Shown here piece after piece: positions 1 to 64,000 of a stretch of DNA of 64,000 nt. This DNA is from Akkermansia muciniphila (GTDB lineage: Bacteria; Verrucomicrobiota; Verrucomicrobiia; Limisphaerales; BJHT01): positions 1 through 64,000 of the forward strand of contig CAMAUZ010000032.1 in NCBI GenBank assembly GCA_945861535.1. Direction: 5' to 3'. The notes under the pieces are model-generated. The model was not told the origin of the DNA. It did not search any database and saw nothing but the letters and a program-made list of their open reading frames with translations. The translations under genes and the position numbers were made by a program. Positions within the stretch are counted from its first letter, which is position 1, and the number at the start of each line of letters is the position of its first letter.

Positions 1-243
1 GAACTGCGAAATGCAGTTCCGATCAATAAACACAGGGCTGGGGCGCTCTTCAATGTTGCAGACCACCGATATTGAACACCGAAGTGCATGAAACCATTGT
101 AAACAAAGGTCCAGATCGCCTTTGCAAATCCTTACGCGGCGATTTGGGCCTCACCACCATTGCACTCGTGACGCTTCCCAGCGTACTTGTGAAGGGGCAA
201 GTCCATGCTTAGCCGTAACCATTCAGTCGAGCCGCTATTGGTG

Positions 244-372
244 AACCACAGAGACACGATGAACACAGAGAAGACAAAGAATTCTCCGGCTGACAGTGAG
301 TCACTGAATAGTTGCTTCCCGGCGTCGCCGTCCCCCCTTGTTTTTCTCTGTGTTCATCGTGTCTCTGTGGTT
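244..372. repeat. palindromic repeat, ACCACAGAGACACGATGAAC type
   Basis: The left arm (244-272) and right arm (344-372) are perfect 29 bp inverted copies around a ~71 bp centre. Related arms (CCGAGACGCGATGAACAC and similar) occur at 23101-23126, 58952-58978 and 59555-59579. Transcribed, it would form a long hairpin. It has no coding potential of its own. Confidence 0.9.
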
Positions 373-407
373 TCAATTCCGGTTTCAACCGAATGGAAAC
401 GGCTTAG

Positions 408-611
408 AAAGTCGATCCAGCGGGGGCCAAAACGCTGACCGTCGAACAGGTCACCGAACTCCTCAAACGGCCCAACTCCCTACGGTTGAGCGTGACGGAT
501 TTGTCCCCCGAAGTGGCGGCAGTAGCCGCCGAGGTCAGGAGGCTGATTCCTCCGCGAGCCCTGAGTCCATCTCCTCACCTCGGTGGCTACGAAGTTCTCC
601 GAACCTTGTAG
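408..611 (+). pseudogene. possible start-less coding remnant
   Basis: A 67-codon open frame with no ATG, GTG or TTG near its left end and a TAG immediately before it (405-407). Its composition looks protein-like: TVEQVTELLKRP near the start, then LSVTDLSPEVAAVAAEVRRL, ending GGYEVLRTL. The right half overlaps the palindrome at 522-590, so some apparent coding character could come from the repeat. It may be the decayed end of an older gene. I do not recognise the family. Confidence 0.25.
522..590. repeat. palindromic repeat, GTAGCCGCCGACGTGAGGAG type (divergent)
   Basis: The left arm near 522 and right arm near 571-590 are imperfect inverted copies of the motif seen in cleaner form at 21143-21212, and as a single arm at 4994-5018. 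Confidence 0.6.
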
Positions 612-703
612 TTTTCACCGCCCAGCTACTGGTGGAAAACTGCGCGCGTGATTGACGAAGTACTCCCGCCTCTCCACGCTGACTGGGAAGTTCCTCACCG
701 CCT

Positions 704-1015
704 ATGAACAACCTCCTTTTGCGCGCTTGCGCCTTGCTGCTCCCCATCGTCTTGCCCGTGGCGACTTTCGCTGCGGAGCCGGAAACCTCCACCCACCTCC
801 ACTCCAACTCCGTTCCGCAGGCGCTCGGCCTCATGGTCGCGTTCGCGCTCGTTGGCATCGTGGTGGCCATTGCGGGCTACCGGCTGTTCGACAAGTTCAC
901 GCCCGGCGACCTGCACAAGGAAATCCTGGAGAACAAGAACGTCGCCGTCGCCATCATCGCGGCGGCGGTCATCCTCGGCGTCTGCATCATCGTCGCGGCG
1001 GCCATCATGGGCTAA
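704..1015 (+). CDS. DUF350 membrane protein
   Basis: 103-residue protein with an N-terminal signal-like hydrophobic stretch (residues 1-23), then two membrane segments (about 39-62 and 80-102) separated by the charged loop FDKFTPGDLHKEILENKN. That loop and the small size are typical of DUF350 proteins, such as E. coli YjfL. The function is unknown; the family is found next to ATP-grasp ligases and envelope-stress genes. It is the first gene of a same-strand cassette with the YgiB-like gene (21 bp gap), the glutathionylspermidine-synthase-like gene and a DUF4178 gene, so it probably forms the membrane part of that system. Confidence 0.85.
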   Translation: MNNLLLRACALLLPIVLPVATFAAEPETSTHLHSNSVPQALGLMVAFALVGIVVAIAGYRLFDKFTPGDLHKEILENKNVAVAIIAAAVILGVCIIVAAAIMG

Positions 1016-1036
1016 ACGCGTCATGTCACTCGCAAA

Positions 1037-1453
1037 ATGAAACGGAGCCAACACATCCGGTTGGTGCTGGTGGGCGGTTTGTCCACGGCAGCTTTGGCGG
1101 GCGGCGCGAACGACGCGCCGGCGCAGTCCCCGCCCACACGCGCCTACGCGCTGCAAGGCAACGCCTTCACCAACGACCACTACCTCTCCTACGCCGGCTA
1201 CTACCACGCGCCCTACCGCGCTTGGTTTCCGCATCGCTACAATCACTTCGACCCGCAGCAGCAAAAGTATTTCCACGGCGGCCAGTGGAGCGAACAACCG
1301 CACCAGAGTTTCACGAACATCTCCACCCCGCTGCCGCAGGCGGTGAACGCCGCCATCGCCGCGCAGCCCAAGCCACCGGTCCACAGCAGCACGACGCACC
1401 GCAGCGGCTTCGGCAGCACGTCGCGCTCGTCGTGGGGAGGCATCGGCTCGTGA
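1037..1453 (+). CDS. YgiB/DUF1190-like small exported protein
   Basis: 138 residues. It starts MKRSQHIRLVLVGG, the usual opening of YgiB-type DUF1190 proteins, and ends in a Thr/Ser/Gly-rich tail (RSGFGSTSRSSWGGIGS) like the YgiB C-terminus. The middle is rich in Tyr, His and Pro. Unlike many YgiB proteins there is no lipobox cysteine; the hydrophobic start may still be a signal or anchor. In E. coli, YgiB is paired with YgiC and YjfM with YjfC, both glutathionylspermidine-synthase-like ligases. The next gene here is such a ligase, which supports the call. Similarity is confined mostly to the two ends. Confidence 0.65.
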   Translation: MKRSQHIRLVLVGGLSTAALAGGANDAPAQSPPTRAYALQGNAFTNDHYLSYAGYYHAPYRAWFPHRYNHFDPQQQKYFHGGQWSEQPHQSFTNISTPLPQAVNAAIAAQPKPPVHSSTTHRSGFGSTSRSSWGGIGS

Positions 1454-1479
1454 TGAACGCGACGATTTCACCGCGGTCC

Positions 1480-1552
1480 GTGCCGGCGACTTGCAGTCGC
1501 CATCGGTCGCGTTGGGCGGCTGCAACAGACGGCGACGGCAAGTCGCCGGCAC
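1480..1552. repeat. palindrome abutting the ligase start codon
   Basis: The arms GTGCCGGCGACTTGC (from 1480) and GCAAGTCGCCGGCAC (ending 1552) are inverted copies, with a smaller inner pair. It ends four bases before the ATG of the following ligase gene and fills the place where a ribosome-binding site would be. Confidence 0.85.
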
Positions 1553-1556
1553 AACG

Positions 1557-2672
1557 ATGACCCGCCACTCCCTTGCTCCGCGCGCAGACTGGCCGGCGAA
1601 GGTCGAGCAAGTCGGCCTCACCTACCATTCGCACGCGCACGGCCCTTACTGGGACGAGTCGGCCTGCTACGAGTTGAGCGCCGAGGAAGTCGCCGCCTTG
1701 GAGTCCGCCGCGAACACGCTGCATCCCCTCTGCATCCAGGCGGCGGAAGCGGTGATTCAACACGGCTGGTGGGACCGCCTCGGCATTCCCGCCGTCGCCG
1801 TGCCGGTGATTCTTGCGAGCTGGGAGCGCGACGACTTCAGCGTCTATGGCCGCTTCGATTTCGCCTTCGACAGCGCATCGCCGCCCAAGCTGCTCGAATA
1901 CAATGCCGACACGCCGACCGCGCTCCTCGAAGCCGCCGTGGTCCAGTGGTTCTGGCTCCAAGACACGCGCCCGGCCAGCGACCAGTTCAACTCCATCCAC
2001 GAGCGCCTCATCGCCGCGTGGCAGCGCTGGGGCGGCAAGGCGCTTCACTTCAGCGCCATCAAAGACCACCCCGAGGACGAGCAGACCGTGCTCTATCTGC
2101 GCGACACCGCCGAGCAGGCGGGCGTGGCGACGCGGTTCGTTTACGTCGAGGACATCGGCTGGAACGGCGCGGACTTCGTGGACCTCGCGGACAAGCCCAT
2201 CGCGCAGTGCTTCAAGCTCTACCCGTGGGAATGGCTCTGGCACGAGGAGTTCGGCCAGCACCTCACGCTGGAGCGCACGCGCTTCATCGAGCCGACTTGG
2301 AGAATGCTCCTGAGCAACAAAGGCCTGCTGCCCATCCTCTGGGAACTTTTCCCCGGACACCCGAATCTCCTGCCAGCTTACGAAGCGCCCGAACCGCTCG
2401 GCCAGAACTTCGTCAAGAAGCCCAAGCTCAGTCGCGAAGGCGCGAACGTCTCGCTCGTGCAGGCGGGCCGCGTCGCCGAGGAAGTCGGCGGCGACTACGG
2501 CCACGAGGGCTTCATCTATCAGGCAGTCGGACCGCTGCCGGAGTTCGCGGGCAACCATCCCATCTTCGGTGTGTGGGTCGTGGACCACGCGGCGGCGGGC
2601 TTGGGCATCCGCGAGGACACGCGCCGCATCACGGGCAACCTGAGCCGCTTCGTGCCGCACTTCTTTAACTGA
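1557..2672 (+). CDS. glutathionylspermidine synthase-like ATP-grasp ligase (YgiC/YjfC type)
   Basis: 371 residues, collinear over its whole length with the E. coli YgiC/YjfC family (about 386 residues). Family landmarks are LLEYNADTPTALLEAA, DQFNSIHERLI, FKLYPWEW, LLPAYEAPEPLG, the ATP-binding KKPKLSREGANVS and the ending GIREDTRRITGNLSRFVPH. Characterised relatives join a polyamine or amine to a glutathione-like carboxylate using ATP. This type has only the synthetase domain and no N-terminal amidase, so the real substrate is unknown. I chose ATG 1557 because MTRHSLAPRADWPAKVEQ aligns with the YgiC N-terminus; an upstream extension to 1491 would read through a palindrome. No Shine-Dalgarno is visible. 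Confidence 0.93.
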   Translation: MTRHSLAPRADWPAKVEQVGLTYHSHAHGPYWDESACYELSAEEVAALESAANTLHPLCIQAAEAVIQHGWWDRLGIPAVAVPVILASWERDDFSVYGRFDFAFDSASPPKLLEYNADTPTALLEAAVVQWFWLQDTRPASDQFNSIHERLIAAWQRWGGKALHFSAIKDHPEDEQTVLYLRDTAEQAGVATRFVYVEDIGWNGADFVDLADKPIAQCFKLYPWEWLWHEEFGQHLTLERTRFIEPTWRMLLSNKGLLPILWELFPGHPNLLPAYEAPEPLGQNFVKKPKLSREGANVSLVQAGRVAEEVGGDYGHEGFIYQAVGPLPEFAGNHPIFGVWVVDHAAAGLGIREDTRRITGNLSRFVPHFFN

Positions 2673-2821
2673 ACATGACTAGCCGACGCACCCAGACGGA
2701 ACGCAGTTGCCGCAGCGCGCAGGCGGATGTCGTGCTGGGTGATTACTTGCTGCGTGACTCCATCCAGGCTTGCTCGAACTTTTTCACGCATCACGGATCA
2801 CGCCTCACGCCTCACCTCCCC

Positions 2822-4003
2822 ATGAGCCACGCCAACCCCACGCCCGTCCGCGTCGGCATGACCGGCACCTTCGCCGGGAAGCCCTACACCATCATCGCGC
2901 GCGTCGTGATGGGCATGGAGGCGGAGGGCGAGACTTACTACTGGAACGAGTTCTACCTCAGCGACGGCTCGGACCGCATCGCGATGCTGGTGTGCGAAGA
3001 GATCTTTGGCGCGCAGCAATGGCGGCTCTTCACCGAGTTCACGCCGCAACAGCCGCTGACCGCGCGTGAGGCGGGACTGAAGAAGGTTGGCGACCGCGTG
3101 AATCTCGATGGCCTGTCCACCGAAGTCACCGTTGTGGACGAGACGCGCGTGTATGAAATCGAAGGCAATGCCCCGGACTGGGTGTCCGAGGGCGACGAGG
3201 CGCAGTATTTCAACGCCGAGGCCGGCGGGAAGTTGTGGGTGGTGAGCTGGAGCGGCGACGAGGTGGAATACTACCGCGGAATGCAACTGCCCCCCGAGGC
3301 CGTCGCGCAGGCGCTGCGGCTGCCGCCGGCCTCGTTCAAGAAGGTTTCGGGAAGCAACTTGGTCAGTTCCAGCAGCATTGGCGGCGGGTTGAACTGTGGC
3401 GTCATCAGCGCGCTGCTCACGTTTGCGGTGGGCGGGTTCTTCATCTTTCGTTCGTGCAGCTCGGGCCCGCGTTACACAACCACGCACACTCCCGCGCCGT
3501 CGTCGCCGGTCGTCCAGCCCGAGCCCGCGCCGCCGCCGCCGCTGACCGTTGGCGCCAATGTCACCCTCGACGGCAAGGCGTTTCGCGTCGTCGGGCACCG
3601 CGTCGTGGAATGCACCAAGGTCAACGCGCGGTGGAACAGCCACCAGTATCAAGTCACCGACGACTCGGGCCAGACCAGCCTGCTCGTCCTCCGCTCGCAG
3701 CCCGGCGCGCAAATCTGGCAACTCTTCAAGCCTCTCGCCCCCACGCGTCCGCCCACTCCGCTTGTTGCCGCCGCCATGCGCGCCGGCGAGGCCGTGACGC
3801 TCGATGATTTCCAAGGTCGCATCAGCGAACTCTTCATGTCACGCACCGTCACGAACAGCGGCGCGTCCCCCGACGCTTTCTCCGGCACCGGCCTCACCTA
3901 CCACTACCTCGCGCAGACCAACGCCAGCACGCTCCTCGCGAGCTGGAACGGCGAGCGCATTGTCTTCCATCGCGGCCAGCCCGTAACGAAGCACACGCCG
4001 TAA
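2822..4003 (+). CDS. DUF4178 membrane protein with two DUF4178-like domains
   Basis: 393 residues. Residues 8-75 carry the DUF4178 pattern: VGMTGTFAGKPYTIIARV, YYWNEFYL and an EEIFG..QWRLF-like end. A Gly/Ser-rich linker leads into one membrane segment (about 190-212), a Pro-rich spacer, and a second, weaker repeat of the same domain (about 240-390, starting LTVGANVTLDGKAFRVVGHR). DUF4178 is of unknown function but recurs with DUF350 and with polyamine-metabolism or ATP-grasp genes, matching the three genes before it. The open frame extends back to 2675, but ATG 2822 sits just before the first domain, and the 150 bp gap before it looks non-coding. Confidence 0.82.
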   Translation: MSHANPTPVRVGMTGTFAGKPYTIIARVVMGMEAEGETYYWNEFYLSDGSDRIAMLVCEEIFGAQQWRLFTEFTPQQPLTAREAGLKKVGDRVNLDGLSTEVTVVDETRVYEIEGNAPDWVSEGDEAQYFNAEAGGKLWVVSWSGDEVEYYRGMQLPPEAVAQALRLPPASFKKVSGSNLVSSSSIGGGLNCGVISALLTFAVGGFFIFRSCSSGPRYTTTHTPAPSSPVVQPEPAPPPPLTVGANVTLDGKAFRVVGHRVVECTKVNARWNSHQYQVTDDSGQTSLLVLRSQPGAQIWQLFKPLAPTRPPTPLVAAAMRAGEAVTLDDFQGRISELFMSRTVTNSGASPDAFSGTGLTYHYLAQTNASTLLASWNGERIVFHRGQPVTKHTP

Positions 4004-4098
4004 ACGGAGCGCGGCACTAATGAGACCGACGCAAAAGCAATTCTCCCTAAACCGCGTGGCGTCCAGAAAGCAGATTCCTGACAGTTAAGGTCCGAACC

Positions 4099-4968
4099 AT
4101 GAAAACACTTCTCGTCGCCCTGTTTCGCATGAAGTTTGTCCTCCTCCTTGCCGCTCTGCTGCTGGTGACGGCATCCGCCCGTGCGGCTCATGTGAAGCTC
4201 TTCGTGCTCACCGGCCAGTCCAACTCGCTCGGCACGACGGACGGTGACGGAGCCGAGCCTTCGCCCGGCGCTGACGCGGCCGACAAGGAGGTGCGCTTCT
4301 TCTGGCACAATCTCGCCAACGTCGCCAAATCGCTTGGCGACTCGGGCGGCGCGTTCACCACGCTGCGCGAGCAGCAGGGTGGGTTCTACAAGGGCAGTGC
4401 GACGCACTGGGGACCGGAGATTGGCTTCGGGCGGCGGCTGCATCGCGCGGGCGTGCGGGACTTCGGCATCATCAAGGCCAGCCGGGGTGGTGGTGGAAAC
4501 TCCTTCTGGTCCAAGGCCGCCGCCGACCATCACATGTATGACCATGTCGTGAAGACGGTCACGGTCGCGACGGCAGACCTCGCCAAGGGCGGGCACACGT
4601 TTGAAATCGTCGGACTGCTTTATCTCCAAGGCGAGAGCGACTCGCCGGCCGCGGCGGACGTGGCGGACACGCGCATCCGCGAACTGGCGGACAACCTCCG
4701 GCGCGCCCTGCCCAACGCGAAGGCGATGCACACGGTCATCGCCGGCATCGCCGCCACCGGGGCCACGCGCGACACCGTGCGGGCGAAGCACGCGGCGGTG
4801 GCGGTGACGGACGCGGCGCAGTTCAGCTTCTTCAGCAGCACCGACCTGCGCGACCAGATGCCTGACCGACTCCATTTCAACAAGCCCGCCAAGCTCGCCA
4901 TCGGCGAACGCTTCGCCGAGGCTTGGCTGCGAATCATCAGCCAACCCAAATCCAAGGAAGCCAGGTGA
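4099..4968 (+). CDS. secreted sialate O-acetylesterase-type SGNH hydrolase (DUF303)
   Basis: 289 residues with a signal peptide (start at 4099, or Met at 4129). The nucleophile block is LTGQSNSLG (about residue 36). The family's WGPEIGFGRRL and IIKASRGG follow, then YLQGESD, and the catalytic Asp/His region is DRLHFNKPAKLAIGERFAEAW near the end. These are the marks of the sialate O-acetylesterase family, which removes acetyl groups from sugars such as sialic acid or plant and algal polysaccharides. It would act outside the cytoplasm. It is the first of three same-strand SGNH genes, suggesting a role in carbohydrate de-esterification. The exact substrate cannot be read from the sequence. Confidence 0.88.
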   Translation: MKTLLVALFRMKFVLLLAALLLVTASARAAHVKLFVLTGQSNSLGTTDGDGAEPSPGADAADKEVRFFWHNLANVAKSLGDSGGAFTTLREQQGGFYKGSATHWGPEIGFGRRLHRAGVRDFGIIKASRGGGGNSFWSKAAADHHMYDHVVKTVTVATADLAKGGHTFEIVGLLYLQGESDSPAAADVADTRIRELADNLRRALPNAKAMHTVIAGIAATGATRDTVRAKHAAVAVTDAAQFSFFSSTDLRDQMPDRLHFNKPAKLAIGERFAEAWLRIISQPKSKEAR

Positions 4969-4993
4969 ATCTCCCAAGGCCCCGACACCACTC

Positions 4994-5162
4994 GTAGCGG
5001 CCGACGTGAGGAGGCGGAGCCTGCGGCACCCCACTGAATCCGCCTGCCAAAGTCCGGTACCGCAGGCGTCTCGCCTGCGAGTTCGCGGGGCGTCTCGCCC
5101 CGAGTCGAAACGGGCGGCGAGACGCCGCCCGAACTCGCAGGCGAGGACGCCTGCGGAACCCC
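4994..5162. repeat. two palindromic repeat units (GTAGCSGCCGACGTG arm and GCAGGCGTCTCGCCTGC palindrome)
   Basis: 4994-5018 is one arm of the GTAGCCGCC family. 5056-5162 is a long inverted repeat built from GTACCGCAGGCGTCTCGCC and its mirror, with an inner GGGCGGCGAGACGCC hairpin. A near copy lies at 21221-21320, and a short copy at 10207-10236. Read through, this repeat encodes the phrase GETPPELAGETPAVP, a common source of false protein extensions. Confidence 0.9.
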
Positions 5163-5165
5163 GGC

Positions 5166-5375
5166 GTCGGCACAAGGGACATGGGTTACGCGGATGACAT
5201 GATTGCCTACATCCTCTCGCGCCGCGTGTGGGAAGAGGGCGGCTACAAAGGCGGCACGTTCCTCTTCGAGTATGGCCGCCCCGCCTTCCGTTGGGTCGGC
5301 GACATCGCGGATCACATCGCGGCGCCCGTCCACAAACTCGCCCGGCAGGTCGGTGCGGTGACGGCGACAAAGTAA
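5166..5375 (+). pseudogene. C-terminal fragment of an unidentified protein
   Basis: The frame reads VGTRDMGYADDMIAYILSRR, then WEEGGYKGGTFLFEYGRPAF, and stops at 5375 after a helical tail. It looks like real protein: balanced composition, Trp, Tyr and Phe residues, no low complexity. But it has no upstream domain: going left, the frame runs straight into the palindrome ending at 5162. An internal ATG at 5181 would give a 64-residue product. I read it as the surviving 3' end of a gene whose front was lost. I do not recognise the family. Confidence 0.45.
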
Positions 5376-5429
5376 CCACTCCAGCAACGGTGCTGTCATT
5401 CACGGCGACCGTCTGGTAAAACTCTCGCC

Positions 5430-7031
5430 ATGAAAACACAGCTCTTCCTCGCCATTGCCCTGCTGCTCGCGTCGCGCGTCGCGCTCCCTGCCGCCGAGGT
5501 CACGGGCGAGGTGCTCAATCCCACCAAACAATTCGGCAAGGACGTGAACTACCGGCTCACCGGCGATGCGACGTTCGGCTGGCTGACCGGCGCGCAAGGC
5601 GGTGACATCAACCTCAACGGTCATGCTTTGATCATCGAGACCGGCGGCGGCAACCGGACGATTTTCAGCGGCGCGATTTCCGGGGCGGGTTCAGTGGAGT
5701 GGCGCGGCGGCCGCGTGCCACAAGTTTCGCCGTCGGTCCTGACCGGCACCGCGCCCAACGCGTTTACGGGCCGCTTCACACTGGTCAACGGCGTGCTCGA
5801 TTTGGACAAGCCCGCTGGCGTCGATGCCATTTCCGGTGACTTGCTCATCGGCGTGAAGGGCGACGCGATGGTGAAGCTCAACCGCGCGCATCAAATCAAT
5901 GACGCGGCACAGGTCACCTTGGGCGGGGCGGGCGTCAGCAGCTTGGACCTGCAAGGCCATGACGAGAAATTTGCATCGCTGACGCTGGCGACTCACGGGG
6001 TGATTTCGTTGGGCACCAATCCGGCCTCGTTGCTCATCGGGGACAGCAGCGGTCGTCCGTGGAACCTCGCCAAGACGCTGACGATTCGTGGGTTCAAGCC
6101 CGGCCGGGACAAGGTCGTTTTTGGCAAAGATGCGAATGGACTGAGCGCGGCGCAGCTTGCCCGCGTGGGGTTCGCGTCGCCGGCCGGTCTGCCGGAGGGG
6201 CTTTACACGGCGACCATGGGTGCGGACGGGCAACTGGCACCCGGCACCGTGGTGAAGGCCGCGCAGCCGCCGTTCGATGTTTCAGCGGACGCCGTGGCGG
6301 CGCGGAAGAAGCTCTATGACGTTCCCGGACTCACCGCCCTGTCCGCCGCCAACAGCCCGCTCAAGGATGGGATGACGGTGGTCTTCTTTGGAGACTCCAT
6401 CACCTGGCAGAACGGTTTTGTAGGGCTGATCGACAAGGCACTGAAAGCGGGCGAGGGCGCGAAGGGCCGGCCCGTGAAGCTGGTGAATCGCGGCATCAAT
6501 GGCGGCGGCGTGTTGCAGCTTCGCGATGGCTCGACCAACAGCGCGTATCCCGGCAGCAGCGCGCAGAAATCCTTCGCGACGGTCATTGCGGCGGAGAAGG
6601 CGGACGCCGCGGTGGTCTTCATCGGCATCAACGACGTCTGGTGGCGCAAGACGGAGCCGGAGGTTTTTGCGAAGGCGCTGCACGAACTCCATACGGCAGC
6701 CAGGGCGAATCGCACGCGGCTCGTGTTCGCGACCCTGACCGTTCGCGGCGAGCTGCCTGATGGCAAGAACAGCGACGACGCGAAGATCGAGCAGTTCGCT
6801 GAGATCACGAGGAAAGTTGCCGCCGCGACCGGGGCGACTTTGGTGGACCTGCGCCGCGCTTACCTGGCCTACCTGCGGAATCACAACGCCGAGTTGCGCG
6901 TGGACGGCACGCTCTACTTCGTGCCCGCCGGCGTGCTCACCTACGATGGCGTTCACCCGACCGGGCGGGGCAATGAATTGCTCGCGAATCTAATTGGTGA
7001 CGGCATTCTCCGGAGCTTGCGAGTGCCTTGA
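5430..7031 (+). CDS. secreted SGNH/GDSL esterase with N-terminal beta-rich domain
   Basis: 533 residues with a signal peptide (1-22). Residues 25-280 are Gly/Asn-rich beta sequence (GGDINLNGHALIIETGGG, AISGAGSVEWRGG, FTGRFTLVNGVLDLDKP), the style of autotransporter-associated beta-strand repeats. Residues about 300-533 are an SGNH hydrolase: block I FFGDSITW (about 320), a Gly block NRGINGGG, the GIND block (about 399) and DGVHPTGRG with the Asp/His pair (about 506). It probably de-esterifies an extracellular polysaccharide, with the beta region as an adhesion or stalk domain. It follows the DUF303 esterase and precedes another esterase 36 bp downstream. Confidence 0.87.
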   Translation: MKTQLFLAIALLLASRVALPAAEVTGEVLNPTKQFGKDVNYRLTGDATFGWLTGAQGGDINLNGHALIIETGGGNRTIFSGAISGAGSVEWRGGRVPQVSPSVLTGTAPNAFTGRFTLVNGVLDLDKPAGVDAISGDLLIGVKGDAMVKLNRAHQINDAAQVTLGGAGVSSLDLQGHDEKFASLTLATHGVISLGTNPASLLIGDSSGRPWNLAKTLTIRGFKPGRDKVVFGKDANGLSAAQLARVGFASPAGLPEGLYTATMGADGQLAPGTVVKAAQPPFDVSADAVAARKKLYDVPGLTALSAANSPLKDGMTVVFFGDSITWQNGFVGLIDKALKAGEGAKGRPVKLVNRGINGGGVLQLRDGSTNSAYPGSSAQKSFATVIAAEKADAAVVFIGINDVWWRKTEPEVFAKALHELHTAARANRTRLVFATLTVRGELPDGKNSDDAKIEQFAEITRKVAAATGATLVDLRRAYLAYLRNHNAELRVDGTLYFVPAGVLTYDGVHPTGRGNELLANLIGDGILRSLRVP

Positions 7032-7067
7032 ACCAACGCGCATCGCAAGTACAAGTCAGCAAAAGTC

Positions 7068-10046
7068 ATGAAAATGAAATCTCTCCTCGGCCTGTTCGCA
7101 GCGCTCACATTTGGTGCTGGCAACGTCTTCGCGCAATACCAGGGCTGGCAGCACTCCGGCGCTCTGACGATTCTCACCACGCCCGCCGGCGCGAACTTGC
7201 CCGGGGGTGCGGCCGTCGAGGGCTTCCCGCTGCTCGTGCGGTTGCACAAGGACTGGTTCGATTTCAAGCAGGCGAAGGCCGACGGCGCGGACCTGCGCTT
7301 CGCCGACCACGCGGGCAAGGCGCTCGCGTATCAGGTCGAGGAATGGGATGCGGCGGGCGGGACGGCGAGCGTTTGGGTCCGCGTGCCGCGGATCGAGGGC
7401 AACGCGCGGCAGGCGGTCCGCATGCATTGGGGCAAGGCCGACGCGGCGAGTGAGTCGAACGGCAAGGCGGTCTTCAACGAGTCCAACGGCTACCTCAGCG
7501 TCTGGCATCTCGGCGACACGGTGCTGGATGAAGTCGGCACGTTGGAGTCGAAGGACACGGGCACGTCGGTGACGAATGGCATCGTCGGCAAGGCGCGGCA
7601 TTTCCCCGGCAAGGCCGGCATCTTCGGCGGCGACAAGATTCCCAACTACCCGGTCGGGGCCAGCCCGCACAGCTCCGAGGTGTGGTTCCGCAGCCGCACG
7701 CCGAACTCCACGCTCGTCGCCTGGGGCAACGAGCAGGGGCAGGGCAAGGTCGTGATGCAGTTCCGCAGCCCGCCGCACATCAACATGGATTGCTACTTCT
7801 CCAGCGGCAACGTCGCCAGCGGCAGCCGCCTCCCGGTCGGCGAATGGACCCATGTCGTCCACACCTACCGCCAGGGCGAGTCGGTCATTTATGTGAACGG
7901 CCAGCCCGACGGCACCAACGCCAGCAAGGGCTCGCCGCTGAACATCCGGACGCCCGCGCGCCTCTGGATTGGCGGTTGGTATAACAACTACACCTTTGTC
8001 GGCGACCTCGACGAAGTCCGCATCTCAAAGGTCGCGCGCTCGGCGGACTGGGTGCGGTTGCAGTTCGAGAATCAGAAGCCGCAGCAGACGCTCGTCGGGC
8101 CGCTCGTGCCGGCGGGCAACACGTTCGCGGTGGCACCGGAGCAGGCGGTCGTGGAGGAGGGCAAGAGCGTCGGGTTCTCGGCGCAGGCGGGCGGGGTACA
8201 GAAAATTTTCTGGCTGCTCAAGCGCGACGGTCGCGAGGAGGTCGTGGCGACGGACCGCTTCGCCTTCAACTTCGCCGCTGGTCGCGTGGCGGGCGACACG
8301 ACGGCGACGCTTCAGTTCAAGGCGGTTTTCGCGGACGGTGTGAAGACCAAGGACATCGCCATCGCGGTCAAGGAAGCCATCCCCGAGCCAGTCTTTACGC
8401 TCAAGGCTCCGGCGACGTGGGACGGTCGCGCGACTATCGAGGTCGTGCCGCAGGTGGCGAACCTCGCGGCAATGGGGGCGCGCGGCGCGGGCGACTTGAA
8501 GTTTGAGTGGAGCGCGGCTCCGTTCGCGGTCATCAAGGAAATCGCGCCGGGCAAGCTCCGGCTGCTGCGTGCGCAGAACAGCGGCCCGCTCACTGTCACC
8601 GCCACCGTGAGCAACGGCGGCCAGCCCACCACGCAGTCCGTGACCATCGCCGTGACCGAGCCGAAGCGCGACGCGTGGGTGGCGCGCGTGCCCGCGAAGG
8701 ACGAGCAACCGGAGGACGGCCAGTTCTACGCGCGCGACGACCAGAACGAAGGCACGCTCCATTACAACGGCACGCTGGCCGAAGCGGCAGACTCTGTGTT
8801 CCTCAAGCTCTTCGCCGACGACAAACTGGTGAAGACCGAGACGGCGAAACCCGGTGCCGACAAGACCTATGCGCTCTCGGCGAAGCTCAAGCCGGGCCTC
8901 ATCAAATACCGTGTCGAGTTCGGCACGAAGGTCGGAGGGAAAGAGTCCGTGCTCCACACCGCGACCAATCTTGTCTGCGGCGACGCCTTCATCATTGATG
9001 GCCAATCCAACGCCCTGGCGACGGACACCGGCGAGAAATCCCCGCCCGAGACCAATGAGTGGATTCGCAGCTACGCGCGCCCTTCGCAGAACCCGAAAGA
9101 CAACACCGGCAACGGCTGGGTGCTGCCCGTCTGGAAAGCGCAGAAAGGCGAGAAGGCCGAGTTGGGCTGGTGGGGCATGGAGCTGGCCAAGCGGCTGCTT
9201 GCGAGCCAGAAGATGCCCGTTTTCTTCATCAACGCGGCCGTCGGCGGCACGCGCATCGACCAGCACCAGCGCAGCGCCACCAACGCCACCGATCTCACGA
9301 CGATCTACGGCCGGATGCTCTGGCGCGTGCAGCAGGCGAAGCTGACACACGGCATTCGCGGCATCCTCTGGCATCAGGGCGAGAACGACCAAGGCTCGGA
9401 TGGACCGACGGGCGGCTTCGGCTGGGAGACCTACCAGCCGTTCTTCGTCGAGATGGCTGCGGCGTGGAAACAGGACTTCCCGAACGTGCAGCAGTACTAC
9501 GTTTTTCAGATCTGGCCGAACTCGTGCTCGATGGGCGGGCGCGACGGCGCGGGCGACCGCTTGCGCGAGAAGCAGCGCACGCTGCCGCATTTGTTTTCCA
9601 ACCTGAGCATGATGTCCACGCTCGGCGTGCGACCGCCCGGTGGGTGCCATTTTCCGCTGGTGGGCTGGGCGGAATTCGCGCGACTCATTCAGCCGCTGAT
9701 CGAGCGCGATCACTACGGCAAGGTGCCCACGGTCTCGATCACTCCGCCAAATCTTCGGCGTGCCGCCTACGCCGGCGCTGCGAAGGACACGATCACGCTG
9801 GAATTCGACCAACCCGTGGTGTGGACGGAGACGCTGGCGGGGCAGTTCTATCTCGATGGCGCGAAGGACCAAATCGCCTCGGGCAGTGTTGCAGGCAATG
9901 TGCTCACGCTGAAGCTGAAGGAAGCATCCGCCGCGACGAAGATCACCTATCTCAAGGAGATCGCGTGGAATCAGGACACGCTGCTCCTCGGGACAAACGG
10001 GATCGCGGCGCTGACGTTTTGCGAGGTGGCGATTGCGGCGAAGTGA
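7068..10046 (+). CDS. secreted DUF2341 + LamG + sialate O-acetylesterase protein
   Basis: 992 residues with a signal peptide. Domain order: DUF2341-like region (about 45-130), concanavalin/LamG-type domain (about 190-325, with GEWTHVVHTYRQGESVIYVN and GDLDEVRISKVARS), Ig/PKD-like beta domains (about 345-540), then a sialate-esterase domain with IIDGQSNALA (about 645), WGMELAKRLL, INAAVGGTRID and WHQGENDQG (about 767). A C-terminal Ig-like domain closes the protein. The LamG part probably binds a glycan that the esterase deacetylates. It lies 36 bp after the preceding SGNH gene and probably shares its transcript. A G12 tract and repeat follow the stop. Confidence 0.88.
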   Translation: MKMKSLLGLFAALTFGAGNVFAQYQGWQHSGALTILTTPAGANLPGGAAVEGFPLLVRLHKDWFDFKQAKADGADLRFADHAGKALAYQVEEWDAAGGTASVWVRVPRIEGNARQAVRMHWGKADAASESNGKAVFNESNGYLSVWHLGDTVLDEVGTLESKDTGTSVTNGIVGKARHFPGKAGIFGGDKIPNYPVGASPHSSEVWFRSRTPNSTLVAWGNEQGQGKVVMQFRSPPHINMDCYFSSGNVASGSRLPVGEWTHVVHTYRQGESVIYVNGQPDGTNASKGSPLNIRTPARLWIGGWYNNYTFVGDLDEVRISKVARSADWVRLQFENQKPQQTLVGPLVPAGNTFAVAPEQAVVEEGKSVGFSAQAGGVQKIFWLLKRDGREEVVATDRFAFNFAAGRVAGDTTATLQFKAVFADGVKTKDIAIAVKEAIPEPVFTLKAPATWDGRATIEVVPQVANLAAMGARGAGDLKFEWSAAPFAVIKEIAPGKLRLLRAQNSGPLTVTATVSNGGQPTTQSVTIAVTEPKRDAWVARVPAKDEQPEDGQFYARDDQNEGTLHYNGTLAEAADSVFLKLFADDKLVKTETAKPGADKTYALSAKLKPGLIKYRVEFGTKVGGKESVLHTATNLVCGDAFIIDGQSNALATDTGEKSPPETNEWIRSYARPSQNPKDNTGNGWVLPVWKAQKGEKAELGWWGMELAKRLLASQKMPVFFINAAVGGTRIDQHQRSATNATDLTTIYGRMLWRVQQAKLTHGIRGILWHQGENDQGSDGPTGGFGWETYQPFFVEMAAAWKQDFPNVQQYYVFQIWPNSCSMGGRDGAGDRLREKQRTLPHLFSNLSMMSTLGVRPPGGCHFPLVGWAEFARLIQPLIERDHYGKVPTVSITPPNLRRAAYAGAAKDTITLEFDQPVVWTETLAGQFYLDGAKDQIASGSVAGNVLTLKLKEASAATKITYLKEIAWNQDTLLLGTNGIAALTFCEVAIAAK

Positions 10047-10052
10047 CGGCGC

Positions 10053-10312
10053 GGGGGGGGGGGGAAGCTCAAAGCTTAAAGTTCAAAGTTCAAGGGAAGC
10101 TCAAAGGGGCAAGTTCCAAACGGCGGGTACGGGAGGAGAACCTGAGCACTGAAACGGCGCAGCATGGGGCCCTCGCACCTGCGTGGGCGCGGCGGGCGGA
10201 GGCTGTGGTAGCGCAGGCGTCTCGCCTGCGGTACCCGGTGTCACGCCAGCGCCGCTGGAGCTTGCGGCTTGGACCTTCCCTTGAGCTTTGAACTTTGGGC
10301 TTTGAGCTTCCC
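10053..10312. repeat. G12 tract, AAAGCTC/AAAGTTC heptad palindrome and GCAGGCGTC hairpin
   Basis: A run of twelve G (10053-10064) is followed by heptads AAAGCTC, AAAGCTT and AAAGTTC (to about 10106), mirrored at 10274-10312 by GAGCTTTGAACTTTGGGCTTT. Between the arms lies a GCGCAGGCGTCTCGCCTGCG hairpin (10207-10236). Other heptad copies are at 44944-45101, 48149-48192 and 50589-50848. Confidence 0.88.
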
Positions 10313-10356
10313 ACCGATGATTTCGTTCGCTCCGGAGCGACGGCTGACACGCGCTG

Positions 10357-13005
10357 TCAGCGCACGGTGACAAAATCACTGTGGTTGAAGAGCACGAGCA
10401 CGAGGTTTTCGCGGGCGCGGGCGGCGTCGCCGCGGGTGAGGAAGTCGCGGCATTGGGCCAGTTCCGGCGGCTTGGGCGCGCGGGCGAGGATGCGGCGGTA
10501 GGCTTGCGTGATGAATGCGTCGGTGCCGGACGCGCGCGTGCCGAGGTCGGTGGCGAGGCGCTTGGCGAGGTCGAGCGTGAGTTCGCTGTTGGCGAGGGCG
10601 AGGGCCTGCTGCGGGACGACGGTTTGTTTGCGTTCGTAACATTCGGTCACGCTGGCGTTGTCGAAGATTTTCAGGAACTCGACTTCTTTCTCGGCGGCGG
10701 TGCGGAGGTAGAGGCTGCGGCGTTTGGAGGTCAGGCCGGAGTTGTGGTCGATCTCGGGGCCGCCCATCGCGGGGTCGAGCTGGCCAGCGGTCCACAGCAG
10801 GTTGTCGCGGATGGCTTCGGCTTCGACGCGGCGCGAGTTCATGCGCCAGAGGTAGCGGTTGTCGGGGTCGATTTTTGCATTTGCCGGGTCGGGCGTGGCG
10901 GACAGGCGATACGCGCTGCTCGTCACAATGAGGCGGTGCAGTTCCTTCATCTTCCATCCGCGTGCCATCAACTCGGACGCGAGCCAGTCGAGCAACTGCG
11001 GGTGCGTGGGCGCGCGGCCGTTCGCGCCGAAGTCGTCGGTGCTCGGGACCAGCGCGCTGCCGAAGTGCTGTCGCCAGATGTGATTGGCCGCGACGCGTGC
11101 GGTGAGCGGGTTCTCGGGCGACGCGACCCAGCGGGCAAAGGCGAGCCGGCGGCCGCTGCTCACCGGCGGATAGTTCGTGACCGGGCGCGGCTTGAAGGCG
11201 GTGGAAGGTGCGGCGGCGAATTCCTTTTCGGCGGCGGCGAGCGTCGTTTCCGCTTTGGTGAGTTTCTTCTTCGCGGCCATCAGATCGCGGGCGGTTTTGT
11301 CCTTGGCGGTCTGGTCGGTGGCTTTGGCGGCGGCATCGGATTTCGCCTCCGCTTCGGCCGTGGCTTGCTGCTCTTTGCTCAACGCGAGCCTGGCTTCGAG
11401 CACGGCGACCTGGCGTTGTTGGGTGGCGAGACCGGTGGCGAACTTTTGCCATTCGTCGCTGTCTTTCTTCGTGGTCGGTTCGAGTTGTTCGGCGCGCAAC
11501 TGGCCGGCGAGCACGTCGCGCTTGAGTTTGGCGAGATCATGCACCAGCGCGGCCTCGGCTTTCGCGGCGGCGGTGTTGGTGGCGGCGAGTTTCGTGAGCG
11601 CGGTTTGCGCGTCGGTGACGGCTTTGTCCAGGGCGGCGATGGTTTCCCGGAGGACGAATTCGCGCTGGTCCGGCTGCCACGCGAGTTTCGGGAGCGCGAC
11701 GGGTTGCACGGCGAATTTGCCGCCCAGCGCGGCAAGCACGCCGGGCGACATCGGGTGATCCTTGTCGGGCGTGCGCTCGTCGCCGCGATGGAAGAAATAG
11801 GTCGGCGTGTTGGTCGCGGCGTCGTAGGCGCGGACGAGGCCGTCTTTCTTGGAGTCCACCTCACCGGGCACACGGTCGATGCGGACCTGGTGTGGCTCGA
11901 AGATGGCGCGCATCTGGTAATATTCGCGCTGCGAAATGGGGTCGAACATGTGGTTGTGGCATTTCGCGCAGCCGACCGTGACGCCGAGAAACGCGCGCGT
12001 GGTGTGGTTCATGGTGTCTTCGAGCCAGGTCTCGCGGGAGAGCATCTTGTAGTTGCGAACGAGGAAGCCGGTGGCGCGCAGGGCGGCGGGGTCCTCGGGC
12101 GCGAGTTCGTCGGCGGCGAGCATCTCGACCACCATGCGGTCGTAGGGCTTGTCGGCGTTGAGCGACTCGACGATCCAGTCGCGCCAGCGCCAGATGTGCG
12201 GCTGGCTGTCGCGGATTTGGTTGCCGCCCGTCCAGCCCGCCCAGTCGCTGTAGCGCCAGACATCCATCCAGTGCCGCGCCCAACGCTCGCCGTGGCGCGG
12301 GTCGTTCAGCAGGCGGTCCACGACGCGCTCGTACGCCTGCGGCGACGGGTCGGCGAGAAAGGCATCCGCCTCGGCAGGGGTGGGCGAAAGCCCGATCAGA
12401 TCGAGATAAACGCGGCGCAGGAGCACCTCCGGCTCGGCGGGAGGACGCGGGGTGAGGCCGCGTGCCTGGTGCTCGGCGGCAAGGAAGGAATCGATGGAAT
12501 TGCGAATGGGGAATGGCGAATCGCGAATGATGGGCGGGGCAGGGCGCTGCACGAGGTCGAAGGGTTTCCAGCGATAGGAGGTGAGGAATTTGTCGAAGGC
12601 GGCGCGGCGCTGGGAGGCGTTGGCGAGTTCGGCGGGTGTGGGTTTGGCGCGGGCGTCGCCGGGATTATGGCCGAGGAGAAGTTCGGTGAGATTGTCCACG
12701 CCGTCGCCATCGCTGTCGTCGTGGCCGACGAGTGCGAGGCGGGTGGCGAGGTCGGATTTTTTGCCGTCGGCACGGAGTCCCTCGCCGAGTTCGCGGAGGC
12801 GGTTGCCGAAGGGATTGTGCGGAAACTCCTTCAGGGACTCGGGCGATTTTTTGCTGCTGGGCAGATGGCAGGTGGTGCAGGTGTTGAGCGACGCGGGGAG
12901 GAAGGTGTCGAAATGTTTCGCGAGGGAACTTTTGTTGGCCGGGGTGGCGTGGGCGTGGGTGGTGAGCGAGAACAGCAACGCGAGGAGGGCAGGGGAGAGT
13001 TTCAT
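10357..13005 (-). CDS. DUF1549/DUF1553 (PSCyt2/PSD1) secreted cytochrome-like protein
   Basis: 882 residues with a signal peptide, MKLSPALLALLFSLTTHAHA; I start at ATG 13005 rather than GTG 13017. A haem-c motif CTTCH lies at about residue 46. DUF1549 spans about 175-380 (RRVYLDLIGLSPTPAEADAF, ERWARHWMDVWRYSDW) with a second CxxCH, CAKCHNHMFDP (about 345). An Ala/Lys-rich coiled-coil region (about 440-590) leads to DUF1553 (about 615-880; FARWVASPENPLTARVAANH, then KMKELHRLIVTSSAYR). This architecture is characteristic of Planctomycetes and Verrucomicrobia, usually linked to polysaccharide use. The common DUF1501 partner gene is not adjacent. Confidence 0.93.
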   Translation of the reverse strand: MKLSPALLALLFSLTTHAHATPANKSSLAKHFDTFLPASLNTCTTCHLPSSKKSPESLKEFPHNPFGNRLRELGEGLRADGKKSDLATRLALVGHDDSDGDGVDNLTELLLGHNPGDARAKPTPAELANASQRRAAFDKFLTSYRWKPFDLVQRPAPPIIRDSPFPIRNSIDSFLAAEHQARGLTPRPPAEPEVLLRRVYLDLIGLSPTPAEADAFLADPSPQAYERVVDRLLNDPRHGERWARHWMDVWRYSDWAGWTGGNQIRDSQPHIWRWRDWIVESLNADKPYDRMVVEMLAADELAPEDPAALRATGFLVRNYKMLSRETWLEDTMNHTTRAFLGVTVGCAKCHNHMFDPISQREYYQMRAIFEPHQVRIDRVPGEVDSKKDGLVRAYDAATNTPTYFFHRGDERTPDKDHPMSPGVLAALGGKFAVQPVALPKLAWQPDQREFVLRETIAALDKAVTDAQTALTKLAATNTAAAKAEAALVHDLAKLKRDVLAGQLRAEQLEPTTKKDSDEWQKFATGLATQQRQVAVLEARLALSKEQQATAEAEAKSDAAAKATDQTAKDKTARDLMAAKKKLTKAETTLAAAEKEFAAAPSTAFKPRPVTNYPPVSSGRRLAFARWVASPENPLTARVAANHIWRQHFGSALVPSTDDFGANGRAPTHPQLLDWLASELMARGWKMKELHRLIVTSSAYRLSATPDPANAKIDPDNRYLWRMNSRRVEAEAIRDNLLWTAGQLDPAMGGPEIDHNSGLTSKRRSLYLRTAAEKEVEFLKIFDNASVTECYERKQTVVPQQALALANSELTLDLAKRLATDLGTRASGTDAFITQAYRRILARAPKPPELAQCRDFLTRGDAARARENLVLVLFNHSDFVTVR

Positions 13006-13174
13006 GGTTTCGTTCACGAATTAGGGCGCGTTCGACGGCGGGGTGCGCGGGGCAATTCGTGCGGAGAGTGGTGCGGGGAGCGCGGCGTTTGCGCCGTTTC
13101 AGCGTCCGCATGTCGCGGCGCGTTCGGACCTGCGCCGACGTTCCACGTTGCAGCGGCAAAAATGCCGCGCGCCC

Positions 13175-14182
13175 TCACCGCTTCGGCAGGCGCAACTGGG
13201 AGAGGTTGATGCCCTCGCGCCGCAAGATCGTGGCCTCGACTTTCGGCACGTAGAGCTGCGTCTCGGCGGGGAGGTGCGGGGAGATGCGGTCGAAGGCTTT
13301 GGCGTGATGCCGGGCAAGGGACCGTTGGATGGTGCCTTCGCCGCAATTGTAGGCGGCGACGACGAGATGCCAGTTGCGGAATTTGGCGTAGAGGTAGCGC
13401 AGATACCGCGCAGAGGCGCGGGCGCTTTTATCCGGGTCGAGGCGCTGGTCGAAGGGGAGCAGTTTCAGGCCGAGGTCGTGCGCGGTGGCGGGCATGATTT
13501 GAAACAACCCCGCCGCGCCCGCCGGACTGCGCGCCGTGGGATCGAAGGACGACTCGACCTCCGCGAGCCACACCAACTCCGGCGGCACGCGTTCCGCCAC
13601 GAATGCCGCCTTCAACCGCGGCACCAGCGCGGCCGCACCCCGGGGCGCCGGGCGATTCTCCAGCGCCTGCCGCCAGACGCGCCGCTCGACTTCGGGCGCG
13701 GGATTCAACGGCGGTGCGGGCGGCGGCGTGGGCACGGGAGCGGGAGCGGGCGGTCGCGTGGTTTGGCCCGGTGGGCGCGGCGGGGGCGGCGGGGCGGGCG
13801 GTGGTTTGACCGGCGGAATGCTGACGCGGAGTTGGTCGGCGATCTCGAAATAATCCAGGCGCGTCTTGAGCCAGACCGCGTAGGGCCGAGTCTCGGGATG
13901 CAATTCGAGCAGCGGTTGGAGCGTGTTGGCGGTCTGCTTCAGCTTTGCGAGATCAAGGACATAGTTGCCGTGGAAGCGTTGCTGCAATTCGGCGAAGAGC
14001 TGCCGCACGCGCTGTTGATCGACCTGTTGCAGCACCTTCAGCACGCGCGGGTCGAGATTGCCGTACGCCCATTGTTCGGCGGCCTGCAACAGTCCGGGCA
14101 GATCGAGCGAGGCGTCCGCCGCGCCGAGCCGCGGGGCCGACGCCAGCAACAACAGGCATGGGATCAGGCGACGGAGAATCAT
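13175..14182 (-). CDS. lytic transglycosylase (SLT domain)
   Basis: 335 residues. Signal peptide MILRRLIPCLLLLASAPRLG, a helical N-terminal half, a long Pro-rich linker (about 145-180), and a C-terminal SLT domain with the catalytic Glu in LAEVESSFDPTARS, followed by GAAGLFQIMPATA and VAAYNCGEG. Such enzymes cleave peptidoglycan between MurNAc and GlcNAc to give 1,6-anhydro ends, acting in the periplasm. I use ATG 14182 because upstream residues do not look like protein and the signal peptide starts there. It lies upstream of the DUF1549/1553 gene with a 169 bp gap, so co-transcription is uncertain. Confidence 0.92.
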   Translation of the reverse strand: MILRRLIPCLLLLASAPRLGAADASLDLPGLLQAAEQWAYGNLDPRVLKVLQQVDQQRVRQLFAELQQRFHGNYVLDLAKLKQTANTLQPLLELHPETRPYAVWLKTRLDYFEIADQLRVSIPPVKPPPAPPPPPRPPGQTTRPPAPAPVPTPPPAPPLNPAPEVERRVWRQALENRPAPRGAAALVPRLKAAFVAERVPPELVWLAEVESSFDPTARSPAGAAGLFQIMPATAHDLGLKLLPFDQRLDPDKSARASARYLRYLYAKFRNWHLVVAAYNCGEGTIQRSLARHHAKAFDRISPHLPAETQLYVPKVEATILRREGINLSQLRLPKR

Positions 14183-14244
14183 GGGGCCAAACCGTAGCGG
14201 AGGCCGTGGGAAGGGGACAGGCATTTGCAGCAAGCCAACGCGGG

Positions 14245-14282
14245 GAAAAAGAAAAAGCCGTTCCGCAATCACACGGAACGGC
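14245..14282 (-). terminator. intrinsic terminator after the ErpA-type gene
   Basis: On the minus strand the stem GCCGTTCCG / CGGAACGGC (arms 14274-14282 and 14257-14265, 8-base loop) is followed by TTTTTCTTTTT. It lies 35 bases past the stop of the Fe-S carrier gene. Confidence 0.85.
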
Positions 14283-14316
14283 GTTCTTCTAGCCCGAGAG
14301 CCGCCACCTGGGCGGA

Positions 14317-14679
14317 TCAGGCCGTAAAGGATTTCCCGCAGCCGCAGCTTTCCTTGGCGTTGGGATTGAGAATTTTGAAACCACCGCCGGTCAGGCTGTC
14401 TGAGAAATCAATCGTGGTGCCGCGCAGGTAATCGGCGCTGAACGGATCGACCAGGACGGCGACGCCAAAGCATTCGGCGGCGTGGTCGTTGTCGCGCTTT
14501 TCATCGAAGACCATGCCGTATTGCAGGCCGGAGCAGCCGCCGCCCTCGACGTACACGCGCAGGGTTTTGCCGGCGTTGGCGGGATCGTTGGTGAGCATCT
14601 CGCGCACCTGCGCGGCGGCGCTGGGCGTGAGGGCGACGATGGTTTCGGCGGTGGTGGGTGTGGGGGCTGGGGCTATCAT
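14317..14679 (-). CDS. erpA: HesB/ErpA-type iron-sulfur cluster carrier
   Basis: 120 residues, the normal A-type carrier size. The three cluster-binding cysteines are present: GGGCSGLQYG in the middle and SCGCGKSF at the C-terminus. ALTPSAAAQVREML opens the domain, and FSDSLTGGGFKILNPNAKE is the standard region before the last cysteines. It would accept and deliver Fe-S clusters to target enzymes. I start at ATG 14679; a GTG two codons upstream is possible. The gene stands alone with its own terminator. ErpA, IscA and SufA are hard to separate by sequence, so the symbol is tentative. Confidence 0.9.
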   Translation of the reverse strand: MIAPAPTPTTAETIVALTPSAAAQVREMLTNDPANAGKTLRVYVEGGGCSGLQYGMVFDEKRDNDHAAECFGVAVLVDPFSADYLRGTTIDFSDSLTGGGFKILNPNAKESCGCGKSFTA

Positions 14680-14774
14680 ATTCACTACGGAGGCAGGCTA
14701 GCAGCGGGGCGGGGTGGCGTCAAACGTGCGGTGTGGGCGAACGGCGATGGAGCGACAAAAAAGGCGCCAGGTTC

Positions 14775-15198
14775 CTCGGCTGTAGCGCAGGTTTCTAAAC
14801 CTGCTGTGTCGCCGATTTCCAAATCGGCAGGGCGTGGAAAATGGGAGCGAGTTATCCTGTCGGGACGGTCTGCAGGTTTGGAAACCCGCGACACAGCAGG
14901 TTTGGAAACCTGCGCTACGAGGCGGCTCGCGGTCGCTCACGCGCCGGGCGCGGGCTTCGTCGCGGCCTGGCTGCGGCGGGCGCTTTCTCGGCTGTAGCGC
15001 AGGCTTCCAAGCCTGCTGTGTCGCCGATTTCCAAATCGGCAGGGCGTGGAAAATGGGAGCGAGTTATCCTGTCGGGACGGTCTGCAGGTTTGGAAACCCG
15101 CGACACAGCAGGTTTGGAAACCTGCGCTACGAGGCGGCTCGCGCTCGCTCACGCACCCGGCGCGGGCTTGATCGCGGCTTGGCTGCGGCGGGCGCTTT
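14775..15198. repeat. tandem duplication of a 212 bp unit
   Basis: Unit 1 is 14775-14986 and unit 2 is 14987-15198. Both contain the palindrome GTAGCGCAGGTTTCTAAACC-type arm and its mirror GGTTTGGAAACCTGCGCTAC, with a CCGATTTCCAAATCGG hairpin inside. Unit 2 also contains the last ~50 bases of the TPR gene (stop at 15149); unit 1 therefore carries a second, detached copy of that gene end (about 14937-14986). The two units differ at only a few positions. Confidence 0.92.
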
Positions 15199-17842
15199 CG
15201 ATTTTTTTCTCGAGCATCGGGCGCAGCGAGGGGACGAGGTCTTGCAGGCGGCGATAGAGGTTGATGGATTCGTTCCACTGGCCGCGCGTCTCGAGGACGC
15301 GCGCGGCGGCGAGACCGGCTTCCTTGATCCAGAAGGGATCGGGCCTCTCGCCGTCGCGGAGATTTTTTCCGTACACGACATTGAGATAGCGCTCGAGAGC
15401 CGCGTTCAGCAGCGGCGTTTGTTCGGGCACGGCTTTTTTCTCGGCGAGCCGTTCGGTGACGGTGCCGAGGCCGATCTCGGCCTGGCTGCGCGAGGAGACA
15501 TCCGCGATGGGCGACGGCATGGCGATCACCGCCTGATAGGCCGCCTGCGCGCCGTCGTAGCGCTTGGCATCCTGCGCGCCGAGCTGGAGATGGCAGTCGC
15601 CGATGCGCCCGAGGGCCTTGGCGACGATGGCGTTGGTTGGGAACAACTGGACGATCTTGTTGAACGCGTTGATGGCCTCCTCGTACTTGCCCAGCGGTTT
15701 CTCGGCGTCGCCGGCGTGCTCGAGAATGGTCGTGTCACCGATGGCAAAAAGCGCCTCGGCCATCTGCTCGGGCGGGCATTTGGGATCCTTGATGAGCGCC
15801 GTGAAATACGCGCGCGCATCGGGGAAACTCTGCCGCGCCACCGCGCTGCGGCCGGCCATCATGCGCGCCTGAAAATGCAGCGCGGGCGGGCAGTTCGAGT
15901 TCTGGTAGAGCATTTGGTAGTGCTTCTCGGCATCCACGTAGCCTTCGTGATTGAAGAAATAATCCGCCACCCAGAGCTGCGCCTGCGGCGCGTTGATGTG
16001 GCCCGGATAACGCGCGACGACGTTGGTGAACATCGCCATCGCGTTGGTCTCGCGGCCGGCGAGGAAGTTCACCCACGCGCGGTCGAACTCCGCCTGCGGC
16101 CGGCTTTGATTGGTCGGAAACTTCGCGAACCAGTCGTCGTATTTCCCCACCGCCGCGGCCCAGTCCTTTTCCTCGACGTACGTGCGCGCGATGGCCAGAT
16201 GCACCTCGCCCACGAGCGGCGAGCCGGGGAACTGTTTCAGAAAATCGAGGAAGACCGCGCGGGCATTGGTCGGTTTGCCCTGCCGGTTCAGCGCCTGCCC
16301 GAGCAGCAGGAGGCTGCGGTCGCCGTAGCTGCTCTCGGGATACCACGCGAGCAGCTTGCCCAGCGCATCGGTCGCCACGCCGAGGTCGCCCATTTCGATG
16401 CCCGCGCGGAGAATCTTGTAGAGCGCCTGCTCGAACAGCCGCGCCTTCACCGCCGCCGAGCCGGAGTAATCGCTCACCACGCGGCTGAAATTCTGCACGG
16501 CGTTGGTAAAATCACGCTGCTGAAACTGCGTCTCCGCCAGTTTGAAACGCGCCACCGCCTGGTCCTCGGTGAACGGCAGCCGCTGCGTCGCCTCGCGAAA
16601 CGCCACCTGCGCCTCGACGAGCTTGTCCTGATTCCAGAAACACCAGCCGAGATTCAGGAACGATTTCCCCGCCAGCGGCCCTTTCGGAAAATCTTTGATG
16701 ACCTGCTCGAAGCCCACCTGCGCGCGCGCGAGCAGGTTGGTCGCCGCTGCGAGCAGTCCCGGCGAGCTGTTGGTTAGTCGCGCCTGCTGCACCTGATAAT
16801 ATTCCTTCAACCGCAGTTCTCCGAGCGTGAACACCGCCACGTCGATCGCCGGGTCCTGCGGATTTTGCGCGACGAACGCCTCCAGCTTTTGCGTGGTCTC
16901 GGTGAGCTTCTCCTGCTTGAGCGTCAGCTCGATGCTCTTGAGCAGCGCGGCGCGGCGGAACTCCGGCGGCACGTTCGTAGCGAGGTTGCGCTCGTAGGCG
17001 GCGGCCGCGTCGGCGTAGCGGTTCAAGCCCTCGAAGGTCGCCGCTTGAAACCGGATCGCCTCCGCCAGCGGCCGCCCGCCGCCGAGTGTCACCGAGAGCG
17101 CCTGCAGATTGGTCGTGCCGCGCAACGCGTCCGCCAGCCTTCCATCCGCCGTCAGAATGCGGCAGAGCAAAAACTGCCGCTGCCAGTCGATCTCCGGCGC
17201 GAGCTTGGCCGCCGCCAATTGTTTCAACGCCTCCTCGCCCACGCGAAACGCCTTCTGCTCCAGCGCCGCCTCGCCCAGCAGCAGCAGCCCGCGCGCGAAC
17301 GGTTCGTCCCTGAGCCGCGACTTCGCCGCGCGGCGAAATGCGCCGTTGGGGTCCTGCAACAACTCGACCACCCGCGCCCACTCGCCGAGCCGCGAATGCG
17401 CGTACGCCTCGCCGTAGGCTGCCTCAAGCGCGTGGAGCGAGTTGGTGAATTGCGTGGTCACGCGGTGATACGCCTCCGCCGCCGGCCGCACCTTGCCGCC
17501 CTGCAACAGCGCCTCCGCCATCCAGAACTGGTAGCGGTCCGCGAACACGCCCGCCTGCTTTTCCTCCACCGTCAGCATCGCCACCGCGCCGTCGTGATTT
17601 TTTTGTTTCAACCGCGACAGCGCCAGAAACAGCACCGCCTCCGCGCGATACTGCGACTGCGGATATTGCTGCACGAATTCGCCGAACCACTTCTCCGCGG
17701 TCGCCCAGTTCTCGTCTTGGAAAACGCCAGCGGCTGCTTGGAAGGCGTTCTCCTCGGCTGGCGTGGCGGCGCGCACCGAGGCGGGGAGCACGGCGCAGAA
17801 CAGGAGCGCGGAGAGAAGGAGGAATGACACCAGAGCTTTCAT
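15149..17842 (-). CDS. large exported tetratricopeptide-repeat protein
   Basis: 897 residues with a signal peptide (MKALVSFLLLSALLFCAVL). The rest is TPR-type helical repeats, for example AEKWFGEFVQQYPQSQYRAE, FEQVIKDFPKGPLAGKSFLN and KYEEAINAFNKIVQLFPTNA. The repeats with YP or FP before the next helix resemble the BamD/YbgF style. It probably acts as a periplasmic or outer-membrane scaffold; no enzymatic domain is visible. I use ATG 17842 because the alternative start at 17848 is TTG. Its final codons lie inside a 212 bp duplicated repeat, so the C-terminal ARRSQAAIKPAPGA is shared with the repeat. Confidence 0.85.
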   Translation of the reverse strand: MKALVSFLLLSALLFCAVLPASVRAATPAEENAFQAAAGVFQDENWATAEKWFGEFVQQYPQSQYRAEAVLFLALSRLKQKNHDGAVAMLTVEEKQAGVFADRYQFWMAEALLQGGKVRPAAEAYHRVTTQFTNSLHALEAAYGEAYAHSRLGEWARVVELLQDPNGAFRRAAKSRLRDEPFARGLLLLGEAALEQKAFRVGEEALKQLAAAKLAPEIDWQRQFLLCRILTADGRLADALRGTTNLQALSVTLGGGRPLAEAIRFQAATFEGLNRYADAAAAYERNLATNVPPEFRRAALLKSIELTLKQEKLTETTQKLEAFVAQNPQDPAIDVAVFTLGELRLKEYYQVQQARLTNSSPGLLAAATNLLARAQVGFEQVIKDFPKGPLAGKSFLNLGWCFWNQDKLVEAQVAFREATQRLPFTEDQAVARFKLAETQFQQRDFTNAVQNFSRVVSDYSGSAAVKARLFEQALYKILRAGIEMGDLGVATDALGKLLAWYPESSYGDRSLLLLGQALNRQGKPTNARAVFLDFLKQFPGSPLVGEVHLAIARTYVEEKDWAAAVGKYDDWFAKFPTNQSRPQAEFDRAWVNFLAGRETNAMAMFTNVVARYPGHINAPQAQLWVADYFFNHEGYVDAEKHYQMLYQNSNCPPALHFQARMMAGRSAVARQSFPDARAYFTALIKDPKCPPEQMAEALFAIGDTTILEHAGDAEKPLGKYEEAINAFNKIVQLFPTNAIVAKALGRIGDCHLQLGAQDAKRYDGAQAAYQAVIAMPSPIADVSSRSQAEIGLGTVTERLAEKKAVPEQTPLLNAALERYLNVVYGKNLRDGERPDPFWIKEAGLAAARVLETRGQWNESINLYRRLQDLVPSLRPMLEKKIESARRSQAAIKPAPGA

Positions 17843-17906
17843 GCCCAAAATCTGCGCCGCTCCGCTGCAAAACTTAAACCGCAGATCTCAACCCGGACAC
17901 CGGAAG

Positions 17907-18052
17907 GGGAGCGCACGCGGCCCGCGTGCCGGTTTGGGCGGCCCGCCCAAACCGTCGTTCCCCGGTCTGCCTTTTCTTCGGGGGAAAATAGTTTGTGGGA
18001 CGAGGTTTTCGGCGGGCCGCCGAAAACGGCACGCCAGCGGCGTGCGCTCCCC
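17907..18052. repeat. palindromic repeat between the TPR gene and uvrA
   Basis: GGGGAGCGCACGCGG...GTGCC at 17907 mirrors GGCACGCCAGCGGCGTGCGC...CCCC ending 18052. Inside are two smaller hairpins, GGTTTGGGCGGCCCGCCCAA and GTTTTCGGCGGGCCGCCGAA. The gap has no gene. Confidence 0.85.
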
Positions 18053-18120
18053 GAACCGTCGGGCGTCGCCCGCCACCGACTGCCGCAATCGGGTTCAATC
18101 GTTGTTTTCACAGCCCTCAT

Positions 18121-21060
18121 CTATGCCCGCGCACGGCTCAGAATTCGATGCAAAAATCTCCCCGTGTGGCTCGCTGCGTTCGCCGCGACCGCTTCCGGTG
18201 GGCCTTCCGCCACGATGCGTCCGCCGCCGGTGCCGCCCTCGGGACCGAGGTCGATGATCCAATCCGCGCACTTGATCACGTCCAGGTTGTGCTCGATCAC
18301 CAGCAACGTGTTGCCCGGCGCGCGCAGCCGGTAGATCACCTCGAGCAGCTTCGCCACGTCGTGGAAATGCAGCCCCGTCGTCGGCTCGTCGAGAATGTAG
18401 AGCGTCTGCCCCGTCTGCCGGCGACTCAGTTCGGTCGCGATCTTGATGCGCTGCGCCTCGCCGCCGCTCAACGTCGTCGCCTGCTGCCCCAGCCGCAGAT
18501 AACCCAGCCCCACCTCGGCCAGCGTCACCGCGATGTCGTGCAGCTTCGGCACCGCGCGGAAAAACGTCACCGCCTCGTCCACCGTCATCGCGAGCACGTC
18601 CGCGATGTTCATGCCCTTGTAGGCGATCTCCAGCGTCTCGCGGTTGTAACGCCGCCCGTTGCACGCCTCGCACGTCACATACACCGGCGGCAGGAAGTGC
18701 ATCTCGATCTTGATCAACCCGTCGCCCTGGCACTTCTCGCAGCGCCCGCCCTTCACATTGAAACTGAACCGTCCCGCCTCGTAGCCGCGCACCTTGGCCG
18801 CCGGCAGCCGCGCGAAGAGATCCCTGATTTCATTGAACATTCCCGTGTAGGTCGCCGGGTTGCTCCGCGGCGTGCGCCCGATCGGCGTCTGGTCGATCAC
18901 GATGACCTTGTCGATCTGCTTCACGCCATGGATGGCCGTGTGCAAACCCGGCCGCTCCTTCGAGCCATGCAACTGCCGGAACAACGCGCGCCGCAAAATA
19001 TCATCCACCAACGTGCTCTTCCCCGAGCCGCTCACGCCCGTCACGCACGTCAGCGTCCCGAGCGGAATGCGCACGTCGAGGTTCTGCAAATTGTTCTCCC
19101 GCGCCCCGATGATCTCGAGCCATGAACTCTGCGCGTGCGGGCGAATCCGTTCTTTCGGGAGCGGAATGGTTAGCTCGCCCGTCAGGTATTTTCCCGTCAG
19201 CGACTGCGGATTCGCCAGCACCTCCGCGACCGTCCCCGCCGCCACGATCTCGCCGCCATGCACGCCCGCGCCCGGCCCGAGATCGAGCACGTAATCCGCC
19301 CGCAGGATCGTGTCCTCGTCGTGCTCGACCACCAGCACCGAGTTGCCCAGATCGCGCAGCCCCTCGAGCGTTTTCAGCAGCCGCTCGTTGTCCCGCTGAT
19401 GCAGCCCGATGCTCGGCTCGTCGAGAATGTAGATCACGCCCACCAGCCCCGCGCCGATCTGCGTCGCCAGTCGGATGCGCTGCGCCTCGCCGCCGCTCAA
19501 CGTCCCGCTCTCGCGATCCAGCGTGAGATAGCCCAGCCCGACATTTTTCAGAAAATTCAGCCGCGCCGAAATCTCGCGCACCACGTCGTCCGCGATCTTC
19601 CGCTCGAACTCCGTCAGCTTCAGCCCCGCGAAAAACTCCAGCGCCCCGTCCACCGACAGCCCGCACACATCCATGATCGAGCGGCCCGCCACCTTGATCC
19701 CCGTGCCTGGCACCGTCGTCGCGAACTCCGCGCCGCCGAGCGTCACCGCCAGAATCTCCGGCTTGAGCCGCCGCCCGTCGCACGCGTCGCACGGCTGCGG
19801 ACTCATGAACGTCTTGATCCGGTTCTTCGTGAACTCGCTGTCCGTCTCGACATACAGCCGGTGCAGATTCGCCAGCACGCCCTCGAACACACGCGTCGTC
19901 TTGCTCACCTTGCCCGCGCGCGAGAAATGGAAATCAATCTCCGTCCCGCCCGAGCCGTGCAGCAGCACCTTGCGAAAACTCTCGGGCAGATCCTTGAACG
20001 GCACCTCCATGCTCTGCTCGTACTGCTTGGCCAGCCCGCGCAGCACGGCCTTGTAGTAAACGATCATCCGTTTGCCCCCGCGCCGCCACGGCAGGATCGC
20101 GCCGTCCTCCAAACTCTTCTCCGCGTCCGGCACCACCAGGCCCTCGTCGAGCACCAGCTTCTGCCCCAGCCCGTGACACACCGGACACGCGCCCGCCGGG
20201 GAATTGAACGAAAAATGTTTCGGCGTCAGCGTGTCGAAGCTCTGCCCCGTCGCCACGGAATACATGCGGTTCGAGTGCAACCGCTCGATCCATTGCGCCG
20301 CCTTTTCTTTGTCCCTGGCCGCGTCCGCGTCGGGCAGTTGATGCAGCACCAGCAGCCGGCCCGCGCCCCATTTCAAGGCCGTCTCCACCGAGTCCCCGAG
20401 CCGCACGCGCACCTTGTCATCGATCACCAGCCGGTCCACGACGACCTCGACGCGATGCTTCTCCTTCGCGTCCAGCTTCACCCGCGTCGTCCCGCCCAGT
20501 TCGACCAGTTCGCCGTCGATCCGCGCCCGCACAAAACCCTCGCGCGCCAGCCGCTCGAGCACGTCGCGAAACTCGCCCTTCTGATCCTCGACCACCGGCG
20601 CGAGCAGCATCACGCGCGACCGCGCGGGCAGCGCGAGAATCTTGTCCACGATGTCGCTCGTGGTCTGCTGCGTGATCGGCTGCCCGCTGACCGGACAATG
20701 CGGCAGCCCGAGATGCGCAAACAGCAGCCGCAGATAATCGTAAATCTCCGTGGTCGTCGCGATGATCGACCGCGCATTTGATCCCGCGCCGCGCTGCTCG
20801 ATGGCAATCGTTGGCGACAACCCCTCAATATAATCCACCTCCGGCTTCTGCAATTGATCCAGAAACTGCCGCGCGTACGTGGACAGCGACTCGACATATT
20901 TGCGCTGCCCCTCGGCGAAGATCGTGTCGAACGCCAGCGAGGATTTCCCCGAGCCGCTCAGCCCCGTCACCACCACGAGCTTGTCGCGCGGGATCGACAA
21001 CGTGAGGTTTTTCAAGTTGTGCTCGCGTGCCCCGCCGATCTTGATGAATTCCTTCGCCAT
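18121..21060 (-). CDS. uvrA: excinuclease ABC subunit A
   Basis: 979 residues. Two ABC ATPase halves: Walker [14 protein letters not shown] and [13 protein letters not shown], two LSGGEAQRI signatures, Walker [12 protein letters not shown] and [11 protein letters not shown]. Zinc-binding cysteine pairs CPVC/CDAC and CEKC/CEAC are present. UvrA finds bulky DNA damage and loads UvrB in nucleotide excision repair. The open frame continues upstream to 21324, but that part translates the GETPPELAGETPAVP palindrome; the true start is ATG 21060 at [16 protein letters not shown], which matches UvrA N-termini. It is transcribed away from the dehydrogenase gene across a repeat-rich gap. Confidence 0.97.
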
Positions 21061-21142
21061 CGCCAAATCCAGCCGCAATTCCAGCCGCGCACCGTAAGGA
21101 CGCCCCGCGCCAAAAGCCAAGCGGCAACTTGGGGAAAACGAG

Positions 21143-21320
21143 GTAGCCGCCGACGTGAGGAGGCGGATCGGACTACGTGCGGGGCCGTCCGCCTCCTCCC
21201 GTCGGCGGCTACGGGGGCCGGGTACCGCAGGCGTCTCGCCTGCGAGTTCGGGCGGCGTCTCGCCCCGAGTACCCACGGGCTGCGAGCCGCCGCCCGTACT
21301 CGCAGGCGCCGACGTCTGCG
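21143..21320. repeat. two adjacent palindromes upstream of uvrA
   Basis: 21143-21212: GTAGCCGCCGACGTGAGGAG mirrored by CTCCTCCCGTCGGCGGCTAC. 21221-21320: near copy of the GTACCGCAGGCGTCTCGCCT palindrome at 5056-5162. The same two families are also side by side at 4994-5162, so they travel together. Confidence 0.9.
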
Positions 21321-21484
21321 CCATCGGGGCCGTGTCCGGCTGCGCGCGCTCCCATTTTCAAAAAATTTCTCGCGCCCCAAAGTCGTTTCCCTACAGTCCG
21401 CCCCACACGAACCGGACCGGTCTCAGGCCGTTGCACGCAGCGTCCGGTTGCAACCAAATCCAACCGCAAGAAAACACTAGCATT

Positions 21485-22393
21485 ATGGCAGAAAAAATTG
21501 GCTTCGTCGGAGTCGGTCGCATGGGCGCGAACATGGCCCGTCGCCTCAAGGATGTCGGCTACACCATCACCGCGGTCTATGATGCCCGCCCTGAATCAGC
21601 CGCCGAGGTCGCCAACGAACTCGGCGCCGAGGCCTGTGCCAAACTCGCCCGCGTCACCGAATTGGCCGACGTCATCATCACCGTCGTCACCGACGACAAG
21701 GCGATGCTGAAAATCTTCGGGGACAAGAAGGACAGCCTTCTCAAGGCCGCCAAGGGCAGGGTCTTCGTCAACTGCGCCACCGTCTCACCTAAGACACACA
21801 CCGATGTCGAGAAGCTCTGCAAGAAAGCCGGCGCCGCCAGCCTCGAAGGTTGCATGGCCTCGAGCATCAATCAGGCGCGCCAGGGCACCCTCTATCTCAT
21901 GTGCGCCGGCGACGAAGCCGTCTTCAACCAGGTCAAACCCGTCCTCACCAAGCTCAGCGACGAAGGCAAGCTGATGCGCTACATCGGCGGCGCGGGCAAG
22001 GCCGCCCAGGTCAAGGCCCTCGTCAACATGGTCATGAACATCAATACCGCCGGCCTCGCCGAAGGCCTCGGCCTCGGCGCGGCGCTTGGTCTCGACCTCA
22101 AGATGCTCATGGAAATTTTCTCGCAGACCGGGGCCAACTCCCGCGTTCTCGTCACGGATGGCGAAGACATGGTCAACCGCGACCACTCCTGTTTCTTTTC
22201 CGCCGCCCACGCCGCCAAGGATTCCGGAATCGCTCTCGGCGTCGCGAAAACGAAAAAGCTGAACCTCCCGCTCGCCACCGCGACCTACAAGCAATACACC
22301 AAGCTCACCAAGATGGGCCTCGGCGGCCTCGACAAATCTGGAATCGCTGAACTCACCTTCAAAGGTCGCGCCGGCAAGGGGCTGAAGAAATAG
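21485..22393 (+). CDS. beta-hydroxyacid dehydrogenase family NAD(P)-binding oxidoreductase
   Basis: 302 residues. The N-terminal Rossmann motif is IGFVGVGRMGANMARRL; the substrate-binding signature usually DxPVSGG is here EGCMASSINQARQGTL, and the catalytic-lysine region is GGAGKAAQVKALVNMVMNIN. The C-terminal all-helical domain ends GIAELTFKGRAGKGLKK. The family includes 3-hydroxyisobutyrate, tartronate semialdehyde and glyoxylate reductases. The altered signature makes the substrate uncertain. ATG 21485 is chosen because upstream sequence is repeat. It is alone, divergent from uvrA. Confidence 0.88.
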   Translation: MAEKIGFVGVGRMGANMARRLKDVGYTITAVYDARPESAAEVANELGAEACAKLARVTELADVIITVVTDDKAMLKIFGDKKDSLLKAAKGRVFVNCATVSPKTHTDVEKLCKKAGAASLEGCMASSINQARQGTLYLMCAGDEAVFNQVKPVLTKLSDEGKLMRYIGGAGKAAQVKALVNMVMNINTAGLAEGLGLGAALGLDLKMLMEIFSQTGANSRVLVTDGEDMVNRDHSCFFSAAHAAKDSGIALGVAKTKKLNLPLATATYKQYTKLTKMGLGGLDKSGIAELTFKGRAGKGLKK

Positions 22394-22446
22394 GGCGCAA
22401 TCAGGCCGGCTGAGAGCGGGACGAGAATGCCGCGAGGATCTCTCCA

Positions 22447-22576
22447 GGAGCGCGGCTGTGTGCGCCGAGCACCAGCCGCAGCAGCTTGGCCGCGCGGGAC
22501 GCCTCGGAATTCAAAGGGTGCCTCCGAGTTCTCGGGGCCGCTGCGGCTGGTCCTCGGCGTACACAGCTGCGCTCCG
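22447..22576. repeat. palindrome of the GAGCGCGGCTGTGTGC family, copy 1
   Basis: GGAGCGCGGCTGTGTGCGCC is mirrored by GGCGTACACAGCTGCGCTCC, with a second inner pair built on CACCAGCCGCAGC / GCTGCGGCTGGTC. A second copy is at 26804-26924. A G10 tract follows at 22578-22587. Confidence 0.9.
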
Positions 22577-22601
22577 CGGGGGGGGGGCGACTCCTCCCCA
22601 C

Positions 22602-23126
22602 TGTACTGCAACGCTGCGAACTCCTCGCCCGCCGCGAGGATATGGCCGTGCCGCTGGCAACCATCAGATCACCGGAGAAGTGCCGCCGACGCGTGCCTTT
22701 TGGTCCCGGAGGGACGCCGCAGGAAATTAGCCGGGGGCAAGCCCGCGCCAGCGGACGCGGCCCCCGGTTGTCACGCCGAACGGGCCATGCCCCGGAGGGG
22801 CATCGGAGAAGTTTTTGCTGTCTCACACCCCGCAGCATCGCCGCCATCGCTCGTCGCCTCGGGCAGGTCAGGCAGTCAAAGATTGGCCAGCGTCCCGGGC
22901 CATTTCTTCGATGCCCCGCTGGGGCACGGAGCCATTCGGCACCGTTTCCGGGGGGCGGCGTCCGCAGGGGCGGACTTGCCCCCCCAGCTAATCTCCTCCG
23001 GCGTCCCTCCGGGACGGGAACCGCGCGGCCACGCACTGCCAATGGAAACCACCGGAGCGGGAATAGCGTTTCCAACTCGTTTGGTTGCGGCTCCGCCGCC
23101 CTGTGTTCACCGTGTTTCCGTGGTCG
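22602..23126 (+). repeat. ~520 bp compound palindromic element, copy 1
   Basis: Nearly full-length match to 58952-59472 in the opposite orientation. The halves are inverted copies of each other: CCCGGAGGGACGCCGCAGGA...TTAGCCGGGGGCAAG is mirrored by CTTGCCCCC...TAATCTCC...GTCCCTCCGGGAC, and the centre has paired ATGCCCC...GGGGCATC hairpins. No open frame in it looks like protein. It resembles a non-autonomous mobile or BIME-like element. Confidence 0.88.
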
Positions 23127-23311
23127 ATCCGACCGGGCTCGCTGGCATAGTTACAGCATAGGATGGCCGCTCCATTTGCAATTTGCCGGCCCTACTCAAA
23201 CCTATGAATTCCTGAGGTCACCCAGAGGTTTTGGGAAAATGTCCAGACTCCAGGCCCCAGGCTGGACGGCCCTGAAATTTTGCGCGATGACGCCCGGACA
23301 ACCGTCGGCGA

Positions 23312-23345
23312 AGAAAACAAAAGGCGAACGGTTGCCCGTTCGCCT
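23312..23345 (-). terminator. intrinsic terminator after ahcY
   Basis: Minus-strand stem AGGCGAACGG / CCGTTCGCCT followed by TTTGTTTTCTT, 26 bases past the ahcY stop. Confidence 0.85.
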
Positions 23346-23370
23346 CGTGTGTCTTGAGATTTGCAGTCGC

Positions 23371-24876
23371 TCAGTAGCGGTAGTGCTCGGGCTTGTAGGG
23401 GCCGTCGGGCGATACGCCGAGATAGTCGGCCTGAGCTTTGGTCAGTTTGGTGAGTTTCACGCCGATTTTTTCGAGGTGCAGACGGGCGACTTCCTCGTCG
23501 AGCTTCTTGGGCAGGCGATAGACGGTCTTGTCGTATTTGTCTTTGTTCGTCCAGAGATCGAGCTGCGCGAGGGTCTGGTTGGTGAAGGAGTTGGACATGA
23601 CGAACGATGGATGGCCGGTGGCGCAGCCGAGGTTCACGAGCCGGCCTTCGGCGAGGAGATAGATGCTCTTGTTGCCGGGCAGATGATAGCGGTCGTATTG
23701 CGGCTTGATGTTTTCAATGGTCACGCCCTTGGCCGCCTTGAGCTTGTCCACTTGGATCTCGTTGTCGAAGTGACCAATATTACAAACGATGGCTTGGTCC
23801 TTCATCGCGAGGATGTGTTCGACGGTGATGATGTCACAGTTGCCGGTGGTGGTGACATAGATGTCGCCGGTGCCGAGGGTGCTCTCGATGGTATTAACCT
23901 CGAAGCCTTCCATCGCGGCCTGGAGGGCGTTGATAGGATCAATCTCAGTAACCACCACGCGGGAGCCATAAGCTCGGAGGGAATGGGCGCAGCCTTTGCC
24001 GACATCGCCGTAACCGCAGACGACGGCGACCTTGCCGGCGAGCATGACATCGGTGGCGCGCTTGAGGCCGTCGGCGAGGGATTCGCGGCAGCCGTAGAGA
24101 TTGTCGAACTTGGACTTGGTCACCGAGTCATTCACGTTGATGGCGGGAACGAGAAGGGTGCCGGCTTCCTTCATCTGATAGAGCCGGTGGACTCCGGTGG
24201 TGGTCTCTTCGGAGACGCCGCGCCAGTCTTTCACAATCTTGGTCCAGAGACCGGGCTTCTCTTTCGCCAGGCGGCGGAGAAGAGATTTGACGACGGTGAC
24301 TTCATGGCTGTCGCCCTTGTTCTCGAAGGCCCACTTGGAACCGTGTTCGAGTTCGTAGCCTTTGTGGAGGAGGAGCGTGACATCGCCGCCGTCGTCCACG
24401 ACGAGTTGCGGACCTAAGTCGCCGGCGAAGAGAATGGCCTTGAGGGTAAGTTCCCAGTACTCTTCCAAGGTTTCACCTTTCCAGGCGAAAACCGGCGTGC
24501 CGGTGGCGGCGATGGCCGAGGCGGCGTGGTCCTGAGTCGAGAAGATGTTGCACGAGGCCCAGCGCACGGACGCGCCCAGCGCGACCAGCGTCTCAATGAG
24601 CACTGCGGTCTGGATGGTCATGTGCAGCGAACCGGTGACGCGCACGCCTTTGAGGGGCTTGGACTTCGCGTATTTCTGCCGGACCGACATGAGGCCGGGC
24701 ATTTCGTGCTCGGCGATGGCGATTTCTTTGCGTCCCCATTCGGCGAGGGAGATGTCGCGGACGATGTAGTCCGAGCCGGAAGGGGTGGCGGACGCGAAGG
24801 TGGCGAGGTTAGGAAGGGCGGCGGCTACCTCGGCGAGCGCCGCGGCAGGGGAGGACTTAGCTTTAGTCTTGGCCAT
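23371..24876 (-). CDS. ahcY: adenosylhomocysteinase
   Basis: 501 residues. The family landmarks are all present: [29 protein letters not shown], the NAD-binding [33 protein letters not shown] and the C-terminal YKPEHYRY. It hydrolyses S-adenosylhomocysteine to adenosine and homocysteine, relieving product inhibition of methyltransferases. I start at ATG 24876 ([17 protein letters not shown]); the N-terminus is a little longer than in many bacteria. It lies 52 bp after the DUF4160 gene in the same direction as metK, so metK and ahcY are probably one transcription unit with a small two-gene insert. Confidence 0.97.
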
Positions 24877-24928
24877 AATCAGTAAGTGGGATTTTCGGTT
24901 GGTTAGGTTGTTAGTTCGGGTTTTGAAA

Positions 24929-25189
24929 TTAGCGGAGCGGGGCGATTTTTCCGGGGGGAACAGCGCGGCGGGCACTATCCCAGGCGGTCATCAGTTCCTC
25001 GCGATGCTGCGAGGGCCATTCGATCACAAGGCCTTGGGCGCGGTTGGAAATCCAGCCTTCGGTCATTTGCAGGGTGCGAATGTCAAAGACGGCCTTGTCT
25101 CCCTCGTAGGACGCATGGAAATGGTGTGGAGCATGGTCGTTGTAATAGAAAATGATCGAGATGCCGAAGAAGCGGCTTACTTCAGGCAT
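24929..25189 (-). CDS. DUF4160 protein (toxin-antitoxin-like partner)
   Basis: 86 residues. It begins [20 protein letters not shown] and contains [17 protein letters not shown], the DUF4160 signature, with a basic C-terminus. DUF4160 genes are regularly paired with DUF2442 genes, and such pairs are predicted toxin-antitoxin-like modules, though the biochemistry is unproven. Here it overlaps the end of the DUF2442 gene by 8 bases, indicating translational coupling. The pair sits between metK and ahcY. Confidence 0.85.
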
Positions 25190-25466
25190 GGGCGACCTCG
25201 AGTTGCCAGTTGGGGAATAACTCCTCGACACTCTTGCCCGTGAGTTGCAAGTAGAGTTGGTCCGGGCAGAGATCAATTTCGTCAGCCCATTCCGCCGCGC
25301 CCAGGCTGCTGACCCGGACGCGGGCGAAATGGGCGGGATCATTCCAAGCGGCAAAGACGCCTTTTCCAACCAATGCCGAGAGATCGACCACGCCTTCCAC
25401 CCCGTCATCGAAACGGAGATGGAGGCGATGGCCTTCCAGCGGTTGGATGGAAACGAGCCGCTTCAT
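25182..25466 (-). CDS. DUF2442 protein (toxin-antitoxin-like partner)
   Basis: 94 residues with the DUF2442 fold pattern: KRLVSIQPLEGHRLHLRFDD, VEGVVDLSALVGKGVFAAW, then RVRVSSLGAAEWADEIDLCP and a C-terminal LYLQLTGKSVEELFP. It starts only 5 bases after the metK stop and overlaps the DUF4160 gene. DUF2442 is usually taken as the DNA-binding or antidote partner in these pairs; that role is inferred from the family, not shown. Confidence 0.87.
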   Translation of the reverse strand: MKRLVSIQPLEGHRLHLRFDDGVEGVVDLSALVGKGVFAAWNDPAHFARVRVSSLGAAEWADEIDLCPDQLYLQLTGKSVEELFPNWQLEVAHA

Positions 25467-25471
25467 GGAGA

Positions 25472-26650
<1,179 letters not shown>

Positions 26651-26705
26651 GAGTTGGCGTGTGATCGGACAGTCTCAAAACTGTCATATTGACGTATCAC
26701 GATGC

Positions 26706-26734
26706 GAAGATATATAGCTTCTCCCGAGGGTCAA
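26706..26734 (-). promoter_or_regulatory. candidate metK promoter/operator
   Basis: GAAGATATATAGCTTC (26706-26721) matches its reverse complement at 14 of 16 bases. Just upstream on the minus strand is a TTGACC hexamer (26729-26734) that could be a -35 box, so the palindrome would overlap the -10 region. A related string TGCGAATCATAGCT lies directly before the divergent regulator gene. The assignment to the regulator is inference. Confidence 0.4.
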
Positions 26735-26803
26735 CAGGTATTTTGGGGAAAATCAGGAGCGGGCGGAGGATGAAGCGCGGCACGGCGGCGGCGCGCCATC
26801 GCC

Positions 26804-26924
26804 GGAGCGCGGCTGTGTGCGGAGCACCAGCCGCAGCGCTCCGAAAACCGGACGGCGTCGGATTGATCGCAGCACGTCGGGAGATTGCGGCTGCTGCGGC
26901 TGGTCTGCGACACAGCCGCGCTCC
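26804..26924. repeat. palindrome of the GAGCGCGGCTGTGTGC family, copy 2
   Basis: GGAGCGCGGCTGTGTGCGGA is mirrored by CGACACAGCCGCGCTCC, with the inner AGCACCAGCCGCAGC / GCTGCGGCTGGT pair. It lies between the divergent metK and arsR-methyltransferase genes, separating their control regions. Confidence 0.9.
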
Positions 26925-27001
26925 GGGGCTGGGCGGGGATGCGCCCGATTAGTTCCGAACCATCCGTTGGTTGACTTACACACTGCGAATCATAGCTACA
27001 C

Positions 27002-27931
27002 ATGTCTGCCACTTTGAAACTACTCCGCGCGATGGCGGACCCGACGCGACTGCGCATTCTGGCGCTGTTGGAACGCGATGAGTTGTCGGTCAACGAACTG
27101 CAGGAAATCGCGAGCATGGGGCAGTCGCGTATCTCGACGCACCTGGGCTTGTTGCAGGACGCCGGGTTGGTGCAGTCGCGGCGCGACGGCAAGCGGGCTT
27201 TCTACAAACTTAGTTCCGGGACGGACGCGTCGTCGCGCGAGTCGGTGGCGTTGGCGGTGCGCGGCGCGAAGGAATTGCCGGAACACGCGGACGACCAGGT
27301 GAATTTGCGTCGCGTGCTGGCGCGTCGGCGTGAGCAGGCGCAGGTCTATTTCAACCAGGTGGCGGGGCGCTTTGATCGCAGCTATGGACCGGGGCGTTCG
27401 TGGCCGGCCTTCGGACAGTTGTTGCTGCGGTTGCTGCCGCCGATAGTCGTGGCGGACCTGGGGTCGGGCGAAGGGTTGCTGAGTGAGTTGCTGGCGCGGC
27501 GTTGCAAGAAAGTGATTGCGGTCGATAACTCGGAAAAGATGGTCGCCTTCGGGGCGAACAAGGCGAAGAAGAACGGCCTGAAGAATCTGGAGTTTCGCCT
27601 CGGCGATCTGGAGTCGCCCCCAATTGAGCCGCACAGTGTCGATCTGGTGGTGCTCAGTCAGGCGTTGCATCACGCGGAGAATCCGGCGCGGGCAATTGCG
27701 TCGGCACGGAAGCTGATTCGCCCCGGCGGACAGATCATGATTCTGGATTTGCAGAAGCACGGCTTCGAGAAGGCGCGCGAGCTATATGGGGATCGGTGGC
27801 TCGGTTTTGCGGAGAGTGATCTGCACCGATGGCTGGAGGAGGCGGGGTTCAAGAAGATCGAGATTTGCGTGGTGGCGCGGGAGGAACAGGAGCCGTTTTT
27901 CCAGACCATCCTTGCGGGCGGGTCGGTGTAG
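27002..27931 (+). CDS. ArsR-family regulator fused to a SAM-dependent methyltransferase
   Basis: 309 residues. Residues 1-85 are a winged helix of ArsR type (LRAMADPTRLRILALLERDE, ELSVNELQEIASMGQSRIS, HLGLLQDAGLVQSRRDGKRA). Residues about 115-300 are a class I methyltransferase with the AdoMet motif VVADLGSGEGLLSELL (about 150), LVVLSQALHHAENP and RPGGQIMILDL. Such fusions are known near methionine-cycle genes, and ArsR-type SahR regulators respond to S-adenosylhomocysteine. Being divergent from metK-ahcY, it is probably an AdoMet- or SAH-sensing regulator of that operon. Whether the methyltransferase half is active or only a sensor is open. Confidence 0.92.
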   Translation: MSATLKLLRAMADPTRLRILALLERDELSVNELQEIASMGQSRISTHLGLLQDAGLVQSRRDGKRAFYKLSSGTDASSRESVALAVRGAKELPEHADDQVNLRRVLARRREQAQVYFNQVAGRFDRSYGPGRSWPAFGQLLLRLLPPIVVADLGSGEGLLSELLARRCKKVIAVDNSEKMVAFGANKAKKNGLKNLEFRLGDLESPPIEPHSVDLVVLSQALHHAENPARAIASARKLIRPGGQIMILDLQKHGFEKARELYGDRWLGFAESDLHRWLEEAGFKKIEICVVAREEQEPFFQTILAGGSV

Positions 27932-27980
27932 GGGCGGTGCGGTAGCCGGGGACGGGAGGAAAGCGAAAACTGAATTTTTT

Positions 27981-28096
27981 TAACCACGGATTGACACGGA
28001 TGGGAACGGGGAATTTACCAAGCCGTGGTTCGCCCGGTGAGTGGAGGAGCAACAGTCGGTTTTTATCCGTGTCCATCCGTGTCCATCCGTGGTTGA
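27981..28096. repeat. palindromic repeat, ACCACGGATTGACACGGATG type, copy 1
   Basis: The arm TAACCACGGATTGACACGGA (27981) is mirrored by ATCCGTGTCCATCCGTGGTT (ending 28096). The right arm holds an extra direct repeat of GTCCATCCGT. A divergent copy is at 49274-49400. Confidence 0.85.
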
Positions 28097-28119
28097 ACAA
28101 TTCCGTCAGCCTTTTTTGG

Positions 28120-28157
28120 TAGCAAAGAAAAAGCCCGCAGGGGCGAGCCTGCGGGCT
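28120..28157 (-). terminator. intrinsic terminator after the twin metal-binding protein gene
   Basis: Minus-strand stem AGCCCGCAGG / CCTGCGGGCT followed by TTTTTCTTT, 29 bases past the stop. Confidence 0.85.
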
Positions 28158-28185
28158 GTGGGTTCGGGATGGGTTTCCCGGAAGA

Positions 28186-28713
28186 TTACTTGCCGGCCTT
28201 GCCGGTCAGGCCGGCCTTCTCGAGAGCGGCGAAGACGGCCTTCGGGCTGAAGTCGTCTCCGGTGACCGTGAAGGTTTCGGAGCCTTTTTCGGCGTTGTTG
28301 CCGGTCACGCCCTTGACGGACTTGAGCGCGTTGCTGACGGCCGTGACGCACTTGCCGCAGCACAGGTGCACGCCGGTGACTTTGAGGGTTTTCACCGCAC
28401 CGTCGGCAGCACCGGTGTTGGAGGCGACTTTGATGTCAGGATTCGAGCTGGTGCCGAAGTAGCCGGCCCCAACGAGGGCATCGACGGCCTTCTGGACGGT
28501 AGCGTTGTCGGCGGCGGTGATGGCGACGGTGCCGGCATCCTTGTCACAGGCGAGCTTGGCCCCGGCGACTTTGCCGGCGGCGGCCGCGACGCCCTTGACG
28601 CAACTGCCGCAGCAGAGGTGGACGTTGCTGAGTTTGGTGGTGACCTCGGCGGAAGCGCTGCTGGTGAGCGCCCAGACGAGAGCGGTCGTGAGGGAGAGAA
28701 GCTTCATTTTCAT
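28186..28713 (-). CDS. exported protein with two HMA-like domains bearing HLCCGxC motifs
   Basis: 175 residues with a signal peptide (1-22). Two ferredoxin-like repeats follow: residues 24-87, with HLCCGSCVKGV at 32-42, and residues 106-172, with HLCCGKCVTAV at 116-126. In classic heavy-metal-associated domains the binding loop is MxCxxC; here each loop has His-Leu-Cys-Cys-Gly-x-Cys, giving three cysteines and a histidine. The spacing, the following helix (VAAAAGKV, VSNALKSV) and the closing VDALVGAGYFG and AALEKAGLTG match the HMA fold. It probably binds copper or another soft metal outside the cytoplasm. No transporter gene is nearby. Confidence 0.8.
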   Translation of the reverse strand: MKMKLLSLTTALVWALTSSASAEVTTKLSNVHLCCGSCVKGVAAAAGKVAGAKLACDKDAGTVAITAADNATVQKAVDALVGAGYFGTSSNPDIKVASNTGAADGAVKTLKVTGVHLCCGKCVTAVSNALKSVKGVTGNNAEKGSETFTVTGDDFSPKAVFAALEKAGLTGKAGK

Positions 28714-28809
28714 GGGCTGATTTTTCGGTGTTTGCGTTGTGTTTTCTCAGTTTGCTTCCGACTCACATGAGTCGATCGCGCTGTAGGACCGAGTGAGCGG
28801 GCGGCATGT

Positions 28810-29355
28810 TCATTCGCCCTTGCTGGCGAACTGATCGGCCTTGTCTTTGAACAGGATGTTGAAGGTGGTCATCGTGCCGTAGCAGCGGGAGATGTATTGC
28901 TGCATCTCAATTTTCTCGGCGTCGGAGAGTTTCTCGTGGCCGTTAATCTTCTGTTCCAGCACGCGGAGGTTGTTGCGCATCATCACGATCTTGTGGAAGA
29001 AAACCTCAATGGGTACCTCTTTGGTCGCGAGCGTGGGATCGGCCGGGTGCAGCACAAGTCGCCCGCCATGATAGCGCGGGGCGAGGGGCGTGCTGAGGTC
29101 GTCGGGCAGGGCCAGGTCGAGCACGGCGATGGTGGCGGCCACGGTCTGGTCGATGAGGCGGGCGAGGGGAATCTCGAGGCCGGTGAGGGCCGCCTGGGCT
29201 TCGGCGGGGACGAGGCCGCTGACGACGGGTTCGATGACGCGCACGGCGTCGTTGAAGCGGATTTCCGCGGTGAGCTCGGAGATGGTTTTGACGGTGCCGA
29301 GTCCGTATTGCGGATGGCGGACATTCATGCCGACGTGCAGGGCTTCGAGTTTCAT
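28810..29355 (-). CDS. unknown protein with N-terminal Tudor/KOW-like segment
   Basis: 181 residues, no signal peptide. The start MKLEALHVGMNVRHPQYGLG with VKTISELTAEIRFNDAVR resembles the small SH3-like (Tudor/KOW) module found at the end of UvrD helicases and in CarD-type proteins. The remainder is helical, with FFHKIVMMRNNLRVLEQKIN and a possible coiled coil around DAEKIEMQQYI. I do not recognise the full-length family. It stands alone, 96 bp upstream of the metal-binding protein gene on the same strand. Confidence 0.7.
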   Translation of the reverse strand: MKLEALHVGMNVRHPQYGLGTVKTISELTAEIRFNDAVRVIEPVVSGLVPAEAQAALTGLEIPLARLIDQTVAATIAVLDLALPDDLSTPLAPRYHGGRLVLHPADPTLATKEVPIEVFFHKIVMMRNNLRVLEQKINGHEKLSDAEKIEMQQYISRCYGTMTTFNILFKDKADQFASKGE

Positions 29356-29722
29356 GGCGGTCAGGTTAAGCGGTTGCGGTGAGTGGGTTCAACTTATTAC
29401 CCGTTTGCGCGCGGCTTCGAGCGGGCGTCGCCGCGAGTCTTGGTAGGAGACGACGTTTGGAGGCTTTAACTTCCTTTTGTCCAGCCAGCCCCGAGCGGGG
29501 GAAAAGTTCGCGTTTGCCCAGAAACGGTCCCCCTCATTTCGGCGGGCTTGGAATGCCGAGCGCAGCTGCCGGAAGCAGCGCCCGCCGGGCGTTCCCGCGG
29601 TGGGTGATTAAATGGTGCCAGGCGCCTTGCGCTGTGCGCCGCTCGGGGTGGCGGAGTTGGTCGATAGCTAGCTGGATTAGGAGGTAGTCTCGCCACACTC
29701 GCTACCCATAGGATGCGGCGTT
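29356..29722. other. intergenic stretch without recognised content
   Basis: 367 bases between the unknown protein gene and fbaB. I see no gene, no clear palindrome and no terminator here. Confidence 0.6.
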
Positions 29723-30787
29723 CTAGGCTACGGTGACTTCCTGGCTCAGATAGACATCTTGGATCGCGTTGAGCAAGGCGATGCCTTCCTTTAGCGGTCG
29801 CTGGAAGGCCTTGCGGCCGGAGATCAATCCCATGCCGCCGGCACGTTTGTTGATGACGGCGGTGGCGACGGCCTGAGCCAGGTCACCGGCACCTTTGGAT
29901 TCGCCACCGCTGTTGATCAGGCCGGCGCGCCCCATGTAGCAGTTGGCAACCTGATACCGGCAGAGGTCAATCGGATGATCGCTGGTCAGTTCGGTATAGA
30001 TGCGTTCGTCGAGTTTGCCGTAGCTCGAACTGCCCGTGTTCAGGGCTTTGAAGCCACCGTTATTCTCGGGGAGCTTCTGTTTGATGATGTCCGCCTGAAT
30101 GGTGACGCCGAGATGGTTGGCCTGGCCGGTGAGATCGGCGGAGACATGATAGTCCTTGTCGGACTTGAAGGCGCTGTTGCGCAGGTAACACCAGAGTACC
30201 GTGGCCAGTCCGTGTTCGTGCGCGAGCGCGAAAGCTTCGGCTACCTCGACAATCTGGCGGGTGCTGTGGTCGGAGCCGAAATAGACCGTCGCACCCACCG
30301 CGGTCGCGCCCATGTCCACGGCCTGTTTGATGGTGCCGAACATGATCTGGTCGGCCTTGTTTGGATAGGTCAGCAGTTCGTTGTGATTGATTTTCACCAG
30401 GAAGGGAATGCGGTGCGCATACTTGCGGGCGACCGCTCCGAGTACGCCGTAGGTCGAGGCGACGGCGTTGCAGCCGCCCTCGATGGCCAGACGCACGATG
30501 TTCTCGGGATCAAAGTAGTCTGGATTTTTGGCAAAGCTCGCGCCGCCGGAGTGTTCGATGCCCTGGTCCACCGGGAGAATCGAGAGATAGCCAGTGCCCG
30601 CCAGACGACCATGACTCAAGAGTCGCTGTAGGTTGCCAAGCACGCGGTTGTTGCGGTCGGAGGGGACGAAGAGACGATCCACCGCGTCGGGACCGGGGAC
30701 GTGAAGCCGGCTCTTGGAAATCTTGGGTGTGTGGTAGTTGAGAAGATAGTCGGCTTGGTCGCCGAGGAGTTGGGCAATGGGTGTCAT
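29723..30787 (-). CDS. fbaB: class I fructose-bisphosphate aldolase (DhnA/FbaB type)
   Basis: 354 residues. Landmarks: [62 protein letters not shown], the likely Schiff-base lysine region [11 protein letters not shown], and the C-terminal phosphate-binding [12 protein letters not shown] and [15 protein letters not shown]. It would cleave or form fructose 1,6-bisphosphate in glycolysis and gluconeogenesis through a lysine Schiff base, unlike the zinc-dependent class II enzymes. It lies downstream of atpC but behind a strong terminator, so it should have its own promoter. Confidence 0.94.
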
Positions 30788-30937
30788 GCTAAGGTCAATT
30801 TCGGAGTGAGTCGGAGTTCAGAGTTTCAAGACGCCGCCGGGCAAGCCGTACAACTGGCAGCGCGGGCAAGACGTTTGACGGAGTTGGTCCCGGTGTCAAA
30901 CAAAGCCTGCGGCCACCCGGATGGCGGGCTTCCATCC

Positions 30938-30970
30938 AAACAAAAACGGCAGTTCCTAGCGGAACTGCCG
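30938..30970 (-). terminator. intrinsic terminator of the ATP synthase operon
   Basis: Minus-strand stem CGGCAGTTCC / GGAACTGCCG with loop GCTA, followed by TTTTTGTTT, 24 bases past the atpC stop. Confidence 0.87.
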
Positions 30971-30993
30971 TGTTGAAAATGAGCGAACTGCCG

Positions 30994-31401
30994 TTAGCGG
31001 TTCTTTCGGCGCTTGACGTTAAGTTGCGCCAGCGAATGTGAGAGGGCGGCGGTTACGGAAGCGGTCTCTTCGTCGCTGAGCTTCTCGGAGAGGCGGGCTT
31101 CGGCGCGTTTGCGGGCTTCCTCCGCGCGGGCTTCGTCGATGTCATCGGCCTTCATCGCCATGTCGGTCATGACCGCGACGCGATCACCGGTGATCTCGAC
31201 AAACCCTTCGCCAATGGCGAGGAAATGGTCCTGCCCACCCTTGCGGACAACCAGCTCACCGGACACTATCTGGGTCATCAGCGGGATGTGCATCGGATAG
31301 ATGCCCATCTCGCCTTCGCTGCCGGGGATAGTCACCATGTCCACGTCCTCGGAGTATATTTTCGCCTCCGGGGTGACGATTTCGAGTTTCAAAGTTGCCA
31401 T
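30994..31401 (-). CDS. atpC: ATP synthase F1 subunit epsilon
   Basis: 135 residues. The N-terminal beta-sandwich shows KLEIVTPEAKIYSEDVDMV, GSEGEMGIYPMHIPLMTQI and FLAIGEGFVEITGDRVAVMT; the C-terminal helical hairpin follows (ARAEEARKRAEARLSEKL). Epsilon connects the rotor to F1 and can inhibit ATP hydrolysis. It is the last gene of the operon but is separated from atpD by the hicBA pair, only 3 bases after hicA. Its expression therefore depends on read-through of the toxin-antitoxin genes or on a promoter within them. Confidence 0.95.
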   Translation of the reverse strand: MATLKLEIVTPEAKIYSEDVDMVTIPGSEGEMGIYPMHIPLMTQIVSGELVVRKGGQDHFLAIGEGFVEITGDRVAVMTDMAMKADDIDEARAEEARKRAEARLSEKLSDEETASVTAALSHSLAQLNVKRRKNR

Positions 31402-31404
31402 GGT

Positions 31405-31611
31405 CTAAAGGTCTTGTTCGGTCAGTCCAGCGACTTTCATTTGGTACTTCAGCAAGCCGAGCTTCAAAGGTTTGTTCCCGTGGACAGGAACCGAGATCCG
31501 CTCAATTCGTCCGGCTTTGACGAATATATGATGGCTGCCGTTAATTCGTCTGAGTTCCCAGCCACGCCGCTCCAGCAGCCGGATGAACTCTTTGCCAGAG
31601 ACTTGTTTCAC
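31405..31611 (-). CDS. hicA: HicA-type mRNA interferase toxin
   Basis: 68 residues. A complete HicA double-stranded-RNA-binding-like fold: KQVSGKEFIRLLERRGWELR, the catalytic histidine in INGSHHIFVKAG, ISVPVHGNKPLKLGLLKYQM and a final helix. HicA cleaves mRNA and is neutralised by HicB. The start is GTG and overlaps the hicB stop in a GTGA, so translation is coupled. It is inside the ATP synthase operon, just before atpC. Confidence 0.93.
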   Translation of the reverse strand: MKQVSGKEFIRLLERRGWELRRINGSHHIFVKAGRIERISVPVHGNKPLKLGLLKYQMKVAGLTEQDL

Positions 31612-31811
31612 ACCGCAATTTCCATGATGCGGGTCTGCGGCGACTGCACAATCGTTTCCATGTCCACGGACAGGCAGCCTTCCACGGCTTCGTAGATGTT
31701 CTTCAACAACTCTTCAAACGTATCGCCCTGGGTGGCACAACCGGGTATGCCCGGAATCTCGGCCCAGTAGCCACCCTCTTCCGCTTCGTGAATGACGGCT
31801 TTCAATTTCAT
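31608..31811 (-). CDS. hicB: HicB-type antitoxin
   Basis: 67 residues: LKAVIHEAEEGGYWAEIPGI, PGCATQGDTFEELLKNIYEA, then a short C-terminal tail. This is the partial RNase H-like antitoxin domain of HicB. No separate C-terminal DNA-binding domain is visible, so it is a short HicB whose autoregulation may be weak or absent. Order is antitoxin first, toxin second. It starts 38 bases after the atpD stop. Confidence 0.92.
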   Translation of the reverse strand: MKLKAVIHEAEEGGYWAEIPGIPGCATQGDTFEELLKNIYEAVEGCLSVDMETIVQSPQTRIMEIAV

Positions 31812-31849
31812 GAGTGGAGCCTAAGTCGCGCACGCCGGATGGACAAAGA

Positions 31850-33313
<1,464 letters not shown>

Positions 33314-34192
33314 TTAACCCAACGCCATCGCGGCGGTGGTGATTTCCAAAAGTTCCTTCGTGATGTTCGCCTGCCGCAGCTTGTTATACTCCAGCGTCAG
33401 GTCCTTGATGATCTGCTTGGCGTTGTCCGTCGCGTTTTTCATCGCGACCATCCGCGCCGACTGCTCGGAGGCCTTTGCTTCCTGGAGAAACTGGAAGACC
33501 TGATAATTCAGATAGTGTGGGAGCAAATTACCCAGCACCGTGGCCGCCCCTGGCTCGAAGAGATATTCGTGCGTGGACTCGTCCAGCTTTTTGCCGGCGC
33601 CCTCACCATCCAAGCCTGCTTCCAAAGCGGTAATTTCACCCAGTGGCAGAAATTGCCGGACTTCCGGCTTCTGCACGAGAGTAGAGATGAAGTTGGTGTA
33701 AACCACATCCACGCGGTCCACCTTGCCGTCTAGAAATAACTGCTGCGCAAACTTGGAGATCGCCCGCGCTTCCGCGAACTGCGGCGTGTCTTTGTAGCTG
33801 AACTCGGCGCCGAGATCGCGCTTGGTGCGGGCCACCCATTGCGCGCCCTTCTTGCCGGCGCAGATGAAGACGCAGGTGTCTTTATCGAAGCGAGCAGCCT
33901 CCCGGAGTAAGTTGGTGTTCAGCGCCCCGCACAGACCTTTGTCCGACGAAATAATGATGATCGCGCGACGTTTGACCGGGCGCTGTTCCATCAAGGGATG
34001 ACTGAACTCACCGGCCCCTGCGGTCGCGGCGGCCAGAACCTCGTTCATCAAGGACGCATAAGGACGCCCGGCCAACGCCGCCAACTGCGCCTTGCGCATC
34101 TTGGCCGACGCCACCATCTGCATCGCCTTGGTGATCTGGGCGGTGTTCTTGACCGACTTGATGCGTCGGCGGATGTCGCGTGTGCTGGGCAT
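33314..34192 (-). CDS. atpG: ATP synthase F1 subunit gamma
   Basis: 292 residues. The coiled-coil N-terminus is MPSTRDIRRRIKSVKNTAQI with TKAMQMVASAKMRKAQ, DKGLCGALNTNLLREA follows, and the C-terminal helix (MKNATDNAKQIIKDLTLEYN) completes the shaft. It is the rotating central stalk. It sits between atpA (45 bp) and atpD (12 bp). Confidence 0.97.
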   Translation of the reverse strand: MPSTRDIRRRIKSVKNTAQITKAMQMVASAKMRKAQLAALAGRPYASLMNEVLAAATAGAGEFSHPLMEQRPVKRRAIIIISSDKGLCGALNTNLLREAARFDKDTCVFICAGKKGAQWVARTKRDLGAEFSYKDTPQFAEARAISKFAQQLFLDGKVDRVDVVYTNFISTLVQKPEVRQFLPLGEITALEAGLDGEGAGKKLDESTHEYLFEPGAATVLGNLLPHYLNYQVFQFLQEAKASEQSARMVAMKNATDNAKQIIKDLTLEYNKLRQANITKELLEITTAAMALG

Positions 34193-34237
34193 TGTGACTT
34201 AGAGTCTTGAGGTCACTGCTGGTGACTTCCAAGCTGC

Positions 34238-35770
34238 TTACCGGTAGCTTTGCTTGAATTCCGCCGTCGCCGCCTTCAGCTCCGCCGCCAGGGCGTCATT
34301 AATGGCCCCTTCGACGCGGACCTTGTCGAGCACGGCGGCTTTGCGGGTGCTCAGGAAGTCAGAGAACTTGATCTGCCAGTCCTTGATCTTATCCACCGCG
34401 ACGTCGTCGAGGAGGTTGTTCTGCATCGCCCAGAGGACGGTAGCCTGGGTTTCGACGGGCAAGGGATTGAACTGAGTCTGCTTGAAGAGTTCGACGATCC
34501 GCTTGCCACGTTCGAGCGTGGCCTGGGTCTTGGCATCGAGATCGGAACCGAACTGGGCGAACGCCGCCAGTTCACGATATTGCGCCAGTTCAAGTTTGAT
34601 CTTACCAGCGACTTGTTTCATCGCCTTGATCTGCGCGGCGGAACCGACGCGTGACACCGAGAGACCGACTGAGATGGCGGGTCGGATGCCCTGATAGAAG
34701 AGGTCGGTTTCCAGATAGATCTGTCCGTCCGTAATCGAGATGACGTTGGTAGGAATGTAGGCCGAAACGTCGCCCGCCTGAGTTTCGATGATCGGCAGTG
34801 CAGTGAGGGAACCATTACCGCTGGTCTCGTTCACCCGAGCGCTGCGTTCGAGCAGACGGCTGTGGAGATAGAACACGTCACCGGGATACGCTTCGCGCCC
34901 CGACGGACGTTTCAGCACCAAGGAGACCTGCCGGTAGGCGACAGCCTGCTTGGAGAGATCGTCAAAAATAATCAGCGCATCCATGCCGTTATCCATGAAC
35001 CACTCGCCCATCGCCGCACCGGAGAAGGGGGAGAGATACTGATTGGCGGCGGAATCCGACGCGCCTGCCGCGACGACGATGGTGTCTTCCAACGCGCCCG
35101 CCTTGTCGAGTTCGGCGATTACACGCGCGATGTTCGACTGCTTCTGACCGACGGCGACGTAGATGTTATAGACCGGGCGGAATTTCTTATCGCCCGAGGC
35201 GCGGCCGACTTTGTTCATGCGCGCCTGATTGATCATGGTGTCCACGCCGATGGTGGTCTTGCCCGTCGAACGGTCACCAATGATTAGTTCACGTTGGCCG
35301 CGGCCGACGGGGATCATCGCGTCGATGGCCATGATGCCGGTCTGCAGCGGCTGGCTCACCGATTTGCGCTTCACGATGCCGGGCGCGATTTTTTCCACCG
35401 GATAAAACACGTCCGACTTGACCGGCCCCTTGCCGTCAAGCGGGCGGCCGAGCACATCGACCACGCGGCCGAGCAGGCCCTTGCCCACGGGCACGGAGAG
35501 CAGCTTACCAGTGGTGCGCACCTCGGTGCCCTCGCGCACGCCGAGATAGTCACCCAGGATGATGGCACCGACCTCGGTTTCTTCGAGGTTCAGTGCGAGG
35601 CCGATGACGCCGTTGCCGAAGTCGAGCATCTCGTTCGCCATGGCGTCGGAGAGACCTTCGATCTTGGCGACGCCGTCGGAGCACTCGCGAACGATGCCGA
35701 CGTTTTGCTTCTGCACCGACGTCTTGACGCCGGCAATCTGGGCTTCGATTTCCTGAAGGATGGAGCTCAT
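34238..35770 (-). CDS. atpA: ATP synthase F1 subunit alpha
   Basis: 510 residues. Nucleotide-binding loop [35 protein letters not shown], and the family signature [17 protein letters not shown]. It provides the non-catalytic nucleotide sites of F1. Length is normal. Confidence 0.98.
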
Positions 35771-35817
35771 GTCTGAAAAACGCTGGGTTAAGAAAGAGAC
35801 TGGTTAAAAGGCGCTGG

Positions 35818-36210
35818 TTACAAACTCTCCGCCAGAGCGGTGAGGCGGGCGGCCACACTGCCATCATACACGTCACTGCCCACCTTGACGCGCAGCCCGC
35901 CGACGAGGGCGGGGTTCTGCAAAAACTGAATGTTCAATCCGGCGCCGTAACGCTGGGTAAGATTGGCGACCACGCCGGCCTGCACGGAAGGAACCAAGGA
36001 CACCGCACTCTCGACGGTCGCAGAGCGCCGCGCGACTTCGAGCCGCACGAGCCGCTGAAAATGCTGGAGAATGGCGACGTAGCCGCGGGGCTTCAGGGCG
36101 ATAACCTGAGTGACAGTCTGCCGCACGCGGGCTTCGTCGAGCGCACTATTGTTGACACAGCTCTGGAACAGCGCTTTGCCGTCACGGCGGGCTTGTTTGC
36201 CAATCTTCAT
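35818..36210 (-). CDS. atpH: ATP synthase F1 subunit delta (short form)
   Basis: 130 residues, where about 180 is usual. The C-terminal part is standard (VESAVSLVPSVQAGVVANLT, ALVGGLRVKVGSDVYDGSVA). The N-terminal helical domain that binds the top of F1 is only about 60 residues and starts KIGKQARRDGKALFQSC. The operon position between atpF and atpA fixes the identity. The short form looks genuine: no frameshift is visible and the start lies 32 bases after atpF. Confidence 0.88.
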   Translation of the reverse strand: MKIGKQARRDGKALFQSCVNNSALDEARVRQTVTQVIALKPRGYVAILQHFQRLVRLEVARRSATVESAVSLVPSVQAGVVANLTQRYGAGLNIQFLQNPALVGGLRVKVGSDVYDGSVAARLTALAESL

Positions 36211-36242
36211 GCGGGATGCGGGAGGTGACTAAGTAGCTTCGC

Positions 36243-36794
36243 TCAGGCGGCAAGTTGCTTGCTGGTGTCTTCTGCCAGCTTGTTGTGCTGGTCGAGGGTG
36301 AGGATGTTGCCGGTCGCATTTCGGCTGGCCGCGACCACCAATCGGCCGAATTCCTTGCGCAACTCACCCTTCAAGCGCACCAACTCCGCGTCACCGGCCT
36401 CGCGTGCTTTGGCGATGATGTTTGAGGCATCGGCGATCGCCTTCTGGCGTTCGATCTCGCCAACTTTGGCGGCGGCGGCGCGGGATTCCTCGATGATCTT
36501 GTTCGCCTGCAAACTGGCCTGACTGATGATTTCCTGCGCCTTGACCTGGGCGTTGGCGAGTTCCGCCTTGATCTTCTCAGCGTTGGCCAAGCCTTCGGCG
36601 ATCTTGGTGCGGCGCTCTTCGAGCACCTGCAGAATGGGATCGTAGGCGAACTTCTTCAGGAGGAACGCGACGATGCAAAAGCTGATGACCTGCGAAACGA
36701 ACAACTGGCTGTTGAACCCGAACGTTTCGCCGGTGCTCCGGGCGATGTCCGCCAAGCCGCCCCCGCCCGCCGCGAAGAAAAGATGCTGGTTCAT
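36243..36794 (-). CDS. atpF: ATP synthase F0 subunit b
   Basis: 183 residues. One membrane segment (about 30-50, LFVSQVISFCIVAFLLKKFA), then YDPILQVLEERRTKIAEGLA and a long Ala/Glu/Lys coiled coil. This forms the peripheral stalk. ATG 36794 (MNQHLFFAAGGGG) is chosen over an upstream start because the upstream residues are not protein-like. The N-terminus has a Gly-rich stretch before the membrane helix. Confidence 0.94.
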   Translation of the reverse strand: MNQHLFFAAGGGGLADIARSTGETFGFNSQLFVSQVISFCIVAFLLKKFAYDPILQVLEERRTKIAEGLANAEKIKAELANAQVKAQEIISQASLQANKIIEESRAAAAKVGEIERQKAIADASNIIAKAREAGDAELVRLKGELRKEFGRLVVAASRNATGNILTLDQHNKLAEDTSKQLAA

Positions 36795-36854
36795 ATTCCG
36801 AATTCCGAAAAATTGAGCGGATGCGGGGCCGAAACCCCGCATCCAGATGAACGG

Positions 36855-37067
36855 TTACTTCGCCAGGAAGATGGCGAAAAACACGATGCCTTCAGCGAAG
36901 GCGGTGCTCAGGATCGCCTGGACCAGAATCTTCGTGGCGGCGCCGGGATTGCGCCCGACCGCTTCCGAAGCCTTCATACCAATCATCCCTACGCCGATCG
37001 CAGCGCCAGCAGCAGCCGCAGCGACGTGGAGATTACCACTCATTTCAGCCAACATGGGCATCAACAT
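36855..37067 (-). CDS. atpE: ATP synthase F0 subunit c
   Basis: 70 residues forming two membrane helices. Helix 1 is AAAAAGAAIGVGMIGMKASE, the polar loop is AVGRNPGAATK, and helix 2 carries the ion-binding Glu in STAFAEGIVFFAIFL. The position after that Glu is Gly, not the Ser/Thr of sodium-binding rings, so a proton-driven enzyme is more likely. An AAAGG Shine-Dalgarno-like box lies upstream of ATG 37067. Confidence 0.96.
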   Translation of the reverse strand: MLMPMLAEMSGNLHVAAAAAGAAIGVGMIGMKASEAVGRNPGAATKILVQAILSTAFAEGIVFFAIFLAK

Positions 37068-37136
37068 ATTTCTTACCTTTCTGTGTGTTACTCGACGACC
37101 CCCGCAGTCATGCCACGGTCAGATCGCCAAAATTTA

Positions 37137-38114
37137 TCAGTGGTGCTCTTTGCCGTGGTCGTGTTCCGCCTCGTCATGGGTGCAGATCAGGAGGGTAAAC
37201 ACCGCCGTCAGCAGCATGAATACGAGCGCCTGCACCAGGCCGACCAGCAATTCCATCGCGTAAAACGGCAGGGGCAGCAGCCACCCAAAGTATTGCCCGC
37301 CCATCAAGGCCATCGTCTCCAGCATGTTTTCACCGGCGAAAATATTGCCGAACAACCGGAAACTCAGCGACACCGGGCGGAACAGGATCGAGACCACCTC
37401 CAACACACCCACCGCCACGAATACCAGAATCATCAGCACCTTCAACGCACCGGTCGTGTCACCCTTCGGGCCGAAGAGGTGCAGTATGAATCCCCCCGGG
37501 CCGTTTGCCTGCAGCGCCCAGTAAGTCCAACACACAAAAAAGACCATCGCCATCGCCAGCGTCATGTTCAGGTCGGCATTGACCCCGCGCAGCAGTGGAT
37601 TGGTGATGTGATGCAAATGTCCGGACGCATCCGGGGTGCCCCAGCCGACCGTGCCCACTCCCGGAATCAAGCTGAACCAGTTGGTAAACAGAATGAAGAT
37701 GAAGATGGTGGCGAAAAACCAGAAGGTCTTCTTGACCAACTCGTGACCGATGATGCCCTCCAGAAATCCATACAGACTCTCCACCAGCCACTCCCAGAAA
37801 TTTTGCGCCCCTTCGGGAACCGTCTTGAGATTCGCCGTCGCCATGCGAGCGAACGCGATCAACCCCAGCGCCACACCCCACGTTAGGATCATCGAGTTAG
37901 TGACCACCAGCGGCCCAAGGTGAAAGCGCGGGGCATCCGGCGTTATTCCTCCATGTGCCTCGCCTTGGTTATGGCCGCCTTTTTCGGTGGGCACCGCCCC
38001 GGCCTTCTCGCCATGCCCGCCGACCGCCCCGGCCGCGACCCCGGCTTGGAGAACTCCGGCAAGGAGCAGTGCCGCCAATATTTTTCGCACCCAAAACATC
38101 ACGTAAAATTGCAT
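37137..38114 (-). CDS. atpB: ATP synthase F0 subunit a
   Basis: 325 residues (ATG 38114; ATG 38099 is also possible). An N-terminal signal-like segment and a His/Gly-rich region precede several membrane helices. The essential arginine lies in SLSFRLFGNIFAGENML, and the last helix ends in a His/Asp/Glu-rich tail (THDEAEHDHGKEHH). Subunit a forms the proton half-channels beside the c-ring. It is the first gene of the operon; no atpI is visible upstream. Confidence 0.95.
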   Translation of the reverse strand: MQFYVMFWVRKILAALLLAGVLQAGVAAGAVGGHGEKAGAVPTEKGGHNQGEAHGGITPDAPRFHLGPLVVTNSMILTWGVALGLIAFARMATANLKTVPEGAQNFWEWLVESLYGFLEGIIGHELVKKTFWFFATIFIFILFTNWFSLIPGVGTVGWGTPDASGHLHHITNPLLRGVNADLNMTLAMAMVFFVCWTYWALQANGPGGFILHLFGPKGDTTGALKVLMILVFVAVGVLEVVSILFRPVSLSFRLFGNIFAGENMLETMALMGGQYFGWLLPLPFYAMELLVGLVQALVFMLLTAVFTLLICTHDEAEHDHGKEHH

Positions 38115-38179
38115 TGCGACCACGATCCCCAAGTGTGGAGAGCCGATCTTCTGTTCAAGAGGGCGCAGACGTTGGCGAA

Positions 38180-38197
38180 TTGTGAAACTCTTCACAA
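38180..38197. promoter_or_regulatory. operator-like palindrome between atpB and mntR
   Basis: TTGTGAA-ACTC-TTCACAA has perfect 7 bp arms around a 4-base centre, in the 229 bp gap between the divergent atpB and mntR genes. An A/T-rich run follows. Which regulator, if any, binds it is unknown. Confidence 0.4.
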
Positions 38198-38343
38198 GGG
38201 TTTTTCTAAAAAAAATTTCCAAACGATAAAACTGGCGCTGGCATTGACGAAAAGTCGGATGTCCCGGCAGGTTGCGCCGGTTTTCGGCGTCACGCTTGCG
38301 TTGGTTCCGCGCTTCGTGTTTTATCCCGCGAAACCAAAAAGCC

Positions 38344-38799
38344 ATGCCACCCACGCCCAGCCAGAGCGCGGAAGATTATCTCGAGCGCATCCACGAACTC
38401 ATCGAGGAAAAAGGCTATGCCCGGGTCGTGGACATCGCCTCGTCCCTCCACGTCAAGCAGGCCTCCGTCACCAGCATGGTTCAGAAACTCGGGGAACTCG
38501 GCTACCTCAACTACGTCAAATACCGCGGTCTGATCCTCACTGACAAAGGCCGCGAAGTCGCCTGCCGCATCCAGGCCCGCCATGCCACCCTCGAACGCTT
38601 CTTCTCCCTTCTCGGCCTCGCCCCCGACGTGCAACGCCTCGACATCGAGGGCATCGAGCATCATCTCAGCCCCGCGACCCTCGCCTGTCTCTCCGACCTC
38701 ACTCGTTTTTTCAGCGACCGCCCCGCGACCCTCCGCTCCTTCCAGAAATCGCGCCAGCCTTTGCCCCTTCCGCCCGTCTCCGTTCCGCCCGGCGTGTGA
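38344..38799 (+). CDS. mntR: manganese-responsive DtxR-family regulator
   Basis: 151 residues, closely similar in layout to Bacillus MntR: SAEDYLERIHELIEEKGYAR, DIASSLHVKQASVTSMVQKL, YRGLILTDKGREVA and LDIEGIEHHLSP. The metal-binding positions Asp and Glu in EDYLER, His in QARHATLE, and Glu, Glu and His in EGIEHH are all present. It would repress manganese uptake when Mn is plentiful. The C-terminal ~20 residues are Pro/Ser-rich. No transporter gene adjoins it. It starts divergently from the ATP synthase operon. Confidence 0.92.
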   Translation: MPPTPSQSAEDYLERIHELIEEKGYARVVDIASSLHVKQASVTSMVQKLGELGYLNYVKYRGLILTDKGREVACRIQARHATLERFFSLLGLAPDVQRLDIEGIEHHLSPATLACLSDLTRFFSDRPATLRSFQKSRQPLPLPPVSVPPGV

Positions 38800-38817
38800 A
38801 GCCGCTCCTTCGTTACT

Positions 38818-39183
38818 GTGAACTGGGTTAATCTCAAACGCGTCGCCGAAGCGGAAATCAACGCCACCCTCCGCGCCCTCCCTTCGCACCTCCAAGCCCG
38901 CGCCGACCGCCTGCCCATCACTCTCGAACCTGTCCCCAACGACGACCTCCTCGCCGACCACGTCGAACCCGACACCCTCGGCCTCTTCGTCGGCGAGGCT
39001 TTCCCCGACGGCGAAGGTTTCCCCATTCCACCGCAGATCATCCTTTTCCTCGAAAACCTTTGGGACTTCTCCGACTGCGACGAAGCTATCTACCGCGAAG
39101 AAATCCGCATCACCCTCCTCCACGAACTGGGCCACTACCTCGGCCTTGACGAACTCGACCTTGAAGACCGGGGCCTGGATTGA
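38818..39183 (+). CDS. small zincin-like metallopeptidase family protein
   Basis: 121 residues with a GTG start 18 bases after the mntR stop. The zinc motif is HELGHYLGLDE near the C-terminus; the preceding segment (PIPPQIILFLENLW, REEIRITLL) matches the minimal metalloprotease-like (Zincin_1) family. No signal peptide, so it is cytoplasmic. Biological targets of the family are unknown. Close spacing suggests it is co-transcribed with mntR. Confidence 0.85.
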   Translation: MNWVNLKRVAEAEINATLRALPSHLQARADRLPITLEPVPNDDLLADHVEPDTLGLFVGEAFPDGEGFPIPPQIILFLENLWDFSDCDEAIYREEIRITLLHELGHYLGLDELDLEDRGLD

Positions 39184-39379
39184 ACCGGGATACGGAGAAA
39201 TCCCTCATGGCGGTTGAGTGGAAATCACTGACCGGCACTAACCATCACTAATGAAACCCAAGCCCAGCCGGATTGTGGCGATGGATACGGTCGGTGCCCC
39301 TTATTAATCCAAGTTTGGCAGTAGGCGGCTGCGAAGCTCGTTTTGCGGGGAACAACGCTCGCGACCGGGGCGAGGTCGG

Positions 39380-40410
39380 CCACAGAAAAGATGGCGTCAC
39401 TCCCGCAGCGCCACTTGCTGGCGGCTGACGCGAGGCGGCGGTTACGCGGGGAACGTCGAGCCCAGTTGGGACAACAAGACGGCTTGTTCATTTTCCGGGA
39501 TGGTGAGGCGCGGCCGGCGGGTGCTGGGACCGTCGGTCATGTCGAACTCCACGTCCACTAGCACGATTTTGCGCAAGTGCTGGAGCACCTGCCAGGAAGT
39601 CAGGCTCGGGGCTTTCCGCGCCGCCAGATTCTTCAGGCAGACGTGCAGGGCGTAGTGAGGAATGCCACCATGACGTGCGCCTCAACCCGGTGCCCGAACT
39701 GGTGTCAGCGGGGCCGCACCTTGAGTTCGCTTTTCAGCGTGCGGAACGCGGCTTCCGCCTCGGTGAGTTGCACGGAGGCGGCCCGCAGGTCGCTGGCCAG
39801 ATGCTCGCCCTGCCAGTGGGCGTGCAACAGATAGGCCCCGTCACGCTGGACGACGGCCCGTCATTTCTCGCGGTTCCATTCCCATTCCACGCGCTGGCGG
39901 GCGGCGTCGTAGCGACAGTGCCTCAGCAAGCGCCACATGAGCCGGTGATCACACGAGTCGCCAGGCTTGGCCTGTCCGAGGGCCGACGCCTCGCCCTCGA
40001 AATACGTGCTCGCCAGATTAGAGTGGATGATGTCGAAGGTGGCCCCGAAGAGATCGCGCCACTTGGCCGCCAGAGTTTTTCCAACGCCGCTTTGTGCGCG
40101 ACGAGGCGATCCAGGCAGCGATACTCAGATCGTTGCGCGCGATGGGGCAATCGCATTCCAGGAGCACATCCATCGCCGGCTACGGGAACCCGTCCATCGC
40201 CGGCTACGGGAACCACTTTTCATGGACAAACAGTTCGCTGCGCGGATCCAGCAGGCGGTTGACCAAGAGCAGTTCGAGCACGGTGCGACTGCGGTGAACG
40301 CGCAGGCTCTCGCACAGTGAGCGCAGAGGTGGGTTTTGCCATCCTTGTGGCGGACGCGGTGTCTGGGTAACGGGCCCATGAGCAGACCCGCCGCTCGGTG
40401 TCGCCGCCAA
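39380..40410 (-). pseudogene. decayed IS1634/IS4-like transposase
   Basis: Pieces of one transposase lie in order on the minus strand but in different frames. The N-terminal HRVRHKDGKTHL and SLCESLRVHRSRT lie near 40300-40400. LLVNRLLDPRSELFVHEKWF follows, then YRCLDRLVAHKAALEKLW, the catalytic-region TFDIIHSNLASTYFEGEAS (about 40000), and YLLHAHWQGEHLASDLRAA with QLTEAEAAFRTLKSELKVRP (about 39700-39800). Frameshifts, stops and at least two internal deletions are visible, plus a small tandem repeat (ATCGCCGGCTACGGGAACC) at 40173-40212. No terminal inverted repeats are clear. Confidence 0.8.
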
Positions 40411-40636
40411 GGGGGCGGTTGGCCTACACGGGTTTCGGCCCCGCCATGCCCCGGAAAACAGGGGGTTTTCGCCGGGTCGGGCGCGAAAAATGGCAAGGTT
40501 GGGGCGAAAAGTGCGGAAGGTGGGCGAATCTCCGGCACTGAACCTCGCCGGTGTTCATTCAAGATTTGCCAAGGCGCACGTTGACCGATTGCATTTGCGC
40601 GGGCGGTTGCTAACTTCGGCGCTCTTAAAATTTTAA

Positions 40637-41854
40637 ATGTCCCTCATCGTTCAAAAATACGGCGGCACCTCGGTGGGCAACCCCGAGCGCATCAAGAACG
40701 TCGCGCGGCGCGTGGCGGAATATAAACAGCAGGGCCACCAGCTCGTCGTGGTCGTCTCGGCCATGAGCGGCGTCACCGACGGCCTCATCAAGCTGGCCAA
40801 AGAAATCACGCCGCTGCCCAGCGAGCGCGAGATGGACATGCTCCTGGCCACCGGCGAACAGCAGACCATCGCCCTCACCGCCATCGCGCTGCACACGCTC
40901 GGGCTGAGCGCCGAGTCACTCACCGGCGCGCAGGCGGGCATCGTCACCGACGGCGTCCACACCAAGGCGAAGATCAATCACATCACGCCCAAAAAAGTTC
41001 ACGCCCTCCTCGACGCCGGCAACGTCGTAATCGTCGCCGGCTTCCAAGGCGAGACCGCCGAGGGCCAGATCACCACGCTCGGGCGCGGCGGTTCGGACCT
41101 CACGGCCATCGCGCTTGCGGCCGCGTTGAAGGCCGACCTCTGCCAGATTTATACGGATGTGGATGGCGTGTACACCGCCGATCCGCGCATCGTGCCCACG
41201 GCCCGCAAGCTGGCCGAGATTTCCTACGACGAGATGCTCGAACTGGCCGCGCAAGGGGCCAAGGTCATGCAGTCCCGCTCGGTGGAATTTGCCAAAAAAT
41301 TCGGTGTCATTTTTGAAGTCCGCTCCAGCCTTAACGACAATCCCGGAACCATTGTGAAAGAGGAAACCAAAACCATGGAAGGCGTCGTCGTCCGCGGCGT
41401 CGCCCTCGACAAGAACCAGGCCAAAGTCACGCTCGTCGGCGTCCCCGACAGACCCGGCGTGGCCGCCCGCATCTTCAAGGCGCTGGCCGACGCCACCGTC
41501 AACATTGACATGATCGTGCAAAACGTCAGCCATGGCGGCGGCGCACCCACGACCGACATCTCCTTCACCCTCGACAAGCCCGACTTGCTCAAGGCGCAGA
41601 AGGTCATCGGCGCGCTCAAGGGTGAGGTCGGCATCCGCGACGTGATCTCCTCCGAGAAAATCGGCAAGCTCTCCATCGTCGGCGTCGGCATGCGCAGCCA
41701 CTCCGGCGTGGCCGCCAAGATGTTCGAAACCCTCGCGAAAGAAGGCGTGAACATCGACATGATCTCGACCAGCGAGATCAAGATCAGCGTGGTCATCGAC
41801 CTTGCCAAAGGCGAAGCCGCCATGCGCGCCGTTCACGGAGCGTTCTTGGGCTGA
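40637..41854 (+). CDS. lysC: aspartate kinase
   Basis: 405 residues. The kinase start is VQKYGGTSVGNPERI, then TLGRGGSDLTAIALAAAL, YTDVDGVYTADPR and the C-terminal pair of ACT domains (about 265-400; VPDRPGVAARIFKALADA, MRSHSGVAAKMFETLAKEGV). It phosphorylates aspartate in the pathway to lysine, threonine and methionine and is normally feedback-inhibited through the ACT domains. Length is normal for the single-function enzyme. It begins after the transposase remnant and stands alone. Confidence 0.97.
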   Translation: MSLIVQKYGGTSVGNPERIKNVARRVAEYKQQGHQLVVVVSAMSGVTDGLIKLAKEITPLPSEREMDMLLATGEQQTIALTAIALHTLGLSAESLTGAQAGIVTDGVHTKAKINHITPKKVHALLDAGNVVIVAGFQGETAEGQITTLGRGGSDLTAIALAAALKADLCQIYTDVDGVYTADPRIVPTARKLAEISYDEMLELAAQGAKVMQSRSVEFAKKFGVIFEVRSSLNDNPGTIVKEETKTMEGVVVRGVALDKNQAKVTLVGVPDRPGVAARIFKALADATVNIDMIVQNVSHGGGAPTTDISFTLDKPDLLKAQKVIGALKGEVGIRDVISSEKIGKLSIVGVGMRSHSGVAAKMFETLAKEGVNIDMISTSEIKISVVIDLAKGEAAMRAVHGAFLG

Positions 41855-41931
41855 GGCTCCGTGGAGCAGGCATTCCTGCCGGACGGTTCGCGGGGCATCG
41901 TTGCCCCGAGAAAGCCCCATTCTGATCGTGT

Positions 41932-42046
41932 CCCGGAGTGCGACCGTCCTCGGTCGCTGCGAACGTCCGCCCGCGCGGAGGTGTCGGGATCATTCCGCGT
42001 CACTCTGCGCTCCACCCCGCTGCGGCCGGGGACGCCGCACTCCGGA
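41932..42046. repeat. palindromic repeat, CCGGAGTGCGRC type, in the lysC-TPR gap
   Basis: CCCGGAGTGCGACCGTCCTC is mirrored by CCGGGGACGCCGCACTCCGG. A related single arm occurs at 57326-57360. Small hairpins (GCAGGCATTCCTGC, GGGGCATCGTTGCCCC) lie just before it. The 327 bp gap has no gene. Confidence 0.75.
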
Positions 42047-42181
42047 GTGGCGGCGCGCGCGCCCGCGCAAACCATGCTTGAGCCGCCTTCACTCGACGGG
42101 CATCGTCCTGCGTCAGCCACGCACGCGTCGTCGTCCTGTTCGGTCTGCGCCGCGCGTCCGTGGCCCAACGCTCACCGCATC

Positions 42182-44923
42182 ATGCGCACTCGCTTCACTC
42201 ACTTTCTCCGCCGTCGGCACTTTCCCCGCGCCGCGGCCGCTCTCGCCGTGCTGCTCGCTCTTTTCGCGCTGCCGGGCCTCACCTTTGCCGCGGCTGATCT
42301 GGAGGCGTGCCGCGAACTTTTCCTCACCGGCAAGTACACCGAATGCAACGCCCTCGCCGACCAAGCCATCGCGGACAACGAATACCCCGAGGAATGGCGC
42401 GAACTGAAAATCAATGCGCTGCTCACGCTCGGCCGTTACGCCGATTCGCTCGGCGCGCTCACCAATGCCCTCACGCGCCACGGTTCGAGCATTCGCATCC
42501 GCCTGTTGGGGCGCGAGGTTTACCAGCTCAACAACCAGCCCGAGCGCGCCAAGGAAATGCTCCGCGAGATCAACGAGCTCGTCACCTACCGCGGCTGGGC
42601 TTATCGCGATCCGCCCAACATGGTCGTGCTCGGCCGCACGGCGCTGCTGCTCGGCGTCGATCCCAAGCAGGTGCTGGAAAAACTTTTCGACAAGGCGAAG
42701 ACCGCCGATCCCGCGCTGCGCGACACCTATCTCGCGAGCGGCGAACTCGCCCTCGGCAAACACGATTACGAACTCGCCGCCAAGTCCTTCCGCGACGGCC
42801 TCAAGCGTTTTCCCAAAGACCCCGAGTTTCACTTCGGACTCGCCCGCGCCTTCGCGCCCGGCGAACGCGGCCCGATGGTTCTCGCGCTGCAGGCCGCCCT
42901 GAAGCTCAACACCAACCATATTCCCAGCCGCCTCCTGCTCGCCGATCATCTCATCGACGCCGAGGAATATGCGGAAGCCGAGGGGCTTCTCGACCTGGTC
43001 CAGCAGGTGAATCCAAACCATCCCGAAGCGTGGTCGTATCGCGCCATCATCGCGCATCTTCGCGCCGATGCCGCCGCGGAAACCAAGGCCCGCCAGAATG
43101 CGCTGAAGCCGTGGCCCACCAACCCGCGCGTCGCGCATCTCATCGGCCAGAAGCTCTCGCTGAAATACCGTTTCGCCGAAGGGGCCGCCGCCCAGCGGCA
43201 GGCGCTCAAATTCGATCCCGATTATCTCCCCGCCAAAATCCAGCTCGCGCAGGACCTGCTTCGGCTCGGCGAGGAAACCGAAGGCTGGCAGCTCGCCGAC
43301 GAGGTGTATCAGAAGGATGGCTACGACGTGTCGGCGTTCAACCTCGTCACGCTCAAGGAGGCGATGGGCAAATTCCAGACCCTCACCAACCAGCACTTCA
43401 TCCTCCGCATGGGCGAACGCGAGGCGCGCATCTACGGCCGCGCCGCGCTCGCGTTGCTCGAGCGCGCGCACGCCACGCTCTGCACGAAATACGGACTGAA
43501 ACTCGACAAGCCCGTGACCGTGGAAATCTTCCCCGATCAAAAAGATTTCGCCGTCCGCACGTTCGGCATGCCCGGCAATCCCGGCTATCTCGGCGTCTGC
43601 TTCGGGTGCGTCATTACCGCAAACAGCCCCGCCTCGCAGGCGGCGCATCCGGCCAACTGGCAGGCCGTTCTCTGGCACGAGTTCTGTCACGTCGTCACCC
43701 TCCAGCTCACCAAAAACAAAATGCCGCGCTGGCTTAGCGAAGGCATCTCCGTCTTTGAAGAACGACTGGCCAATCCCACCTGGGGCCAGACCATGAACGC
43801 CCGCTACCGCGCGATGATTCTCGAGGACGACGAAATCACGCCCATCGGCGAACTCAGTTCCGCCTTCATGGCGCCGCGGACGCCGCTGCACCTCGACTTC
43901 GCGTATTACCAATCCTCGCTCGTGGTCGAGTTTCTGGTGGGAAAATTCGGCCTCGATTCCCTCAAGCGCATCCTCGCCGATCTTGCCAAGGGTATCGAAA
44001 TCAATGCTGCCATCGCCGCCCACACTGCGCCGCTCGACAAACTCGAACCGGAGTTCGAGGCCTTCGCCCGCAAACGCGCGAAGGATCTCGCGCCCGGCCT
44101 CGACTGGACCAAACCCGCCACTGAACTCGATCTCGCCGCCGCGCCGGGAATGCCGCGGCTGCGCCGTCCGTCGCCCAAGCCGATCAGCGTTGGCGGTGCC
44201 AACGGCACCAACGCCACCAACGTCGTCATCGCTCCGCTCGCACCGACCAACGCGCCGCCGAAAAGTCCGGTCGCACCGCCAGCCGCGCCGCTCGTTGTCG
44301 CGCCCCTGCTGCTGCTGCCCGTCGCGATCCCCAACTCGACGAATTTCTACGTGCTCACGCGCGAGGCGAAGGAACTGCTCGCGAAGAAAAAATGGCGCGA
44401 AGCCACCGAGCCGTTGAAAAAACTCGTCACCCTGCATCCGACCCAAACCAGCCCAGGCAACGCCTATCAGCTCCTCGCCCTCGCCTATCAGCGCCTCAAC
44501 GAAACCGCGCTGGAACGCGAGACCCTCGCCCGCCTCGCCGCGATCAGCGCCGACGCCATCGACGCCTACCAGCGCCTCATGGAACTCGGGGCCTCGACCA
44601 ACGACTGGCGCGCGGTGAGTACCAACGCCGCGCGTTTTCTCGCCGTGAACCCGCTCCTCGCGCCCGCCCACCGCCATCTCGCGCGCGCCAGCGAAGAACT
44701 CGGCCAGACCGCCGAGGCCATCGAGGCCTACAAAACCGTCCTCGAACTCGACCCGCCCGACGCCGCCGATGCCCACTACCGCCTCGCGCGCCTGCTGCAC
44801 AAAAACGGCGATCCCACCGCCCGCCAGCACGCGCTCCAGGCCGCCGAAGAAGCCCCGCGTTTCCGCGAAGCCCTGAGTTTGCTGCTCGAAATCAGCGCGC
44901 CGAAGCCGGCGGCGAAACCGTGA
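42182..44923 (+). CDS. exported TPR protein with peptidase MA-like domain
   Basis: 913 residues with a signal peptide (about 1-38, through LTFAAAD). Residues 40-430 are TPR-type repeats. Residues about 450-640 are a gluzincin-like domain with the zinc motif WHEFCHVVTLQL and, further on, RWLSEGISVFEE carrying the likely third ligand. A Pro/Ala/Asn-rich linker (about 675-725) leads to a second TPR block. The frame is open far upstream of ATG 42182, but that part runs through palindromes. It probably acts in the periplasm; the substrate is unknown. Confidence 0.85.
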   Translation: MRTRFTHFLRRRHFPRAAAALAVLLALFALPGLTFAAADLEACRELFLTGKYTECNALADQAIADNEYPEEWRELKINALLTLGRYADSLGALTNALTRHGSSIRIRLLGREVYQLNNQPERAKEMLREINELVTYRGWAYRDPPNMVVLGRTALLLGVDPKQVLEKLFDKAKTADPALRDTYLASGELALGKHDYELAAKSFRDGLKRFPKDPEFHFGLARAFAPGERGPMVLALQAALKLNTNHIPSRLLLADHLIDAEEYAEAEGLLDLVQQVNPNHPEAWSYRAIIAHLRADAAAETKARQNALKPWPTNPRVAHLIGQKLSLKYRFAEGAAAQRQALKFDPDYLPAKIQLAQDLLRLGEETEGWQLADEVYQKDGYDVSAFNLVTLKEAMGKFQTLTNQHFILRMGEREARIYGRAALALLERAHATLCTKYGLKLDKPVTVEIFPDQKDFAVRTFGMPGNPGYLGVCFGCVITANSPASQAAHPANWQAVLWHEFCHVVTLQLTKNKMPRWLSEGISVFEERLANPTWGQTMNARYRAMILEDDEITPIGELSSAFMAPRTPLHLDFAYYQSSLVVEFLVGKFGLDSLKRILADLAKGIEINAAIAAHTAPLDKLEPEFEAFARKRAKDLAPGLDWTKPATELDLAAAPGMPRLRRPSPKPISVGGANGTNATNVVIAPLAPTNAPPKSPVAPPAAPLVVAPLLLLPVAIPNSTNFYVLTREAKELLAKKKWREATEPLKKLVTLHPTQTSPGNAYQLLALAYQRLNETALERETLARLAAISADAIDAYQRLMELGASTNDWRAVSTNAARFLAVNPLLAPAHRHLARASEELGQTAEAIEAYKTVLELDPPDAADAHYRLARLLHKNGDPTARQHALQAAEEAPRFREALSLLLEISAPKPAAKP

Positions 44924-44943
44924 GTGAAACCGGGGATGCGCAG

Positions 44944-45101
44944 AAAAGCTCAATGCTCAAAGTTCAAAGCTCAAGGGAAGAGCCAAGGCTCAAGCATCCA
45001 AGCGGCCCTTGTCATGGAGGAGCGATCCCGCGTGTGCCGCGGAGGGAGCTTGGTGCTTGGCCCTTTTTTGAGCTTTAGGCTTTGAGCTTTGAACTTCCCC
45101 C
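44944..45101. repeat. AAAGCTC/AAAGTTC heptad palindrome, copy 2
   Basis: AAAGCTCAATGCTCAAAGTT-type heptads (44944-45000) are mirrored by TTTGAGCTTTGAACTT (about 45068-45101). The right arm ends just before the pirin start codon. Confidence 0.85.
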
Positions 45102-45111
45102 CGAAACCCCA

Positions 45112-45837
45112 ATGACCCCCAAAAACCTTTCGACGCCCGCCATCACCGTCCGACCCTCCCACGCCCGCGGGCACGCCGACCACGGCTGGCTCGATTCGTG
45201 GCACACGTTTTCGTTCGCGGATTACCACGACCGCGCGCACATGAACTTTCGTTCACTGCGGGTGATCAACGAGGATTTCATCGCGGCGGGGCAGGGGTTC
45301 GGCACGCATCCGCACCGGGACATGGAAATTTTCAGCTACCTCCTCGAGGGCGCGCTGGAGCACGAGGACAGCATGGGAAATGGGCGCATCCTGCGCCCCG
45401 GCCAGATTCAGCTCATGAGCGCGGGGCGCGGGGTCACGCACAGCGAGTTCAATCCGAGCAACACCGAACGCGCTCACCTGTTGCAGATTTGGATCCTGCC
45501 CAACGCGAAGGGTCTCACGCCCAGCTACACGGAGTGGCATCCCAAGCCCGAGAGTGATCGCGCGGCGAAGGTGCTCGTGATCTCGCCCGCTGGCCGCGAC
45601 GCGTCGGCGACGATTCATCAGGATGCGGACATCTATCGCGTCCGCCTTGCGCGTGACCAATGCGTGACGCACGAATTGCGCGCGGGCCGTGGTCTCTGGC
45701 TGCAGATCATGCGCGGCGCCGTGTCGCTCAACGCCACGCCGCTCGGCGCGGGCGATGGCGCGAGCAGCGAGGAGGCAGGCCGGTTTGAAATCCGTGCGAG
45801 CGAGGACGCCGAGGCGCTGTTGTTTGACCTGGGGTGA
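45112..45837 (+). CDS. pirin-family bicupin (YhhW type)
   Basis: 241 residues. N-terminal cupin: SWHTFSFADYHDRAHMNFRS, FGTHPHRDMEIFSYLLEGAL and QLMSAGRGVTHSEFN, which supply the metal-binding His/His/His/Glu set. The C-terminal half holds a degenerate second cupin. Relatives such as YhhW have quercetinase-type dioxygenase activity; others act as redox sensors. The real substrate here is unknown. ATG 45112 lies 11 bases after the heptad repeat. Confidence 0.92.
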   Translation: MTPKNLSTPAITVRPSHARGHADHGWLDSWHTFSFADYHDRAHMNFRSLRVINEDFIAAGQGFGTHPHRDMEIFSYLLEGALEHEDSMGNGRILRPGQIQLMSAGRGVTHSEFNPSNTERAHLLQIWILPNAKGLTPSYTEWHPKPESDRAAKVLVISPAGRDASATIHQDADIYRVRLARDQCVTHELRAGRGLWLQIMRGAVSLNATPLGAGDGASSEEAGRFEIRASEDAEALLFDLG

Positions 45838-45860
45838 GGGGTGGCTGGCGGAGCGTTGAT

Positions 45861-46440
45861 CCTTGTAGGAGTCGAGGTAACGAGACTCTAACTTTTTCTG
45901 CGCGAGAAGCGGACTGACTTTCGTGGGCTGGTATGGGCGGGGCGTGAGGGATCGGAGCTTGGTTTCACGAGGCGGCTTGGGGTGCTGTGGGACGGGCCGC
46001 GCGTTGAAGGGGGTTGGCGCCTCGTTACCTCGACTCCTACAAGGGGCGGGAGCGCCGGCGGTTCATGCGCAAGTCTGGCTTTCAGGGCAGACGTAAAAAA
46101 GATCTCCAGCGCCGAGACGGCGCAGCATCGGACGAATGTGCTCAGCAGGCGAAGCGGGAGCGCTTGGCCGTCTGTGATGTTATCCGATCCCCGCGGAGTG
46201 GGGCCTGAGCCGCGTGGAATACCAGCGCAGCGACGACAACAAAACTTTGTCGTATATGCGACAGAGTTTTGCCAAGCGCCGTGGTGTCAGGATGTTGCTG
46301 ATTGCGGATATTTGCCCAACAAGGGGAATGGGGGTTGGAGGCGGAGTGGGGCAGGGGACTTTTGGGCAAAGGAATGGAGGCAAAGTAATGAAGACGAGAA
46401 GTTTCCCCATCCCCATTCCTTTGCCTCCATTCCTTTGCCA
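45861..46440. repeat. cluster of three palindromic repeats
   Basis: (1) 45861-46044: perfect 24 bp arms, CTTGTAGGAGTCGAGGTAAC mirrored by GTTACCTCGACTCCTACAAG. (2) 46241-46270: AAAACTTTGTCG / CGACAGAGTTTT hairpin. (3) 46364-46440: GGGCAAAGGAATGGAGGCAA mirrored by TTGCCTCCATTCCTTTGCCA, 25 of 27 bases paired. No gene is visible in 45838-46482. Confidence 0.88.
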
Positions 46441-46482
46441 AATCCGGGTCGCGGATCGGCGGTCAGAATCCGCGAGCGGGTG

Positions 46483-46674
46483 TCAGCACGGCTGGTGGCC
46501 CCAGTCTTCTTCCTTGAGGGATTTTTCGAAGAGGGCCATTTGCTCCTCGGGAGTGAGATTTTCTACTGCGACCGGGGAGGGACTGGCGACGGCGGCGGAT
46601 TTCTCCGCAGTGGCGGCGATGGGGCCGGGGTCGGCTTTCTGCGGGGCCGGGGCGGTGGATGGGTGGTCGGACAT
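46483..46674 (-). CDS. small protein ending EEQMALFEKSLKEEDWGHQPC
   Basis: 63 residues from ATG 46674. The first half is Ala/Pro/Ser-rich and probably unstructured. The second half is a charged amphipathic helix, NLTPEEQMALFEKSLKEED, finishing with WGHQPC. The ordered C-terminus and the terminal Cys and His suggest a real peptide with a binding or anchoring end. I believe similar short proteins occur in other Verrucomicrobia, but could not check. Function unknown. Confidence 0.6.
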   Translation of the reverse strand: MSDHPSTAPAPQKADPGPIAATAEKSAAVASPSPVAVENLTPEEQMALFEKSLKEEDWGHQPC

Positions 46675-46784
46675 AATGGGGGGAAGGTAGCTAGCGGGCG
46701 CGGTGGTGTCACGGTTTGCGATGGGCACGCTCGGCGCTTTTCTGGTGTCTGCGGCATTCGCTGATGCGGTCGGGACGAGCAGTC

Positions 46785-46935
46785 GGAACCACGAAAGACT
46801 CGAAAGGCACGAAAGGAAAAGGGCGCGCGGAAGCCGGGGGGCGGCGTCTGGCGGGTGAGTTATCCGGAGGTCGAGCCACCACGCTTCCGCTCCTTGTTTT
46901 CCGGCTTTTCGTGCCTTTCGTGTCTTTCGTGGTTC
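46785..46935. repeat. palindromic repeat, CACGAAAGACTCGAAAGGC type
   Basis: GAACCACGAAAGACTCGAAA with GGCACGAAAGGAAAAG is mirrored by CTTTTCGTGCCTTTCGTGTC with TTTCGTGGTTC. It lies between the small protein gene and the next SGNH esterase gene; bases 46936-47039 hold nothing else I can name. Confidence 0.88.
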
Positions 46936-47039
46936 AACCCGACTGGCGTTTCCAAGCTGAACCGTGAGCGCTGAAAAATCTCCAGCGTTTACAGGCGGTT
47001 TGGTGCGGCTGCGGGTGGGACCGCCCGCGGGCCGGGGCG

Positions 47040-48107
47040 TTACGGAGCCTCTTCGCGGAGTAGTTTGCGGAGGAGCGGGTCGAGGGCTTCGGCGAGGATG
47101 GTGTAGCCCTTGCCGGTGGGATGGAGGTAGTCGCCGGCGAGGTCGCGGGCGAGGGTGCCGTCGGGGGCGAGGAGTTTCGGGCCGGGGTCGAGGAAGGTGA
47201 TGTTGTTGCGGCCATCGAGCTTGGCGTAGAGGGCGTTGACTTCGGCGAGCTTGGTACGCATCGCGTCGGGCTTGGGGCCGCGCGGGAGGATGCCGAGGAG
47301 CACGATGGTGGCGTTGGGCTGGCGGCGGTGGATTTCATCGCAGAGGGCGCGGACGCCGGCGGCGATTTCTTCGGGTTTGTTTTTGCCGAGGTTGTTGGTG
47401 CCGATGAGGACGACGATGGCGCGGGCGGCGGCGCCGTCGAGTTCGCCGTGCTGAATGCGCCAGAGGGTGTTTTCGACGTAATCGTATCCGAAACCGAGGT
47501 TGGCGACTTTGCGTTTGCCGTAAAATTTTTCCCACACGTCGCGGCCGGGCTGGCTGCGGTCATGGGGTTCGCCGCCGTACATTTGGGTGATCGAGTCGCC
47601 GATGAAGACCAGCTCGGGTTTCCGTTCGCGGACGAGGGCGGTGACGGCGGCGTGGCGCTCGGCCCAGTCGTAGGTGGGCCAGTCGCGGTCCTGCGTGAGC
47701 GGGACGAGAGTCGTGGGCGGCGGGACGACGCCGGGCTGGACGTCGAAACGGGCTTCGGCGGGTTCGCTCTTTTGTTTGCGGTCGGGGCTGAAGGCGCGGG
47801 CTTTGACGAGGCCGCCATGGGCGAGCGCGATGGGCGCGAGGTACGGGCCGGAGCGCTGGTTGGGGTCGGAGCCGTCGAGGGTATAGCGGATGACCGCGCC
47901 GGGCGTGGCGCAGGTGAGGGTGACGAGGCCGGTGGCGCTGCGCGCGAGCGTAGGCGCGGCGAGCGGGCTGGCGGTCGCGGTGACGGTCGCGGTGGCTGCG
48001 GCGCTGGTGGCGCGGGCGGGGGCGGGCGGCGCGGCGGTCGTTTGGGTGAAGGCGGGCGCGGGGGCGAGGAGCGCGGCGGCGCAGAGGGTGAGGAGGGTGG
48101 GTTTCAT
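47040..48107 (-). CDS. secreted SGNH/GDSL esterase with chitobiase-like domain
   Basis: 355 residues from ATG 48107 (MKPTLLTLCAAALLAPAPAF signal peptide). An Ala/Thr-rich linker leads to a chitobiase C-terminal-like beta domain (about 47-125; VIRYTLDGSDPNQRSGPYLA). The SGNH hydrolase follows: VFIGDSITQMYGG (about 168), VANLGFGYD, LIGTNNLGKNKPEE (about 235) and DYLHPTGKGY with the Asp/His pair (about 324). It resembles PAF-acetylhydrolase-like esterases. Upstream is a single arm of the heptad repeat (48149-48192). Confidence 0.88.
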   Translation of the reverse strand: MKPTLLTLCAAALLAPAPAFTQTTAAPPAPARATSAAATATVTATASPLAAPTLARSATGLVTLTCATPGAVIRYTLDGSDPNQRSGPYLAPIALAHGGLVKARAFSPDRKQKSEPAEARFDVQPGVVPPPTTLVPLTQDRDWPTYDWAERHAAVTALVRERKPELVFIGDSITQMYGGEPHDRSQPGRDVWEKFYGKRKVANLGFGYDYVENTLWRIQHGELDGAAARAIVVLIGTNNLGKNKPEEIAAGVRALCDEIHRRQPNATIVLLGILPRGPKPDAMRTKLAEVNALYAKLDGRNNITFLDPGPKLLAPDGTLARDLAGDYLHPTGKGYTILAEALDPLLRKLLREEAP

Positions 48108-48148
48108 GTTTCGGACTTTCGACGGTTGCGAGAGGGGACGGGTGGGAA

Positions 48149-48192
48149 AAGTTCCAAGGCTAAAGCTCAAAGCTCAAGGGAAGAACCAAGGG
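48149..48192. repeat. AAAGCTC heptad repeat, single arm
   Basis: AAGTTCCAAGGCTAAAGCTC followed by AAAGCTCAAGGGAAG. Only one arm of the family is clear here. Confidence 0.7.
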
Positions 48193-48322
48193 TCAGAAGG
48201 TCCAATCGGGCGCGGGCGCGGAAAGCTTTGCACCTGCGACCGGCGCGCGCTTTGCCGGGGCGCTGTCGGCGTTGGGTTTGATCGTGCTCATTGCGGCGCT
48301 CATTTCTTTGCCATGCCCGCGC

Positions 48323-49222
48323 TCAGGTGGCGGGGATGAAGCGTTGGGCGATGAGGGCGGTTACAAAACAGGCGATGAAAATCAGGCCGGTCTCGCGGGG
48401 GACGTGGGCGACGGCGAGGAGGTCCACGAGGACGATGCCGGCGAGGAGGCTGGAGACGGTGCGGCCGATATTACGCGGGGTGGACCAGAAGGTGGTGCGG
48501 ATGGAGCGGAGAATCCACAGGGCGAGGATGGCCATGAGGATGAGCGCGCCGGGGCGGGATTCGCCGGCGTTTACGAGGAAGGCGAGCGCCACGGGGATCA
48601 GCAGCAGCAGGCACGGCCAGTAGCGGATGAGGCCGGGGACGCTTTCCTTTCGTGCGATGTAGCTGAGGCCGACGATGTAGCAGAAGAGGGCGACGGCGCT
48701 CCAGACGGCGAGGCCGGTGACGCCTTCACCGCCGGCGGAGGCGGCGGCGAGGAAGAGGAAGAAGCGGCAGCCGGCCATGAGGACGGGCGCGTGTTCCATT
48801 TCTTTGTGGAGGTAGTCGTAGAGGACGATGCAGGTGACGAGCAGGAGGGCGAGGACGGCGGTGGTGCGGTTCATCGTGGCGAGCAGGACGAAGCCGCCGC
48901 CTAGCAGAGCAATGCCCAGCGCCCAGACGGTGCGGACGTCGATGTGACCGGCGGGGATGGGGCGCTCGCGGCGGTGGCGGACGTCGAACCAGACATCGCA
49001 GGCGTCGTTGAGGAACATGCCGCCGATGTAGAGGAGCGAGGCACCGAGGCAGAGGCGGAGGAGGTTGTTGTTGCCGCCGCCGCCGAGGATCCATGCGGCC
49101 ATGCAGTTGGACCAGACGGTGGGAAGATTCGACACGCGGCCGAGGACGAGCAGCGTGCGCCAGAGCGGGGCGCGCGTCGGGGGCGCAGGCGCGGCGGATG
49201 GAATGGAGGCGGGCTGGCTCAA
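48323..49222 (-). CDS. eboC: UbiA-family prenyltransferase, EboC-like
   Basis: 299 residues with a TTG start. A short Pro/Ala tail precedes about eight membrane helices. The prenyl-diphosphate motif is NDACDVWFDVRHRRERPIPA, and a second Asp motif appears in YDYLHKEMEHAPVLM. The family transfers polyprenyl groups inside the membrane. Because the next gene upstream is EboE-like, I read this as EboC of the ebo cluster, which has been linked to moving a precursor to the periplasm in scytonemin-making cyanobacteria. Other UbiA roles cannot be excluded. Confidence 0.8.
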   Translation of the reverse strand: MSQPASIPSAAPAPPTRAPLWRTLLVLGRVSNLPTVWSNCMAAWILGGGGNNNLLRLCLGASLLYIGGMFLNDACDVWFDVRHRRERPIPAGHIDVRTVWALGIALLGGGFVLLATMNRTTAVLALLLVTCIVLYDYLHKEMEHAPVLMAGCRFFLFLAAASAGGEGVTGLAVWSAVALFCYIVGLSYIARKESVPGLIRYWPCLLLLIPVALAFLVNAGESRPGALILMAILALWILRSIRTTFWSTPRNIGRTVSSLLAGIVLVDLLAVAHVPRETGLIFIACFVTALIAQRFIPAT

Positions 49223-49273
49223 GGGTGGGTGCGGGGCGATGCGAGTGGTGTGGAGAAAGGAAGGGGGAATGGG

Positions 49274-49400
49274 AGATCCGCGGATGGACGCGGATTTACA
49301 GGGATAAAACGCGTGCCGGGTCGCGTCGCCATTTTCCGAGCGGGCGATTCGACCGGTGAGCTTATGTTATCCGTGTGCATCCGGGTTGACCCGTGGTTAA
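49274..49400. repeat. palindromic repeat, CGGATGGACACGGATT type, copy 2
   Basis: ATCCGCGGATGGACGCGGAT is mirrored by ATCCGTGTGCATCCGGGTTG, with outer GGATAA / TTATCC. Related to 27981-28096. It occupies the 193 bp gap between the eboE-like and eboC-like genes. Confidence 0.75.
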
Positions 49401-49415
49401 ACAGTGTTTTCCCGG

Positions 49416-50573
49416 CTATTCGGTCAGCCGGTGTTCGCGGCAGCGGGCGAGGCACCAGTCGTATTCGCCGACGAGCTGATCGACGACGGAGCGGTTCTTC
49501 ATTTCCGCGGGCATGACTTCCCAAGTGTAGGTCTCCATCTCGAGGTGGGAGCAGAGTGTCGGGTCTTCGCGCAGCAATTCGAGGACGCCGAGGAGATGGT
49601 CGGAGGTGTCGCCGAAGAGCGCGCTGGTGGGGCAGTGCAGGGGAATGTGGAAGTGGATGCGCCATTCCTCGTCGTCGGCGGGGGCGTTGGCCAGCGCGAG
49701 GTCGAGGTCGCGGTAGCGGGTGAGGGTGGTGCCGGTGCGGGCGATGACTTGATGGAGATAAACATCGTCGGCGAAGGCGGCGAGGGCGCGGCGGACTTCG
49801 GGGGTGGGACTGACTTTGAGCGCGGAACTGAGGTGGAGCTTGCTGATGCGGATGCCGTGGCGTTGCAGGCGGCGAATGGCCTCGCGGGGCTGCTCGTATT
49901 CCACGGCGAGATGGCAGGTGTCGTAGTTGACGCCGAGGTGATGGAGGACGCGCTGGTCGCCGGGGCGTTGGGCGACGATGCGGTCGAAGAAGGCGACGGT
50001 TTCCTGGGTGGTCTCGAAGAGGCCGAGCGGCTCGGGTTCGAGACCGAGGTGGAGGATGCGGCCGGTGCGCTCGGAGAGGCGCGCGATGTGATCGACGCAG
50101 CGGCAGAGGTTGTGGCGGATTTCGGCGAGCTGTTCCTCACCGCGGATGAATTCCTTGAACGAGCCGGGGAGGGTGCTGACGCTGCCTTCGATGCCGTCGG
50201 GGACGAGTTGGGCGAGGAGATCGAAGAGGCGGTTGGTGTAGTCGAGGCGCTCGCGGGTGGTCCAGTCGGGGGCGTACACTTGTTCCTTCACGCGGCCGCC
50301 GTGGAAGCGGCCGTAGGGAAATCCGTTGATGGTGAAAACGTAGCAGCCGCGTTCGTCGAGCCAGTGGCGGAAGGCGGTGAGGGTGGCGGGATCGCTGAGT
50401 TCGCGCGAGGCCTGGTCGCTGAGGCGCAGGCCAATGGCGAAGGGTGCGGTCGGGCAGACGCGTTGCTTGACGGCGAGGGTGAAGCGGTTGAGTGAGTCGA
50501 GGGTTTGCGCCCAGTCCTCGCCGCGATGGATGTTGGTGCAGTAGGCCAGGTGCAGGCCGTGGTGGAGCTTCAT
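49416..50573 (-). CDS. eboE: EboE-like TIM-barrel protein
   Basis: 385 residues, no signal peptide. HHGLHLAYCTNIHRGEDWAQ at the start, YVFTINGFPYGRFHGGRVKE, VYAPDWTTRERLDYT, LGLEPEPLGLFETTQETVAF and GVNYDTCHLAVEYEQP are the hallmarks of EboE ('metabolite traffic protein'), which has a xylose-isomerase-like barrel. It carries plausible metal ligands (His, Glu, Asp) in the last two motifs. Its substrate is unknown. It is followed by the EboC-like prenyltransferase on the same strand; EboA, EboB, EboD and EboF are not in the window. Confidence 0.88.
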   Translation of the reverse strand: MKLHHGLHLAYCTNIHRGEDWAQTLDSLNRFTLAVKQRVCPTAPFAIGLRLSDQASRELSDPATLTAFRHWLDERGCYVFTINGFPYGRFHGGRVKEQVYAPDWTTRERLDYTNRLFDLLAQLVPDGIEGSVSTLPGSFKEFIRGEEQLAEIRHNLCRCVDHIARLSERTGRILHLGLEPEPLGLFETTQETVAFFDRIVAQRPGDQRVLHHLGVNYDTCHLAVEYEQPREAIRRLQRHGIRISKLHLSSALKVSPTPEVRRALAAFADDVYLHQVIARTGTTLTRYRDLDLALANAPADDEEWRIHFHIPLHCPTSALFGDTSDHLLGVLELLREDPTLCSHLEMETYTWEVMPAEMKNRSVVDQLVGEYDWCLARCREHRLTE

Positions 50574-50588
50574 ACGATGTGCGGCAGG

Positions 50589-50848
50589 GAAAGCTCAAAG
50601 CTTAAAGCTCAAAGCTCAAGGAAAGGTTTAAAGTTCAAAGTTCAAGGTTCAAAGTTTTGAGCGGGCGGTTGCTCCCAACTTTCTGGCAACGATTGACGGG
50701 GACGTGAAGTGCCGGGCTGTTGTCTTTCTCCCTCGGGCTGGCGAGGGGCATGGGGCCAACTCGATTCGGCTCTCGCAGGGTCGCCGGCCGTTGGTGGAGC
50801 TTGGCAGCTTGGTGCTTCCCTTGAGCTTTGAGCTTTGAGCTATTTTCC
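50589..50848. repeat. AAAGCTC/AAAGTTC heptad palindrome, copy 4
   Basis: About nine heptads (AAAGCTC, AAAGCTT, AAAGTTC and near forms) at 50590-50660 are mirrored by CCCTTGAGCTTTGAGCTTTG (about 50818-50841). It fills the gap between the eboE-like gene and the DUF4956 gene. Confidence 0.88.
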
Positions 50849-50886
50849 CAGTCCCGATTTTTGCCACGCCGGGCGGCCCCGACAAC

Positions 50887-51576
50887 TCACAGCTCCGATT
50901 CGTCCTCGGCCTTGAGGGTCGTGATCTGGGTGGCGCCTTCGAGGGCTTTGAGTTCGGAGACGAGGTCGTCCACGCGCGCGGGGTCGCGGAGCAGGAGGCG
51001 GAAGGAGATGTCCACGCCTTCGTAGCCTTCGTGGGTGCGCTGGCTGGCGAGTTGGATGCGGCGGCTGTGGCGGTCGAGGAGGAAGCTCAGTTCCGGCAGA
51101 TCGATGACCGGCCGCGCCCAGTGGAGGTTCAAGACAACATCGTAACGATGGCGGCTGCCGAAGTTGGTGTACCAGAGATAGGTGATGAGAGCGCAGGTGA
51201 GGATGCCGCCGACGAGGGCGCTGGAGAATTTCTGCGTGCCGCAGGCCATGCCGACGAAGATCGAGGTGAGAATGAACGACGTGTCGAGCGTGTCGCGCAG
51301 AATGTTACGGAAGCGCACGATGGCGAAGACGGCCATCAGCCCGAAGGCGGTGACGATGTTGTTGCTCAAGACCACCATGACGAGCGACACGATGACGGGG
51401 GTGACAACGAGCGCGTTGACGAACGAACGCGAGTAGGACAGCCCGACATGAGTGAGCATGTACACCCAGCCGATGGTCTGCCCCAGCAGGAACGAGAGCA
51501 GGATGCCGAGGATGAGGGCGGGGATGTTGGGCGGTGCCAGCGAGGTGTCACCTTGGAAAAACAGCCATTCATTCAT
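50887..51576 (-). CDS. DUF4956 membrane protein
   Basis: 229 residues. Four membrane segments in the first 150 residues (starting at IPALILGILLSFLLGQTIGW; then FVNALVVTPVIVSLVMVVLS), the family-typical GLMAVFAIVRFRNILRDTLD and a soluble C-terminal ferredoxin-like domain (about 150-229). DUF4956 is of unknown function but is regularly next to VTC-domain polyphosphate polymerase and CotH genes, as here. It starts 29 bases after the VTC gene and probably forms part of an envelope complex with it. Confidence 0.9.
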   Translation of the reverse strand: MNEWLFFQGDTSLAPPNIPALILGILLSFLLGQTIGWVYMLTHVGLSYSRSFVNALVVTPVIVSLVMVVLSNNIVTAFGLMAVFAIVRFRNILRDTLDTSFILTSIFVGMACGTQKFSSALVGGILTCALITYLWYTNFGSRHRYDVVLNLHWARPVIDLPELSFLLDRHSRRIQLASQRTHEGYEGVDISFRLLLRDPARVDDLVSELKALEGATQITTLKAEDESEL

Positions 51577-51605
51577 AAGTAGATCAGGATTAGATCGGGA
51601 TTAGG

Positions 51606-52430
51606 TCAAGATTGTTGCAGGAGCACCGCCTTGTTGGCGAAGCGGTCGGGGTGGGTGCCGAGGGTTTCGCGGCGGGCGCGGCGACCCTCGAAGAGATACT
51701 CACCCATGAGCGCGATGCCATCGGCGTATTTGGCGGCCGAGCCTTGGGTGAGACCGCAGACGCGGACGAGTTCACGCAGCCAGTTGGGGAAGCGGCCGGT
51801 GAATTTCAACTCGACCACGGCCTGTTTGCCGAAGACGACGGCTTCCTTGTGCATCTCGGTGCGCAGGGACGCCGTCGGCTCGGGACAGCAGCGGACGTGA
51901 CGGTCGATGGTGACGCGGAGGGAATTGTCGTGCGGGCTGACCCAGGCCTCGCGCATGTAGGCGATGTGGGCCTTGGGAATCGCGTGGTATTCCTTCATCA
52001 GCGAACTGAAGCGCTGGAGGGCGACGAGGTCCTTCGGGTTCTTGGTGGCGACGTGTTCGAGTTTGGGAAGGTGGCCGGAGAGAATCCAATCGACCGCCTC
52101 GCGCTTGACGCCGCCGCGCTGTTTCAGGATGGCGTCGTTCATCCGGCGTTTGATCTCGAAGAAGACCGGGGCGCGGGGCGCGTCCTCGTAGAAGCGGAGG
52201 CGGAGTTTGAAACGGTTCTTGTTGCCGTTGATGGTGCCCCAGTAAATCGTGAGGAGGTCGGAGTCGAGATAGAGGCTGTGAACGGGATAGGAAAAGTCAG
52301 GCTGGCCTTCGCCATATTCGTCGATGACGAGATAGGAGCGAACGAAATCCCGGACCTTGAGCGCCGTCGTTTCGGGGACGACGTATTTCAACTCGAACCG
52401 CTGGAGTTGCAACTGATGGGTCTGGCTCAT
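51606..52430 (-). CDS. VTC-domain polyphosphate polymerase-like protein
   Basis: 274 residues, soluble. The VTC tunnel fold is recognisable by alternating basic and acidic motifs: QRFELKYVVPE, SLYLDSDLLTIYWG, RFKLRLRFYED, VFFEIKRRMNDAILKQR, SLRVTIDRHVRC, AVVELKFTGRFPNWL and KYADGIALMGEY. In yeast Vtc4 this domain makes polyphosphate from ATP, with the lysines and arginines lining the tunnel and glutamates holding Mn. No SPX domain is present. It sits between the DUF4956 gene and the CotH/lamin-tail gene, a conserved neighbourhood. Confidence 0.9.
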   Translation of the reverse strand: MSQTHQLQLQRFELKYVVPETTALKVRDFVRSYLVIDEYGEGQPDFSYPVHSLYLDSDLLTIYWGTINGNKNRFKLRLRFYEDAPRAPVFFEIKRRMNDAILKQRGGVKREAVDWILSGHLPKLEHVATKNPKDLVALQRFSSLMKEYHAIPKAHIAYMREAWVSPHDNSLRVTIDRHVRCCPEPTASLRTEMHKEAVVFGKQAVVELKFTGRFPNWLRELVRVCGLTQGSAAKYADGIALMGEYLFEGRRARRETLGTHPDRFANKAVLLQQS

Positions 52431-52535
52431 TTCACACGGAGACCGGCATGGAATTTCCCCGCGGACATCGCCGGCAGGAAGCGCGGTTTAATTCGCAAGG
52501 AACGGGGGTGAAGTAAAGCCTCGTTTTCAAAAAGG

Positions 52536-55500
52536 TCAGTTCGCGGCGGCCGGGGGGGGCGCGACGACGGGGGCGGCGGGGGCCTTGGTCACGACGATCT
52601 TATCCTCCTGCAAAACTTTGCCCCATTGATCGACGCCTTTGACGACGATCTGGTTGGGACCGTCAGCCAGGCCGATGTTCGCGAGGGACCAGGTGACCTC
52701 GGTCTTCCACTCGGGCTTCACGCCGGGCTGACCTTCGACGCCAAGGGTGAAGATGCCGTAGGGCGCGTTGCCTTCGAGCGTCACCGAGTCGGCTGCCGTG
52801 GTGATCGGGTTGCCGCCATTGGTGGTGATCTTGAAACCGAGTTTGTAGTTGGGGCCCAACATCCGCTGCGCCGCGGCATCGCGGGCGACACACCAGTTGC
52901 GATACATGGTGGCGTTGATGGGCACCGCGGTGGTGGCCTCCTCCTCGGCCTTGAGGTAGGCGAAGAACCGGGGCGAGTCCTTGGTGTAGTTTTCCATCAG
53001 CTCGACGAGGTAATAGTTGAAGAGCCGTCGGTTGTAGGGTTTCTCGATCCACGACCGCACGCGATCGCCGTAGAACGCGCCGACGACGTTGTTGCCGCTG
53101 AAGCCCTGGTCGCTGTCCCATTGGAAGAACTGCCAGAGGCCGTCGTGCGGCCGGCGGTAGAACAGGGCGTTGTGGGCGTTGCCGAGCGTGAAGGTGTCCC
53201 AGTCGCCGCTGTAGCCGCGGACCACGGCGTGGCGCAGGGTGTTATACGGGTCGATGTGCTTCTCGATTTCCGCCTGCGAATAGGTGTTGTCGGTGATGGT
53301 TTTGACAAACGAGATCAACCCGCCGAAATCGTCCTCGACCTCGCTGGTCCGCTTCATCCAGATGGGGCGGTAGCGGCCGGCGTCTTCGCCTTTGTAAATC
53401 CAGTCCGGCTGCAGCGGGGATCCGCCGCCCCAGTCATCCCGCAACCACCAGGTCATCTCGGGCCGATAGAGTTCCCCCTTGCTCCCGTCTTTGAAAACCC
53501 GGTTGAGAAAATCGTTGGCCACCGGCTCGGTCTCTTCGCGGACCAGCGGGGCGGTGTTGTTGATGATCACCCGGACAAACTCCGCCTGCGCGACCGGATG
53601 CCCGAGCTGGTACATCCAGAAACGCACCACGCGGTTGTGCAGCCGGGCCTCGCCGTCGGGATCGTTGTCATAGGTGAACTTCGTATGGGAGCGGAAGAGC
53701 CGGTCGCCGGGCAGTTTCCACTTACCCCGGCTCATGTCCGTGGAGCGGGTGTAACCGCTGCCGCTGTTATGGATCTCCGCGTTGTAATAGATGTCCGTCT
53801 CGTTCGCGATGAAGGTCGAGTTATGATAGTGATTGGAGAGCCGGGGGAATTTGAACCCATACTTGTTTGTATTACCCCCCGCGATTTTCTCCATGTCATA
53901 GGCGGAGACGACGAACCGCTTCAGCGCCAGGTCGCGGGGCACCGGTTGGTTGTCCACGATGTAGAGCGCCGGCTTCTCCGGTCCGCCCCGCGGTAGCATC
54001 GTAATCTGCCCGCCCGGCCCGCGCGCCAGCACATAGAACTGCACGATCTGCCCCTGGCTCCGAAGGTCCGCTATTTCCGCCGTATAGATGGTATCTCCGG
54101 CGATCATGTCACCGCCGTTTTTGCCGTCATCGACCATCGGTTTGCTCAGCCACGGGGTTTTGTCCGTATTGCTGTCGGCGCGGTAAAAGAGCTGCACGCT
54201 GGCCACCCGCACACTGGCCGGGACGTTGGCGGTGATTTTGACGGTATCGGTCGTCCGCGGCACGGCCGGACTGTGCGCCAGTTGCTCGACCTGTGGCGGC
54301 GGGGCGGCCTGCAGCCGGGAATTCGCGCGGCCGGGTGTGCCCACATTGGGCGGCACGGCCAGCAGGAAGGAAGGATTGATGCTGTAATCCCAGGTGTGCG
54401 CGATCAACCGTGGCGTGCCGGACAGCCACCGGGCGTCAAAACGCAACTCATACTTCTGCCCCTTGGCGATCCCGACGATGTCGATCTCGGCGCGGTTGGC
54501 ACGGTTGTCACCCCGGCCATCGGAAATAAGATGCAACTCACCATTGGTCATATAGCTCGCCCAATGTGTGCCCTGACAGACCCAGCCATTGCTGCTGCTG
54601 CCATTGGGAGACATGACGGTCGGATTGGCGATGAAGTTGGTTCCCTGCCCATCGAGCCGGAACTCAATGTTCTTCAACACAACGTGCCCCTTGCTGATGA
54701 GATAAAAATGTAACTCCTGAAAGTCACTCGGCTGCCCGTCCCGCAACCATTCCTGGTAGGTGCCTGTGAACGAGTAGGTCTTGAACTTGGATTTGCTGCT
54801 CTCATCGCTATCCGCCCAGGCCGAGGAGAGGCTGTTATCCATCAAAGGATGCCGGAGTTCCAGGCTGCTGCCGCTGTTGTGGGCAATGAACGGCCAGTCG
54901 CCGCCGAACCGGTAATCCACCTGACTCGCCAGGTTCCCATGCTGATCCACCAACCGCACCAGATCCCCCTTGTTATTCAGTTTTCCTTCAAAATCCCCGA
55001 TGACATTGATGTTCCCGTGCATCCCGCGCAGGAAGGACTCGTCGCCCGCCACCACCAGGTAGCCGCCTGCGGGAATCTTGCTGCCTTTGGGGAAGGTAAA
55101 CTCCGTGCCATCGGTGAAATGCCATCCCGTCAACGACACCGCACTCCGGCCGCGGTTGAACAGCTCAATGAACTCGCTCTTCTTCTGCGTATAGGGCGGC
55201 GCGAACATGATCTCGTTGATGACGATGTCTTGATTGCGCTCGGGATTGTTGGGCTTGTTCTTGGTATCCTTTGTCGTCGCATACCATTCGCGGCTGCCAT
55301 CGGGAAACGCCTGGAGATAGTCGCCGTGCTTGGGCGGGTTAAATATCCAGGCGTCCTTCACGGAATTCTCGCCATCGACGAGATAGACCACCACTTCGTC
55401 CTGCACCACCGGGAATTGCACGCTGAACGCCTTCACCCCGCGCGCCGGCAGCGTCACGTCCCGCAGCGACACTTTCTCGGAAAAATCCCGCTGCGAGGTC

Positions 55501-57155
55501 AGGAAATAGCCCGCCAGACTCTGCGGGGTATAGCCGGCGTTGAAGAGTTCCACCCACTCGATGTGTTTCTGCTTGCTGAAGAGACTGCCGGCGAATTCCA
55601 CCTCGTTCAGCCGCACCGAACTGATCAATCCCGTCCCGCTCACGTTGGGAGCCTCCTTGGTCGGATCGCTCATCAGGAACCAACTGTTCGCCCCGTCCGG
55701 CTTGCGGGCGAGTGACTTGTCCGTGATCGGCGCGCTGTGCCGCAACGCGCTCAACACCGTCTTGCCATCCCGATCCGTCAGGAAGAACTCCGTCGCCGCG
55801 AGCGGCAGTTTCGTGGTCTCATAATCCACCGCTACAAAGCCCCGCGGCCGGATGACCATGTTGCCCGTGAACTTGAACCGCGTGAGGTTGCTCTTGTAGC
55901 TGCTGAGGTAGTGATCCTTCAGGCTGATGGGCTGCGTGCCGGTGTTGTAAAATTCGACAAAACCCTTGCCCGCCGTGCCCGGTCGGATCTCGTTGAAGAC
56001 CACCTCGGTCTGCCCCGACGCCGGTCCCAGCGCCGGCCCCGCCCCTTTTAGTCGCGCCCCGAATACCAGGTCCGGACTCGCCAGCGCCACCTGATGCACC
56101 TCCACCGCCAGCACGTTCGTCCCCTTCACGATCAAGCCCGCATTGATGCTTGGAAGGACATTTTGTTCTTCCCGCGGCTCGCCGATGTTCCGCGCCGCCG
56201 GCGTGCTATAGACGACATTCCCGGCGGGCATGCCCACGCGCCCGATTTCCTGCCCGTTCAGGTAATACACCGCGCCGTCGTCCACGATGGTATCCAGCGT
56301 CAGCTTCAGCCCTTGGTTCGAGCCATTGAACACAAACTCTTTCCGCAGATAGATCGTCCACACCCCCGCCGGTCGCGGCGTGCGAATCCCCGGCGCCGGA
56401 AGTGGTGTCGGGCAAAATCCGAACATCCCCGCGCCCACCGGCCACGAGCGGTCGTCGAACTTCGCATCCCGCCACTTCGGATCGGGCGCGCCCGGTCGCG
56501 CGAAATAACGCCACGGATCGCCGTAATCGAACAGCACCAGACCCTCGCGGGAAATCACCTCGGGGCTGGCCACCGGAATCTCCAGTTCGCGCGTTGGGTC
56601 CGTGCCCGGCGTGCCGCCCGGCCGCGAACTGACCGTCCAGTTGCGCCAGTCGTCCACCGATTTGTCCGGGCTGATCAACACCAGCGAATGCCCGGCCCCG
56701 TTCGCCGCCGGCGACCACTTGCCCCGATCGCTGTAGCGCACCTGACACACGATCAACCCGTTCTTATCCCGCAGCCGGATGCGGTCCCCGGTCTTGCCCA
56801 GCCGCCCGACCCACGGTCCGTAAACGCGCACCGTGTTGGGAATCCTGTACGCCGCGCGGATGGTTTTGTCGTCGCTCTGGGAAACCACGATGCGCTCAAA
56901 GGGCCGGAGCAGCGTCATTCGCGGATCGGTCGCCGAGAAATTGGGGAAGGTGTACTCGATTTGCCCGGTCAGCTTCCACCCGGCGATGTCGAACGGATTG
57001 GCGGTGTTGTTGTAGAGTTCGACGAACTCGGGGAGTTCGCCCCGCGGATGATACATGATCTCACTGATCACGATCTGCTCGGCGCGCGCCGCCAGCCCGC
57101 CCGTGAGCCACACGGCCACCGCCGCCAGCCAGATTGAAATGTGCCGCAATTTCAT
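52536..57155 (-). CDS. surface protein with four lamin-tail domains and a CotH kinase domain
   Basis: 1539 residues with a signal peptide. Lamin-tail domains begin at about residues 27 (VISEIMYHPRGELPEFVELY), 383 (VFNEIRPGTAGKGFVEFYNT), 515 (RLNEVEFAGSLFSKQKHIEW) and 643 (IVINEIMFAPPYTQKKSEFI). An Ig-like part with a calcium-type loop precedes the CotH domain (about 1075-1405), whose likely catalytic Asp motif is FFQWDSDQGFSGN (about 1345). A C-terminal Ig-like domain and a Pro/Ala tail follow. Bacterial CotH proteins are atypical protein kinases. Gene order suggests it works with the VTC and DUF4956 proteins at the cell surface. Confidence 0.93.
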   Translation of the reverse strand: MKLRHISIWLAAVAVWLTGGLAARAEQIVISEIMYHPRGELPEFVELYNNTANPFDIAGWKLTGQIEYTFPNFSATDPRMTLLRPFERIVVSQSDDKTIRAAYRIPNTVRVYGPWVGRLGKTGDRIRLRDKNGLIVCQVRYSDRGKWSPAANGAGHSLVLISPDKSVDDWRNWTVSSRPGGTPGTDPTRELEIPVASPEVISREGLVLFDYGDPWRYFARPGAPDPKWRDAKFDDRSWPVGAGMFGFCPTPLPAPGIRTPRPAGVWTIYLRKEFVFNGSNQGLKLTLDTIVDDGAVYYLNGQEIGRVGMPAGNVVYSTPAARNIGEPREEQNVLPSINAGLIVKGTNVLAVEVHQVALASPDLVFGARLKGAGPALGPASGQTEVVFNEIRPGTAGKGFVEFYNTGTQPISLKDHYLSSYKSNLTRFKFTGNMVIRPRGFVAVDYETTKLPLAATEFFLTDRDGKTVLSALRHSAPITDKSLARKPDGANSWFLMSDPTKEAPNVSGTGLISSVRLNEVEFAGSLFSKQKHIEWVELFNAGYTPQSLAGYFLTSQRDFSEKVSLRDVTLPARGVKAFSVQFPVVQDEVVVYLVDGENSVKDAWIFNPPKHGDYLQAFPDGSREWYATTKDTKNKPNNPERNQDIVINEIMFAPPYTQKKSEFIELFNRGRSAVSLTGWHFTDGTEFTFPKGSKIPAGGYLVVAGDESFLRGMHGNINVIGDFEGKLNNKGDLVRLVDQHGNLASQVDYRFGGDWPFIAHNSGSSLELRHPLMDNSLSSAWADSDESSKSKFKTYSFTGTYQEWLRDGQPSDFQELHFYLISKGHVVLKNIEFRLDGQGTNFIANPTVMSPNGSSSNGWVCQGTHWASYMTNGELHLISDGRGDNRANRAEIDIVGIAKGQKYELRFDARWLSGTPRLIAHTWDYSINPSFLLAVPPNVGTPGRANSRLQAAPPPQVEQLAHSPAVPRTTDTVKITANVPASVRVASVQLFYRADSNTDKTPWLSKPMVDDGKNGGDMIAGDTIYTAEIADLRSQGQIVQFYVLARGPGGQITMLPRGGPEKPALYIVDNQPVPRDLALKRFVVSAYDMEKIAGGNTNKYGFKFPRLSNHYHNSTFIANETDIYYNAEIHNSGSGYTRSTDMSRGKWKLPGDRLFRSHTKFTYDNDPDGEARLHNRVVRFWMYQLGHPVAQAEFVRVIINNTAPLVREETEPVANDFLNRVFKDGSKGELYRPEMTWWLRDDWGGGSPLQPDWIYKGEDAGRYRPIWMKRTSEVEDDFGGLISFVKTITDNTYSQAEIEKHIDPYNTLRHAVVRGYSGDWDTFTLGNAHNALFYRRPHDGLWQFFQWDSDQGFSGNNVVGAFYGDRVRSWIEKPYNRRLFNYYLVELMENYTKDSPRFFAYLKAEEEATTAVPINATMYRNWCVARDAAAQRMLGPNYKLGFKITTNGGNPITTAADSVTLEGNAPYGIFTLGVEGQPGVKPEWKTEVTWSLANIGLADGPNQIVVKGVDQWGKVLQEDKIVVTKAPAAPVVAPPPAAAN

Positions 57156-57325
57156 GCGTTTGTTGGCTCAATCCCGTCCCCGCCACCGGCATCCGTCCGG
57201 CCGCTTCCGGCCGTTCCGACGCGTGCCGCCCGCTCGTTCCGTCGCGGCGAAGACTGGCGATTGATGGGGCGAAATTAGCCACCACCCCGGTGCCCGTCCA
57301 GCGCCAACCCGGGCGCGGTGCTGCG

Positions 57326-57667
57326 CCGGAGTGCGGCGCTCCCCGGCCGTAGCAACGTCCACCCGCGCCGGGGTTTTGGTAGTTTACCAGCGTCGCACTG
57401 CCCCCGCACCCGCTCGCTGCTCTCGGGGACTCTGTTTTTCATACGGAGCCCGGTGGCGTCGGCTGGCCCCGACGACCTCTGCAGCGAGCCGGATCGGCCT
57501 CGAGGGTCCAAATCCGCCCTCGGTTGGTGCTCCTACCTTACCCCTCGCCGTTGCCTCCCATCTCTCTGGTGTTCTGCTCCGCCTCCGCCCCGCGGCGGTC
57601 GAAGGGGTGGCGGGCCGGCCACTCGGAGCACCGCAGAGATGGGAAGCAACGCCGAGAGGGTAGGGGG
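57326..57667. repeat. palindromic repeats in the CotH-DUF3500 gap
   Basis: 57326-57360 is one arm of the CCGGAGTGCGGCGCTCCCCG family. 57534-57667 is a palindrome with TACCCCTCGCCGTTGCCTCC mirrored by GGAAGCAACGCCGAGAGGGT and CATCTCT / AGAGATG inside. The gap 57156-57903 contains no gene I can support. Confidence 0.75.
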
Positions 57668-57903
57668 CACACGGGACGGCGACGGCAAACGCAGCGCGAC
57701 GCCCCATTCGCCCGCCGTCGCCGGAAAGGCGGCGTGCGATATTTCGCATAAAACGCAGCGAGGGCGGGCACACACCGGTGGGGCGGTGCGGATCGCGGTC
57801 TTCTGGTGCGAAGCCGGAACCGAATCCGTCGGGATGTACCGGCACAATCGCTCCAGGTGCAGATTGCGTTTGTGTGCCACGGCGTGGCTGCTACGGTCCG
57901 CGC

Positions 57904-58920
57904 ATGAAATCCACTTCTGGTTCTCCCCTCACTGCGGCTGACTGCGATTGCTCATCTGCCTTCAGCCGCCGCAATTTTATCAAAACTTCCCTCGGCGGCG
58001 TGGCCGCGGTCGCGGCGGGCGGGCTGGCGTTGCCGGTGCGCGCCGAGGCGCCCAAGGCGCAACCGGAGACGCTCGTGGCGTCGCTGTTCAAGACGTTGAG
58101 TGAGGCGCAGCGGAAGACGATGTGCTTCCCCTTCGATCATCCGCTGCGGTCGAAGGTGGACAACAACTGGCACATCACGAAGGCGACGTTGAAGGATGGC
58201 TACACGAAGGAGCAGCAGGCGATGGTGCGCGAGATTTTCCTCGGGCTGCACAGCCCCGAGTATGCCGAGAAGGTCATGGCGCAGGTGACGCATGACAGCG
58301 GCAAGGAGGGGTTCGGGAGCAGTTCGATTGCGATGTTTGGCGAGCCGGGGACGGGGAAGTTCGAGTTCGTGCTGACCGGCCGGCATTGCACGCGGCGGTG
58401 CGACGGGGACTCGGTCGAGGGCGCGGCGTTCGGCGGGCCGATCTTCTACGGACACGCGGCGTCGGGCTTCAATGAGAAGGCGGATCACAAGGGGAATGCG
58501 TATTGGTATCAAGCGGTGCGGGCGAATGAGGTTTTCAAAATGCTCGACGGCAAGCAGCGGGAGAAGGCGTTGCTCAAGGAATCGCGGGACGAGAAGGGGA
58601 CGGACACGGTGAAACTCACGGGCAAGAAGACGGGGCTGCCAGGGATTCCGCTGACCGAACTCGCGCGCGATCAAAAGGATCAGGTGCGCAAGGTGATCGC
58701 GGATTTGCTCGCGCCGTTCCGCAAGGTGGACGCGGACGAGGCGATGAAGCTGATCGAGGCGAACGGGTTCGACCAGATGCACATGGCGTTTTTTAAGGAC
58801 GAGGACATCGGCAACGACGGCGTGTGGGACAACTGGCAGATCGAGGGGCCGACGATGGTGTCGTATTTCCGCGGCGCGCCGCATGTGCATGCGTGGCTGC
58901 ATATCCGGGACAAGGCGTGA
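57904..58920 (+). CDS. Tat-exported DUF3500 protein
   Basis: 338 residues. The N-terminus has a twin-arginine signal, SRRNFIKTSLGGVAAVAAGG, ending near LPVRAEA. The body matches DUF3500: QRKTMCFPFDHPLRSKVDNN, FVLTGRHCTRRCDGD, GAAFGGPIFYGHAASGFNEK and PHVHAWLHIRDKA at the end. Function unknown. The Tat signal implies folding in the cytoplasm before export, which is often linked to cofactors. It is preceded and followed by repeat-rich DNA and probably has its own promoter. Confidence 0.87.
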   Translation: MKSTSGSPLTAADCDCSSAFSRRNFIKTSLGGVAAVAAGGLALPVRAEAPKAQPETLVASLFKTLSEAQRKTMCFPFDHPLRSKVDNNWHITKATLKDGYTKEQQAMVREIFLGLHSPEYAEKVMAQVTHDSGKEGFGSSSIAMFGEPGTGKFEFVLTGRHCTRRCDGDSVEGAAFGGPIFYGHAASGFNEKADHKGNAYWYQAVRANEVFKMLDGKQREKALLKESRDEKGTDTVKLTGKKTGLPGIPLTELARDQKDQVRKVIADLLAPFRKVDADEAMKLIEANGFDQMHMAFFKDEDIGNDGVWDNWQIEGPTMVSYFRGAPHVHAWLHIRDKA

Positions 58921-58951
58921 GGCGCTTGGATGCAGTCGCAAACGCCAAGGA

Positions 58952-59472
58952 GACCACCGAGACGCGATGAACACAAAGCGGCAAAGCCGCAACCGAACGA
59001 CTTGGGAACACCGTTCCGGTGCCGGGGGGGTCCATTGGTCAGTGTGTGGCCGTCTGGTTTCTGTCCCGGAGGGACTCCAGAGGAGATTAGCCGGGGGCAA
59101 GTCCGCGCCCGCGGACGCCGCCCCCGGAACCCGTGCCGAGGGTCTCCGTGCCCCAGCGGGGCATCGAAGAAATGGCGCGAGATGTTGGCTGATCCCTGGC
59201 GGCCCGCTCTGTCCGGGGCGACGAGTGGTGACGGTGATGCTGCGGGACGGGCGACGCCAAAAACTTCTCCGATGCCCCGCTGGGGCATGGCCCGTTCGGC
59301 CTGGGAACCGGGGGCCGCGCCCGCTGGCACGGGCTTGCCCCCGGCTAATTTCCTGCGGCGTCCCTCCGGGGCCAAGGACCAGGCGTCAGCGACAATTTTC
59401 CGGTTGCCAAGGCGCTGCCAGTGCAACGGCAAAATCCTCGCGGGGCGCGCGGATTTTGAAGCGCTGTAGTAC
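58952..59472 (-). repeat. ~520 bp compound palindromic element, copy 2
   Basis: Reverse-complement match of 22602-23126 over almost its whole length, including ATTAGCCGGGGGCAAG, the two GCCCC...GGGGC hairpins and the end motif TTGTGTTCATCGCGTCTCGG. An outer arm at 59555-59579 (GTGTTAATCGTGTCTCGGTG) mirrors 58952-58978, so this copy lies inside a larger palindrome (58952-59579). Confidence 0.9.
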
Positions 59473-59646
59473 AGAGAAGAACGTTGGTTGGCGTCTGCTC
59501 CCGGAACTCACCGTTCAATGAACCTCAATCGGTTGCACAATTCTTTTTCTTCCCAGTGTTAATCGTGTCTCGGTGGTCCATCGGAATCGTCTCGGCTGCG
59601 CGGCTGCATCTGCGCCGGTTCATCTCAACGCCCCACGCAATCTCCC

Positions 59647-62430
59647 ATGTCTGAACTCACTTCGGAAGCCCGGCGGTTGGCGGAGGACACGGCCCGCACG
59701 CGCAATTGGAAGCGCTGGGGGCCGTATCTCTCCGAGCGGCAGTGGTCCACGGTGCGGGAGGATTATTCCGAATACGGGACGTGCTGGGATTATTTCCCGC
59801 ACGATCACGCGCGGAGCCGGGCGTATCGCTGGGGCGAGGACGGACTGTTAGGGATCACGGATCGCGAGTGCCGGTTGTGCTTCGGCCTCGCGCTGTGGAA
59901 TGGGAAGGATCCGATTCTCAAGGAGCGCCTGTTCGGTCTCACGGCCAACGAGGGGAATCACGGCGAGGATGTGAAGGAGGATTATTTCTTCCTTGATTCC
60001 ACGCCGACGCATTCCTACCTGAAGGCGCTCTACAAATATCCGCAGCGCGAGTTTCCCTACGGCCAGCTCGTCGCGGAGAACGCGCGGCGGACGCGGCTCG
60101 ATCCCGAGTACGAACTGGTGGACACGGGAGTCTTCGCCGAGAGCCGTTACTTCGATGTGGGCGTCGAGTATGCGAAAAATTCGCCGAACGATCTGCTCAT
60201 TCGCATCACGATCACCAATCGCGGGCCGGAGCGCGCGACGCTGCATCTGCTGCCGAGCGTGTGGTTTCGCAACACCTGGAGCTGGGGCTGCACGCACGAG
60301 GGCTGCACGCTGAAGCCGCGCATCGCGACGGACGGCGCGCGGCGGCTGGCCTGCACGCACGAGACGCTGGGGCGGTTTTACTTGGAGTTCGAGGACGGGA
60401 CGGACGGGCGCGCCCCGCGGGTGTTGTTCACGGACAACGAGACGAATCACGCGCGGCTGCATGGCACCGAGAACAGCGGGCGCTTCGTGAAGGATGCGTT
60501 CCACGAGTGCGTGATCGGCGGGCACACGGACGCGGTGAATGCGAAGGGCTACGGGACGAAGGCCGCGCCGTGGTTCGTGCTCGACCTAGCGGCGGGCGAA
60601 GCGCACGTGGTGCGGTTGCGGCTGTATGCGGAGGAGGAGGCGCCAAAGACAGCGTTTGGCGCGGGCTTCGAGGCGGTGCTGGCGCAGCGGATTCGCGAGG
60701 CGGACGAGTTTTACGAATCGGTGTCGCCGCCGAATCTCACGCGCGCCGAGACGCAGGTGATCCGGCAGGGCTACGCGGGGTTGCTGTGGAGCAAACAGTT
60801 TTATCACTACGTCGTAGCGGACTGGCTCAAGGGCGATCCGGGCATGCCCGCGCCGCCGGAAGGGCGCGACATGGGGCGCAACCGTGAGTGGAGGCATCTG
60901 TTCAGCCGCGACATTTTCTCGATGCCCGACGCGTGGGAATATCCGTGGTTTGCGGCGTGGGATCTGGCGTTTCACATGATCCCGTTTGCGCGGATCGACG
61001 GCGAGTTTGCGAAGGGCCAGCTCAGCCTGCTGCTGCGCGAGTGGTACATGCACCCGAACGGGCAGATGCCCGCGTATGAGTTTGCGTTCGGCGATGTGAA
61101 CCCGCCGGTCCATGCGTGGGCGGCGTGGCGCGTGTACAAAATCTCAGCGCGGGCGGGCGAGCGGGATCGCGATTTTCTCGAAAGCGTGTTCCACAAGCTG
61201 CTGCTCAATTTTACGTGGTGGGTGAACCGCAAGGATGCCAACGGTGAGAATCTTTTCTCCGGCGGCTTTCTCGGGTTGGACAACGTGGGTGTGTTCGACC
61301 GCTCGAAACCGCTGCCGACCGGCGGCTCGCTGCAGCAGGCGGACGGCACGGCGTGGATGGCGTTTTACAGCCTGACGATGCTGGCGATCTCGCTGGAACT
61401 CGCGCACGACGGCACCAAGGTCCATCGCGCCTACGAGGACATGGCGTCGAAGTTTTTCGAGCACTTCATCCAAATCGCCGACGCGATGAACACGGTCGGC
61501 GGGACGGGCTTGTGGCACGAGGACGACGGGTTTTACTACGATCAGGTGCTCACCGGCCAGGAGGTGATCCCGCTGAAGACGCGCTCGATGGTCGGCCTGC
61601 TGCCGTTGATTGCCGTGGAGGTGCTCGAAGAAGACCGGCTCCAGCGGCTGCCCGGTTTTTACAAGCGGCTCCAATGGTTTGTGAAGAATCGGCCCGAACT
61701 GGCGCAGCATGTGACCTTCTGCGAGAACGGCCATCACCGTCGGCTGCTGGCGATTCCCTCCAAGTCGCGCCTCTTGCGCGTGCTGCGGTATCTGCTGGAC
61801 GAGGCGGAGTTCCTGTCGCCGTTCGGCATTCGGTCGCTATCGAAGTTTCACGAAGGGCAGCCGTACATTTTCAAGGCGGGCGGCGAGGAGCATCGCGTGG
61901 ATTACGTGCCGGGGGAATCGACCTCGGGCCTGTTCGGCGGCAACTCCAACTGGCGCGGCCCCGTGTGGTTTCCGGTGAACTATCTGCTCGTCGAGGCCCT
62001 GGAGCGTTTCCACCACTTCTACGGGGACGACGTGCAGGTCGAGTTCCCGACCGGCTCGGGGCGGATGCTGAATCTGCGCGACATCGGCGGCGAAATTGAG
62101 CGGCGGCTGGCCTCACTTTTCCTCCCCGACGCGCAAGGTCGGCGACCTTGTCATGGCGACGATCCGCGTTTCGCCACGGATCCGCAGTGGCGCGAACTGG
62201 TGCTCTTTCACGAGTATTTCCACGGCGAGAATGGCAAGGGCCTGGGCGCGTCGCATCAGACCGGGTGGACGGCCCTCGTCATCCGCCTGATGAAAGACGC
62301 GGCGCGCAAACGCGGGGGCGACACCTCGCGGGATGAGGAGCTGGCGCGGCAGACCGGGCAGGGAACCGGTGGCAACGGCCGCGGCGGTGGTGGGCCGGAG
62401 CGGATCCGGCGACGGCGGGCGGGCGGGTGA
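59647..62430 (+). CDS. GH63/MGH1-like glucosidase family protein
   Basis: 927 residues, no signal peptide, so cytoplasmic. The N-terminal beta-rich domain opens with RTRNWKRWGPYLSERQWSTV, REDYSEYGTCWDYFPHDHAR and GLTANEGNHGEDVKEDYFFL. The C-terminal (alpha/alpha)6 barrel has RHLFSRDIFSMPDAWEYPWF, HPNGQMPAYEFAFGDVNPPV and the catalytic-region GLWHEDDGFYYD, then HRVDYVPGESTSGLFGGNSN. This is the MGH1-like family related to GH63 alpha-glucosidases and mannosylglycerate hydrolases. The exact substrate is unknown. The last ~25 residues are Gly/Arg-rich. Confidence 0.92.
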   Translation: MSELTSEARRLAEDTARTRNWKRWGPYLSERQWSTVREDYSEYGTCWDYFPHDHARSRAYRWGEDGLLGITDRECRLCFGLALWNGKDPILKERLFGLTANEGNHGEDVKEDYFFLDSTPTHSYLKALYKYPQREFPYGQLVAENARRTRLDPEYELVDTGVFAESRYFDVGVEYAKNSPNDLLIRITITNRGPERATLHLLPSVWFRNTWSWGCTHEGCTLKPRIATDGARRLACTHETLGRFYLEFEDGTDGRAPRVLFTDNETNHARLHGTENSGRFVKDAFHECVIGGHTDAVNAKGYGTKAAPWFVLDLAAGEAHVVRLRLYAEEEAPKTAFGAGFEAVLAQRIREADEFYESVSPPNLTRAETQVIRQGYAGLLWSKQFYHYVVADWLKGDPGMPAPPEGRDMGRNREWRHLFSRDIFSMPDAWEYPWFAAWDLAFHMIPFARIDGEFAKGQLSLLLREWYMHPNGQMPAYEFAFGDVNPPVHAWAAWRVYKISARAGERDRDFLESVFHKLLLNFTWWVNRKDANGENLFSGGFLGLDNVGVFDRSKPLPTGGSLQQADGTAWMAFYSLTMLAISLELAHDGTKVHRAYEDMASKFFEHFIQIADAMNTVGGTGLWHEDDGFYYDQVLTGQEVIPLKTRSMVGLLPLIAVEVLEEDRLQRLPGFYKRLQWFVKNRPELAQHVTFCENGHHRRLLAIPSKSRLLRVLRYLLDEAEFLSPFGIRSLSKFHEGQPYIFKAGGEEHRVDYVPGESTSGLFGGNSNWRGPVWFPVNYLLVEALERFHHFYGDDVQVEFPTGSGRMLNLRDIGGEIERRLASLFLPDAQGRRPCHGDDPRFATDPQWRELVLFHEYFHGENGKGLGASHQTGWTALVIRLMKDAARKRGGDTSRDEELARQTGQGTGGNGRGGGGPERIRRRRAGG

Positions 62431-62593
62431 CGGGCCGGGGAATGCCGCCCGCCACACGGCTTTTTTCGCGGGGCGAACAAAAAAATTGGAGTTGCTCCCC
62501 GAGCCGTTCTATCCTCCCGCCCTCAATGAAAGGACTCCGGGCGAAGCGTGTCGTCTTCGGCCGCACTTTCGTGCAACCAAAAAAACTCAAATC

Positions 62594-64000
62594 GTGAAAA
62601 CTCCTCTCGCAAAACTCATTCAATCCCGCTGGTTCGCCGGTTTGTTTGGCGGCGTCCTGGCGGTCGGTTTCAGCTTCTCCGCACACGCATTGGAGGTTGG
62701 TGGGCGCGTCGTCGAGTGGCAGCACTCGGGGGTGATCCGCACCGATCTGCCGGCCGGGTCGCAGCGCAATGTCAAGGCCATCGCCGCCGGGTTTGCCTAC
62801 CGGCTGGCGCTGCGGACGGACGGCACGGTGGCGTATTGGGGCCTGACCCTGACCGGCGTGGTCCCGCCCGGCGCGGACGCGTTGACCGATGTGAAGGCGG
62901 TCTTCGCGGGCAATAACAACGCCTTCGTCATCAAGTCTGACGGCCGCGTGGTGGGCTGGGGCGACAACACGTACGGGCAACTGGATATTCCGCCGGCGGC
63001 GTCTTCCGGCGTACGCACGCTGTCCACCAGCGCGGGCCGCGTGGTGGCGATCAAGGAGGATGGCACGGTGTTCGGCTGGGGACGGGCGCTGGTGTTCGGG
63101 TCCAACGAAGCTCACAATCTGGCGCTGGCCAATGACATCCAGCCGCGCGCTCCGGTGTCGGTCACCATCAATGGGGTTTACGACGTGTTCCTCTGCGCCG
63201 ACCAAACGTTGGCCACCTTGGGATTTCTGCCCGCCGGGTCCAAGCCATTCGTTGACAATGTGACGGGCGTGCTCGCGGTGGATGCGAGCGGGCCGGGTCT
63301 GCTGAGCCTGCTGGTGGCGAATGACCGCGGTTGCGATGTTTCCCTGCGGTTTGTCGGACTGTTCGCACCCGTCACCTGCGATGTCACGGCGGTGTCGGGG
63401 ACCTTAGACTACGTATTTGGCCGTCGCAATGACGGGACGGTGTCGCGCTTCGGAACCCTCGCCGGGAACAACATCGTGGGCCTCACCAACGTCCGAGAAG
63501 TGCGCGCGAGCAGTTTCTTCGGGACCGCGCTGGTGGTGCTCCCGACGCGGGAGACCATCTCCGGCGTGGCGACCGACGTGAGCGATTTGCTGGCCGCTCC
63601 CATTGATCCGGCGCTGCCCAAGGAAGATCGCAAGGAACTGGAAAAAGCCTTGGAAGCAATCTTGGATTCGCTCGCCGCCGACCAATGGCTCGACAATGAA
63701 ACCCTCACGGCGGCCAAAGGCCAGAAGACCTTTAAGGCCCTCGAGAAGGCCATCGACAGCCTGACCAAGGCGATCACCAACAAGCCGGAGCTCGTGGACG
63801 ATGCCGCCTTCGTGGCCTCCGTCGAAGACTCCGTGCTCACACTGCTCGGCGCCGCCAGCACGCTGGCCAAGACGGCGTTGGACGCCGCAGCCTTGGCGGG
63901 TGGAAATGTCGAAAAACTCAGCCGAGGCGTGCAGGCCTATCAAGCCGGCGAAGCCCTGGCGACCTCCGACGGGAAGAAGAGTGCCAGCAAGGCGTTGGGC
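62594..64000 (+). CDS. secreted RCC1-repeat protein, cut by the window edge
   Basis: At least 469 residues, running off the right end. I use a GTG start at 62594, because no in-frame ATG precedes the signal peptide (KTPLAKLIQSRWFAGLFGG, then AVGFSFSAHALE). RCC1-type repeats follow: IAAGFAYRLALRTDGTVAYW, FVIKSDGRVVGWGDNTYGQL and VAIKEDGTVFGWGR. From about residue 330 the sequence becomes an Ala/Leu/Asp/Lys-rich helical region. Such proteins form surface beta-propellers of unknown function. A 22-codon open frame lies just upstream at 62526. Confidence 0.85.
   Translation, partial: MKTPLAKLIQSRWFAGLFGGVLAVGFSFSAHALEVGGRVVEWQHSGVIRTDLPAGSQRNVKAIAAGFAYRLALRTDGTVAYWGLTLTGVVPPGADALTDVKAVFAGNNNAFVIKSDGRVVGWGDNTYGQLDIPPAASSGVRTLSTSAGRVVAIKEDGTVFGWGRALVFGSNEAHNLALANDIQPRAPVSVTINGVYDVFLCADQTLATLGFLPAGSKPFVDNVTGVLAVDASGPGLLSLLVANDRGCDVSLRFVGLFAPVTCDVTAVSGTLDYVFGRRNDGTVSRFGTLAGNNIVGLTNVREVRASSFFGTALVVLPTRETISGVATDVSDLLAAPIDPALPKEDRKELEKALEAILDSLAADQWLDNETLTAAKGQKTFKALEKAIDSLTKAITNKPELVDDAAFVASVEDSVLTLLGAASTLAKTALDAAALAGGNVEKLSRGVQAYQAGEALATSDGKKSASKALG

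Follow-up and report, generated by a model that had tools for sequence, protein, structure and literature searches.

Two palindromic sequences in opposite orientation lie within the 64,000-nucleotide stretch of Akkermansia muciniphila DNA analysed here (the window), and they raise the question of what unit is repeated, and whether it is a mobile element or a structured RNA. A sequence-only reading had described a compound palindrome of ~520 bp, present twice and matching almost end to end. Local alignment of the copies at 22601-23125 (+) and 59474-58952 (-) bears this pairing out, with 422 of 522 aligned positions identical (81%), and a self-search of the window gives the copy-versus-copy match E = 5e-126. 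Each copy is itself a dyad, as had been claimed, matching its own inverse at 22703-23015 with E 5e-28 and at 59051-59385 with E 9e-39. The length of ~520 bp describes the span of this alignment, but the unit repeated genome-wide is a shorter core, a ~310-bp inverted doublet at 22703-23016 containing two ~110-nt arms; likewise, both window copies are real but they belong to a family of at least 40 core copies in the genome.

Anatomy of the core and its outer modules

In the core, arm A is followed by a spacer of ~90 bp, shorter in many copies, and then by the inverted arm B. In each arm a GGARATTAG stretch separates hairpin 1 from hairpin 2, and hairpin 3 comes last; a TTAG tag lies at the foot of hairpin 2, and the two tags of a doublet point outward. 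The features are as follows:

22601..22702, + strand: left outer module, outside the core; hairpin around GAGGAT/ATCCTC
22703..22812, + strand: arm A, copy 1; REP-like unit with three hairpins, conserved in 137 distinct arms
22703..22715, + strand: hairpin 1 (outer); 5-bp stem, two-sided changes in 3 of 5 pairs
22727..22730, + strand: TTAG tag; conserved in the arm alignment, NTAG plus hairpin enriched beside Y1 genes
22731..22767, + strand: hairpin 2 (middle); unpaired AA opposite GCG/GCC, inner pair C-G changing to T-A
22788..22802, + strand: hairpin 3 (inner); 99.7% of cells paired
22813..22903, no strand: spacer between the arms; least conserved part of the core
22904..23016, - strand: arm B, copy 1, inverted; from arm search and alignment
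23031..23126, + strand: right outer module, outside the core; widespread without the core
59062..59171, + strand: arm B, copy 2; from arm search and alignment
59263..59372, - strand: arm A, copy 2; from arm search and alignment

The AA bulge of hairpin 2 may resemble the E. coli REP. In an alignment of 50 copies, 40 from the genome that contains the window (G000) and 10 from a sister species of the same genus (G001), column identity is 0.85-0.98 through most of the arms, compared with about 0.45-0.8 outside; in the spacer it drops to about 0.45 (22869-22898), where gaps make up about 40%.

The ~100 bp on each side of the core are separate repeats, also found around other palindromes. Nearly all of the copies scored in the own genome (39 of 40) cover the core, with 33 extending into the left module and 15 into the right. 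Parts of the two modules, the initial ~41 bp of the left and the final ~50 bp of the right, recur without the core, about 105-130 bp apart, and in the five cases read the palindromes between them are quite unlike the core. Because the module ends recur around different palindromes, the ~520-bp stretch is a mosaic that contains the core, and for most copies we reject the view that it moves as a whole. This conclusion is tempered by the sole presence/absence case, described below, which involves a larger composite. The modules may predate the core as repeats, or may be insertion sites; the core would have landed beside them.

Other repeated palindromes are present in the window. One of a different type (GGAGCGCGGCTGTGTGCGC...), at 22447-22590 and 26796-26932, adjoins the element and is found elsewhere in the genome between the same outer modules. 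A 225-bp palindromic unit forms a tandem pair at 14763-15199 (94% identical), a motif around CTGTGTTCATCGTGTCTCTGTGG, identical to the end of the right module, has inverted copies at 208-407 and 59471-59600, and related repeated palindromes lie at 10059-10315 (of the AAGTTCAAAGCTCAAAG type) and 44923-45110.

Hairpin covariation, copy number and gene context

A set of 137 distinct arms was assembled, 89 from G000, 42 from G001, and 6 from a third genome (G018), and 58 of these were chosen for covariation analysis. In this sample 97.8% of cells are paired, five pairs are changed on both sides (reached in 1 of 500 shuffles), and 37 cells are changed on both sides (reached in none of 500), counts that are inflated by the relatedness of the copies and consist mostly of one paired change, C-to-T with G-to-A. 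Sliding the partner columns abolishes the signal. The best covarying pair is the inner pair of hairpin 2, which is C-G in 30 and T-A in 27 of the 58 sequences. Comparison of the arms within 24 doublets gives 23 pairs that are not the same in the two arms yet are Watson-Crick in both, and the two arms of a doublet usually carry different versions of hairpin 2, each paired within its own arm. As the differing arms each keep their own pairs, the within-arm hairpins are maintained, and not only a long cross-arm duplex, while the 94.6% identity of doublet arms in paired columns (1090/1152) means that a long cross-arm hairpin is possible as well. The covariance analysis that the sequence-only reading had proposed thus yields compensatory changes within arms, and its contrary expectation, that there might be just two copies lacking such changes, fails, as copies with compensatory changes are many.

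The genome-wide count, also proposed there, was obtained from the 7.94-Mb draft of 169 contigs, in which at least 40 core copies are present (40 scored of 290 first-look candidates). A 400-kb sample of this genome contains three doublets, with all three of its elements being doublets, a density that scales to about 60 doublets per genome with a wide error. The copies are only 74-85% identical to the query copy, and so give no sign of very recent activity. The repeat is narrowly distributed, with matches at E<=1e-3 in 10 of 58 genomes (own included); full copies are found only in G000 and G001, with arm matches in G018 and fragments of ~30 bp in the remaining seven.

None of the 40 copies lies within a called gene, using a home-made gene caller. 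For the 20 copies with both neighbours called, the neighbours are convergent in 10, in the same direction in 10, and divergent in none; the other 20 have at least one side with no called neighbour within the fetched stretch, and these context counts are rough, as the caller drops overlapping genes. The neighbour orientations and the compensatory changes in the hairpins are both consistent with a structured RNA, or a bidirectional terminator or mRNA 3'-end element, kept for a host function and with no current mobility. However, searches of Rfam at gathering and relaxed thresholds gave no credible match to the element, a search for sigma-70-type promoters gave none within it, and a terminator search gave none inside, its three hits being outside, at 23321-23346. 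The arm fold is also about equally possible on both strands, which, with the Rfam and promoter results, leaves unsupported the structured RNA that had been suggested from the sequence. A host-function reading furthermore leaves the link to a Y1 gene, presented below, unexplained, and we regard it as distinctly unlikely; a host role could have been acquired after the copies spread.

Y1 transposase genes and their flanking repeats

The sequence-only reading had also proposed a search for a REP-associated Y1 transposase. There are nine Y1 matches in the genome, and one of these, a Y1 HUH-type gene encoding 148 aa at G000:C29:9372-9815, has seven arms around it in all, distributed over both sides and mostly as doublets, which are 74-79% identical to the window arm. 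The other eight Y1 loci have no arm match of at least 80 query positions at E <= 1e-6, and their genes were rejected as the source of the arms. Possession of the same arms on both flanks of a Y1 gene supports the proposal that the core is a non-autonomous mobile element. The AT-containing motif that had been singled out as a candidate protein site probably corresponds to the TTAG tag of the middle hairpin, and REP transposases of known systems are described as binding at the foot of the tagged hairpin (PMC6006769).

The C29 transposase has intact motifs, DHLH (HUH), WQ, and YIAKQKEHH, and scores 80.5 bits against PF01797, 65.5 bits against NF033573 (NCBIfam, IS200/IS605; cut-off 55), and 16.1 bits against NF047646 (REP_Tyr_transpos), under the cut-off of 80. 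TnpA structures of IS608 and of what we take to be ISDra2 match it with E of 1e-7 to 1e-6. The Y---Q--HH motif, WQ, the length of ~148 aa, and the low copy number would place it with TnpA-Y1 subclass 1.2, an assignment made by motifs, length and copy number. Four own-genome proteins match it at E<=1e-20, the three others being 36-49% identical to the query. Its G001 ortholog is 98% identical and is flanked by arms on each side as well, with five of them in the searched stretch. The arms beside the C29 gene are a divergent subtype, with an inner hairpin 2 different from that of the dispersed arms. In G018 (L059, L061, L086), which belongs to another family of the order, there are close copies of the arms, yet none of its four Y1 genes is flanked by them.

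Transposases of the IS200/IS605 and REP types are thought to cut and rejoin single-stranded hairpins through a 5'-phosphotyrosine link. We consider it probable, at roughly 0.75, that the core is a REPIN-like non-autonomous element that has spread through single-stranded hairpins by the action of a subclass 1.2 TnpA. The arms would fold into hairpins when the DNA is single-stranded, for example in the lagging-strand template, and the C29 TnpA would recognise the tag together with the middle hairpin. By analogy with known Y1 enzymes, it would then cut via a 5'-phosphotyrosine link and join the element elsewhere, and the element would persist beside the 3' ends of genes, where it may do least harm.

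The C29 protein has matches in 31 of the 58 genomes at E<=1e-20 (own included), and we examined 35 loci, comprising 30 fetched of the places listed, three more from the own genome, and two G018 genes. Y---Q--HH is present in 31 of the 35 and HUH in 34. Two loci were dropped and 33 with enough flank on both sides were kept, among which a TAG with a hairpin lies no more than 200 bp away on one or both sides in 21, on both in 14, and on neither in 12. This corresponds to 35 of 66 flanks, compared with a mean of 1.57 in shuffles (sd 1.2, max 6), and with control tiles giving 52/1980 in the own genome and 2/226 at more than 600 bp away in the same loci. The tags among the Y1-flank hits are TTAG (16), GTAG (12), ATAG (10), and CTAG (2), and many flanks repeat one layout of small hairpin, tag, main hairpin, and small hairpin. 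Both flank units tested are multicopy in their own genomes, with 10 matches in G050 and 13 in G009, and matches to the flanks of other G000 Y1 genes (L031, L032, L034) are scattered through the 400-kb sample.

Outside the Verrucomicrobiota, a Y1 gene on a plasmid of Persicobacter (Bacteroidota; L182:500-1300) has a TTAG hairpin on one side and an ATAG hairpin on the other, and the flanks of a Bernardetia Y1 gene have no tag-hairpin.

Subclass 1.2 is marked 'no' for REP, and as mainly from Cyanobacteria and Bacteroidetes, in Table 1 of Quentin et al. 2018 (PMC6006769), which describes it as low copy and without REPs, and our literature search found no paper tying the subclass to REPs. We lean, with reserve, towards the broader proposal that these enzymes, thought to be repeat-less orphans, gave rise to a REP world of their own parallel to that of the RAYTs, in which each enzyme has its own three-hairpin NTAG family spreading as inverted doublets, across a Verrucomicrobiota order and in Bacteroidota.

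Evidence on movement and comparison with known systems

At one orthologous site, G000 carries a ~460-bp composite that includes the element and G001 lacks it; a GCAGAGG repeat at both ends of the composite allows either insertion in G000 or deletion in G001. A second orthologous site has the element in both species. None of the G000/G001 sites compared shows a clean core-only insertion, or direct repeats immediately flanking the core. Contig 266 of G001 gives no information on an empty site, as synteny breaks there; synteny is similarly lost at the element in the L012/L094 comparison, and in the L026/L094 and L068/L095 comparisons either the core is shared or a contig ends inside it. These sites bear on whether the element could be a standard MITE, derived from a DDE-type transposon and carrying terminal inverted repeats and target duplications. 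The inversion of the arms and the dispersal of the copies would suit such an element, but each arm contains hairpins of its own and the arms lie beside a Y1 gene, and the GCAGAGG pair at the first site flanks the larger composite rather than the core; we consider a MITE extremely improbable.

The tnpA unit, of about 1256 bp, ends within ~6 bp of the outer arm ends, and lies between blocks A and B in G000 (L185:5688-6943), and between blocks B and C in G001 (L186:9196-10451). The inter-block sequence is too diverged to show an empty site, and recombination between doublets is thus a possible cause of this relocation. Such recombination is also invoked if the copies are fossils, formerly spread by a Y1 enzyme and now moved only by exchange between copies, for which their 74-85% identity and the element shared at one site by both species are further arguments. 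However, the tnpA gene is intact and 98% identical in the two species, and the ~460-bp composite differs in presence between them, and we consider a purely fossil family unlikely.

A REPIN-like element spread by a subclass 1.2 TnpA would give these Y1 enzymes a substrate, and would mean that the class 2 RAYTs are not the only transposase lineage around which REP-type repeats arose. Much of the palindromic DNA between the genes of these genomes would also be accounted for, and the many lineage-specific pairs of enzyme and tag (TTAG, GTAG, ATAG) would render the rules of recognition testable.

The core shares with REP/REPIN (BIME) elements and their class 2 TnpAREP (RAYT) enzymes the tagged hairpins, the inverted pairs, and the dispersal between genes, and as in REP/RAYT systems the repeat flanks a low-copy Y1 gene and different Y1 genes have their own repeat families. 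Yet it is not a strict canonical REP by either tag or length, as the unit measures ~110 nt, contains three hairpins and is tagged TTAG, compared with 20-40 bp and GT[AG]G for REPs, and the enzyme has Y---Q--HH (YIAKQKEHH) in place of the Y---NP of RAYTs and misses the NF047646 cut-off. It resembles IS200/IS605 (subclass 1.1) in having an HUH/Y1 enzyme above the cut-off of NF033573, but differs in having no near-identical multicopy set, in flanking units that are inverted in most loci, and in its dispersed non-autonomous doublets. The GTAG- and CGTC-tagged REPs, including those of Opitutus terrae (PMC3733652), are likewise tagged palindromes in Verrucomicrobia and often dimers, but those described there are short, with no TTAG or three-hairpin units among them. 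The closest likeness of the enzyme in motifs (Y---Q--HH, WQ), length (~148 aa) and low copy number is to TnpA-Y1 subclass 1.2 as described in PMC6006769, from which it differs in being encoded in Verrucomicrobiota and in having REP-like flanks.

Follow-up and report, generated by a model that had tools for sequence, protein, structure and literature searches.

The window, by which we mean the whole 64-kb stretch of DNA analysed here, encodes a soluble polymerase of the VTC type beside a membrane protein of the DUF4956 family, and the two may form a synthesis-and-translocation core, the bacterial equivalent of the VTC complex known from eukaryotes. We give this reading a probability of roughly 0.55, exclusive of a last step that would involve the neighbouring CotH protein. 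Because the pair precedes export-pump parts in related bacteria, it probably makes polyphosphate and pushes the polymer out of the cell. Studies of bacterial polyphosphate usually concern the intracellular store made by PPK. If a widespread VTC-type synthase were tied to an export path, a function would be found for DUF4956, a family of unknown function, and bacteria would have their own version of the machine that couples synthesis to translocation in eukaryotes. Kinases acting extracellularly, where little ATP is available, would in addition have a source of phosphate.

According to the list of open reading frames, the whole trio lies on the minus strand and is transcribed in the order CotH/LTD, VTC, DUF4956:

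52536..57155, minus strand: putatively secreted protein of 1539 aa with four LTD stretches and a CotH kinase domain (Pfam)
52431..52535, minus strand: intergenic gap of 105 bp between CotH/LTD and VTC
51606..52430, minus strand: VTC-type polyphosphate polymerase domain protein of 274 aa, soluble, without SPX or TM domain
51577..51605, minus strand: intergenic gap of 29 bp between VTC and DUF4956
50887..51576, minus strand: DUF4956 protein of 229 aa, in which five TM helices precede an ACT-like domain at the C-terminus

The initial annotation had placed these three reading frames with exact coordinates, and every family that it named scored above its Pfam cut-off. Their adjacency was borne out as well, although the order in its title was reversed, as transcription runs the opposite way. 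A closely related second locus in another assembly (L048) kept the three genes in the same order, with amino acid identities of 92%, 97%, and 98% and dN/dS values of 0.08, 0.06, and 0.04 for CotH, VTC, and DUF4956, respectively, and at such ratios (~0.04-0.08 per gene) all three are real genes under purifying selection. The 29-bp gap was typical, most VTC-DUF4956 gaps in the sampled loci being below 50 bp and ranging from a small overlap to +50 bp. Promoter-like and terminator-like sites in this region did not exceed the number expected by chance, and Rfam and tRNA scans of the 64-kb window returned no match. EboE-like and UbiA-like genes are located downstream of the trio, ~310 bp further on.

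A VTC-type polymerase and its probable DUF4956 partner

The window VTC protein matched the Pfam VTC family with 141.9 bits (cut-off 23), and a profile built from 27 bacterial VTC proteins retrieved yeast Vtc4 with E=6.5e-24. Mapping of the profile alignment onto native Vtc4 numbering revealed 13 Vtc4 residues that are identical in the bacterial profile (K200, R264, R266, K281, K294, R296, Y359, R361, R373, D377, E426, K428, and K458), among which K200, R264, R266, K281, K294, R361, R373, E426, and K458 count as catalytic tunnel residues. Their counterparts in the window protein, K15, R77, R79, K94, K103, R105, Y158, R160, R172, D176, E207, K209, and K234, were all invariant across 59 relatives. 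Mutation of R264, R266, and E426 inactivated Vtc4 (PMC9911596). In a structure search, the AlphaFold model of the window VTC (pLDDT 90) aligned with Vtc4 (3g3r) at Z 22.0 and 3.2 Å over 242 residues, the best tunnel enzyme outside the VTC type reaching Z 14.1. Judged from sequence and model, the enzyme is predicted to be catalytically alive rather than dead; a dead tunnel had been raised in the initial annotation as an observation that would count against it, and every catalytic residue checked is intact. A nucleotide cyclase or CYTH reading was rejected on the fold ranking (Z 14 or less vs Z 22 for the VTC type). The nucleotide chemistry that had been offered as an alternative is likewise less likely, because the modelled fold is of the VTC rather than the CYTH/cyclase type. 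The product is probably polyphosphate. PPK1 was present in one of two relatives examined and absent from the other.

Neither an SPX domain nor a C-terminal TM domain was matched by Pfam in the 274-aa window protein, in which the VTC domain was the only match, and the model consists of a compact tunnel domain with short helices only. If its mode of action is yeast-like, a membrane partner is therefore to be expected. Among 240 genomes of Verrucomicrobiota, 47 carried both VTC and DUF4956, one VTC only, one DUF4956 only, and 191 neither (Fisher p 1e-47). The second survey covered the phylum to which a Balneolales relative belongs, treated here as Bacteroidota, in which DUF4956 occurred in 48/48 VTC genomes out of 296 genomes (p 1e-36). 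DUF4956 without VTC was found in a further 26 Bacteroidota genomes, indicating that the dependence there is one-way and that the DUF4956 family has other uses. A strict rule by which the two always occur together was accordingly rejected on these 26 genomes and the one lone case of each gene in Verrucomicrobiota. The same three of 14 control genomes were positive for both families.

The two genes were also physically linked. DUF4956 lay directly downstream of 50 of the 57 VTC genes in Verrucomicrobiota, with three more close upstream, and of 51 of the 54 in Bacteroidota; VTC genes on plasmid records from Actinomycetota and Bacillota had it downstream in 6/6. Where close relatives had an unlinked pair, VTC was present elsewhere in the genome in 8/9. 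A VTC-DUF4956 fusion, hinted at by some long open frames, was not supported, as the two matches lay in different frames where this was checked. The co-occurrence statistics that the initial annotation had proposed as a check thus revealed a near-obligate association of usually adjacent genes, and DUF4956 is almost certainly a functional, near-obligate membrane partner of VTC.

The window DUF4956 protein (Pfam DUF4956, 44.2 bits, cut-off 30.6) has TM helices at 18-42, 50-69, 74-90, 92-113, and 117-137, followed by a modelled alpha/beta domain of the ACT type at about 145-222 (pLDDT 79). This C-terminal domain, the only part of the protein that the structure search ranked, matched many ACT-like and ferredoxin-like folds, including the C-terminal domain of MgtC (2lqj). 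A comparison of the DUF4956 and MgtC profiles by hhalign gave a probability of 96 and an E value of 1.3e-9 over 199 columns, and reversed, column-shuffled, and UbiA controls gave E > 0.1. DUF4956 is thus homologous to the MgtC/SapB family over the full length of the profile and has the same layout of five TM helices followed by an ACT-like domain, whereas an invariant motif of its own (YS...RFR...D) and the VTC genomic context set it apart. It also falls short of the Pfam MgtC cut-off: the window protein gave no match in the Pfam MgtC scan, and the protein of another locus (L150) scored 21.1 bits against a cut-off of 31.4. On profile evidence, DUF4956 is a distant MgtC homologue that is not filed as MgtC. 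Y39, Y48, S49, R88, F89, R90, D98, and G109 were invariant in a diverse set and, given a cytoplasmic C-terminal domain and positive-inside loops, probably lie mostly at helix ends facing the cytoplasm.

A regulatory role would accommodate several of these features. Polyphosphate made by VTC would then stay in the cytoplasm, the MgtC-like DUF4956 protein would inhibit or sense, its ACT-like domain controlling either VTC or a transporter of ions or phosphate, and nothing would be exported through DUF4956. MgtC homologues are generally known as regulators of other membrane proteins, the ACT-like domain is a common sensor fold, and the 26 Bacteroidota genomes with a lone DUF4956 gene are in line with such a role. 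The genes adjoining the pair bear on it as well.

Export-pump genes beside the pair in related bacteria

Two sets of loci were inspected, namely 80 fetched by DUF4956 and, separately, 60 sampled by VTC from the phylum surveys (40 Verrucomicrobiota and 20 Bacteroidota). VTC was directly upstream in 71 loci of the first set, and 67 had a HlyD-type adaptor, whose gene followed DUF4956 immediately in 64. In the second set, which consisted of diderms, an adaptor abutted the pair in 41 loci (22/40 Verrucomicrobiota and 19/20 Bacteroidota, the latter called with an iterated profile, some members having no Pfam match and most having the RLS motif). A TolC/OEP gene followed the adaptor in 11/40 Verrucomicrobiota loci, four of them Pfam-checked; none was found beside the Bacteroidota pairs at the sensitivity of a profile that started from a single Hymenobacter sequence. 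The TolC-docking RLS motif, RxxxLxxxxxxS (defined in PMC3391258), occurred in 59/101 full-length adaptors, as against a mean of 10 and a maximum of 17 in shuffled sequences. Two loci (L206 and L210) encoded VTC, DUF4956, adaptor, TolC, and CotH/LTD in a single same-strand run, and Balneolales loci showed the order VTC-DUF4956-adaptor-CotH/LTD. In Hymenobacter, DUF4956 is located exactly between the adaptor and TolC genes. Monoderm loci had an adaptor in 0/6 and CotH in 4/6. No further family recurred widely beside the pair in the 60 loci, and no ABC or other ATP-driven pump family was found beside it in more than 3/40 loci.

These arrangements resemble type I secretion and tripartite efflux systems (HlyB-HlyD-TolC and MacAB-TolC) in that an RLS-motif adaptor and TolC are encoded beside an inner-membrane component. 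They differ in having no ABC ATPase or RND pump, whose energising place would be taken by the polymerase. We therefore do not classify the pair with its adaptor and TolC as type I secretion, although it may work in that way. For the regulatory role of DUF4956, the adaptor and TolC would have to be a separate pump of the same regulon; their genes, however, directly adjoin the pair, no further inner-membrane transporter being encoded in between, and the Hymenobacter order places DUF4956 itself in that position. We regard regulation without export as rather unlikely.

The CotH/LTD protein and documented neighbourhoods

The product of the first gene begins with a putative Sec signal peptide read from the sequence, MKLRHISIWLAAVAVWLTGGLAARA. 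Four stretches matched Pfam LTD (191 bits), placed at 27-133, 395-448, 514-574, and 643-741 by a custom profile, and a CotH domain was found at about 1150-1382 (54.5 bits, cut-off 23.8). A GDWD...WDSD motif lined up with other CotH copies, and the catalytic aspartates (D228 and D251 of B. subtilis CotH) may be kept at the motif level. A sequence search returned no solved-structure match for CotH proteins. The window protein resembles the spore-coat kinase CotH (PMC7821199) in its Pfam kinase domain and, putatively, in a motif-level match of the catalytic aspartates, but it is a 1539-aa LTD protein, predicted to be secreted, from a non-spore setting in which ATP is not expected.

CotH lay within 8 kb of VTC in 20/40 Verrucomicrobiota loci, as against 0.8 expected, and in 6/20 Bacteroidota loci. 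Across the Verrucomicrobiota survey, 45/48 genomes with VTC carried CotH, compared with 17/192 without VTC, and CotH occurred in same-strand runs with the pair in Bacillota, Actinomycetota, and Bacteroidota too. In two of the Balneolales loci (L104 and L125), the CotH protein carried a type IX sorting tag, by which it should end up outside. The linkage of CotH with VTC is nevertheless patchy and looser than that between VTC and DUF4956. That a CotH/LTD gene merely sits beside an unrelated VTC-DUF4956 operon in the window species would agree with the close relatives L050 and L054-L056, where the pair is present and CotH is not directly upstream, and with the abundance of CotH genes in the window genome, which has ten, only one of them beside VTC. 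Against the enrichment near VTC, the phylum-wide association, and the runs in three other phyla, chance proximity has very little probability.

The CotH-VTC-DUF4956 neighbourhood is already documented. Whitfield et al. (2020, PMC7112168) reported Gram-positive Pel accessory genes in the order cotH-PPP-DUF4956-DUF4832 beside pel, described the trio only as accessory genes, and suggested a regulatory role for CotH; VTC together with CotH is on record for C. perfringens (PMC2879425). The recurrence claimed in the initial annotation was thus in print before, and it was seen again in the sampled loci. The same three families stand side by side in the Pel setting and in the window, but the former came with neither adaptor and TolC nor a transport hypothesis, and no adjacent pel was seen at the window genes. 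In the open-access literature searched, subscription papers and preprints being outside its scope, no published function was found for DUF4956 and no HlyD/TolC or export link for the pair. Within that literature, the MgtC homology, the near-obligate pairing statistics, and the adaptor/TolC extension are new.

In view of the Pel setting, the trio might instead act on an exopolysaccharide encoded alongside it, such as Pel or PNAG, which it would modify or regulate, for example by phosphorylation, with no export of polyphosphate. This would suit the occurrence of the trio beside pel in streptococci, clostridia, and bifidobacteria (PMC7112168), the chitin-synthase-like glycosyltransferase and nearby CotH of C. 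perfringens NELoc-2 (PMC2879425), a Planococcus locus with a glycosyltransferase nearby, and a Pseudobutyrivibrio locus surrounded by polysaccharide-type genes. However, across the 60 diderm loci no glycosyltransferase family recurred next to the pair, and none was found among the scanned window neighbours, and we consider an exopolysaccharide accessory function highly unlikely.

Proposed route and the reduced locus of the window

For the proposed route, we infer the polyphosphate product, translocation by DUF4956, its outward direction, and the role of CotH. In the cytoplasm, the soluble VTC tunnel enzyme would use nucleotide triphosphate to polymerise phosphate, feeding the growing chain straight into DUF4956. 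The latter would be the inner-membrane component of a tripartite-like system, its invariant Arg, Asp, and Tyr residues at the cytoplasmic membrane face, and the chain would cross the inner membrane through it. Outward translocation by this putative channel seems to us somewhat better than an even prospect. With no ATPase at the inner membrane, transport would have to be driven by synthesis of the chain or by the membrane potential. The chain would then be taken outside, in many diderms, by a HlyD-type adaptor that often bears the RLS motif and sometimes has a co-encoded TolC; for such a putative delivery to the surface, where these parts are present, the odds appear evenly balanced. CotH/LTD proteins would leave the cell by a route of their own and act in the envelope, where the polymer arrives; there they might use polyphosphate as a phosphoryl donor or partner it in a phosphorylated surface matrix. 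Use as a donor is an unlikely, putative step. Decidedly unlikely as a whole is the complete chain in which VTC synthesis would drive the polymer via DUF4956, adaptor, and TolC to the surface and co-encoded secreted CotH would phosphorylate extracellular proteins with polyphosphate replacing ATP.

The likeness to the eukaryotic VTC complex (Vtc1/Vtc3/Vtc4), in which the polymerase is coupled to vacuolar translocation, lies in the catalytic tunnel fold and residues, in the coupling of a polymerase in the cytoplasm to a membrane component, and in conserved basic residues of the membrane partner. In contrast, the eukaryotic polymerase carries SPX and a TM segment, both absent from the bacterial VTC; the eukaryotic membrane part is a Vtc1-type TM domain, to whose subunits the MgtC-like DUF4956 showed no relation by Pfam; and the proposed target is the cell envelope instead of the vacuole. 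The link from cytoplasm to envelope through DUF4956 that the initial annotation had drawn gains support from the intact tunnel, the near-obligate partnership, and the recurrence of adaptor, TolC, and CotH around the pair, and it can be made more specific, as this distant MgtC homologue looks like a membrane translocation component.

The window locus is a reduced case of the adaptor-bearing arrangement. Unlike type I secretion and tripartite efflux systems, it has no adaptor or TolC beside the trio. The best adaptor match in the genome was an unlinked 237-aa gene (E=1.2e-36) that keeps the N-terminal PIPTP..RWREF family signature and is missing the coiled-coil hairpin. Since the only adaptor found in the window species is separate and hairpin-less, delivery of the polymer may stop in the periplasm. 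A similar short adaptor is encoded divergently to VTC in three relatives (L058, L059, and L061).

Ebo-like genes downstream of DUF4956

In the window, the DUF4956 gene was followed after about 310 bp by two genes:

48323-50573, minus strand: EboE and a UbiA-like protein

EboE scored 467 bits in NCBIfam against a cut-off of 250; the UbiA-like protein reached 98 bits with the EboC model, under its cut-off of 250. The two genes make up a partial ebo-like pair. An EboE-like gene was also found downstream in L048, a closely related locus that keeps all three genes of the main locus.

Adaptors and alternative neighbours

The window genome (G000) encodes a hairpin-less HlyD-type mini-adaptor that apparently stands alone in this genome, and its N-terminal signature is that of the full adaptors:

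L151 6638-7351 (contig C47), minus strand: mini-adaptor, 237 aa

In other genomes, the following arrangements were found:

L125 7028-16684 (one Balneolales contig): VTC-DUF4956-adaptor-CotH/LTD in two tandem copies, the second cut by the locus end
L176 1411-3067 (Bacteroidota): DUF4956, then a PF07396 protein (phosphate-selective porin O/P family)

The genome of L176 also has VTC, with another DUF4956. In one Bacteroidota subgroup (L157, L156 and similar loci), VTC-DUF4956 was followed by a DUF2490 protein, a probable outer-membrane barrel, in place of the adaptor. A FIST-like protein, recognised by eye, lay 3' of the adaptor in several Verrucomicrobiota loci (L066, L067, L081, L094, L112 and L122).

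DUF4956 in genomes lacking VTC

At loci L175, L178, L180, L181, L183 and L185, all from VTC-less genomes, the DUF4956 genes are about 185 aa long and represent a different use of the family; several of these loci place DUF4956 next to a protein of the pyruvate-phosphate-dikinase type and one with MORN repeats. In another surveyed genome (G237), without a VTC match, CotH was the neighbour:

G237 contig C59 95340-96975: CotH immediately upstream of a DUF4956 gene
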